Positions 1-35,322 of a stretch of 35,322 nucleotides of DNA are shown here, piece by piece. Every line of letters begins with the position of its first letter. The first letter of the stretch is position 1. Location of the stretch: the IMG/VR virus record IMGVR_UViG_3300037234_000276, positions 1 through 35,322 of that record. One strand, given 5' to 3'. The notes under the pieces are model-generated. The model saw only the letters and a program-made list of their open reading frames with translations. It was not told the DNA's origin and did not search any database. The translations under genes and the position numbers were made by a program. Source of the stretch: a virus.

Positions 1-127
1 CGTGGTAGAAACCCAGCTACTGGTAAAAATGAAGTAATAGAGTTTCAGAGCTTCAATGCTTGGGCCAAGAGCAAAGGCCTAAAAAGAGATAAGAATGGCA
101 TACTCAGACAGGGTAAAGTAAAAATAA
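1..127. repeat. Assembly overlap, copy 1 (identical to window end)
   Basis: The first 127 bases are identical to the last 127 (35196-35322). Both lie inside the same reading frame of the minor head protein gene. An exact overlap of 127 is a common assembler word size, so this most likely marks a circular (or circularly permuted) genome rather than biological terminal repeats. Confidence 0.93.
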
Positions 128-135
128 AGAGGTAA
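1..135 (+). CDS. Minor head protein (Mu F-like), C-terminal end
   Basis: This is the 3' end of the gene that begins at 34302 and runs off the right edge. Reading from base 1 without shift gives 44 residues ending KVKIKR and a TAA stop at 133-135. When the 127-base overlap is collapsed the full protein is 342 residues. The tail is basic and carries no recognisable domain of its own; the Mu F-like homology is in the part encoded at the right end. The next gene starts 4 bases after the stop. Confidence 0.9.
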   Translation, partial: RGRNPATGKNEVIEFQSFNAWAKSKGLKRDKNGILRQGKVKIKR

Positions 136-139
136 ATAT

Positions 140-331
140 ATGGTTAAATTATTAATAGATAAAATCTTGAATACAATAGCAATGATGACTCCTAGAAAGT
201 TATTATATTTTATGGTTATAAGAGCCTGGGCTATAGCTACTACAGAAAAATATACTAATAAAACACCAGATCAAGTAACTTGGGATATGGTATGCAAATA
301 TCTTGACAATAAAAGAGGTAAATCACAATGA
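140..331 (+). CDS. Small hypothetical protein, 63 aa
   Basis: A short, basic protein of 63 residues in the head operon, between the minor head protein and the scaffold candidate. A good ribosome binding site (AAGAGG) sits just before the start. The N-terminal half is hydrophobic (about residues 3-33) and could be one weak membrane-associated helix; the C-terminal half is charged. The stop overlaps the next start in an ATGA junction, so the two are probably translationally coupled. I do not recognise the family. Position and coupling support a real gene with a role in head assembly, which is inference. Confidence 0.65.
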   Translation: MVKLLIDKILNTIAMMTPRKLLYFMVIRAWAIATTEKYTNKTPDQVTWDMVCKYLDNKRGKSQ

Positions 332-546
332 ATGATAACACAGAAAAAGTAACTAAAGAAGAACAACACAAACTGAACGCAGCTATAGCACATCAGAGGA
401 AATATGAAAACATCAGACAGCTTAAAATGTCCAAAAAGAACTCAACTCTATTAAAGAAGATAATAGATAGAAGGTTTAAACGGACCGGCAAAGATGAAAA
501 AACTATAACTGAACAAGATATTCAGACACTAATGATGCTTATTTAA
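328..546 (+). CDS. Small hypothetical protein, 72 aa
   Basis: A highly charged, Lys-rich, mostly helical 72-residue protein that begins in an ATGA overlap with the gene before it. It ends with a segment (KTITEQDIQTLMMLI) that looks like a short amphipathic helix. No membrane segment, cysteine motif or known domain is visible. It lies between the minor head protein and the scaffold-like protein, in the late head-assembly run, so an accessory role in head assembly is possible. Function unknown. Confidence 0.6.
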   Translation: MNDNTEKVTKEEQHKLNAAIAHQRKYENIRQLKMSKKNSTLLKKIIDRRFKRTGKDEKTITEQDIQTLMMLI

Positions 547-598
547 TAAGCATTATAACGGCTTAAAAGCAAAACTTTAACAAAAGAGGAAAACAACA

Positions 599-1357
599 AT
601 GGAAGAATGGCTAAAACTATTTGCGAAGGGCTTGACGTCCCTACCGAATATGGATAAAATTACTATATCAGAAACCGATCTACTGAAGATACATAACGAA
701 TCTTTGGCGGGTTACTCAGATGGATACATATTGGACCTTTTAACAAAGAACCCCAAATTCCAATCTGTGCATGATAAGTTTGTTGGCGAAAGGTTGAGCA
801 CTCAGAAAGGTGACTTAACAAAAACGCACGATGACTTGTTACAAGAGAAAGAAGATTTAATTATCAAATTAAAAGCTTCGGTAACTCTACCAGACACCCC
901 AGACGAAATAAAGAAACGTTTAGAGATTGAAAAAGATCCAAACGAAAAGCGATACTTAGAATTACTATACAGAAATGCATTGAGTGATGAAAAGTATGCT
1001 ACTTTAGAAGCTGACGCACAGAAGTCTAAAAAGATAGCCAGCGACGCTGAGCTACTCAAAGAACTAAACGAACACATAAAAGATAAAAAGTATATTATCA
1101 ACGACCCTTCAGCGTTCCTACAATATGGGGAAAATGCAAAAGAAAAGCTAACCACATTTGGCGATCAATTAAATGAGACACTGAATGAACAGGTGGCAGC
1201 TATTGCAAAAGAAAAGTTTAGAGTAAATCCTGGAGAGCTTGGAAATAAAAAACCAGCGAACCCCAATGCACTGACTCAGGAACAAATTGAAGAACAATTT
1301 CCTGGACCTCAGAACCAAATGAAACGATTAGAACTATACAAAGAAAACGATCTGTAA
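599..1357 (+). CDS. Putative head scaffold protein
   Basis: A 252-residue, very charged, helix-rich protein placed directly before the coat gene, where siphophages with SPP1-like portals carry their scaffold. Residues about 65-195 are rich in Glu, Lys and Leu and look like coiled coil; the C-terminal 50 residues are Pro/Asn/Gln-rich and end with a basic helix (QMKRLELYKENDL) of the kind scaffolds use to touch the coat. Low sequence conservation is normal for scaffolds, so the call rests on position, size and composition. The start at 599 follows AAGAGGAAAACAACA. No protease active site is visible, so removal of the scaffold would need another route. Confidence 0.7.
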   Translation: MEEWLKLFAKGLTSLPNMDKITISETDLLKIHNESLAGYSDGYILDLLTKNPKFQSVHDKFVGERLSTQKGDLTKTHDDLLQEKEDLIIKLKASVTLPDTPDEIKKRLEIEKDPNEKRYLELLYRNALSDEKYATLEADAQKSKKIASDAELLKELNEHIKDKKYIINDPSAFLQYGENAKEKLTTFGDQLNETLNEQVAAIAKEKFRVNPGELGNKKPANPNALTQEQIEEQFPGPQNQMKRLELYKENDL

Positions 1358-1402
1358 TAGTCTAATAGTAATAAGAGGTATAACAACTTAAGGAGACATT
1401 AA

Positions 1403-2248
1403 ATGTCATATAATGAATTTAAACCAACATACTGGTCAGATAAAGTATTTTCACAATACGCAAACAACCTTGTAATGTTGCCACTAACCAACCGAGAATA
1501 TGAAAGCGAGATAACATCATCTGGCCAACGTATTAAAATTAATGAACTTGGTGACGTAACTACTAAAGATTATGTAGAAGGTACAGACCTTGTATATGAA
1601 ACTATTAGCGACGCTTCAAAGTTTCTTGATATTGACCAAAAGAATTACACAGCAATTACTTTGGAAGATGTTGACAATGCCCAATCTAAACCTAAAATCA
1701 TCGGCAGTCTAGCTGAGAGAATGGGTATATCTATGGCTGACACTGTAGATGCATACCTTTTAAATCAAGCTTATACTGACGCTGGTACTATCGTTACAGG
1801 AACTGAAGGAAGTCCAACTTCTATCACTTCTGCTAACATTATCACATACATGAATACTACTGCAGTACAGATGGATGATGCTAACGTACCTAAACAAAAT
1901 AGAGTTTGTGTACTTCCTAACTGGATGGCTGGTAAGATTACCCTAGCACAGATCAACAAAAGCACTGACAATGTAAAAGCATTGCAGGCAGGTTACCTTG
2001 GAGACTTCCTTGGTTTTTCTGTTTATCAGTCTAACAACGTAGTTAAAAGTGGAACCGATTGGTCAGCTCCTGTATTTTTCAGAGCTAATGACTCAATTGC
2101 ATTCGCTAGCCAGATTATAAAATCTGAAGCTATGAAAGCTGAGAAGAAGTTTGCTGAACTGGTTCGTATGCTTAATGTTTACGGTGTCAAAACTGTCCGA
2201 CCTTCCAGCCTATTCTCTATGAGAGTAACTGAAGGCGCAGAATCTTAA
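1403..2248 (+). CDS. Major capsid protein (HK97 fold, P22-coat-like group)
   Basis: The 281-residue product forms the icosahedral shell. The N-terminal half (SGQRIKINELGDVT, then FLDIDQKNYTAITLEDVDNA near residues 74-93) matches the pattern of coat proteins related to P22 gp5 found in many siphophages: a loop-forming strand region followed by a helix-rich segment. The length is at the short end for the family. A strong Shine-Dalgarno (AAGGAG) precedes the start, as expected for the most abundant product. It follows the scaffold gene and precedes a small Cys-rich gene and a decoration candidate. Confidence 0.85.
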   Translation: MSYNEFKPTYWSDKVFSQYANNLVMLPLTNREYESEITSSGQRIKINELGDVTTKDYVEGTDLVYETISDASKFLDIDQKNYTAITLEDVDNAQSKPKIIGSLAERMGISMADTVDAYLLNQAYTDAGTIVTGTEGSPTSITSANIITYMNTTAVQMDDANVPKQNRVCVLPNWMAGKITLAQINKSTDNVKALQAGYLGDFLGFSVYQSNNVVKSGTDWSAPVFFRANDSIAFASQIIKSEAMKAEKKFAELVRMLNVYGVKTVRPSSLFSMRVTEGAES

Positions 2249-2277
2249 TCAAACGATTATAAAAGAGGTTACATAAT

Positions 2278-2484
2278 ATGGCTAAGAAGAAACTAACTAA
2301 AAAAGAACTTGCTGCAATTGAGAAAAAGAAACGTGATAAAACAAAGGCTGAAGCCCTTGAAAATGACAACAGCAACGAGACAGTTAAGGGAGTTACTTCT
2401 AATCCCAAGTTATGTGGCAAATGTCCAAAGATGTGTGGGGTTGTATATTGCAACTCCTGCATAATCTTTAATAAAATAAAGTAA
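2278..2484 (+). CDS. Small Lys-rich protein with C-terminal Cys cluster
   Basis: A 68-residue protein in two parts. Residues 1-30 are almost entirely Lys, Glu and Ala, a likely charged helix. Residues 45-62 carry a compact cysteine set (CGKCPKMCGVVYCNSC) that could bind zinc or form disulfides. AAGAGG lies just upstream of the start. It sits between coat and decoration-like genes in the head operon. A metal-binding head accessory is a reasonable guess; I do not recognise a named family. Confidence 0.6.
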   Translation: MAKKKLTKKELAAIEKKKRDKTKAEALENDNSNETVKGVTSNPKLCGKCPKMCGVVYCNSCIIFNKIK

Positions 2485-2508
2485 TCCAATAGGATTAGGA
2501 GAAATAAT

Positions 2509-2859
2509 ATGGCACGATCAGAAATAACAGTAGCAGAGCCAGCGGTCAACGCAGTTGCTACAGTAACAAAAGACGCATTCGATGCAGCAAGCGGTCATTC
2601 AATTGACGTTTCAAATATCGTAAGTGAACAAATTGAAATCTTTATAGAGAAAGCAGCAGCAGATACACACACTGTTACAATATTGGCTGGTGACTTTGAA
2701 GATAAAGCAGCAGGCGACCTAGAAATTGAACTATCAGCAATAGCAACCACCAGTGTGGCTATCGAAACTGCAAGATTCAAAGACAATGATGGTCTAATAT
2801 TGATTGACGTTGATGGTACAGTTAGTGGCTCTATTTATGTTGCAGCAGTACCTAACTAG
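2509..2859 (+). CDS. Putative head decoration or structural protein
   Basis: A 116-residue, Ala/Val/Thr-rich, acidic protein predicted to be mainly beta strands, with no Cys. Small beta proteins right after the coat gene are often capsid decoration proteins, but no signature motif is visible. An RBS (AGGAG) precedes the start. A hairpin that could reduce read-through (2873-2916) follows, so coat and this gene may be made in larger amounts than the genes beyond. Confidence in the gene is high, in the function low. Confidence 0.6.
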   Translation: MARSEITVAEPAVNAVATVTKDAFDAASGHSIDVSNIVSEQIEIFIEKAAADTHTVTILAGDFEDKAAGDLEIELSAIATTSVAIETARFKDNDGLILIDVDGTVSGSIYVAAVPN

Positions 2860-2872
2860 ATAGAATAATATT

Positions 2873-2916
2873 GACCTTGTAAGTTTTAGTCAGACAGGCA
2901 ATAAACTAACAGGGTC
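2873..2916 (+). terminator. Intergenic hairpin, possible partial terminator
   Basis: GACCTTGT (2873-2880) pairs with ACAGGGTC (2909-2916) with one G-T pair, and AGTTT/AAACT pair inside it across a one-base symmetric bulge. The 3' side continues ATGATTTT, a weak U-rich tail. It occupies the 112-bp gap between the decoration candidate and the signal-peptide protein, one of the larger gaps in the late operon. Confidence 0.4.
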
Positions 2917-2971
2917 ATGATTTTCACCAATTCATCTATAAACAATACAAATTACAAAAGGTAAACACTAT

Positions 2972-3829
2972 ATGAAAAAGATACTAATACTAATATTAAT
3001 ACTATTTACGACGTTTATATATGCCGAGACTTATTCAACCACTTCAAAAATTGCTAAGTCATTTAACTCTGATAACAATTCTTTTGATGTATCGCTAAAA
3101 GATCAAACTACGCCGGTGGTGAGTTCTTACTTTTTAAGGTCACTATCAACATTTTCAATCATATCGAACACTATAGCAAGTGGAATTGAGGTTGAAGACT
3201 TACAATTCAATATATATGTAGACTCCACAAACAACATTATATCTGGTACTGAAATTTTACTATTGGATACAAGCGCGGACAGAGAGTTTTATGCTATTGT
3301 TAAGATAGTCAACGGGGTCAACAATAAATTAACTTTAGACAGGTTAATTGATCATGCTTTTATAGCTAATACAGCACTATGTAGAATTGTTTCTTCTGAA
3401 ATGTCAGTTGATGGTTCGGTAACCCCTGTTATATTTTCGGCGCGGGCTGGGTCCATACCTAGAGATATCACGCGAATGTTAATTACTATTATTGATAATG
3501 CATCGATGGATATGGGCAAATTTGGATCGCTTGTAAGTTTAAGCAACGGCATAACCTTTAGAATATCCGATGGGTATAATAAAACTATCTTTAATTTTAA
3601 GAACAATGGAGAGATAGGAAACTTTTGTTATGATACTGATTTTATTCCTGCTAGTCAAGGGCCGTCAGGAAGTGAGGGGTTTAAAGCTCGTATAACATTT
3701 ACACGCATGGGAGTAGTTTTAAGGATTCAGGATTTAGAAGTTATTCAATGGATTGTTACTGATAATTTAACTGGACTCGATTCGCTCAAAATAGCTTTAC
3801 AAGGGCATGAAACAGAAGGCGAGCAATAA
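2972..3829 (+). CDS. Head/neck-region protein with N-terminal signal peptide
   Basis: A 285-residue protein. Residues 1-18 form a classic Sec signal peptide: MKK, a run of Ile/Leu, then FIYA with probable cleavage before ET. The rest is beta-rich. Its C-terminal 130 residues (ITRMLITIIDNASMDMGKFG, later DNLTGLDSLKIALQG) resemble an uncharacterised protein I recall from head or neck regions of many tailed phages, usually without an export signal. It lies between the decoration candidate and the connectors, nine bases before the latter. A virion part would not normally be exported, so this may act in the periplasm or envelope; a hydrophobic virion N-terminus is the alternative. Confidence 0.65.
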   Translation: MKKILILILILFTTFIYAETYSTTSKIAKSFNSDNNSFDVSLKDQTTPVVSSYFLRSLSTFSIISNTIASGIEVEDLQFNIYVDSTNNIISGTEILLLDTSADREFYAIVKIVNGVNNKLTLDRLIDHAFIANTALCRIVSSEMSVDGSVTPVIFSARAGSIPRDITRMLITIIDNASMDMGKFGSLVSLSNGITFRISDGYNKTIFNFKNNGEIGNFCYDTDFIPASQGPSGSEGFKARITFTRMGVVLRIQDLEVIQWIVTDNLTGLDSLKIALQGHETEGEQ

Positions 3830-3838
3830 GGATTTAAA

Positions 3839-4384
3839 ATGATTGTAACAAAAGATAGAGTTAAAATTGAATTAGGGGTAACTGATACTAGCCTTGATAT
3901 TAAGATTACGGAGACAATACCAAAGGCTGAAGCCAGATACAGAACAATAGCAAACTTTAATTTTAACACTCAATTTATAACTACATATGTAACTGGTACC
4001 AATCATTTTACACTTTCAAGTTGCCCAGACTCATTAATATTTGATTTAAACTATGGCGACTTAATAGAAGGTACAGGAGTACCAGCTGAAGCATATATAA
4101 CTACAATAGATAAAATTAATGGTTTAGTATATGTCAGCGAAGATTTTACAGATGGTGGCGACTCACTATCCTTGGCCCAGAATATATCATACTGGCCAGT
4201 TATAAGTTCAGTAGTTTATTATCTAATTGGTAAACAATCAATAACTAATCAAAACAAAAAAGAAGTATTATCTAAAGCTGTAAGCCCACTGAGGGTGTCT
4301 TTTGATAAAAGTTCAATCAACCAAAGATACGGTTTACCTGAGAACCTAGTACAATCTATTCCATCATATGGGGCGTTAATGTAA
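3839..4384 (+). CDS. Putative head-tail connector (gp15/gp6-like)
   Basis: A 181-residue protein where the first head-tail adaptor normally lies. The N-terminus (VTKDRVKIELGVTDTSLDIKI) and the helix near residue 120 (ISSVVYYLIGKQ) fit the helical adaptor family of SPP1 gp15 and HK97 gp6, which binds under the portal. An inserted beta-rich segment (about residues 45-110) makes it longer than the usual 100 or so residues. It precedes the next gene with a one-base overlap at its stop. Confidence 0.65.
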   Translation: MIVTKDRVKIELGVTDTSLDIKITETIPKAEARYRTIANFNFNTQFITTYVTGTNHFTLSSCPDSLIFDLNYGDLIEGTGVPAEAYITTIDKINGLVYVSEDFTDGGDSLSLAQNISYWPVISSVVYYLIGKQSITNQNKKEVLSKAVSPLRVSFDKSSINQRYGLPENLVQSIPSYGALM

Positions 4385-4722
4385 TGGCACTTATAGATTA
4401 TTTTGAAGATGAAAAAGACGTATCAACAGTTATAAATAGAAGTGTAACAACCAAGGCAGAAGACGGTAGCATTGAAAAAGAATCAGCCGTCATTGATACT
4501 ATTTTATCTATATTCTTTTTATCTTCTCAGGCTCAATCATTAATAGCTGATAAACATAGAGAGTCTACGGATGCAGTATGTATTATAGGCCTAGATGATA
4601 CACCTATTAAGAAAGGTGACATATTAGATATAAACAATAATAAATATTCTGTTATGGTACGTCCGGACGATGTTGCATTGAGAGGTGAAGCCATCGTTTG
4701 TCTATTGAAGGAAATTAACTAG
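4384..4722 (+). CDS. Putative head-closure / stopper protein
   Basis: A 112-residue protein starting on the last base of the previous stop (TAATG). Its C-terminal half (IKKGDILDINNNKYSVMVRP) has the small beta-barrel look of head-closure proteins such as SPP1 gp16, where a short domain plugs the portal channel. Similarity is weak and position carries much of the call. The next gene starts one base after the stop. Confidence 0.55.
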   Translation: MALIDYFEDEKDVSTVINRSVTTKAEDGSIEKESAVIDTILSIFFLSSQAQSLIADKHRESTDAVCIIGLDDTPIKKGDILDINNNKYSVMVRPDDVALRGEAIVCLLKEIN

Positions 4723-4723
4723 A

Positions 4724-5125
4724 ATGAGTACAAATATCATTATCATAGACCATACTGATAAAGCATTCAGGGGCAATAAAGACAGTATAGAAAATGCAAT
4801 ACTACAATCATGCATCAAAGTGGTTGCCAAAGCGAAGATTTTAGTACCAGATAAAACAGGCGAACTGAAAGGCTCTCTTGGTTACAACACAACTAAACAA
4901 AGTGTTGGGGACATTGTAACATTGCCAGATGATGAAACAGGTATAGTTGGAGCAACTGCCCCACATGCCCCATACATAGAATTCGGTACAAGATATATGA
5001 CACCACAGCCGTATATCAGACCAGCTATAGCAATGTTGAAATCTGGGACATCTAGACAAGATATAGCCAGAGTAATTAGAGAATCAATGAACCAATACCT
5101 ATTCGACTTTAAAGGGGGTATTTAG
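4724..5125 (+). CDS. HK97 gp10-like tail/neck protein
   Basis: A 133-residue protein with the family signature: a helix leading to KAKILVPDKTGELKGSLGY, then a strand region, then APHAPYIEFGTRYMTPQPYIRPAI. This pattern (DTG.L..S, then YA.YVE.GT, then P.P.lrPA) marks the gp10-like neck or tail-completion proteins. It is the best-supported connector here. A 98-base structured gap follows. Confidence 0.82.
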   Translation: MSTNIIIIDHTDKAFRGNKDSIENAILQSCIKVVAKAKILVPDKTGELKGSLGYNTTKQSVGDIVTLPDDETGIVGATAPHAPYIEFGTRYMTPQPYIRPAIAMLKSGTSRQDIARVIRESMNQYLFDFKGGI

Positions 5126-5207
5126 ATATATACGAGATTATAAATGACTTGCAATGCTCAGGGTGGTTGGCTAACCTCTTCCCACTCTGGGTGTTGTTCG
5201 TATATAT
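5126..5207. other. Structured intergenic element in late operon
   Basis: The 98-base gap between the gp10-like and tail-terminator genes folds on itself. ATATATACGA (5126-5135) pairs perfectly with TCGTATATAT (5198-5207), and inside it CAGGGTGG (5159-5166) pairs with CCACTCTG (5182-5189) with one G-T pair. No start with an RBS lies inside. In the frame one base behind the upstream gene the same bases read as a short hydrophobic peptide ending GWLANLFPLWVLFVYILK, so structure and a cryptic peptide are both possible. Confidence 0.5.
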
Positions 5208-5223
5208 TTTAAAATAAAACAAT

Positions 5224-5646
5224 ATGACTTACGAAACCCAAATACAAAACCTACTATATAACGATGTAACTATTCAATCATTAGTAACATCTTACGTATA
5301 CGAAACGGTTATTAACTATTGTGTTTTTAAAGCATCTTTACTGCCTAAAAGTTTAGATACTGACTCTGATAAATTACAATTAACAGTAGATGAAACAACA
5401 ATTAACCACTATCGGTCTGAGCCAGTTAGTGGTGGACAGACTATTATACATACTGCTCAGTTTATAAATTGTAGAGCAAAAACACAATCAGACGCCGAAG
5501 CTCTACAAGAACAGGCGCACATTGTCTTAAATAGGATTGAAGTCGATAGAGGATTTTTCAAGTCTATTAAGTTACCTGTCATTAAACCGGCAGACGATGC
5601 TGATAACTATAATTGCCCATTGGAAATTAGAGTTACCACATATTAA
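5224..5646 (+). CDS. Putative tail terminator / tail completion protein
   Basis: A 140-residue protein in the position of the tail terminator, which caps the tail tube before joining the head. It has the helix-then-strand order of that group: an N-terminal helix (TQIQNLLYNDVTIQSLV), strands with Pro, a helix with DAEALQEQAHIVLNR, and a C-terminal strand (CPLEIRVTTY). The pattern resembles DUF3168-type completion proteins. The start has only a poor ribosome site (AAAATAAAACAAT), unusual for this operon, perhaps because the hairpin upstream governs access. Confidence 0.62.
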   Translation: MTYETQIQNLLYNDVTIQSLVTSYVYETVINYCVFKASLLPKSLDTDSDKLQLTVDETTINHYRSEPVSGGQTIIHTAQFINCRAKTQSDAEALQEQAHIVLNRIEVDRGFFKSIKLPVIKPADDADNYNCPLEIRVTTY

Positions 5647-5668
5647 TTAGAAGCATAAGGAGAAATAC

Positions 5669-6481
5669 ATGCCTAATCAAACAACAATACAGAATCAAAA
5701 AGCCATATTCGACTTCGATGGATACGTAGTTGAAGTGGGTGCGACCATAGGAACATTAGTAAACCTTGGAGCATGTAACGGTGACGCCATAGGTGTCATT
5801 AAATGGGAAAAGTTCAAACAAGAATCAGCAAACGCTGGAGTACTTCATGACATTATTAAATCTATGTCTGTAGACTTAACTTTCGACATGTTCGAACTAG
5901 ACCCAACTAATCTTGCAGCATTATCAAATGGTGTTTTCACCAAAGAAGATATAGCTGGAACTCCAACCGCTATAACTGGCGAAGCACTTGGAACCGGGTG
6001 GACAATTGGGCAACCAATTAAACTTGCTAATAAAATGGGTGATAACTCAACAGTTACATCTATTGTTATTGACGCAGACACAACCCCTTTAACTGTAGTA
6101 ACAGATTATACATCATATGTGGGTGACGGCTCTAACGGAACGTTGGGTTACACATATATAGTTCCCGTGACAGCTCAGGCTGGGGTTTTGGATGCTGACT
6201 ATAGTTATACCCCAAATGCTGCAAGTAAATTGCATGCTGGTACATCTAGTTTAAAACTTACTCCACAAATTGTTAGATTTTCACATACTAACACTGGTGG
6301 AAAAGTAAGAAGCTTAACAGTTTACGCTAGTAAATTGGGTGATGCTGGTTTTACTTTTACTTTTGGTAGTGCTGAAAGCGATGGCTCTCAATCATTCCCA
6401 ATGGCATTAGTTGGCGACCTGGATGTAACTAGAGATAATGGCGAACAACTATTAACTTGGTTAGACGAACAATCAGTATAA
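5669..6481 (+). CDS. Major tail protein (tail tube)
   Basis: A 270-residue, beta-rich, Gly/Thr-rich protein that follows the tail terminator and precedes the frameshifted chaperones, the standard place for the tail tube subunit. The strong AAGGAG start site fits an abundant product. The middle (about residues 110-190) is a beta-sandwich-like insertion rich in Asp/Gly/Thr. The C-terminus ends with GEQLLTWLDEQSV. A hairpin that may limit read-through follows its stop. Confidence 0.75.
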   Translation: MPNQTTIQNQKAIFDFDGYVVEVGATIGTLVNLGACNGDAIGVIKWEKFKQESANAGVLHDIIKSMSVDLTFDMFELDPTNLAALSNGVFTKEDIAGTPTAITGEALGTGWTIGQPIKLANKMGDNSTVTSIVIDADTTPLTVVTDYTSYVGDGSNGTLGYTYIVPVTAQAGVLDADYSYTPNAASKLHAGTSSLKLTPQIVRFSHTNTGGKVRSLTVYASKLGDAGFTFTFGSAESDGSQSFPMALVGDLDVTRDNGEQLLTWLDEQSV

Positions 6482-6495
6482 ATAATAAAGACACA

Positions 6496-6524
6496 GCATG
6501 TCCATTCTTAATGTTTGGGCATGC
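6496..6524 (+). terminator. Hairpin after major tail protein, possible attenuator
   Basis: GCATGTCC (6496-6503) pairs with GGGCATGC (6517-6524), 8 pairs with one G-T, 13-base loop, followed by ATTTAACT. It lies between tail tube and chaperone genes and may partly stop transcription, lowering expression of the genes beyond. The U-tract is short, so it may instead protect the mRNA end. Confidence 0.45.
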
Positions 6525-6550
6525 ATTTAACTAATAAGAGGATAACAACA

Positions 6551-7000
6551 ATGGAACAAATAAAAACAATTAACTTTGATGAACAACTTAAAAAGATAGA
6601 AACATTTAGCGAGATAACTGTGAGAGATAAGGTATTTAAAATATATCGTTTTCCTGCAGTAAGTACTATTTTATATAATGATTTTGTCAACCTATCAACG
6701 AAAGCATTCAAAAACTATGAGATCGGTGTCGGTCTATTGGTTGAGATTGAAAAGGAAAAGAACAAAGTCAAGAAAGAGCGGTTAACAACAAAGTTAAAAA
6801 GGATTACTGACAACCCGATAACAGAAGAACAGATAGTTAAAAAACTATATGATTGTCTTAAGTGGTTTTTATCCGCGAACGGGTACAAGTTTAATTTGAA
6901 GTGGTGGCAGGAAGCCTATACCGATGTAGAGCTAACTCAGTTTATTCACATATGCTCGAATAAAGACAACATTGATGCTGTCTCTAAAAAAAAAGCATAA
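6551..7000 (+). CDS. Tail assembly chaperone, short form (gpG-like)
   Basis: The 149-residue zero-frame product sits between tail tube and tape measure, the fixed place of tail assembly chaperones. An in-frame ATG at 6515 exists, but 6551 is chosen because AAGAGGATAACAACA precedes it. The protein is Lys/Glu-rich and helical and ends DAVSKKKA just after a run of nine A. That run lets a fraction of ribosomes slip back one base into the next frame, giving the longer form. The short form coats the tape measure before the tube assembles, by analogy with lambda gpG. Confidence 0.85.
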   Translation: MEQIKTINFDEQLKKIETFSEITVRDKVFKIYRFPAVSTILYNDFVNLSTKAFKNYEIGVGLLVEIEKEKNKVKKERLTTKLKRITDNPITEEQIVKKLYDCLKWFLSANGYKFNLKWWQEAYTDVELTQFIHICSNKDNIDAVSKKKA

Positions 7001-7194
7001 GTAAAAAGGACCAGAGCCGAGTCATTGATTATGATAAATTGTTCTATGCACTTAATAAGTACTGGAGACCAGTTACAAAAGAGGAGTTTTATCTAATGGA
7101 TACAACAGAACTATTTGAAATATTCCATGCCTTTGCACCAAAAGAAGCAGTAGATTGGGTCGCCCCTGTAAAAGTAGGAAAGTATGGCAGATAA
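6551..7194 (+). CDS. Tail assembly chaperone, -1 frameshift fusion (gpGT-like)
   Basis: A -1 slip at the A run (6986-6994) joins the first 148 codons to a frame open from 6994 to the TAA at 7192-7194, adding 66 residues (SISKKDQSRVIDYDKLFYAL, and on to KVGKYGR). The added part has no start codon with a ribosome site and ends 11 bases inside the tape measure gene, as in lambda and other siphophages where the fusion joins chaperone to tube. The total is 214 residues. The frames and slippery run are seen; the slip itself is inferred. Confidence 0.82.
6986..6994 (+). promoter_or_regulatory. Slippery sequence for programmed -1 frameshift
   Basis: Nine A in a row, read in frame zero as AAA AAA AAA followed by GCA TAA. 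Both the P-site and A-site tRNAs can re-pair after a one-base backward slip. The stop is one codon later, so the two products separate exactly here. Confidence 0.82.
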
Positions 7195-9757
7195 ACTAAC
7201 GCTAGGTGAGATGATATGGCAAATTAAAGCCGATAGCACTGACTTCGATAAACAACTAACTAAATCCCAGAAGGGCATGTTGGCCTTTGGCCAGGGTGCT
7301 ACAGCTGCCGGTAAAAAACTATCGTTAGGTTTAACCCTTCCATTAGTTGCATTGGGTGGTATAGCCATTAAGAATGCAGCAGACTTTGAAACTCAACGAG
7401 TAGCATTCGGCACACTATTAAAAGATGTTGATAAAGGTAACAAGCTATTCAAAACTTTAAAAGAGTTTAGCGCTGAAACCCCACTGGCGTTGGGAGACAT
7501 AACCAAATCTAGTCAGAGACTATTAGCTGTTGGCATAGCAATGGATAAACAGGTTGAAGTATTAAGACAACTTGGCGATTTGGCTCTCGGTGATGCTCAA
7601 AAATTAGATACTTTAACTAACGCATATTCTAAATTGAAGACCAAGGGTCGTGCGAGTCTAGAAGAAATTAACATGTTTACTGAGGCTGGTATACCATTAA
7701 TGGATACATTAGCCGAAACTCTCGGGGTAACTACTGAAGAAACTTTCAAACTAATATCTGCCGGCAAAGTAGGCTTTCCAGAAGTACAAGCTGCATTGGA
7801 TAGTTTAACTGGGGCAGGTGGTACATTTAATAATGCAATGAAAAATGCTAGCGAAACAACAGCTGGTAAATTTTCAACTGCATTGGATAATGCAAAGATA
7901 GCCAGTGCAGAATTCGGTAAAATTCTATTACCTGTAGCATCCGATATATTAGATAGGATTACAGGCCTAGCTCAATCATTCGCCGAATTAGATGATAGTA
8001 CAAAACAAGTTATTATACGTATTGCACTACTAGCAGCATCAATTGGGCCACTACTTTTAATAGTTGGTAAATCAGTTAAGGCTTTTCAAGATGGTAAAAA
8101 GGCCATCACATTATTTAACTCTGCAATGGGTAAAGTTCCCACTAAGGCAAAACTGGCAGCAGGTGCCATTGGATTAGTAGTCATTGCTGTTGTTGCCCTT
8201 GCGAGTGCAATTAAAAAAGCAGAGATAGAAGATTTTAACAACCGTTTACGGTCATTGAGATTTGGCTTCGCTGGTCTCATAGATGATACTGAGGAGTTGG
8301 CCGAGTTCTATAAAGATGGCTTCGGATTAAAACAGATTAACGAGCTTACAAAAAAATATACATTAACACTTAAAGATTTAAGAGTACAGCTCGATAAAAA
8401 TAATCAGATTACTGACGTATGGGATGTTACTGTAGAAGGTCAGATTAAAAACCTTGAACGTGCCCAAAGATTATTAGATGAAAGTGTTACATCAAGTGAA
8501 GAACGAACTAAAGCAACAGATAACGAAGTAACAGAACTCTGGAAGCTAATCAGCGCTAGACGACTGCAATTATTTGACCAAGCACAAAACTTAAAATTAT
8601 CAGACCAGGAAGCCGAAAACTTCGTAAGACGGGATAAGGCTATACAAGATTTAACTGATAAGCTGACTGTACTAACTGATAAGAATATACAAGAAGGATT
8701 GGTCAGAGAGAATTTAATAGCGCAAAGAGAAAAATATGCAGAGGCTATAGAGTCTGAATTAAGATTATTCAAACAAATTGAAGATGGCCTGGATGTAATT
8801 GCCACGAAGGAAAAGTTCTTTGGTAGTGAAACTGACGCCAATGCTGAAAAACTAGAATTATTTAATTCACTTCTATTACAAGCAGCGAACGAAGGGCTTC
8901 CATTAACCAGTGATGCTGTAGAGTATTTACGAGAACAAATAGAACTGTTAAGTAAAGAAACTGCGAAAAGCATAACTACATTAGAAAAAATGAAGATTGC
9001 ATCTCAGATAATTGGAGCAGTTGGAGATATAGCTTCGAGCATCGCTACTGCTGTAGAAAATGCTAATCAAAGAGAAATAGACGCACTAGATAGAAAGATA
9101 GCTAAATACGAAGAAGTTAACGAGGCTGTAGATAATAACGCTCAGCACCAAATAGAAGCTTTACAAGGTGCGCTGGAAGTAGCAATAGTTGAAGGTCGAA
9201 AAGAAGAAGAAGAAAACATCCGAAGAGCATTAGCCGATCACCAAAGAGAGCAGGATAAACTAGCCCAAGAAAAGGCCTTCGCAAAAGAGCGTGAGAGACT
9301 AGAAAAAGAAGGAGCGAAAAGAGCCTACGCACTGAATTTAGTGGCATGGACTTTAGGCCTCTCGGTAATTGGTTTAAATACTGCCATCGCAGTTTCTGAA
9401 GCTTTGAGAGTCCCACCAGCTCCTAATTTTCCATTGGCTATAGCAACTGGATTCGTAGGTGCTGCACAGTTAGCGAGTGCAGTTGCTAATAAACCTAAAA
9501 AGCCACAGTTTGCTGAAGGTGTTTTTGCTATACCTAATGACACAGATGCATTCGTGCATGCCGGTGAAACTATTATTCCTAAAACATTTACTGAGAGCAT
9601 CAACGACGGTGAAGCTGCACTGGTAAATCCTAAAGCAGTTAATAATGGTGGTGATAGACCTATTAATATATATCTAGGTAATGAATTGATTTATAGTGGT
9701 ATTCATAAAGAAACACAAAACGGCAATATCTTAATTGATAAAGGATCCATAGTATGA
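7184..9757 (+). CDS. Tape measure protein
   Basis: At 857 residues this is the longest protein, as usual for the length ruler of a siphophage tail. It opens with the conserved tape-measure N-terminus (about residues 1-260: ADSTDFDKQL, FETQRVAFGTLLKD, INMFTEAGIPLMDTLAE). Hydrophobic segments lie near residues 45-62, 270-295, 320-342 and 715-740; a long coiled coil spans about 610-715. The family rule of roughly 0.15 nm per residue would give a tail near 130 nm. No lytic transglycosylase or peptidase domain is visible. The start overlaps the chaperone fusion's end and the stop overlaps the next start. Confidence 0.9.
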   Translation: MADKLTLGEMIWQIKADSTDFDKQLTKSQKGMLAFGQGATAAGKKLSLGLTLPLVALGGIAIKNAADFETQRVAFGTLLKDVDKGNKLFKTLKEFSAETPLALGDITKSSQRLLAVGIAMDKQVEVLRQLGDLALGDAQKLDTLTNAYSKLKTKGRASLEEINMFTEAGIPLMDTLAETLGVTTEETFKLISAGKVGFPEVQAALDSLTGAGGTFNNAMKNASETTAGKFSTALDNAKIASAEFGKILLPVASDILDRITGLAQSFAELDDSTKQVIIRIALLAASIGPLLLIVGKSVKAFQDGKKAITLFNSAMGKVPTKAKLAAGAIGLVVIAVVALASAIKKAEIEDFNNRLRSLRFGFAGLIDDTEELAEFYKDGFGLKQINELTKKYTLTLKDLRVQLDKNNQITDVWDVTVEGQIKNLERAQRLLDESVTSSEERTKATDNEVTELWKLISARRLQLFDQAQNLKLSDQEAENFVRRDKAIQDLTDKLTVLTDKNIQEGLVRENLIAQREKYAEAIESELRLFKQIEDGLDVIATKEKFFGSETDANAEKLELFNSLLLQAANEGLPLTSDAVEYLREQIELLSKETAKSITTLEKMKIASQIIGAVGDIASSIATAVENANQREIDALDRKIAKYEEVNEAVDNNAQHQIEALQGALEVAIVEGRKEEEENIRRALADHQREQDKLAQEKAFAKERERLEKEGAKRAYALNLVAWTLGLSVIGLNTAIAVSEALRVPPAPNFPLAIATGFVGAAQLASAVANKPKKPQFAEGVFAIPNDTDAFVHAGETIIPKTFTESINDGEAALVNPKAVNNGGDRPINIYLGNELIYSGIHKETQNGNILIDKGSIV

Positions 9758-10476
9758 AAATAACAAAATATAATCAGTTGCTAGACTCTGACATTATAAT
9801 TACTGTAGAGAATGAAACGACCTCATATCCTAAAGAGAACATGACTAGTGAGGCACTCGTTGAAGCAACTTCGATTGATGATTACGTTGAGATATACAAG
9901 CAAGCCTTTGGTTCAGCAGTTGATAGTAGTATCATAGTAAAAGTTAGTGACTCAATAACCTCTATTCGGGTACAGGGTAATACTACTGGCTCTTGGACTA
10001 GTACCCCATATGATGAAACTATAACAACTAAATACGATGGTTATTTTATAATACCATTGCCTAATGGATTTGGTTATCAATATTGGAAAATTACAGCAGT
10101 AGGTTCCGGCGACATGTTTTTTAATTGGCTTTACTTCGGGGCCAATATAGTTTTCCCAGACCTGAACATAGGTAGCTTCCCTGAGATTGTAAAAGAGAAT
10201 ATAACAAATGAGACTAGTGGTGGTCAGGTTTACACTACTGCTGGCGTTGCTCATTATGAACAGGAAATAGGATTTTCCAACATATTAAAAACAGATTATC
10301 AAGTATTTGAAGATTGGTATATAAGTATAGCATCAAGCTATAACCAACTATTTTATCAATATGACGAAAGGTTAGACGAGTATAAACCATACTATTGTAG
10401 TGTGTTAGAACTTCAACCGACAGCGCGGAGTAAAGACTACTACGACTTTAAAATTATTATAAGAGAGGCAAAATAG
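9754..10476 (+). CDS. Putative distal tail protein
   Basis: A 240-residue protein starting in an ATGA overlap with the tape measure gene, where the distal tail protein usually lies. It is beta-rich and aromatic (SITSIRVQGNTTGSW, GYQYWKITAVGSGDMFFNW), and this middle part looks like a jelly-roll carbohydrate-binding or discoidin-like fold. The C-terminus (ARSKDYYDFKIIIREAK) resembles the closing strand of tail-tip ring proteins. Position is the main support. Confidence 0.55.
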   Translation: MKITKYNQLLDSDIIITVENETTSYPKENMTSEALVEATSIDDYVEIYKQAFGSAVDSSIIVKVSDSITSIRVQGNTTGSWTSTPYDETITTKYDGYFIIPLPNGFGYQYWKITAVGSGDMFFNWLYFGANIVFPDLNIGSFPEIVKENITNETSGGQVYTTAGVAHYEQEIGFSNILKTDYQVFEDWYISIASSYNQLFYQYDERLDEYKPYYCSVLELQPTARSKDYYDFKIIIREAK

Positions 10477-10477
10477 A

Positions 10478-11302
10478 ATGGCTGCAGATATCATACGAGT
10501 AGATTATACAGACGAAACAGCAACACTTGAGGCAATGGCAAAAATGCCAATGAACTTGGATAAACACACTTGGCCAGTAGCTGACCCAGAGGCAGTATTG
10601 GTTGCAGGCTTAACAGAAGAGATAGGTGGAGCTTTATATATTGTAGATGGTGGCAATGTAACCCCAAGCAATTTGGGTGCGTCAGCTAGCCAATACTTAA
10701 TGCTTACTGAAGATGGGGATGGCACAGCATCAGTAGAGTGGGATACTGTAGAACCTACTTGGGACAGTAATAAACTAGGTTTTTATATAGGCACATCCAA
10801 AGCTATTGGAATGATTAGAGCTGATGCAGTTATTTGGTATTGGACCAGATATATTAATGTACCGACAATGTTTCTAACACAATTAAGAGCTTACAATACC
10901 ACCGTTACTAATAATTTTAGAGTTGATGGCCTAACTGCACTCAATGGCGTAACTAGTATAACCGATGTATGTAATGTATATGATGATTTAAACGTAATAG
11001 GTGGAACCATAACAACTAACGAGTATGTTGATGGGGCAAGGCTTTCAAATGGTCAACAGCAAAAAACAGCTGGAATTCTAACCTACGTAAGGGGTGTATT
11101 AAATAATCAATTAATAACTGTACCGTGCCGAGGCATGCTTAAAGACACACATGGTGCAACTGTGCTCTTTATGATTACAGATGTAGAATTATTGTCATCA
11201 TCGGTAAAGTTTTATTTAATCAATATGGCTACCGCAGCACAATCTTCATATACAATTGATGATGTCGGCGATGCTGATGAAGTTGTAACATTTAGTATTT
11301 AA
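10478..11302 (+). CDS. Tail tip or fibre protein
   Basis: A 274-residue protein in the tail-tip cluster, one base after the previous stop. The N-terminal 70 residues are acidic; residues about 125-185 hold short repeated strands (LRAYNTTVTNNFRVDGL, VCNVYDDLNVIGGTITT) that look like a beta-helix or trimeric fibre shaft. The C-terminal part (TYVRGVLNNQLITVPCRGML) may be a knob. The exact role in host contact is not shown by sequence. Confidence 0.5.
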   Translation: MAADIIRVDYTDETATLEAMAKMPMNLDKHTWPVADPEAVLVAGLTEEIGGALYIVDGGNVTPSNLGASASQYLMLTEDGDGTASVEWDTVEPTWDSNKLGFYIGTSKAIGMIRADAVIWYWTRYINVPTMFLTQLRAYNTTVTNNFRVDGLTALNGVTSITDVCNVYDDLNVIGGTITTNEYVDGARLSNGQQQKTAGILTYVRGVLNNQLITVPCRGMLKDTHGATVLFMITDVELLSSSVKFYLINMATAAQSSYTIDDVGDADEVVTFSI

Positions 11303-11309
11303 GGCAACC

Positions 11310-13253
11310 ATGAACGATAATAAAGAATATCTTATTTTAGCTGAAATTGATGACCCAATTCTGCACAGACGGATGTTTCCGTATTATTCATTTGTATATA
11401 TGGCTCAATTAGATAATGACTATACTGGTTTAATAAGTCCGGAGTTCCACCCAGAATTGATAGGACTAAAAACTGATTTAAGTGTTAATAGCGTTTCAAT
11501 AGCCAGCATCATATATGCTAGCGTGTCGAGCTTAAGTGAGGTTATAAGCATAGATACTTCATATTTCTACGATGCAACGAATAGAGTATTATATATCCAT
11601 TACAAAGATGATAAAACCCCTCACCACTTTACAGATGCCGAACATAAGATAAATCTAGTTAATGGATTCTATAAAACCAATAAGGATAAGTTCAGTGGTA
11701 GTATTAATGGTCAGCAGTATTATCCTAGATTAAAAGGCACAGGGAAAATAACTGACAAAAAAGATAACTTATTTTATGGTAAACAAAACTATATAAGTAA
11801 CACAATTGATATAAATAACGAAGACTTTAGGTTCGTAAACTACAATATAGGTAGAGATGTAACTGAAAAAAAATACGGTGGCCTAGCTAAGATAAAAGTT
11901 TTTACCGGTGATGATATTGATAGTATAAACTATACTACAGATTTTGCCACAATTTATCAAGGTAGAATTGACAAAATTTCAGAAGGTAAAACTCTGAGTT
12001 TGGGTTTAACAGATTTAAGAAAGCAGTACGATAAAACTTCTCCAAGTACAACCTTCGATTTAAGTGGCAACGGCTACAATGTTAGTGGTCTATCTGAAGA
12101 CCCGATTAATGCTCAGGTTTGGGGTTATTGCTACGGCGTTCCAACAACTTGTTTAAATAGCGATGGAGACATAGAGCCTGGACCAACCCCACCTCGAATA
12201 TCCAATTATGAGTTTTTAGTATGTTCTAATCATAGGACAATTGCAGTAGATGCTATAGATAAAGTATATATAAACGGAACACTACAAACTACATTATCAA
12301 AAAGTGAAGGTGGCGAACTTGAAATAGAAGAAATAGACAACGGTTATAAAGTCACTATAGACATTGATTATTTTGAAAGTGTTAATGATTCCGGTACTTT
12401 ATCATATGTCGGCATGGATAAGTTAACGCTAGACATGACTGGGTATGTTTTTGGAGATGGTTACGATTATAAAAAAGGTCTATACATTGCGAACGCAATA
12501 CTAAATGATAACTATGATATAGAATTAACGAGTACGTTTTATGATGATGTGGCAGATTATTTGTTGCAAGCTGATGACAGTTATCAGCTGGGGTATTACC
12601 TTGCTGAACCAAAAGAGGTTTATAAACAATTAGAAGATTTGTCTATATCTATGATGGGCGCTTTAATTATAACCCCAGATTTGAAATTGAAGTGGACAAC
12701 TGACGACCAAATAGAAACAGATATAGAAATACCAATTCATAAGCAGCTGGGCAGTGATTACGTACCAAACATAATACAAGACCCATCAGAAGTACTTGCA
12801 ACATTACGAGTGGGATATTTAAAAAGATGGGGTACAAAATCATACGAATACATTTTAGATGATTCTAACAAAGCCGACGCCCTGACTAATTTTAATAGTA
12901 GGAAATCAAAGGATTTTAACACGCTAATAACTTTGGATACTGATGTATTGAACTATATAACACGTTTGAAAGTGTACACTGATGAAAGTAAAGACACAGT
13001 TAAAATGACAACATTACTGACTGAAGAAACTTTATCAATGACCGCTGGCGACTATTTCGTTTCGTATGTTGACCTACCAAATAAAAATATATTAGGTCGT
13101 ACATTACAACAGGTTCAAAGTGTTACTTTCGATTATGAGAGTTTTACAGTTGACCTAGTTGGCCGTATAATGTTTATTGGCGATGAATTACTATTGGCAG
13201 ATGAAACTGGCAGAGTGATAACAGATGAAAACGGCAGTTTTATAGCCGTATAA
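11310..13253 (+). CDS. Large tail-tip / baseplate protein
   Basis: A 647-residue, beta-rich, Asp/Tyr-rich protein, second largest in the tail cluster and placed where hub or tail-tip proteins lie. Residues about 150-245 (DINNEDFRFVNYNIGRDV, then KIKVFTGDDI) and 430-560 (PKEVYKQLEDLSISMMGALI, DPSEVLATLRVGYLKRWG) resemble phage tail proteins that arrange a ring at the tip. The C-terminal DETGRVITDENGSFIAV is typical of tail-tip chains. I see no lysozyme or peptidase motif. Hub versus adapter cannot be told apart from sequence alone. Confidence 0.6.
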   Translation: MNDNKEYLILAEIDDPILHRRMFPYYSFVYMAQLDNDYTGLISPEFHPELIGLKTDLSVNSVSIASIIYASVSSLSEVISIDTSYFYDATNRVLYIHYKDDKTPHHFTDAEHKINLVNGFYKTNKDKFSGSINGQQYYPRLKGTGKITDKKDNLFYGKQNYISNTIDINNEDFRFVNYNIGRDVTEKKYGGLAKIKVFTGDDIDSINYTTDFATIYQGRIDKISEGKTLSLGLTDLRKQYDKTSPSTTFDLSGNGYNVSGLSEDPINAQVWGYCYGVPTTCLNSDGDIEPGPTPPRISNYEFLVCSNHRTIAVDAIDKVYINGTLQTTLSKSEGGELEIEEIDNGYKVTIDIDYFESVNDSGTLSYVGMDKLTLDMTGYVFGDGYDYKKGLYIANAILNDNYDIELTSTFYDDVADYLLQADDSYQLGYYLAEPKEVYKQLEDLSISMMGALIITPDLKLKWTTDDQIETDIEIPIHKQLGSDYVPNIIQDPSEVLATLRVGYLKRWGTKSYEYILDDSNKADALTNFNSRKSKDFNTLITLDTDVLNYITRLKVYTDESKDTVKMTTLLTEETLSMTAGDYFVSYVDLPNKNILGRTLQQVQSVTFDYESFTVDLVGRIMFIGDELLLADETGRVITDENGSFIAV

Positions 13254-13263
13254 GGATAACAAC

Positions 13264-14094
13264 ATGAGTAGTATAATTAAAGAAAACGAAATCCCGGTGG
13301 TCGAAACCCTAGCCGATGCTGACCTTATAAGGACAGTATTATCAACTGGAGAGAGTAAAGAGATAACACTCGAAGATTTTAAGGCGGTTGCAATACCAGA
13401 CCCTTCAGAAGTGACTCTGGACCTAGATGGTGCAACAACTATAGATTTAGCTCTATATAATAGAAATTCAAGTTTCAAGTTGACTGTAACATCAGATTCA
13501 ACTTTTGTATTTTCAAATATGGTAGCTGGACAATTGGGAAGTGTTACCATAGTTGATGATGGATTATCTTCTTATGGGTGGACCGTCTCATATAGTGGAG
13601 ATTATAGAGGAACTGAGATAGTAGGACATACTGGCCCGTCAGTTAATACTTATAGATTCCAAATGTCTTCAACTGGTACAGCTGATGCTGTCGAGCCTAC
13701 TTTTGATACAAAATCTAGTGCATTGATACCAATAGCATTTAACATGAATAGTGGTGGCGCATTAGTTACTACTACTCCTGGTAACTTCTTATTCAAAGTT
13801 GTTAATGGGTGGACATATGTATATTATGGAACAAAACTAAATATTGTGGAAATGTGGGCCACTGCAGAAGTAGCAGACAGCGGTGCAACTCAAGCGAATA
13901 TATATCCAATAATTGCCCTTAAGACTTTGGGGGGTGTAGATTTAAGTGCTACAGATAATACATTTGCCCAAGGTACTATCGCTGGCGATGTTACATCTAT
14001 TGGTAATGGTGAATATATAGATTTTTGGTTCACAGAAGGTTCAAATGGTACTACTGAGAATGTTACTTTTATACTAGTTTGTAGGGAGTTTTAA
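13264..14094 (+). CDS. Putative tail fibre / receptor-binding protein
   Basis: A 276-residue protein with strong RBS (AAGGATAACAAC). It is Thr/Ser/Gly-rich and almost all strand. The first 45 residues (ETLADADLIRTVLSTGESKE, LEDFK) are the short N-terminal anchor I associate with phage tail fibres. The rest could be a trimeric jelly-roll head. It sits between the large tail-tip protein and a LamG-like protein. Confidence 0.5.
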   Translation: MSSIIKENEIPVVETLADADLIRTVLSTGESKEITLEDFKAVAIPDPSEVTLDLDGATTIDLALYNRNSSFKLTVTSDSTFVFSNMVAGQLGSVTIVDDGLSSYGWTVSYSGDYRGTEIVGHTGPSVNTYRFQMSSTGTADAVEPTFDTKSSALIPIAFNMNSGGALVTTTPGNFLFKVVNGWTYVYYGTKLNIVEMWATAEVADSGATQANIYPIIALKTLGGVDLSATDNTFAQGTIAGDVTSIGNGEYIDFWFTEGSNGTTENVTFILVCREF

Positions 14095-14095
14095 A

Positions 14096-14596
14096 ATGAA
14101 GATTGAAAAGATTGAAATAAACAAAGATGGCGATTATAAGCTGAGGAAAGATGGCAAGCTCATAAAATGCAAAGGTATATTGGAAATATACTCAGTTGGC
14201 GAAGATTTGTCCGATAGATTAAATCATAACATCATTGCTCTATTAGAAAGTAAAGAGTATGTTTTAAAAGAGTTTGTAGAATATATTGAAACAGTTGAAC
14301 AAGTCAAAAATAAGAAGGTTGCAAAACTACAAATAGAACGAGATGCAACGTTAGAGTATAACGGCGATAGTATAGACGTAGCTGACATACTGAGATTTAT
14401 ACCATTGATGTTGCTATCAGATGAAAAGATAATATCTAAACTACCAATAGAAACAGAGAGTGGTGTTATGATAGAAAACATCGGAATGCTAAAAGGTATT
14501 TGCGAACTATATGTAGACCATACCCTGGATAAATCTAAAAAGATAATTGATACTAAAAAAGCAACAACAATAGAAGAGGTTGAGAATATAACATGA
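14096..14596 (+). CDS. Hypothetical tail-region protein, 166 aa
   Basis: A charged, helix-rich 166-residue protein between two candidate adhesins. The N-terminus (IEINKDGDYKLRKDGKLIK) is strand-like; residues 60-165 are mainly helices with many Lys and Glu. It ends in an ATGA overlap with the LamG-like gene, so the two are likely co-translated, and it could act as a fibre chaperone. That is inference from position only; I do not recognise the family. Confidence 0.5.
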   Translation: MKIEKIEINKDGDYKLRKDGKLIKCKGILEIYSVGEDLSDRLNHNIIALLESKEYVLKEFVEYIETVEQVKNKKVAKLQIERDATLEYNGDSIDVADILRFIPLMLLSDEKIISKLPIETESGVMIENIGMLKGICELYVDHTLDKSKKIIDTKKATTIEEVENIT

Positions 14597-15288
14597 TATT
14601 ATTGGCCTCCAATATAAATCCTTTCCCATTTGTTAAAACAATTGGACTACCATCGCCAATACTAGAGTATACTTTTGATAGTGATGATTTTACAGATACA
14701 TCTGGATTCGGTCATACGGGTTATGGAGAAGGTACACCAACATTTGTAGCTGGCAAGGGTTCAGTTGGTAGAGCTGTCAATCTAAACGGTACCAGTCAAT
14801 GGTTTGGTATGCCATCCGATCCACAATGGGACGAGTTAAACGGCAAAGATTTTTCACTGGCTATGTGGGTTAAAATACCTGTTAAGAATTGGACTGCTAA
14901 TATAACTCAGATTATTGGTACACTAACAATGGATACAACAGTTCCTGCATATTGGTGGGGAGTAACAACCCAAAGTACTTTAAGTACAATACTTCCTTAT
15001 ATTAGTGCTACAACTGGTGAAATCCAACCAGCGGGAATTGGGGATATTGTTTCTGCAAACTACAAACTATTAATAATGACAAAAGTTGGTGCAACCTACC
15101 AGGTTTATTTAGATAATGTTGCGGGTGCAACAGGAACTCTTTCACCTGACGGAAATGTGGATAATATTTATTCCGTCATTGTCGGGGGTTTTTATGCTCG
15201 ACATGTAGCAATGCAAGTTGACAGCGTAAGGTTTTACGATTTTGGGCTGTCTACTGAAGAGAGACAAGCAATACAAGATTTAACTTAA
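14593..15288 (+). CDS. LamG-like (concanavalin-type) adhesin
   Basis: A 231-residue protein whose residues about 18-230 form a LamG/concanavalin-like jelly roll. The signature is clear: LEYTFDSDDFTDTSGFGHTG, then GKGSVGRAVNLNGTSQW, then FSLAMWVKIP, and the closing VDSVRFYDFGLSTEERQAI. Such domains bind glycans; at the end of a tail cluster it is a likely receptor-binding or auxiliary adhesin. The domain is seen; the ligand is unknown. Confidence 0.8.
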   Translation: MILLASNINPFPFVKTIGLPSPILEYTFDSDDFTDTSGFGHTGYGEGTPTFVAGKGSVGRAVNLNGTSQWFGMPSDPQWDELNGKDFSLAMWVKIPVKNWTANITQIIGTLTMDTTVPAYWWGVTTQSTLSTILPYISATTGEIQPAGIGDIVSANYKLLIMTKVGATYQVYLDNVAGATGTLSPDGNVDNIYSVIVGGFYARHVAMQVDSVRFYDFGLSTEERQAIQDLT

Positions 15289-15300
15289 AAGGATTGAACA

Positions 15301-15645
15301 ATGGATTGGCCCACATCACTATTAATACTTGGAGGAGTAGTTTCACTATCTACATTGGTTCTGAAACTTGCACCAAGTAAAAGTAAGAACTCTAACGTGT
15401 TACCACATGTAGCGCCCTGTAAGAATATGGAAGCGCTGGAGATAACAATAAAAGAAATGAAAGAAGATAACAAAGATATGGATAAAAGGTTGGATCTGCA
15501 TAATACAGATATTCAACTATTGAAGTCTAATAATAACAATATGAATACTATGTTAAAAGATAGCAAAGATAATATTAATCAGTTATTTCAAAAGTTAGAT
15601 GAAATAAAGGACATATTAATTCAGAAGTTTACCATACCTAAATAA
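15301..15645 (+). CDS. Membrane-anchored coiled-coil protein, possible lysis protein
   Basis: A 114-residue protein with one N-terminal membrane segment (about residues 5-22: TSLLILGGVVSLSTLVL), a Lys/Ser linker, and a coiled coil (about residues 43-108) with no break. AAAGGATTGAACA precedes the start. Location after the tail genes and before the patatin gene suits a lysis role. The layout resembles an inner-membrane spanin or an XhlA-type accessory with domains in reverse order. No pore-forming second membrane segment is seen, so holin is less likely. Confidence 0.55.
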   Translation: MDWPTSLLILGGVVSLSTLVLKLAPSKSKNSNVLPHVAPCKNMEALEITIKEMKEDNKDMDKRLDLHNTDIQLLKSNNNNMNTMLKDSKDNINQLFQKLDEIKDILIQKFTIPK

Positions 15646-15674
15646 ATAATATATTATAATCAAGGGATTAGAAA

Positions 15675-16643
15675 ATGAAAAGAAAGTTAAGTAGTAAACA
15701 GATGGGTCAGTTGTTCAATCTTGCAATGCGAGGTGGGGCAGCTCATGGTTTGGCATATTCCAAACTAATCAAAGAGATAGACATAAAAGATATTAAATTA
15801 TATAAACTATCCGGAACCTCAGCAGGGGCTTTGTTTGGCTCTCTGATAGCCTGTGGTTACTCCTACAAAGAGATTAAAACAATATTGAAGAAACTACCAT
15901 ACGATCGTATAATGAGGTGGGAGAGGGATGTGGAGCTCGAAAAAGGCCATTACTTTAGTAGATTCTTTAAAGCTCTTGCTGTTTTATTTTTCTCAAAAAC
16001 ATTCCTATTTAGTAAAATGAAAAAGATGCTCGAAGACAATCTATCATGGGAAAAGGTAAACAAAGCTGGTAGAGTTAAAGAGTTGTGGATATGTACTATA
16101 GATAAAGACATGTTAGCATCTCAGTTCGGCTTTGCGAGTAAATCTAGTATAATAGATATGATTGTGGCAATGAAGAAAAAGAAGGGATTCAAGAAAATGA
16201 GTAAAACTATTAAGCCAATATGGTTTAGCCAAAGTGGTACTTATAAATACGATGCTGAGTCTGATTCTTTGATTAAGATATCCAGCAGTAAGCCAGAATT
16301 ATGGAAGTGTGTATTCAGTTCATTTGCGAATCAGGCATTCAAAGACATTGATAATGAAATACCAATACGAGGTGGTTATTATAGATTCACTGCATTAGAT
16401 GGTGGGGTTGTTGATAATCATGCAGTTACCTGCCAGGATGCTGGCTCATTTATATCTATATCATGTTCCAGTGGTAAATCTAGTGGACTAAGTGATTGGT
16501 ATAGGAAGAAACGAAAAAGCATTAAGAATTATTATCTAAGAACAGAGACTGACCCCGAGAAAGTTGCATTCCTATCATTTTACAATAAACTTGTAAATGT
16601 AGAGTTCGGCCCCAATGTTAAAGCGTCTAATATATTCAAATAA
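15675..16643 (+). CDS. Patatin-like phospholipase
   Basis: A 322-residue protein with every hallmark of the patatin family. Residues 20-25 are GGAAHG (oxyanion loop), residues 47-51 are GTSAG with Ser49 as nucleophile, and residues 242-244 are DGG with Asp242 completing the Ser-Asp dyad. A hydrophobic patch at about 98-113 (FKALAVLFFSKTFLF) may touch membrane. The family hydrolyses acyl chains of phospholipids. There is no signal peptide, so it would act from the cytoplasm or be released by membrane damage. In a lysis-position gene this could attack host membrane lipids. His24 replaces the usual Lys/Arg of the loop. Confidence 0.85.
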   Translation: MKRKLSSKQMGQLFNLAMRGGAAHGLAYSKLIKEIDIKDIKLYKLSGTSAGALFGSLIACGYSYKEIKTILKKLPYDRIMRWERDVELEKGHYFSRFFKALAVLFFSKTFLFSKMKKMLEDNLSWEKVNKAGRVKELWICTIDKDMLASQFGFASKSSIIDMIVAMKKKKGFKKMSKTIKPIWFSQSGTYKYDAESDSLIKISSSKPELWKCVFSSFANQAFKDIDNEIPIRGGYYRFTALDGGVVDNHAVTCQDAGSFISISCSSGKSSGLSDWYRKKRKSIKNYYLRTETDPEKVAFLSFYNKLVNVEFGPNVKASNIFK

Positions 16644-16649
16644 TTCACA

Positions 16650-16934
16650 ATGATTACTGATGTAGTTCTACAGTTTATGGGTGAAAAGCTCAATCTGATG
16701 ATGATTGAGTTGGCCCAGATAGAGAGTCAGAACATGATTAGTGGTTCGATTCAGGACTATAGCGAAGTAGAACTAATAGAGATTACATTACGAGAGATAG
16801 ATTTGGGTAATATTAAATCTATTCATATGAGTAAAAAAGAAGCTAAGAAATGTTTAGACATACTCCAAACAATGCGAACTGATGATGAAAATAATAATCA
16901 GGTACTAGAGTTTTTAAGAATATCCAATAATTAA
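16650..16934 (+). CDS. Hypothetical protein, last gene of the rightward arm
   Basis: A 94-residue acidic, helical protein, six bases after the patatin gene. Upstream of its ATG there is no clear Shine-Dalgarno site, so it may depend on coupling with the gene before. No membrane segment or domain is visible. Its stop codon (16932-16934) directly abuts the stop of the convergent gene on the other strand. Role unknown; an accessory of the lipase is possible by position. Confidence 0.55.
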   Translation: MITDVVLQFMGEKLNLMMIELAQIESQNMISGSIQDYSEVELIEITLREIDLGNIKSIHMSKKEAKKCLDILQTMRTDDENNNQVLEFLRISNN

Positions 16935-17159
16935 CTACTCAACTGTAATAGGCCATATTATTTCTCCAGCCATGGCAGTATTTACAATAGTATGACGAGA
17001 GCTGTTTTGTATTTGAGATATAAGATTGAGAGGGATCATATGATCACCATCGCCAATTGTTACCTCTGCTCCAAATAGGAAATTGGGCTGCTCTGGCGAA
17101 ATATAATGAGGATGATTTGTATTAACATATACATTATCTAGCTCTATTTCGTGTTTCAT
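16935..17159 (-). CDS. Small SPEQ/TAMAGE protein A, paralogue of 19529-19729
   Basis: A 74-residue protein, last in the leftward endolysin operon, starting in a TAATG overlap with the amidase stop. It is a clear paralogue of the protein at 19529-19729: both read as Asn-Xaa-Asn-His-Pro then SPEQ near the N-terminus and TAMAGE with Trp near the C-terminus. At DNA level 19 bases (TTCTCCAGCCATGGCAGTA) are identical. It has no membrane segment or cysteine. I do not recognise the family. Translational coupling to the endolysin hints at a partner, inhibitor or timing factor. Confidence 0.7.
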   Translation of the reverse strand: MKHEIELDNVYVNTNHPHYISPEQPNFLFGAEVTIGDGDHMIPLNLISQIQNSSRHTIVNTAMAGEIIWPITVE

Positions 17160-17605
17160 TAGACTATTAAATCTTTGAACTCTTCGACATCAAAGTTCGG
17201 ACATGTTTTATTTGGGTTTACTGCATAATGTCCTATTATCTCAATATCTGGAATTATTCTTTTCCAGAACCCACACACTACTGACAGGCTGCTCATTTGT
17301 TCAAACGTGAAATAATCATTACCTATGAGACATATTCCAATAGATTCATCATTCAGGCCTCGGGTGTGCGCTCCGTATTCATCATTTGTAAAAACATCAT
17401 CATTGTCTATTGGTCTACCGGCTTCAATTATCCCGTCTTTAGTTTCATCGTATTCATTCTTATATAAGGGTATGCCATTTAATATAACATAATGATAACC
17501 TATATCTCGCCAACCATTCCCATTTACATGCCACCTTCTGATAGCGTCAGCATTACCCCAGTCAGATACTGAGCAGTGTATTATAATTCTTTTAATGTTT
17601 TTCAT
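17159..17605 (-). CDS. N-acetylmuramoyl-L-alanine amidase (endolysin, T7-lysozyme type)
   Basis: A 148-residue Amidase_2/PGRP domain that cuts the bond between MurNAc and L-Ala in peptidoglycan. Zinc ligands fit His10 (RIIIHCS), His126 (IIGHYAVNP) and Cys135 (KTCPNFD); Tyr38 and Lys133 match the catalytic Tyr and Lys of T7 lysozyme. There is no signal peptide or cell-wall-binding domain, so release needs a membrane-permeabilising partner. The start lies 14 bases inside the preceding gene and has only a weak site, pointing to coupling. Unlike the other late genes it is on the leftward strand. Confidence 0.92.
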   Translation of the reverse strand: MKNIKRIIIHCSVSDWGNADAIRRWHVNGNGWRDIGYHYVILNGIPLYKNEYDETKDGIIEAGRPIDNDDVFTNDEYGAHTRGLNDESIGICLIGNDYFTFEQMSSLSVVCGFWKRIIPDIEIIGHYAVNPNKTCPNFDVEEFKDLIV

Positions 17606-18056
17606 GCATGCTACTTATTGTATTATACAATTTCTCTAGTTTCTTGTTTTCTATTATATAATCCATATAGCTGCCATCCCTAATAAGTATATGCATTCTT
17701 AAATGAGTAATTTGTTTTTCATTTAATTCAATTTTATGGTCGTTTACATATAGAATGCAATCTATTTTATGGTCGTTTATATATGAGGTGCATGAGTTGC
17801 ATTCTTTTACTTCATATTCACATCGTTCGTCTTGTTCTTCAATAGTAGTTTGTACCATATTCGAATCATGATTCGTTTCTGTTAAAGCTGCTAAAATAGT
17901 AGAGCCATTATCTAAGGTGTGTGATACTGTAATTTTATCATCTGTATTGACAATTTTAATGTCTGCGTTAGATATCACTGTAATAACTGTCCTAAATATC
18001 CTCGTTATATACTCTTCGTTTTTATATTCAAAATAATAGTTTTCTGTGTTTTTCAT
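17592..18056 (-). CDS. Hypothetical protein, first gene of endolysin operon
   Basis: A 154-residue acidic protein starting at 18056, the ATG that follows AAGGAAACTATT; an upstream ATG at 18116 lacks a site. It has a Cys-rich middle (CEYEVKECNSC) followed by a near-duplicated 11-residue stretch containing NDHKI twice. His and Cys could bind metal. No membrane segment is seen, so it is not an evident holin. It shares an operon with the amidase, overlapping its start, and is driven by promoter P1. Confidence 0.65.
   Translation of the reverse strand: MKNTENYYFEYKNEEYITRIFRTVITVISNADIKIVNTDDKITVSHTLDNGSTILAALTETNHDSNMVQTTIEEQDERCEYEVKECNSCTSYINDHKIDCILYVNDHKIELNEKQITHLRMHILIRDGSYMDYIIENKKLEKLYNTISSMHEKH
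17731..17784. repeat. Short direct repeat inside the gene at 17592-18056
   Basis: A 21-base unit beginning ATTTTATGGTCGTTTA occurs at 17731-17751 and 17764-17784, one base different, period 33. It encodes the repeated NDHKI motif, a recent in-frame duplication of 11 codons. Confidence 0.75.
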
Positions 18057-18106
18057 AATAGTTTCCTTAGTTTGATAATTTAGTGATTTAATACTACAAA
18101 AGGAAT

Positions 18107-18149
18107 GAGAATACAATAATCATATAGGAGGGTAGATTATCATATTCTC
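18107..18149 (-). promoter_or_regulatory. Leader hairpin of endolysin operon
   Basis: GAGAATACAATAATC (18107-18121) and GATTATCATATTCTC (18135-18149) pair over 15 positions with two mismatches around a 13-base loop. Read leftward it is followed by ATTCCTTTTG, so it may be an attenuator between promoter P1 and the first gene. The loop reads CCCTCC on the transcript. Confidence 0.5.
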
Positions 18150-18194
18150 ATACAGTGAACTGAACAATAATTATAGAAAATAAATCATACATGT

Positions 18195-18224
18195 ATATTA
18201 ACATGAAACATGACCGCCCGTCAA
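18195..18224 (-). promoter_or_regulatory. Leftward promoter P1 (endolysin operon)
   Basis: On the minus strand: -35 TTGACG, an 18-base spacer ending TTTCATGT, -10 TAATAT. The TG before the -10 makes it an extended -10. TGAC-N5-GTCA overlaps the -35. It matches P2-P6 in layout and lies just past the stop of the 55-residue gene. Confidence 0.75.
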
Positions 18225-18229
18225 TGAGA

Positions 18230-18397
18230 CTAGTTATTTAATCCAGCTAACAATAACCTGCAAACTTTAATTGCTCTATCTTTGAGTGTTGGGTCAGCCT
18301 TTAACTTAGCATGTATTTCTTTTTTATTTGGTGCCGATGCTCTTATTTTATCTATTATGGTTTTCTCTGCTTCATTGATAGGTGTACTTTTATTCAT
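18230..18397 (-). CDS. Small hypothetical protein, 55 aa
   Basis: A short, basic, helical protein that begins MNKSTPINEAEKTI and ends RLLLAGLNN. AGGAGTATTAAA precedes the start, a good ribosome site, and the start overlaps the end of the zinc-finger gene by four bases. It is the last gene before promoter P1. No known domain. Regular codon use and coupling support a real gene; function unknown. Confidence 0.65.
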   Translation of the reverse strand: MNKSTPINEAEKTIIDKIRASAPNKKEIHAKLKADPTLKDRAIKVCRLLLAGLNN

Positions 18398-18903
18398 TTT
18401 AATACTCCTATTTTTAATATGTGAGCCATCTGGCTGCGTTTTGCGTATATAAAATCCATTGGAATTAGTTCTTCTACCATATGCTCTAAATTATCCATCA
18501 CATTATCATCGTTTATAGATTTGAATATTAAGCAGTTAAAAATAACTTCTGGATCATATTCAATAGATCGCTCCCAGAACATTGGGGGCCGATCAAAGAA
18601 TAATGGTTCAACTTGATCTGGAGTACCCTGCTCTGCTGTCATAATTGCACGTAGACAAGCGCCTTTAATTGGACAATTACCCCCTGAGCATCTAACTACG
18701 TTATGTGTTCCAGTTACTTTATTTATTTCAATTTCCTGTTCAAGTGTTTTGTCCCAATCCTTCTTTGTTTGTTCACGTCTGCGAGCTTCATCGAGTTTAC
18801 AACATACTATGCACTTGTATCTATACCCATCATTATGGAGTTTATGCCTATAGAACTCTAATATTGGTTTTTCTATTTTGCAGATTCTGCATGTCTTTTT
18901 CAC
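18394..18903 (-). CDS. Zinc-finger protein
   Basis: A 169-residue protein starting at a GTG with AGGATAAATC before it. Residues 5-34 hold a two-CxxC knuckle (CRIC, then CIVC), the treble-clef type seen at the N-terminus of phage endonuclease VII/HNH-related proteins (KTCRICKIEKPILEFY). A second Cys set (RCSGGNCPIKGACLRA, residues 71-86) resembles a short motif seen in other phage accessory proteins. No HNH catalytic residues follow, so a nucleic-acid or protein-binding role is more likely than nuclease. It is in the P2 operon. Confidence 0.7.
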   Translation of the reverse strand: MKKTCRICKIEKPILEFYRHKLHNDGYRYKCIVCCKLDEARRREQTKKDWDKTLEQEIEINKVTGTHNVVRCSGGNCPIKGACLRAIMTAEQGTPDQVEPLFFDRPPMFWERSIEYDPEVIFNCLIFKSINDDNVMDNLEHMVEELIPMDFIYAKRSQMAHILKIGVLK

Positions 18904-18947
18904 GATTTATCCTAATAACATTACTTAAATGCTTAAATGCTTAATTG

Positions 18948-19376
18948 TTATGCAGTTTGTTCTTTACTTCTAATCAAAGACTGTCTAATCTTTTCAAGAT
19001 TATCTGCCATCATTTTGCCAATGTCTCGAATATAGAGAACAGTGTCGCCATATATTAGATACGATTCTAATTTATCTGTAATAATATTGTTTGATTCTAG
19101 TAAGTCACTATTATTACCAATGATAAAATAATCATCTACTATGTCTTCGCAATGTTCTAATATGTCGTCCAGTAGTTCATTCATTACTATTAATTTATAG
19201 TGTGGTACTTCCCAATAAAAACAGTTTGCATCAGTCTGCCCAGTAGACAACGACAATGTTTTATCGTCTATATCTAGCTTAATGTATAACTGCACTTCAT
19301 TGTCAGTACCTAAATAATGTACATCGATGTCGGTTAATGTTGGGTATTTTATATCTATTGTTGTTTCTGGGTTCAT
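18948..19376 (-). CDS. Hypothetical protein, 142 aa
   Basis: A very acidic protein (many Asp and Glu) with strand-rich N-terminal half (residues 1-60) and helical C-terminal half ending in a basic helix (IRQSLIRSKEQTA). AGGATTAAACA precedes the start. It is the first gene after promoter P2 and its leader hairpin. DNA-mimic or host-protein inhibitor are possible for such acidic phage proteins, but this is only inference. No domain recognised. Confidence 0.6.
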   Translation of the reverse strand: MNPETTIDIKYPTLTDIDVHYLGTDNEVQLYIKLDIDDKTLSLSTGQTDANCFYWEVPHYKLIVMNELLDDILEHCEDIVDDYFIIGNNSDLLESNNIITDKLESYLIYGDTVLYIRDIGKMMADNLEKIRQSLIRSKEQTA

Positions 19377-19404
19377 TGTTTAATCCTATAATGTTAAATC
19401 AAAA

Positions 19405-19443
19405 GATGCTCAACCCGTTAGCCAAACAAACGAATTGAGCATC
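19405..19443 (-). terminator. Leader hairpin (attenuator-like) before the 142-aa gene
   Basis: GATGCTCAA (19405-19413) and TTGAGCATC (19435-19443) are a perfect 9-bp stem. On the leftward transcript the stem is followed by TTTTGATTTAAC, a short U-tract. It lies between P2 and the gene start, so it would act as attenuator. A 28-codon frame starting with ATG runs into the stem. Confidence 0.55.
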
Positions 19444-19502
19444 CAACCTATAAATTTGGAGGAACTTATTGAGTTAAATATTAATGTAAAAATCATACAT
19501 AT

Positions 19503-19532
19503 ATAATATCATGAATTGGTACCAGCCGTCAA
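19503..19532 (-). promoter_or_regulatory. Leftward promoter P2
   Basis: -35 TTGACG, 18-base spacer ending ATTCATGA, -10 TATTAT with extended-10 TG. The -35 overlaps the TGA stop of the gene at 19529-19729, so gene end and promoter share bases. It would drive the 142-residue, zinc-finger and 55-residue genes. Confidence 0.78.
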
Positions 19533-19729
19533 TCAGCGTCTGTGGTAACTGTAAAGTTAGCATATGAGGTCATGCCAGTATCAATATGCCATCGTAATTC
19601 TCCAGCCATGGCAGTAATAGACATATCATCTATTATTACTCCACCTGGGAAAAGGGATTGTTCTGGTGAAAAATAATAAGGGTGGTTTGGGTTTGTATAT
19701 ATATTCTCTGGCTCTATGTCGTTTTTCAT
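19529..19729 (-). CDS. Small SPEQ/TAMAGE protein B, paralogue of 16935-17159
   Basis: A 66-residue protein with the same motif order as protein A: NHPYYFSPEQ near residue 15 and TAMAGELRW near residue 40, with a shorter linker. AAGGAGTTTAGCA precedes the start. It is transcribed alone from promoter P3, while A is coupled to the endolysin. No known family, no membrane segment. Two separately controlled copies in a compact genome suggest related but distinct jobs. Confidence 0.7.
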   Translation of the reverse strand: MKNDIEPENIYTNPNHPYYFSPEQSLFPGGVIIDDMSITAMAGELRWHIDTGMTSYANFTVTTDAD

Positions 19730-19753
19730 TGCTAAACTCCTTAATATATAAGA

Positions 19754-19783
19754 AGTTTAGCATGAAACGCAGCCAGCCGTCAA
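19754..19783 (-). promoter_or_regulatory. Leftward promoter P3
   Basis: -35 TTGACG, 18-base spacer ending TTTCATGC, -10 TAAACT. The spacer and -35 match P1/P2/P4 closely, the -10 is the weakest of the set. It drives the 66-residue protein and lies about 20 bases past the stop of the gene before. Confidence 0.68.
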
Positions 19784-19804
19784 TGAAGGCCTATTGATAA
19801 TGGT

Positions 19805-20266
19805 CTATAGAGTTGCACCTTCTAAATGTGGCATGATTGTTTCTTTTAGTATTCTAACCTGTGATTTTTCGATGTTGAGTTTTACAACACTGTCTCTACT
19901 ATGCGTTATCGATAGTATGGCCTGGCTCATTGCATTTAGAGTATTATTTACGCCTTGTATTATAAACTCTTTATTATATGTATTACCTCCAATTTTAACA
20001 CTATTAAAACATACTAAATCTTCATTTAAGCATTTTAACAGGACAATCATCGCACATGTAAATGTTCCTATAATATTATTGTCAGTGGTTTCACCTAACA
20101 AGTCTTGGAGTTCAGTATAATCATATAAGAATACTTCGCTACAGGTTATAACAATAAATGGAGTTTGAACTTTACATCCATCATCAGGTAGTTGAACAGT
20201 TATTTTATCACTGCGATAATCTGGCCCTTTTTTAATTGACCTTCTTTTATTTGATAGTTTATTCAT
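19805..20266 (-). CDS. Hypothetical protein, 153 aa
   Basis: A 153-residue protein, basic at the N-terminus (residues 1-20), with mixed strands and helices afterwards and three cysteines between residues 31 and 85. AAAAGGAAAACACA precedes the start. It ends the P5 operon with the Rha-type regulator and two lipoproteins. No recognised domain and no membrane segment. Function unknown. Confidence 0.6.
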   Translation of the reverse strand: MNKLSNKRRSIKKGPDYRSDKITVQLPDDGCKVQTPFIVITCSEVFLYDYTELQDLLGETTDNNIIGTFTCAMIVLLKCLNEDLVCFNSVKIGGNTYNKEFIIQGVNNTLNAMSQAILSITHSRDSVVKLNIEKSQVRILKETIMPHLEGATL

Positions 20267-20281
20267 TGTGTTTTCCTTTTG

Positions 20282-20650
20282 TTAGTATGAGCTATAAGTA
20301 CATAGACTTTCAATTAGATATCCCGACTCCTTAACCCATATTTTTATAGTCGTTACATTATGTGCCTTATACGATACCCATTCAAACGTGTGGCAAGTAT
20401 ATATTTCGGGGTCAAATGTACCAGCCCCAGAATAGAATACATAAGTATAATCAGTACTAGCATTATAATCTGATAAGAATGATGTTATTGTTGACTTTGT
20501 TATATTACTTGATACATTTAGACCAGCAATTAAAATAGTGTATGTATCCTCAGAAGGGCCGAGGTCGTCAATCGGCTCATTGTTAAATGAGCATCCATAT
20601 ATTATTGTAAGTGATAGTACAAGCGCTATTATTGTTATTAGTTTTTTCAT
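20282..20650 (-). CDS. Putative lipoprotein 1
   Basis: A 122-residue precursor with a lipoprotein signal: MKKLITIIALVLSLTIIYGC, so Cys20 would be lipidated and the mature part begins CSFNNEP. Ser at +2 usually means outer-membrane sorting in enteric bacteria. The mature part is about 100 residues, strand-rich, with no known domain. It is next to a second lipoprotein whose signal sequence is nearly the same, so they likely arose by duplication. Phage lipoproteins often block superinfection (T5 Llp, for example). Confidence 0.75.
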   Translation of the reverse strand: MKKLITIIALVLSLTIIYGCSFNNEPIDDLGPSEDTYTILIAGLNVSSNITKSTITSFLSDYNASTDYTYVFYSGAGTFDPEIYTCHTFEWVSYKAHNVTTIKIWVKESGYLIESLCTYSSY

Positions 20651-20682
20651 TGTGTTTTCCTTTGTTTTAGTTATTACCTTTA

Positions 20683-21093
20683 TTAGTTATATTTAACAGT
20701 CTTAATTACTACGTTACTAAGTATGTTAGTATTCCAGTAGAATATAATTCCAGGCATCACAATTCTGCCGTCTTCTACCCATGAATTAAGAGAAATTACC
20801 CAATGATCATATAGTAGGAACATGTTTTTATACTTGATAACATTAGAAGAAGCATCAAAAAATGCATTACTATATACATAATTTGTGCCTTCAGTTGTTA
20901 TCTCGACATAATTTGTGACTTCAGTTGTTATCTCGACATCATATAAATGAGATTGAGTGGGAATTGCCAAGATTGCATCATAAGTATTGTATTCTACATT
21001 CACTGGATCACTCAGCTGCCCAGTATTTAAACTGCAGCTTGTCATTATAGTAGTAATTAGTATTAATATAATTATTGTTATTAGTTTTTTCAT
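20683..21093 (-). CDS. Putative lipoprotein 2 with internal repeat
   Basis: A 136-residue precursor starting at 21093, where AAGGAAACAACA precedes the ATG; an ATG at 21138 lacks a site. Signal: MKKLITIIILILITTIMTSC with lipidated Cys20 and Ser at +2. Residues about 53-72 hold a ten-residue tandem repeat (VEITTEVTNY then VEITTEGTNY) from a 30-base duplication. The rest is strand-rich with Trp/Tyr. Same first eight residues as lipoprotein 1. Likely surface-exposed and made in the P5 operon; superinfection exclusion is inference. Confidence 0.75.
   Translation of the reverse strand: MKKLITIIILILITTIMTSCSLNTGQLSDPVNVEYNTYDAILAIPTQSHLYDVEITTEVTNYVEITTEGTNYVYSNAFFDASSNVIKYKNMFLLYDHWVISLNSWVEDGRIVMPGIIFYWNTNILSNVVIKTVKYN
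20876..20935. repeat. 30-bp tandem repeat in lipoprotein 2
   Basis: Two adjacent 30-base units (20876-20905, 20906-20935) differ at one base. The unit begins ACATAATTTGTG. It adds ten residues in frame. Slipped-strand change of copy number would keep the frame. Confidence 0.9.
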
Positions 21094-21165
21094 TGTTGTT
21101 TCCTTATTAATTAGAGCGGTTATCATTTCTGCTAACATCTTGTAACATTAAGTTACTGTGTAAAA

Positions 21166-22122
21166 TTACCATAAGTGTAGATACTTTCCACTCACTCCAA
21201 GATTTAACAATGATTTAGATGCTTTTTCTAACACGTCTAAATCTAGCATTGATCTAATATAATCAATGCCTTCTGGTAATACTTTTATAATTGAGCTAAC
21301 AACATTATAACTGCCATCTTTATGATGTTCTGTATGAATTTTAGTTTCATTTTCCAGAATACCATCATTTATCATAGTAGATGTTGCGCTCCACCCATTA
21401 TCTAGTTTTCTAATAAGGTGGTTATCATTCAACACTTTTCGGATAGCATGATCAGATTTATAGTTATTATCATTTATTATCTTTGCCACATCTGATAGTT
21501 TTATACCTCGGCCACTACCCAGTATTGTTGTTGCATATTCTAGTTGGTCATTTTGAGCAGTTAACTCACTTTCAATTTTAACTATCTTTGCATCCCGCAT
21601 TAAGCCTTCTAACTTATCAATGCGGTTAACCATAGTAATTCTAAGGTCTATCGAATAACCAGATATTAGAGTTAATACCTGTAATTTATTTAAAATATAT
21701 TGTTTGCTCTGCCGGTTACTTTTATCAGTATAATAGGTGGCCTCACATTTGAGGTCACCTCTTTTGTCATATACTTCATTTAATTTTTCAATGTCTCTGA
21801 CAATATTATCATGCCTTTTGCCAGTTATCTCGGATAACTCTACACTGGTTGTCATGTACTCTTCACCTGAAACAGCCTTATTTATCATATTCTCTAAGTA
21901 TTGTTTTTCACCTTCTATCTTCTGTAGCTTTGCTATATTCATATTATTACTTTCAATAGTAGAGTCTTTAATTTTGACAACCTCGTCGACCATCGTATGG
22001 GCTGTGGTTAGTTGATATTCTAATTTCTTGCAACTGCTAGATAGTTGATTGATAGTGTGTATGTTATTATAATAGGCCTCAGAGTATTCATAAGAGGTCG
22101 GTTTAGTTGTTTTGTTTTTCAT
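21166..22122 (-). CDS. Rha-family regulator with KilAC-like C-terminus
   Basis: A 318-residue protein in three parts. Residues 25-85 are coiled coil. Residues 92-175 are a Rha domain: VELSEITGKRHDNIVRDIEK, a YYTDKSNRQSKQYIL strand, then LISGYSIDLRITMVNRIDKLE. Residues about 205-300 (LSDVAKIINDNNYKSDHAIRKVL, ending LPEGIDYI) resemble the KilAC/ANT domain of phage antirepressors. Rha interferes with lysogeny control in P22-type phages. It is first in the P5 operon, upstream of the lipoproteins. AAGGAAACAACA precedes the start. Confidence 0.82.
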   Translation of the reverse strand: MKNKTTKPTSYEYSEAYYNNIHTINQLSSSCKKLEYQLTTAHTMVDEVVKIKDSTIESNNMNIAKLQKIEGEKQYLENMINKAVSGEEYMTTSVELSEITGKRHDNIVRDIEKLNEVYDKRGDLKCEATYYTDKSNRQSKQYILNKLQVLTLISGYSIDLRITMVNRIDKLEGLMRDAKIVKIESELTAQNDQLEYATTILGSGRGIKLSDVAKIINDNNYKSDHAIRKVLNDNHLIRKLDNGWSATSTMINDGILENETKIHTEHHKDGSYNVVSSIIKVLPEGIDYIRSMLDLDVLEKASKSLLNLGVSGKYLHLW

Positions 22123-22140
22123 TGTTGTTTCCTTAATATT

Positions 22141-22170
22141 ATTATAACATACATTATATCACGCTATCAA
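22141..22170 (-). promoter_or_regulatory. Leftward promoter P5
   Basis: -35 TTGATA, 18-base spacer ending ATGTATGT with extended-10 TG, -10 TATAAT (perfect). It keeps the spacing of the family but has lost TTTCATG to ATGTATG. It drives the Rha-type gene, both lipoproteins and the 153-residue gene. Confidence 0.75.
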
Positions 22171-22174
22171 TCAG

Positions 22175-22774
22175 CTATGCCATACCGGCTGCTAATCCTT
22201 CTTTTGCTATTGTTCTAATATTTGGCTGTGCTCTGGTATTTATATTTGAACACTCTAAATAATTCAAGTATCCCACACAATCTTTTATATCCTGTTCTGA
22301 TAAGTTGAACCAGTCCTCAGTAACTCTCTTTTTTGCATATATCTTGTGTATCATTATCTCAACCCTAAATACATCCTTTACCTTAAAATATACAGCATTT
22401 GCTATTTTATTCCCAGAGTGTTTTAATATTGTGCCTATAATTATTTTTGGGTTCCGACCTGCACCTATCTTCATATGTTCTCCATCATATATCATAAACA
22501 TGTACCCCTCATGTGGTTTTTCTTCTTTTTTGAATATCCTAGTCAGATCTGAATTGTTAATGTTTTGTGAAAAGTGAATACTATTATATGCAATTGCAAG
22601 TGTCATGGCTTGTCCGCGAGTCAGAACATAATGCATTTCATCATTTTCTGTAAGTTCCATTTTATTTGATGTAATAGTATCCTTTTTGTCAATGTCTTGA
22701 ATTATTCTGGCATGCCTTCTGCCCGTAATCCTTGCAATCTCTAAACTAGATATTGTATTTTTAATGTTTTTCAT
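22175..22774 (-). CDS. Rha-N / T5orf172 (Mug113) two-domain protein
   Basis: A 199-residue protein. The N-terminus (SLEIARITGRRHARIIQDIDK, residues 10-30) is the DNA-binding start of the Rha family; residues about 90-165 (GYMFMIYDGEHMKIGAGRNP, VEIMIHKIYAKKRVTEDWFNL) match the T5orf172/Mug113 domain, a GIY-YIG-like nuclease fold: strand, Lys-Ile-Gly, a His before the EDWF motif. Such fusions occur in phage antirepressor families. GAGGGG precedes the start. It follows the terminator at 22799-22825. Confidence 0.78.
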   Translation of the reverse strand: MKNIKNTISSLEIARITGRRHARIIQDIDKKDTITSNKMELTENDEMHYVLTRGQAMTLAIAYNSIHFSQNINNSDLTRIFKKEEKPHEGYMFMIYDGEHMKIGAGRNPKIIIGTILKHSGNKIANAVYFKVKDVFRVEIMIHKIYAKKRVTEDWFNLSEQDIKDCVGYLNYLECSNINTRAQPNIRTIAKEGLAAGMA

Positions 22775-22798
22775 TGTTACCCCTCATTTGATTATATT

Positions 22799-22825
22799 AA
22801 ACGCACAGGCAATTCCCGTGCGTTT
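22799..22825. terminator. Factor-independent terminator, probably bidirectional
   Basis: AAACGCAC (22799-22806) and GTGCGTTT (22818-22825) form a perfect 8-bp stem, with GG/CC pairing inside. It separates the coiled-coil gene (stop at 22835) from the Rha-T5orf172 gene on the leftward strand. The leftward T-tract is only three bases, so some read-through is likely, which the downstream gene would need. Confidence 0.72.
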
Positions 22826-22834
22826 CGTTTACTA

Positions 22835-23071
22835 TTATTTATTCTTTATTATATTTGTGACATTTTTAATCCTTTCTTCTAATTCATCGGTGGTGTTAGC
22901 AAGTATTTCTTTTAGCCTTCCATATTCTGCCATAGTCTCATCAGGTTCTCTGTCCTCGTCAGTGTCTATGTCCTGATCATGCAGTATGATTAATTGATCC
23001 CTGATTGAGGATAATGTACTTTCTAAGGTTTTATTAAGAGTATTATAATTATCTTTAATTGTTTTGTTCAT
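22835..23071 (-). CDS. Small coiled-coil protein
   Basis: A 78-residue acidic protein, start at 23071 chosen for AAAGGAAACAACA before it (an ATG at 23095 lacks a site). Almost all of it is predicted helix (NTLNKTLESTLSSIRDQLII; LKEILANTTDELEERIKNV) with a charged break at DIDTDEDREPDE. It follows the initiator gene and would share its transcript, so a role in replication control is possible. No named family. Confidence 0.62.
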   Translation of the reverse strand: MNKTIKDNYNTLNKTLESTLSSIRDQLIILHDQDIDTDEDREPDETMAEYGRLKEILANTTDELEERIKNVTNIIKNK

Positions 23072-23084
23072 TGTTGTTTCCTTT

Positions 23085-24170
23085 TTAAAGCTCAACTATA
23101 CGCTGAGTTTGTTCTTGTTTTATAGCAGTACTGATGTTTATCAAGTACTGAGAATACTTTTTTATTCTATCAACGATGCTGGCCCAATCCCTGTCTAAAT
23201 CAATCATTGTATCTTTCGGAATTACGTATGATATAGCCTCAGAAAATAAATTTTCAGGGCTATCACTTTTATCTATCATATATTTTATGTATTCGTTGAA
23301 GTCTTCTGCCTTATATCTTTTTATTCCATATTCATTTAATTCGTTAGACACATGATGTTTTAATTGAGTATGTTTATCATATCCACACAATAGTGGTTCA
23401 CTTATCATGATTTTATCTAATGCTGCACCAACCCCAACTGGCTCTGGGGCGGTGTGTTTTACTATTGTAGATATAAGAAGTGGCTCTAATTTTGGTTTAA
23501 TTAATTTGACAGGCTTTGGCCCAGTATCCTTTTTTGTAGATACTTGCTGCGCTTCATTTCTCCATTTGTCGGTGAATTGTATTTTATGAGTAGTGTGGGA
23601 AGTGCCATGTTCTATTATATTAATAAACCCTTTATCAGATAATGTGTTCAATGCTCTTTGGGTGCTTTTTTTACTGACCCCAGTAACCTTGACAATATCT
23701 ATAGTAGAAACCTCAACTGTGCCTGATCTTTGATATGATATCATTTGGTATAGTACTTTAGTTTCTGTGCCACTAAGTTCACTTAAATATTTATCAATAA
23801 ATGAGTGTGGTATCATGTGAAAAGTATATTTTCCATGGAATGTTTTTTTAGTTAGCTTGTAAGATAGTTTTACTATATTACTGCGCCATCTATTACCCTT
23901 AACTATTATATGAATATATCCTTTTGTTTCTAGCTCTTTTAATGCAGTCGTGAAGGCTCTCCTGGATAGTCCTACTCCCTTAGTTCTTTTTATTCCACGT
24001 ATAACTAAACCGTTGCATATTTGTTCAACGCAAAAATCCATTTCACGGTCATTGTTTTGCTTACCAACAGATTGACGAATATAAAATAATAGTAGTTTGA
24101 ATGATGCATGAGATAGTTCTGAAGAACTCTCACAGAGTATTGATTGATTGAACTTTGTAAAACTAGTCAT
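23085..24170 (-). CDS. Replication initiator with two winged-helix domains
   Basis: A 361-residue protein. Residues about 18-90 are a first winged helix (HASFKLLLFYIRQSV, LSRRAFTTALKELETKGYIHI) and residues about 130-190 a second (LSGTETKVLYQMI, VSKKSTQRALNTLSDKGFINI). This tandem arrangement is that of plasmid Rep_3-type and phage O-like initiators. Residues 215-361 are a linker and helical tail, with no ATPase motif. Three 22-bp-spaced iterons lie upstream, as expected for such an initiator. Its start is 24170 with AGGGGG as ribosome site. It is driven by P4. Confidence 0.78.
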   Translation of the reverse strand: MTSFTKFNQSILCESSSELSHASFKLLLFYIRQSVGKQNNDREMDFCVEQICNGLVIRGIKRTKGVGLSRRAFTTALKELETKGYIHIIVKGNRWRSNIVKLSYKLTKKTFHGKYTFHMIPHSFIDKYLSELSGTETKVLYQMISYQRSGTVEVSTIDIVKVTGVSKKSTQRALNTLSDKGFINIIEHGTSHTTHKIQFTDKWRNEAQQVSTKKDTGPKPVKLIKPKLEPLLISTIVKHTAPEPVGVGAALDKIMISEPLLCGYDKHTQLKHHVSNELNEYGIKRYKAEDFNEYIKYMIDKSDSPENLFSEAISYVIPKDTMIDLDRDWASIVDRIKKYSQYLINISTAIKQEQTQRIVEL

Positions 24171-24194
24171 TGCTGACCCCCTGTGATTAAGCTA

Positions 24195-24259
24195 CTTATT
24201 AACTGAGTTGATTTAAGAGGGATTGGGTTGCAACCCGCCCCCTCAGCTCAATCAATAAG
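24195..24259 (-). promoter_or_regulatory. Long dyad in the initiator leader
   Basis: CTTATT (24195-24200) and AATAAG (24254-24259) bracket GAGGG/CCCTC and a perfect 12-base palindrome GGGTTGCAACCC (24225-24236). TTGATT/AATCAA also pair. The dyad lies in the untranslated leader between P4 and the initiator start; it may control translation or be part of the origin. Confidence 0.6.
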
Positions 24260-24267
24260 GTATACTA

Positions 24268-24297
24268 ATAATATCATGAAAGATGACACGCTGTCAA
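24268..24297 (-). promoter_or_regulatory. Leftward promoter P4 (replication initiator)
   Basis: -35 TTGACA (perfect), 18-base spacer ending TTTCATGA, -10 TATTAT, extended-10 TG. TGAC-N5-GTCA overlaps the -35, as in P1. Probably the strongest of the leftward set. Confidence 0.82.
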
Positions 24298-24394
24298 TTG
24301 AGACAATCAACCGCGATAATGATACTATTATACTCTTATTATAACTCATTTTATAGGAAAAGGTGAAACATTTTTATAAATGTAGTGATTTTTT

Positions 24395-24455
24395 AGGGGG
24401 TCAAAATTGCCTATATAGGGGGTCAAAATTGCCCAATGAAGGGGTCAAAATTGCC
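24395..24455 (+). repeat. Iterons, candidate replication origin
   Basis: Three copies of (G)GGGGTCAAAATTGCC lie at 24395-24411, 24417-24433 and 24440-24455, in the same direction, with exact 22-base periodicity measured at the TCAAAATTGCC core. Iterons of about 20-22 bp are the binding sites for plasmid initiators. They lie about 225 bp ahead of the initiator gene. An inverted GGTCAA pair (24502-24507/24511-24516) follows. No DnaA box was spotted. Confidence 0.8.
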
Positions 24456-24501
24456 CTATCTTATAAAGATTAAATAACTTTAAGAAAAAGGGCTTCAACT
24501 T

Positions 24502-24516
24502 TTGACCAGAGGTCAA
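24502..24516. promoter_or_regulatory. Inverted half-iteron
   Basis: TTGACC-AGA-GGTCAA: two copies of the iteron core GGTCAA facing each other. In plasmids inverted partial iterons often let the initiator repress its own gene or nearby ones. Whether the initiator binds here is unknown. Confidence 0.45.
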
Positions 24517-24996
24517 GTCTCAGCCTATCGAATAAGGAACAATGATCAGTAAGGAGTTCCCGGAAGGCCTTGAAACTATACTACTCTCTATTCGATTCTC
24601 ATTTTAAAATACTATCCATGGTGAATTGTTCCGCCCGATTTATTAGTATAACATCCTATCTTTAGAATAGGGCAACATTTTTATTATAGCAATACCCATC
24701 ATAATAGATAACTTACCATAATAGTGCATGTTATCTTATAAAGTACCTTAGAGAGCAACCTGGCTGCATATTTGACTATATCCGATACTCTATATCAATA
24801 ACTCAATAATATGAAATATACAATTACCTTGTACTATCAAAATGAGAGGTCATGATAACGGCTAGTATTACCAACAAAGTTAAATATTCAATCTAAGCGT
24901 TGCAAATGATAATATGATAGTCTAGGTTATAAAACCTTAGAAAGCTGCATAGGGAGTCTCCTCGCTTCACCTGGTGGCCTATATGATAACTCAATA
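24517..24996. other. Non-coding stretch between origin and operator array
   Basis: About 480 AT-rich bases without any reading frame that has a credible start site. Two small hairpins are visible: CTAGGTT paired with a near match ending at 24940, and ATAGG (24949-24953) with CCTAT (24978-24982) around a locally GC-richer segment. It may be the origin's AT-rich melting region or carry a small RNA. I see nothing that decides this. Confidence 0.4.
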
Positions 24997-25104
24997 TGTA
25001 AACTATAATTGACAACATAGAAGTGGTAAACTATAATTGACAATAAACCTAATTATGTAAACCAACATTGACACTATCTGGGCATCTGTCAACCTACATT
25101 GACA
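24997..25104 (+). promoter_or_regulatory. Array of four palindromic operator-like repeats
   Basis: Four 18-base dyads of form TGTMAA-N6-TTGACA at 24997-25014, 25025-25042, 25056-25073 and 25087-25104. The last is perfect (TGTCAA/TTGACA); the others differ by one or two bases in the left arm. Spacings are 28, 31 and 31 bases, near three helical turns. They overlap both rightward promoters, so a bound repressor would block the whole rightward arm. Confidence 0.78.
25009..25037 (+). promoter_or_regulatory. Rightward consensus promoter PR1
   Basis: TTGACA (25009-25014), 17-base spacer, TATAAT (25032-25037): perfect match to the housekeeping consensus. The -35 is the right arm of the first operator repeat and the -10 lies in the second, so occupancy of either would shut it. 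It faces the endonuclease and terminase genes. Confidence 0.85.
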
Positions 25105-25128
25105 GCCGACCCTTTTTCATGGTAATAT
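25099..25128 (+). promoter_or_regulatory. Rightward promoter P6, same family as the leftward set
   Basis: TTGACA (25099-25104), 18-base spacer ending TTTCATGG, TAATAT (25123-25128). It copies the layout of P1-P5 but points rightward, and its -35 is the right arm of the fourth operator repeat. Confidence 0.72.
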
Positions 25129-25193
25129 ACTACTACATTAACAATGAAGACACTCAACGGTTGAGACACTCACAAATAATCAGAGGTTACATC

Positions 25194-25895
25194 TTGAAAA
25201 TAATTGACATATCGACACCGAAATATCCCGACATATTCACAATAGTAGATGACGAGGATTATAAACAACTCAATAAACACAAATGGAGTGCATATAAAGC
25301 ACCAAATGACAAGATGTATGTAATGCGAACTATAGTGTTAAATAAAAAGCCATATAAAACAAAAATAATAATGATGCACAGAGTAGTTAATAATACATCA
25401 AAAGGCAAAATAACAGATCACATTAATGGCGATAGTCTAGATAATCAAAAGTGCAATCTAAGATCATGTAATCACTCACAAAACGGATTTAATAAACCCC
25501 CAAACAAAGGACAGAAGTACAAAGGCACTCACCGCGTTCTAAGTGGGTTTGAAGCTAATATTTCAGCATACGGAATCAAATACTGTCTAGGAACATTCGA
25601 CACTGAAGAAAAAGCAGCATATGCTTATAATCTAGCTGCTATAAAATATCATGGTGAATTTGCATATTTAAACGATGTTGAGCCGCAGGATTTAACTAAA
25701 AATCATCTTTACTATAGCGAAAACTATAGAGGCGTATACTCTGAAAGTGGCAAGTTTGTTGCTAAAATAGGCATGTCTGGAAAGCGCGTATATCTAGGTT
25801 TTTATAATACCAAAGATGAAGCAGCATTGGCATACAATAAGGCAGCGTTAAAACTACATGGCAAAAAGGCCATATTAAATCTTCTGGATAAATAA
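25194..25895 (+). CDS. HNH endonuclease with two AP2 DNA-binding domains
   Basis: A 233-residue protein starting at TTG 25194, chosen because AGAGGT lies just upstream and the frame's earlier ATG overlaps the -10 of P6. Residues about 60-100 carry the HNH_3 motif (MMHRVVN, DHINGDSLDNQKCNLR, SQNGFN). Two AP2 domains follow at about 109-160 and 180-230 (YKGTH...LGTFDTEEKAAYAYN, YRGVY...LGFYNTKDEAALAYN). HNH-AP2 proteins are typical free-standing homing endonucleases. It sits at the head of the rightward arm, ending in a TAATG junction with the next gene. Confidence 0.85.
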   Translation: MKIIDISTPKYPDIFTIVDDEDYKQLNKHKWSAYKAPNDKMYVMRTIVLNKKPYKTKIIMMHRVVNNTSKGKITDHINGDSLDNQKCNLRSCNHSQNGFNKPPNKGQKYKGTHRVLSGFEANISAYGIKYCLGTFDTEEKAAYAYNLAAIKYHGEFAYLNDVEPQDLTKNHLYYSENYRGVYSESGKFVAKIGMSGKRVYLGFYNTKDEAALAYNKAALKLHGKKAILNLLDK

Positions 25896-26680
25896 TGAAT
25901 ATTAGAAACAAATTAAAACTAGTTAAAGCGAAGAACATCAAGCCCTATACGAAAAATGCAAAGATTCACAGCGAAGCTCAAATAGAACAAATAAAAGAAA
26001 GCTTAGATAAATATGATTACTACTCTCCGATAGGGATAGATAAGAATAATACTATAGTATTTGGCCATGGTAGATTTGAGGCCTTGAAATTAAAGGGAGT
26101 CGAAGATATTGAAGTCGTAGACCTATCCTATTTAAAACCTAAAGAAATCAAGAAACTTAGAATACTAGATAATAAGATTGTTAGTGATGATTATGACAAT
26201 GAAATCCTACAGGCAGAAATCAATAGCCTATACGGTAATTTAGAAGACGACATTAAACAAGTTTCAAACGACCTATCTATGGACATAGAAGATGTTGAGC
26301 AAATAATAACAGATACAAAACCCGAAGACGACACCTACACTGGCAACATTGAGGCTCCGATATATGAGATTAAAGGCAAGAAACCAACCTTTGATAAAAT
26401 GTGTAACCTTACTAAAACAAAAGCAATGATAAAAGAGATTAACGGCAGTAAGATACCCGGTGACACTAAAGAGTTTTTAATAAATGCAGCAATGCGCCAC
26501 ACCGTCTTTAATTATGAGAGTATTGCCGAATTCTATGCACACTCAACAAAGGAAGTGCAGGAACTCATGGAAAAGTCAGCACTGGTCATAATAGATTATA
26601 AAAAGGCAATCGAAAATGGGTTCGTTAGAATGACAGAAGGCATGGCAAAAGTATATGGTAAATCAATAGATGAAAAGTAA
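25895..26680 (+). CDS. ParB/Srx-like domain protein, likely DNA-modification partner
   Basis: A 261-residue protein. Residues about 10-75 are a ParB/Srx fold (IKPYTKNAKIHSEAQIEQIK, VFGHGRFEALK: the GHGR motif at 57-60). A helical spacer follows; residues about 170-250 hold FLINAAMRHTVFNYESIAEF, EVQELMEKSALVIIDYKKAI, a second conserved module I associate with phage proteins beside glycosyltransferases. There is no ParA and no HTH typical of partition ParB. It starts in a TAATG overlap with the endonuclease gene and overlaps the glycosyltransferase gene by 11 bases, so the two are coupled. Confidence 0.72.
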   Translation: MNIRNKLKLVKAKNIKPYTKNAKIHSEAQIEQIKESLDKYDYYSPIGIDKNNTIVFGHGRFEALKLKGVEDIEVVDLSYLKPKEIKKLRILDNKIVSDDYDNEILQAEINSLYGNLEDDIKQVSNDLSMDIEDVEQIITDTKPEDDTYTGNIEAPIYEIKGKKPTFDKMCNLTKTKAMIKEINGSKIPGDTKEFLINAAMRHTVFNYESIAEFYAHSTKEVQELMEKSALVIIDYKKAIENGFVRMTEGMAKVYGKSIDEK

Positions 26681-27524
26681 CTTCGCAGTATTCATTCTAT
26701 CTAACGGTAGACCCAACAACATAGTAACCCTGAACGCCTTAAACAACTCTAACTATAAAGGAAAAGTATATATCTTAGTAGATAATGAAGATAAAACCCA
26801 AAAGGAATATAAGAAGATACATGGTGATAAGGTAATCATATTTAATAAAAAAGCAATTGCCAAGAAGACCGACAACGGCGACAACTTCAATGACTTAAGA
26901 ACCACAACCCACGTCCGGAATGCATCATTCGAGATAGCTAAGAGCCTAGGAATAAAATACTTTGCTCAATTGGATGATGATTATTTAGAGTTCCAGTTCA
27001 GATATAATGATAAATTAAGATATAAGTATAAATCAATAAGAGACTTAAACAGCATATTTGAAACAATGATAGATTTTCTTAAAACTACCAAATGTAAGAG
27101 TGTGGCTATGGCCCAAGGTGGTGATTTTCTAGGCGGTAACCCAGATGATAATGGAGATAGAATAAGATTAAAAAGAAAGTGTATGAATAGTTTTATATGT
27201 GACGTTGATAATCCATTTAAAATAGTTGGTAGACTAAATGAGGACGTTAATACATATGTATCTAGAGGTATTGTTGGCGATCTATTCTTTACAACCTTTC
27301 AGATAATGCTCAATCAAAAGCAAACGCAAGCTGAGGCCGGTGGAATGTCTGAGACTTATCTAGAGTCTGGAACCTACGTTAAAAGCTTTTATACAGTTAT
27401 GTATAGTCCGTCATCTGTTAAAGTAGCAGAAATGATAACAAAACATAGAAGATTGCATCATGCAATCAGTTGGACCAACACTGTACCAAGAATAATAAAC
27501 GAAAAGCATAAAAAGACAAAGTAA
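26670..27524 (+). CDS. TET-associated-type glycosyltransferase (TAGT-like)
   Basis: A 284-residue GT-A-like glycosyltransferase. Motifs in order: SNGRP (11-15), YILVDNEDK near 34-42, LDDDY (101-105, metal and sugar-nucleotide binding), AQGGDF (148-153), NEDVNTY (190-196), TQAEAGGM (219-226), GTYVKSFY (234-241), HRRLHH (259-264). This series fits the TET/JBP-associated glycosyltransferases that add sugars to hydroxymethylated bases in phage DNA. No TET/JBP oxygenase or hydroxymethylase gene is visible here, so its acceptor is an open question: a host-made base, or a different substrate. It shares an operon with the ParB-like gene and the terminase genes. Confidence 0.75.
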   Translation: MKSNFAVFILSNGRPNNIVTLNALNNSNYKGKVYILVDNEDKTQKEYKKIHGDKVIIFNKKAIAKKTDNGDNFNDLRTTTHVRNASFEIAKSLGIKYFAQLDDDYLEFQFRYNDKLRYKYKSIRDLNSIFETMIDFLKTTKCKSVAMAQGGDFLGGNPDDNGDRIRLKRKCMNSFICDVDNPFKIVGRLNEDVNTYVSRGIVGDLFFTTFQIMLNQKQTQAEAGGMSETYLESGTYVKSFYTVMYSPSSVKVAEMITKHRRLHHAISWTNTVPRIINEKHKKTK

Positions 27525-27542
27525 CGGGAATCTAACGTATAA

Positions 27543-27854
27543 ATGGCAAAGAAAAGCAATCAATTCAATTCAGAGACTGGAAGTGCTGCTGGTAAAAAGA
27601 GTAAGCGAGGCCAGAGCCTTAAGACTATATTAAAAACTGTCTGTGAGGATGGAACTATAGACGAGATAGCATTTATTAAGAGTCTATATCTAAACGCAAT
27701 GAAGGGTAATAGTGGAATAGCTAAACTGATCATGCAATATAGAGAGGGCAACCCACCCCAGGATATTAAAGTTGAAAGTAAGTCCGAAGTAAACGTTAAG
27801 TTATCCGCAGCACAATTAAAGAAAGTATTAGACGCTCTACAGAAAGAGTGTTAA
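27543..27854 (+). CDS. Probable terminase small subunit
   Basis: A 103-residue basic protein. The N-terminal part (KKSNQFNSETGSAAGKKSKRG) is flexible; the helix pair near residues 30-67 with KGNSGIAKLIMQYREGNPPQ is the pattern of small-terminase-like proteins in phages of this type, where it precedes a cluster of small genes and the large subunit. A classic HTH is not obvious. It would recognise packaging sites and hand DNA to the large subunit. A call by position and motif. Confidence 0.55.
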   Translation: MAKKSNQFNSETGSAAGKKSKRGQSLKTILKTVCEDGTIDEIAFIKSLYLNAMKGNSGIAKLIMQYREGNPPQDIKVESKSEVNVKLSAAQLKKVLDALQKEC

Positions 27855-27874
27855 ACCCTAAAGAGAGAATGATA

Positions 27875-28108
27875 ATGATAGTAAAAATAATAAGATTAAA
27901 CTTCTACAAAAATGAAATGACTGGCGAAATGGTAAAGGATTATAGAGATGACGGATTCAGTAGAGAGATTCAGATATCTGATGAGTCAGGCACAGTACTC
28001 TTTAGGTCTGGCCCACATCACCCTCAGCATCCAATATTCGCTACATATGAAGGTAAAGAGTACATAGTACCATTTGAATGCAGTGATAAGGTCTACAAAG
28101 AATGTTAA
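27875..28108 (+). CDS. Small hypothetical protein, 77 aa
   Basis: Start 27875 is chosen from three close ATGs (27848, 27869, 27875) because AAAGAGAGAA lies at the best distance. The protein is strand-rich (MIVKIIRLNFYKN, VLFRSGPHHPQHPIF, EGKEYIVPFE) and could be a small beta barrel. It sits between the small terminase candidate and the next small gene. No known family. Confidence 0.5.
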   Translation: MIVKIIRLNFYKNEMTGEMVKDYRDDGFSREIQISDESGTVLFRSGPHHPQHPIFATYEGKEYIVPFECSDKVYKEC

Positions 28109-28121
28109 AAGGATAAACAAC

Positions 28122-28619
28122 GTGAAAACAAACAAACAATCAGACAATCAAACAAACAAACAACACGACGACAAATGCAACTGGAGCTATGAAACCAGAG
28201 ATGGGGTACATGGTAAGAGTACGATATATACTATAGCTGGATGCGATAAAGGTATAGCAGCATTAAAAGAGAATGAAACAGCTTATAAGGCTGATCAGAA
28301 TTGTGTTCTACCGAATCCACATACCGTACCCATAGCATATGATGCCGTTTGTGAATTCTGTGGGAAGCCAGTCAATTGGATTAAATCTTTAGAGGACTAC
28401 TGCGAGGGTCTGGCAGATGGACAACCAGAAACACAAACACGACCATCTAAATGTATAGATTTCGATGTGGTCGTTAATATGCCTTATGGTGAGGGTGATG
28501 TACATTATTTTAAGTATTCATATGAGAGAATATTTAACGAGATTCACAACATCATACATGAGTCAGGCATTGAAGATGTTGGAGCTATTTCTGTAAAAGT
28601 TAAAAAGAAAACAATATAA
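28122..28619 (+). CDS. Hypothetical protein with CxxC, 165 aa
   Basis: Start at GTG 28122, after AAAGGATAAACAAC, the standard initiation block of this genome; an earlier in-frame ATG at 28074 lies inside the previous gene without a site. The first 18 residues are Asn/Lys/Gln-rich and disordered. CEFCGKPVNW in the middle could be half a zinc site. The C-terminus is strand and helix (FKYSYERIFNEIHNIIHE, DVGAISVKVKKKTI). No known family. Confidence 0.6.
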   Translation: MKTNKQSDNQTNKQHDDKCNWSYETRDGVHGKSTIYTIAGCDKGIAALKENETAYKADQNCVLPNPHTVPIAYDAVCEFCGKPVNWIKSLEDYCEGLADGQPETQTRPSKCIDFDVVVNMPYGEGDVHYFKYSYERIFNEIHNIIHESGIEDVGAISVKVKKKTI

Positions 28620-28625
28620 TACAAC

Positions 28626-28763
28626 ATGAAGAAACTACTCCACAACATCATTTTCTATACTCTATTACTAACATCTAAGAGTTGTGGGGTGGCCAGAACC
28701 GACGACTTCTATTATTTTGTAATGGCATTCAATACAGAAGTATATCTGCCTGCCATAGATTAA
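28626..28763 (+). CDS. Very small possible secreted or membrane protein, 45 aa
   Basis: A 45-residue frame starting MKKLLHNIIFYTLLLTSKSC, a hydrophobic stretch that looks like a signal with a poor lipobox before Cys20. The ribosome site is weak (AAAACAATATAATACAAC). Kept because it fills an otherwise empty gap exactly and has a signal-like N-terminus; it could be chance. Confidence 0.35.
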   Translation: MKKLLHNIIFYTLLLTSKSCGVARTDDFYYFVMAFNTEVYLPAID

Positions 28764-28785
28764 GAATAAACAAAGGACATTGACA

Positions 28786-28929
28786 ATGGATACAGAAACA
28801 TTCGAGACACTATTTGATAGTATTAATAAACTAATTGAAGATAGTGGCATAACAAGAAACGATGAACTGACTCTATTAGATTCATTACTGGCAGATAGAC
28901 TAATCGACCATACTGAATGCAATCAATAA
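28786..28929 (+). CDS. Small acidic protein, 47 aa
   Basis: A 47-residue, strongly acidic, helical protein (TFETLFDSINKLIEDSGITR, LTLLDSLLADRLID) with AAAGGACATTGACA before its start. Followed after 16 bases by the next gene. Function unknown; the good site supports it being real. Confidence 0.55.
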   Translation: MDTETFETLFDSINKLIEDSGITRNDELTLLDSLLADRLIDHTECNQ

Positions 28930-28945
28930 TTAAAGGATAAATAAC

Positions 28946-29242
28946 ATGAGTACAAACAATGAAACAACAAGAACAATTTCAGTAACTATACCTAAATTCG
29001 CAACAGCATCCCAGCAAGTATCAATGGAATTAAATGATGTAGATAATTCACAGGTTATCATGAGTAATAGAACTCACTCTATTTCTGTAGATGTAAACAA
29101 ACTGACTATAATACTTGAATGGGTCAATAATATCACACCTGAAGAAACAGCAATTGATGGGGTACTTTTGAAATATGACGATACAAAAATATTACGACGA
29201 GACTTTCATTCAATATTGTTAATTATTGGAAGACAGATATAG
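28946..29242 (+). CDS. Hypothetical protein, 98 aa
   Basis: A 98-residue protein with AAAGGATAAATAAC before the start. Two halves: strand-rich residues 1-50 (TISVTIPKFATASQQVSMEL) and a mixed C-terminal half (LTIILEWVNNIT, LRRDFHSILLIIG). No signature and no membrane segment. Part of the small-gene cluster upstream of the large terminase. Function unknown. Confidence 0.58.
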   Translation: MSTNNETTRTISVTIPKFATASQQVSMELNDVDNSQVIMSNRTHSISVDVNKLTIILEWVNNITPEETAIDGVLLKYDDTKILRRDFHSILLIIGRQI

Positions 29243-29243
29243 C

Positions 29244-29441
29244 ATGAAGATACAACTCAATGACTTAAAACAACGAAAGCTATTAGCAGATAAAGAAGAA
29301 GTAACCAAGGCAGTAGAGAAACATATCAAGGCATGTACTCCCAAAGTATTTACTATATCTGTTACCGTTAAATGGTGGCACGCCTTCATACCTTGGTTTA
29401 TCTTAGAGAGAATAATTAAAATAGAACCAAAAGAACTATGA
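29244..29441 (+). CDS. Small protein with C-terminal aromatic helix, 65 aa
   Basis: Start at ATG 29244; a TTG at 29226 in the same frame would add six residues. The protein has a charged helical start (LNDLKQRKLLADKEEVTKAV) and a hydrophobic aromatic end (KWWHAFIPWFILERIIKI) that could sit on a membrane. Its stop overlaps the next start in an ATGA junction. No known family. Confidence 0.5.
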   Translation: MKIQLNDLKQRKLLADKEEVTKAVEKHIKACTPKVFTISVTVKWWHAFIPWFILERIIKIEPKEL

Positions 29442-29587
29442 ATAATACGATTGAATATATAATTTTAGTATTATCTGGATTTATAATGGGGTGTGTAACA
29501 ATTATTTCTTATAATGCTATAAAGCTAAATATTAAGCATAGAAAACGCACAGAGGCACTTTCTCAATTGATAATAGTGGATAACTAA
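29438..29587 (+). CDS. Small single-span membrane protein, 49 aa
   Basis: A 49-residue protein with one membrane span (about residues 6-24: EYIILVLSGFIMGCVTIIS), then a basic segment (KLNIKHRKRTEALS). The start overlaps the previous stop (ATGA) and the stop lies 3 bases before the large terminase. Its layout is that of a small type I or II anchor. Could be an inhibitor or a modifier of the host membrane; unknown. Confidence 0.55.
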   Translation: MNNTIEYIILVLSGFIMGCVTIISYNAIKLNIKHRKRTEALSQLIIVDN

Positions 29588-29590
29588 ACA

Positions 29591-31129
29591 ATGTCAGATA
29601 CTAATGATACTAATATAGAAGAAGCCATCAAGTTGAATGTTAAAAAGCAACTATCTGAGGCGGACTTCCTATACTTTACTAGATTATTCTTTAAACAAAG
29701 ATTCGGCAGTAACATGATTATAGCTCCACATCATAGAGTAATAGCCAAAGCATTAACAGACGTAATCAATCTAAAGATTAAACGACTTATAATAAACATA
29801 CCCCCAGGATATAGTAAGACAGAAGTGGCTGTAATTAGCTTTATGGCCCACGGGCTGGCCATTAATCCTATGTGTAAATACATGCACCTCTCTTATAGTG
29901 ACTCATTAGCATTACAAAATAGTGATGTGGCCCGAAGTATTGTTAAATCCGAAGAGTATCAAACACTATGGAAGCTAGGTATTAAAAAAGATACTGACTC
30001 TAAAAAGATGTGGCATACAACAGAGAACGGTGGAGTATATGCAGCAAGCGCGGCAGGTCAGGTAACTGGATTTAGAGCAGGCCACATGGTTAAAGATGAA
30101 TTTACTGGCGCACTTATCATTGACGACCCTATTAAACCCGATGATACTGATACCGAAGAACGAATCAAAGTTAATAGACGTTTCCTGGAGACTTCAAAGA
30201 GTAGATTGGCATTAGAAGGAACAACCCCAATAGTAGTAATAATGCAGAGATTACATAAGAATGATTTATCGGGCTTCCTTCTAAAAGGTGGGAGCGGTGA
30301 AAAGTGGCACCACCTTAATCTGCCCGTAGTAATGGATAATACTAAACCATATAATAAGAAGTATACACATGGTATTCCTATCAAACATAACATCCCGAAC
30401 GGTTGGTTATGGCCATTTATGCATGACGAGACTAGTAGATCAGCATTGAAAGCATCAAAGAAAGTCTGGTTTTGTCAGTATATGCAGAACCCAGAAGGCT
30501 ACACTGTATCAGGCTCAATGTTCAAACAATCATGGATAGATAAGAATAGGGTCGAATCAATCAAGGGTATAGAGTTTGAAGAAATCGTAGTGGGTATAGA
30601 CCCATCTGGCGATGACGGAGTTAAGAAGGGCGAAGAAAATGCTGACGGTGAAATTAAGAAGACAGACAGTGACCCGATAGGAATAGTTGCAGTAGGTAGA
30701 ACAATAGACAACCATTACTATGTATTAGAAGACGCAACCATGAATGGTAGTCCACTGGAATGGGGTACTCAGGCAATAGCTACACATGAACAACATCAAT
30801 GTAATGGAATGGTCTGGGAGTCTAATTATGGTGGGGCATTAGTAACATCTAACATTCGTAATATCAAAGGTGGCAAAAGTATCAAGATGATTAAGGTTAC
30901 CGCGTCCAGGGGTAAACTACTCAGAGCTGAGCCAATATCTGCACTATATGAGAATAATATGGTACATCATGTTGGGCATGACTTAATCCCATTAGAAGAT
31001 GAACTGACAGAGTGGGCCGGGAAGGGCAAAAGTCCAAACAGATTAGATGCTGTAGTCTGGGCCATAACCCACTTAAGCAAAGGAACTGGTGGTGGAATAT
31101 CTGCCCCTGAATTCGATATATTTAGGTAA
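29591..31129 (+). CDS. Terminase large subunit
   Basis: A 512-residue packaging motor. Walker A at 70-77 (IPPGYSKT, a variant of PPGxGKT with Ser in place of Gly), Walker B at 175-179 (LIIDD), then the RNase-H-like nuclease with GIDPSGDDG (Asp337), E410 in VWESNYGG and D486 in SPNRLDAVVWA. It translocates and cuts DNA at the portal. The length fits the family. Gap and spacing to the next gene suggest one transcript with the methyltransferases and portal. Confidence 0.93.
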   Translation: MSDTNDTNIEEAIKLNVKKQLSEADFLYFTRLFFKQRFGSNMIIAPHHRVIAKALTDVINLKIKRLIINIPPGYSKTEVAVISFMAHGLAINPMCKYMHLSYSDSLALQNSDVARSIVKSEEYQTLWKLGIKKDTDSKKMWHTTENGGVYAASAAGQVTGFRAGHMVKDEFTGALIIDDPIKPDDTDTEERIKVNRRFLETSKSRLALEGTTPIVVIMQRLHKNDLSGFLLKGGSGEKWHHLNLPVVMDNTKPYNKKYTHGIPIKHNIPNGWLWPFMHDETSRSALKASKKVWFCQYMQNPEGYTVSGSMFKQSWIDKNRVESIKGIEFEEIVVGIDPSGDDGVKKGEENADGEIKKTDSDPIGIVAVGRTIDNHYYVLEDATMNGSPLEWGTQAIATHEQHQCNGMVWESNYGGALVTSNIRNIKGGKSIKMIKVTASRGKLLRAEPISALYENNMVHHVGHDLIPLEDELTEWAGKGKSPNRLDAVVWAITHLSKGTGGGISAPEFDIFR

Positions 31130-31139
31130 AGGATAAACA

Positions 31140-31838
31140 ATGATTGACTTACAATATGGCGACTGCTTAGAACTAATGAAAGTTATTCCAGATAATAGCA
31201 TTGATTTAATCGTCACTGACCCACCTTACGACATAAAGAACACCAGGCCAGGGACAGGTTCAAAACTTTGTAAGTCTATGAGCAACTATAACAATCAAAT
31301 ACGAGAAGCCAATATAGTATCTGGTTTTGACTACGAAGGTGTGTTGGCCGAGTTCTGTAGGATACAAAAGAATATAAACATCTATATCTGGTGTAATAAG
31401 GCTCAGATAATCTTCTATCTAGATTACTTTGTAACTCAGAGAAAATGTAAGTTTGATATTATTAAATGGGTAAAGACTAACGCAATGCCAACATATTCTA
31501 ATAAGTATCTAACAGACACCGAGTATTGTTTATTCTTTAAAAAGGGTGCTAAGTGTGAGCCGGAGAGCTACAGTGATGCTAGTACTCTATATCATGCCCC
31601 GATTAACTCTAAAGATAAGAAGCTTTATGGCCACCCAACCATTAAGCCAGTAGAGATATTGAATAGACTAATCAGGAATAGTTCAATAGAAGGTCAAACA
31701 GTACTGGACCCGTTTATGGGTAGTGGTTCCACAGGGGTATCATGTAAGAAACTTAACCGTAATTTCATAGGAATGGAAAACAACAATAATAATTTTGACA
31801 TAGCATGTGGACGGGTAAAGAGTATATCAAATGATTGA
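31140..31838 (+). CDS. DNA amino-methyltransferase 1 (beta-type)
   Basis: A 232-residue N6-adenine or N4-cytosine methyltransferase using S-adenosylmethionine. Motif IV TDPPY is at 26-30 (catalytic, close to the N-terminus), motif I LDPFMGSGSTG at 189-199 (cofactor), HPTIKP at 165-170. Order IV before I marks the beta class. No recognition domain is separate from the core, so a short target is likely. It overlaps the second methyltransferase by 8 bases. No restriction enzyme is nearby; a protective or regulatory role is inferred. AAAGGATAAACA precedes the start. Confidence 0.9.
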   Translation: MIDLQYGDCLELMKVIPDNSIDLIVTDPPYDIKNTRPGTGSKLCKSMSNYNNQIREANIVSGFDYEGVLAEFCRIQKNINIYIWCNKAQIIFYLDYFVTQRKCKFDIIKWVKTNAMPTYSNKYLTDTEYCLFFKKGAKCEPESYSDASTLYHAPINSKDKKLYGHPTIKPVEILNRLIRNSSIEGQTVLDPFMGSGSTGVSCKKLNRNFIGMENNNNNFDIACGRVKSISND

Positions 31839-32553
31839 TTTAATGAATGGTGATTGTTTAGAATTAATGCAGACTATACCAGACAATAGTATAGATGCAA
31901 TTATCACCGATCCACCATATGGAACGACGGCATGTAGATGGGATATTGTTATTGATTTTGATTTAATGTGGGAGCAATTGAATAGAATCATCAAACCTAA
32001 CGGAGCTATTGTATTATTTGGTAGTGAGCCGTTCAGCTCAGCTTTAAGAATGAGCAACATTAAGAGTTATAAATATGATTGGATATGGAACAAAAAACAA
32101 GGTACTGGCTTCCTAAATAGCAAGAAGCAGCCTTTACGACAGTATGAAATCATTAGCGTGTTTTATAGTAAACAATGTACTTATAACCCACAGATGAGAC
32201 AGGGCTTCAAAGCATACACATGTAAACAAGGCAATACGAAAACTAAGAACTACGGTAAACAGACAGGAGCCATCACTATATCGAATGGAGACCGGTACCC
32301 TATTAATATCATTGACTTTAACAGAGATAAGGAAAAGATACATCCAACTCAAAAACCAGTAGCATTATTAGAGTACTTAATAAATACATACACTAATGAA
32401 GGTGAAATGGTACTAGATTTTACCGCAGGTAGCTTCACTGCTGGAATAGCTTGCTTAAATACCAAACGTGATTTTATAGGCATAGAAAAAGATGATGATT
32501 ACTTTAAAATCGGCACGGATAGAATTAACAAACATTTAACAACACTAAATTAA
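31831..32553 (+). CDS. DNA amino-methyltransferase 2 (beta-type)
   Basis: A 240-residue protein whose first 30 residues mirror the preceding enzyme (MIDLMNGDCLELMQTIPDNS, then TDPPY at 26-30). HPTQKP is at 171-176. Motif I reads LDFTAGSFTAG (195-205) instead of LDPFMGSGSTG: the FxGxG core glycine is Phe. That may weaken cofactor binding or be a tolerated variant of the family. The rest differs strongly from methyltransferase 1, so the two probably have different targets. The start overlaps gene 1. Confidence 0.88.
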   Translation: MIDLMNGDCLELMQTIPDNSIDAIITDPPYGTTACRWDIVIDFDLMWEQLNRIIKPNGAIVLFGSEPFSSALRMSNIKSYKYDWIWNKKQGTGFLNSKKQPLRQYEIISVFYSKQCTYNPQMRQGFKAYTCKQGNTKTKNYGKQTGAITISNGDRYPINIIDFNRDKEKIHPTQKPVALLEYLINTYTNEGEMVLDFTAGSFTAGIACLNTKRDFIGIEKDDDYFKIGTDRINKHLTTLN

Positions 32554-32565
32554 AGGATATATAAC

Positions 32566-34293
32566 ATGGCAAATTTAACCAAACAATCAGGCTTAACCGG
32601 CGAACAGATAGTTCTAGCTGAGCGAGAGATACCAAGAAACTTCTACAAACAGAATGATGATTATTATGTTGGAGAGAATACAGCAATACTAACATCTAAA
32701 GCTAAGAAGAAACCCGACAATAAATTCCCTATTGCATTCGTGAACCGTATAACTAAGAACTTAATGGGGTATGCAGCTAGACCTGGAGACATTACGACTC
32801 TTATTAATTCAGATGATACCGATAATGTTAATGATAAATTTGCACAGGTTCATAAAAGAACAGAGAGCAAAAACAAAACTGACCTATTGAATACTAAACT
32901 ATATAAGTCAGCATTGAAACATGGTATCGGCTATGAACTTGTATGGACCGAAGAGAATACAACATCTGGACATTTTGAGATTAAAGATGCAGATATCCCA
33001 GTCAATGAAGGTTATCCAATTTGGGATGCTGAGTTGTCAACTGTACCAAAGCTGAGTATGTTTATTAGATACTATGAGAGAACAGAAACGCAGACTATCA
33101 CAATTACTATAGATGATATTGAAAAAGTAATAACTCTAGAATCCGGCGACTATGCAAATGTATATATTAAGGGTGGATACGAGATATGGAAGTTTAAAGA
33201 TGATGAAAAGAACAGCTCAGGAACTATAACACATGAGGTGACAGATTCAGATAAGGCAGTGTTTAAAATATTCATAGACCAACCGTTTAAAGATTTACAG
33301 GTTATACCATACCAGGCTAACGACGAAGTTATTCCATACTGGATGCCGGTTAAGCGAATCATTGACCAATACGATAAAATCATGTCTGGTAATATGAATG
33401 AGGCCGATAGGTTCAATGATACTTGGTTAATGTTCATGCAGAATGTAGACCCAGAAACAATGAAAACGATAGACGAAATGGGAGTGGTTCAAAACCTTAA
33501 AAGTGCACTACAGGAAGGGATAACTGATGTGTGGCCTAGATTCTTAGAGCGTGATATACCCGTTGAACATTCAAAACTAATGATGGACACCTTAGAACAA
33601 TTAATCTATACGATAATTGGAGTTCCTTCATTCTTAAGTGAAACATTCAACGACGCATCTGGGGTTGCCCTTCTATTCAGATTGATTGGTCTAGAGTATG
33701 CAGCAGTAGAAATAGACATGTATTTCGATCTTGGATTATCTCAACGGTTAGAACTATACAAACAAGCTACATCGGAAGGTTTAGACTTTTATGGTGTTGG
33801 TATTATATCTGCAGATGATGTTGAAAATATCACAGGAACTATAAACCACAGACGTAACCTGCCATTAGATTTAACTACTATATTACAGCAGTCAATGCAA
33901 TTGAAGGCACTTGGTCTCAGCGATAAAGTAGTACTATCATTGTTACCGAAGCAAGTTATACCAAACATAGAAGACGAGTTAAAAGCAATTGAACAAAAGA
34001 AACTAGATAGACAACTTGGCATCAATTCTATAATAGAAGATGATGGGGATACTGACATCAATACAACCAGTGCAGATAAGCTAGAACAGGAAGCTCAGGC
34101 CAAGCTCAGAGGCAGTGTTGGTGGAGTTAAAGGTATATTAGATATACAAACAAGTGTATCAGAAGGTAAAACCCAATACGCTTCAGCTATTGAAATATTA
34201 ATGAGTATCTATGGGTTTACTATAGAAGAATCTCAAAAGATATTAGGCCAACCAATTGATAAGACTATCACAACTAAGAAAGTAACACAATAG
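32566..34293 (+). CDS. Portal protein (SPP1 gp6-like)
   Basis: A 575-residue protein forming the 12-fold ring through which DNA enters the head. Residues about 50-125 (AFVNRITKNLMGYAARPGDI, TKLYKSALKHGIGYELVW) and the clip/stem region around 280-390 (LMFMQNVDPETMKTIDE, GVPSFLSETFNDASGVALLF) are those of the SPP1 gp6-like family. The C-terminal 100 residues are acidic and helical (crown). AAAGGATATATAAC precedes the start. It lies between the methyltransferases and the minor head protein, a common order. Confidence 0.88.
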   Translation: MANLTKQSGLTGEQIVLAEREIPRNFYKQNDDYYVGENTAILTSKAKKKPDNKFPIAFVNRITKNLMGYAARPGDITTLINSDDTDNVNDKFAQVHKRTESKNKTDLLNTKLYKSALKHGIGYELVWTEENTTSGHFEIKDADIPVNEGYPIWDAELSTVPKLSMFIRYYERTETQTITITIDDIEKVITLESGDYANVYIKGGYEIWKFKDDEKNSSGTITHEVTDSDKAVFKIFIDQPFKDLQVIPYQANDEVIPYWMPVKRIIDQYDKIMSGNMNEADRFNDTWLMFMQNVDPETMKTIDEMGVVQNLKSALQEGITDVWPRFLERDIPVEHSKLMMDTLEQLIYTIIGVPSFLSETFNDASGVALLFRLIGLEYAAVEIDMYFDLGLSQRLELYKQATSEGLDFYGVGIISADDVENITGTINHRRNLPLDLTTILQQSMQLKALGLSDKVVLSLLPKQVIPNIEDELKAIEQKKLDRQLGINSIIEDDGDTDINTTSADKLEQEAQAKLRGSVGGVKGILDIQTSVSEGKTQYASAIEILMSIYGFTIEESQKILGQPIDKTITTKKVTQ

Positions 34294-34301
34294 GTAATAC
34301 C

Positions 34302-35322
34302 ATGAGATATGACGAACTGCAGGAATTTATAACTGATCTATCAGATGCTGAAAGGTTAGTAAAATCAAAACAGATTAGCAATGTATATAGTTCAGCTTTA
34401 AAGGATATTAAAGCAGAGATAGCCAAAGCTCATACGACCATATTGAATGGTGTTAAAAAAGAAAACTACTATAACGAGATGATTAAGTTTGATAGATTGA
34501 AAAAACTAGAGGCCAATATACTAGAGACTTATCGGCCATACGCTAAAGAGATTGGGAAAAGAGTTGAGGCTGCCAGCATCCAATCATTTAGCAATAGTTT
34601 CTATTATAATCAATACGGCATCAATTGGATATCTCCATATAACTATGTGAGAGTTCCAAACGATGCTCTACAATTGTCAGTATATAGAAACAGGGAAGCA
34701 GTTATTAAAGCATTGACACCTGAAGCTCAGGCCATAATCCCTAAAACACCAAAGAACCTTACAGAATGGATAGCAACTAATAAACTGGATGAAGTAAACA
34801 AGATATTTGACGTAATAGACCAAGGGCTGTTAACTGGTAAATCATATCGTGAGACAGCCAAAGAACTAACAGACGCATTTGATGGATTCAATAAGAATGC
34901 GCTCAGAACCGTCAGGACTGAAGGTCATCGCAATATGGAAAGTGGCTCATATACTAACTGGGTCGAAGCTCAGAATAAAGGGGTCGAAGGATATAGACTA
35001 ATGGTAGCAGTTAAAGATACTAGTACCAGAAGTCAGTCAGCCTATGTTGACGGTAAGAAGGATAGAGGCGAAGGCTTTTTATATCCGGATGGTAATAGGT
35101 ATTTTATTCCCGGGAACACTGGCATTGGGGCATGGGATATAAACGACCGTGAGACTACTATAGAAATCATTGATGGTATTGAACCAACCGTAGAACGTGG
35201 TAGAAACCCAGCTACTGGTAAAAATGAAGTAATAGAGTTTCAGAGCTTCAATGCTTGGGCCAAGAGCAAAGGCCTAAAAAGAGATAAGAATGGCATACTC
35301 AGACAGGGTAAAGTAAAAATAA
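34302..35322 (+). CDS. Minor head protein (Mu F / SPP1 gp7-like), runs across the join
   Basis: The frame starts at ATG 34302 and is still open at the window end; it continues at base 128 after the 127-base overlap and stops at 135, giving 342 residues. Residues 215-260 (RTVRTEGHRNMESGSYTNW, VAVKDTSTRSQSAYVDGKK) fit the Mu F-like head morphogenesis domain, with the usual TRxxH changed to TRSQS, so His is replaced. N-terminal helices (1-110) may touch the portal. The family is a few copies per head and may help DNA exit. Confidence 0.88.
   Translation, partial: MRYDELQEFITDLSDAERLVKSKQISNVYSSALKDIKAEIAKAHTTILNGVKKENYYNEMIKFDRLKKLEANILETYRPYAKEIGKRVEAASIQSFSNSFYYNQYGINWISPYNYVRVPNDALQLSVYRNREAVIKALTPEAQAIIPKTPKNLTEWIATNKLDEVNKIFDVIDQGLLTGKSYRETAKELTDAFDGFNKNALRTVRTEGHRNMESGSYTNWVEAQNKGVEGYRLMVAVKDTSTRSQSAYVDGKKDRGEGFLYPDGNRYFIPGNTGIGAWDINDRETTIEIIDGIEPTVERGRNPATGKNEVIEFQSFNAWAKSKGLKRDKNGILRQGKVKI
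35196..35322. repeat. Assembly overlap, copy 2 (identical to window start)
   Basis: Exact copy of bases 1-127. Collapsing the two copies gives a 35,195-bp circle and restores the minor head protein gene. Confidence 0.93.

Follow-up and report, generated by a model that had tools for sequence, protein, structure and literature searches.

The viral DNA analysed here, a stretch of 35,322 bases referred to in its entirety as the window, carries six promoters (P1–P6, Table 1) which form a non-chance family with a conserved core. Six sites with a TTGAC/TA -35 hexamer, a spacer of exactly 18 bp and a TATTAT-like -10 hexamer, five directed leftward and one (P6) rightward at 25099, had been described in the initial annotation, and both their positions and their shared layout were confirmed. 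The consensus reads ATTGACRGC at the -35 region, its leading A being present immediately 5′ of the hexamer in all six sites, and TTCATGN in front of the -10 hexamer in five of them. GC, previously described as the usual continuation of the -35 hexamer, is found in five sites and replaced by GG in P1; a G at spacer position five likewise occurs in five, and TG before the -10 hexamer in all. The words directly preceding the -10 hexamer are TTTCATGN in P1, P3, P5 and P6, ATTCATGN in P2 and ATGTATGN in P4, which lacks the TTTCA word and possesses a perfect -10 hexamer (TATAAT). The central spacer positions, which lie between the words kept on both sides, vary freely. Besides the TG, each site matches 9–11 of the 12 hexamer bases, and the hallmarks of extended -10 sigma-70 promoters, i.e. 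a TTGACA-like -35, a spacing of 16–18 bp and TGN before a TATAAT-like -10, are present in all six, several of the -10 hexamers being weak.

Table 1. Promoters of the family, repeat arrays and predicted leader hairpins in the window
Feature	Sequence or structure	Position	Strand	Context
P1	TTGACG GGCGGTCATGTTTCATGT TAATAT	18195..18224	-	upstream of the 17592-18057 gene, amidase (17159-17605) and a 74-aa gene
P2	TTGACG GCTGGTACCAATTCATGA TATTAT	19503..19532	-	upstream of a 142-aa gene, an EndoVII-like gene and a 55-aa gene
P3	TTGACG GCTGGCTGCGTTTCATGC TAAACT	19754..19783	-	short leader, then a 66-aa gene
P4 (deviant)	TTGATA GCGTGATATAATGTATGT TATAAT	22141..22170	-	short leader, Rha/Ant (318 aa), two lipoprotein-like genes
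P5	TTGACA GCGTGTCATCTTTCATGA TATTAT	24268..24297	-	upstream of winged-helix replication initiator (361 aa), an 86-aa gene and a Rha/T5orf172 gene
P6	TTGACA GCCGACCCTTTTTCATGG TAATAT	25099..25128	+	upstream of HNH-AP2, ParB-like and TAGT glycosyltransferase genes, then terminase and structural genes
Four 18-bp direct repeats	TGTAAACYWWMATTGACA (TGTAAAC...ATTGACA), spacing 28, 31, 31 bp	24997..25104	+	last repeat ends in the P6 -35
Perfect consensus promoter	TTGACA-17-TATAAT	25009..25037	+	inside the 18-bp repeat array; lacks the spacer words of the family
Three 22-bp direct repeats	GGGGTCAAAATTGCC	24394-24459		upstream of the winged-helix initiator gene
P1 leader hairpin	17-bp stem, CCCUCC in loop	18105..18151	-	z -3.4
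P2 leader hairpin	15-bp stem, then UUUUGAUUU (U-rich run)	19405..19443	-	z -3.3
P5 leader hairpin	large hairpin	24195..24259	-	z -3.1

An exact 127-bp terminal repeat at its ends (1–127 and 35196–35322) identifies the window as the complete circular assembly of a phage genome with a unit of 35,195 bp; the GC content is 35%. The sole result of a terminase search among viral contigs is a contig of the same phage (L002), which crosses the circular junction, differs by two mismatches over 7.5 kb (99.97% identity) and does not cover P1–P6. The rightward genes encode the terminase, portal, capsid, tape measure and other structural proteins, and the closest terminase relatives (44–49% identity) belong to phages of Pseudomonas, Vibrio and enterobacteria. 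The leftward genes, extending from 24.2 to 16.9 kb, comprise those for the winged-helix replication initiator, Rha-type proteins, two lipoprotein-like proteins, an EndoVII-like protein and an amidase. A DNA megablast of the window against phages and an Rfam search gave no match, relatives of the replication initiator were not detected among viral contigs, phages and plasmids, and no integrase family was reported among the phage proteins scanned. All six sites are oriented with their genes. In P3 and P4 an ATG with a Shine-Dalgarno sequence follows ca. 20 nt downstream, and P1, P2 and P5 have longer leaders with strong hairpins. The earlier proposal that each leftward promoter opens a transcript group agrees with this gene map, the starts themselves being predicted from the sequence.

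The family stands out clearly in several statistical tests. A position matrix built from the six sites scores them between 39.0 and 27.1, and the next site of the window reaches 10.2, so that the matrix scan revealed no copies of the motif outside promoters; upon leaving out each site in turn, the omitted one still ranks among the top six. Spacer identity without the TG amounts to 8.3 of 16 positions versus 4.35 ± 0.51 in random sets, none of 20000 being as high. A de novo search for promoter pairs, which only used generic hexamers and spacing and grouped the hits by spacer likeness, returned exactly P1–P6 as one cluster. The best set of six had a mean spacer identity of 0.56 versus 0.448 ± 0.024 (maximum 0.533) in dinucleotide-preserving shuffles, calculated without the last three spacer bases which hold the TG, and none of the 300 shuffles attained this value. 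This greedily selected set comprised all members of the family except P4, whose place was taken by a site in a coding region. A looser single-linkage count was weaker, as a cluster of six also emerged in 2 of 200 shuffles.

The initial annotation had further claimed that the TTTCA and GC elements exceed the needs of a sigma-70 polymerase, and this is borne out by promoters of the same class and by the near absence of the family elsewhere. The control consisted of a sample of 128 unrelated viral sites matching TTGACA-N15-TGN-TATAAT; as these stem from mixed hosts, a taste specific to the host may still contribute to the words. Among the matches listed, TTTCA precedes the TG in none of the 128 and TTCA in one, compared with five of the six window sites for the latter, and GC follows the -35 hexamer in two; the controls rather carry T (66%) and then A or G before the TG, i.e. 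TRTG. A scan of viral contigs for the exact motif yielded one match, a single copy in front of a Shine-Dalgarno sequence and ATG on an unrelated 71-kb contig (L001). In 84,980 genomes (257 Gb), 27 isolated places, mostly in Clostridia, match the exact motif when its spacer may be either 17 or 18 bp long, versus about two expected by an estimate at even base composition; 23 of these carry a 17-bp spacer and many directly precede gene starts. Bacteria thus contain single promoters of this kind, as indicated by these dispersed matches, most of which lie in clostridial genomes. A looser pattern gave 22 single-copy matches in viral contigs, several of them in coding DNA, and no locus with two. Among the viral contigs and the 84,980 genomes scanned, no sequence other than this phage carries a family of the motif, and it is also absent from partial relatives including Vibrio phage pYD38-B and Salmonella phage SPF_0923. 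The motif is nearly private to this phage.

In our preferred, tentative interpretation, P1–P6 are extended -10 promoters of the host type, and their spacer additionally serves as a putative operator of a phage regulator. The host RNA polymerase would use them as sigma-70-type promoters and would require no activator, because a near-consensus -35, the TG and a usable -10 are available at all six. GCNKG after the -35 hexamer and TTTCA before the TG, together with the -35 hexamer itself, might constitute an asymmetric site for one phage DNA-binding protein, the two words being centred about 10 bp, i.e. roughly one helical turn, apart and thus presumably exposed on the same helix face. Such a site would lie under the polymerase footprint, rendering binding of regulator and polymerase mutually exclusive, and would therefore act mainly as an operator; we favour this function over the alternatives because a protein bound inside the footprint most simply blocks the polymerase. 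One regulator might jointly set replication (P5), the antirepressor-type gene (P4), the genes of P1–P3 and the rightward operon (P6), from which the Rha/Ant promoter P4 with its missing TTTCA and perfect -10 may escape or differ in control. The antirepressor-type gene (Rha/KilAC) under P4 hints at repression somewhere in the phage, and other phages maintain distinct spacer words of their own, as would be predicted if operators were private. Against an operator speak the deviating P4, the absence of copies beyond the promoters, in which the family differs from stoperators, and the lack of a recognisable CI-like repressor among the phage proteins scanned, many small ones of which match no family. 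The motif contains no consistent dyad. The dyad TGAC-N5-GTCA was considered as a common operator and rejected, as it occurs in P1 and P5 only.

The conserved words might instead reflect an intrinsic preference of the host polymerase, which would read GC and TTTCATG directly and thereby offset the 18-bp spacer and the weak -10 hexamers. We consider this explanation unlikely. The excess of exact genome matches, many located just 5′ of gene starts, the copy in L001 ahead of a Shine-Dalgarno sequence and ATG, and the perfect -10 hexamer of P4, the sole site without TTTCA, are in its favour. However, TRTG rather than TCATG is typical of viral promoters of this class (among the matches listed and from mixed hosts), the 17-bp spacer prevails in the genome matches, and the same phage possesses a consensus promoter-like site at 25009–25037 which lacks the words. 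A phage-encoded activator or polymerase-specificity factor which contacts the spacer and turns the promoters on appears improbable. It would be in line with the occurrence of the same words in the same phase in all six sites, with a spacer one base pair above the usual optimum and with the weakness of several -10 hexamers; yet the near-consensus -35 and the TG found everywhere let basal recognition be expected, no sigma or activator family was found among the phage proteins scanned, and the spacer is covered by the polymerase. Few activators apart from those of the MerR type are known to bind a spacer under the polymerase. MerR-type proteins act on 19–20 bp spacers with a dyad, whereas the spacer is 18 bp long in all six sites and has no consistent dyad. 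From the initially suggested choice of a shared activator or repressor, or a phage-specific selectivity factor, the latter has lost ground; it is less economical because each site already is a complete promoter.

Likeness by descent, with P1–P6 as copied promoter cassettes whose spacer words have no function, is highly improbable. Repeated gene-start stretches near 20628, 21071 and 23041 and the sequence ATGTATGATTT common to P1 and P2 downstream are compatible with copying. The identity of 64% in the core, however, drops at once to near background in the flanks (27% upstream, 33% downstream), and the mid-spacer is free to vary while the words on either side are kept. The unrelated flanks and the end of the likeness at the motif edges point to constraint on the core and against recent copying. 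Similarly remote appears to us a speculative variant, in which a phage factor riding the host polymerase would read a two-word spacer code, other unrelated phages using other words.

With ordinary sigma-70 extended -10 promoters, P1–P6 share the -35 hexamer, the TG one base before the -10 hexamer and a near-optimal spacing; they differ by the additional fixed GC and TTTCA and by a C at a position usually occupied by T. The C1 operators and late (Lpa) promoters of bacteriophage P1, a plasmid-prophage with antirepressors, are a further case of asymmetric operators which are dispersed and overlap with promoters. The sequence differs from that of P1–P6, and no C1 or Lpa homologue was identified here. 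In cluster A (L5) mycobacteriophages, asymmetric repeated operators or stoperators are dispersed over the genome, oriented with transcription and partly placed inside promoters (PMC9283540, PMC6550527). The sites of P1–P6 are likewise asymmetric, dispersed and oriented with transcription, and by analogy they may work like these dispersed mycobacteriophage operators. Their sequence is different, and L5-type phages contain 20–30 sites, most of them outside promoters, compared with six, all within promoters, in the present phage. An immunity repressor family with HTH and stoperator domain was not reported among the proteins scanned, many small ones of which match none. We did not assign P1–P6 to the cluster A system because this phage lacks the additional sites beyond promoters which define that system, and because a repressor of that kind was not found among the proteins scanned.

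Comparable private promoter families occur in other phages as well. When the promoter-pair test was applied blindly to ten other sequences, two were found to hold a private spacer family, namely an uncultured viral contig (L125) and Iodobacter phage PhiPLPE (L176); the remaining eight, all named phages, showed none in this test. The uncultured contig had been noticed via a first pass of the same kind and is therefore not an unbiased sample. Between 1597 and 7976 it carries about ten cassettes TTGACAGACC...AACAATGC-[CT]ATAAT-AGANACATA in front of small genes, in which the 17-bp spacer and the AGANACATA following the -10 are conserved; eleven sites were grouped, one of which (2236) fits poorly. 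PhiPLPE has three leftward promoters TTGACG-N4-CGGCAA (29783-, 11937-, 6588-), two of them preceding leftward gene clusters. Like P1–P6, both families consist of sigma-70-like promoters which recur and carry fixed spacer words private to the family, but the words are different and the spacers are 17 instead of 18 bp long. The text of the paper on the PhiPLPE group does not mention promoters, and it describes this lytic phage as having an antirepressor without a repressor (PMC3391216); an antirepressor-type gene without a repressor found is common to PhiPLPE and the present phage. The blind test shows that raw sequence suffices to detect private promoter families with a conserved spacer, and with two of ten comparison sequences containing one, a survey could uncover unknown phage regulators. 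In the present case, the motif offers a clean entry, at the sequence level, to the regulon of a phage which is uncultured and has no recognisable repressor.

The surroundings of the promoters contain additional potential control elements. Upstream of P6, the last unit of the 18-bp repeats constitutes a near-perfect dyad TGTCAAC-CTAC-ATTGACA, and judged from these repeats and the consensus promoter embedded in them the rightward operon is likely to be under a second layer of control. The 22-bp repeats look like a plasmid-type iteron origin. The predicted hairpins in the leaders of P1, P2 and P5 each precede the first gene, with z values from -3.1 to -3.4, and may serve as attenuators or mRNA-stabilising elements. 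In the P2 leader, UUCCUCC is located just upstream of the hairpin.

Two small proteins encoded at 19529–19729 (66 aa) and 16935–17159 (74 aa) are visibly alike. At 25895–27524, a ParB-like protein adjoins the TAGT glycosyltransferase, which shares 49% identity with genes of E. coli and Salmonella phages, and the pair is a possible DNA base modification module. A methylation switch at CATG was rejected; CATG occurs near expectation (0.86), GATC at 0.37, and the two DNA methylases have no assignable target. GATC is strongly depleted across the entire window (40 occurrences versus 108 expected), which suggests exposure to GATC-directed restriction.
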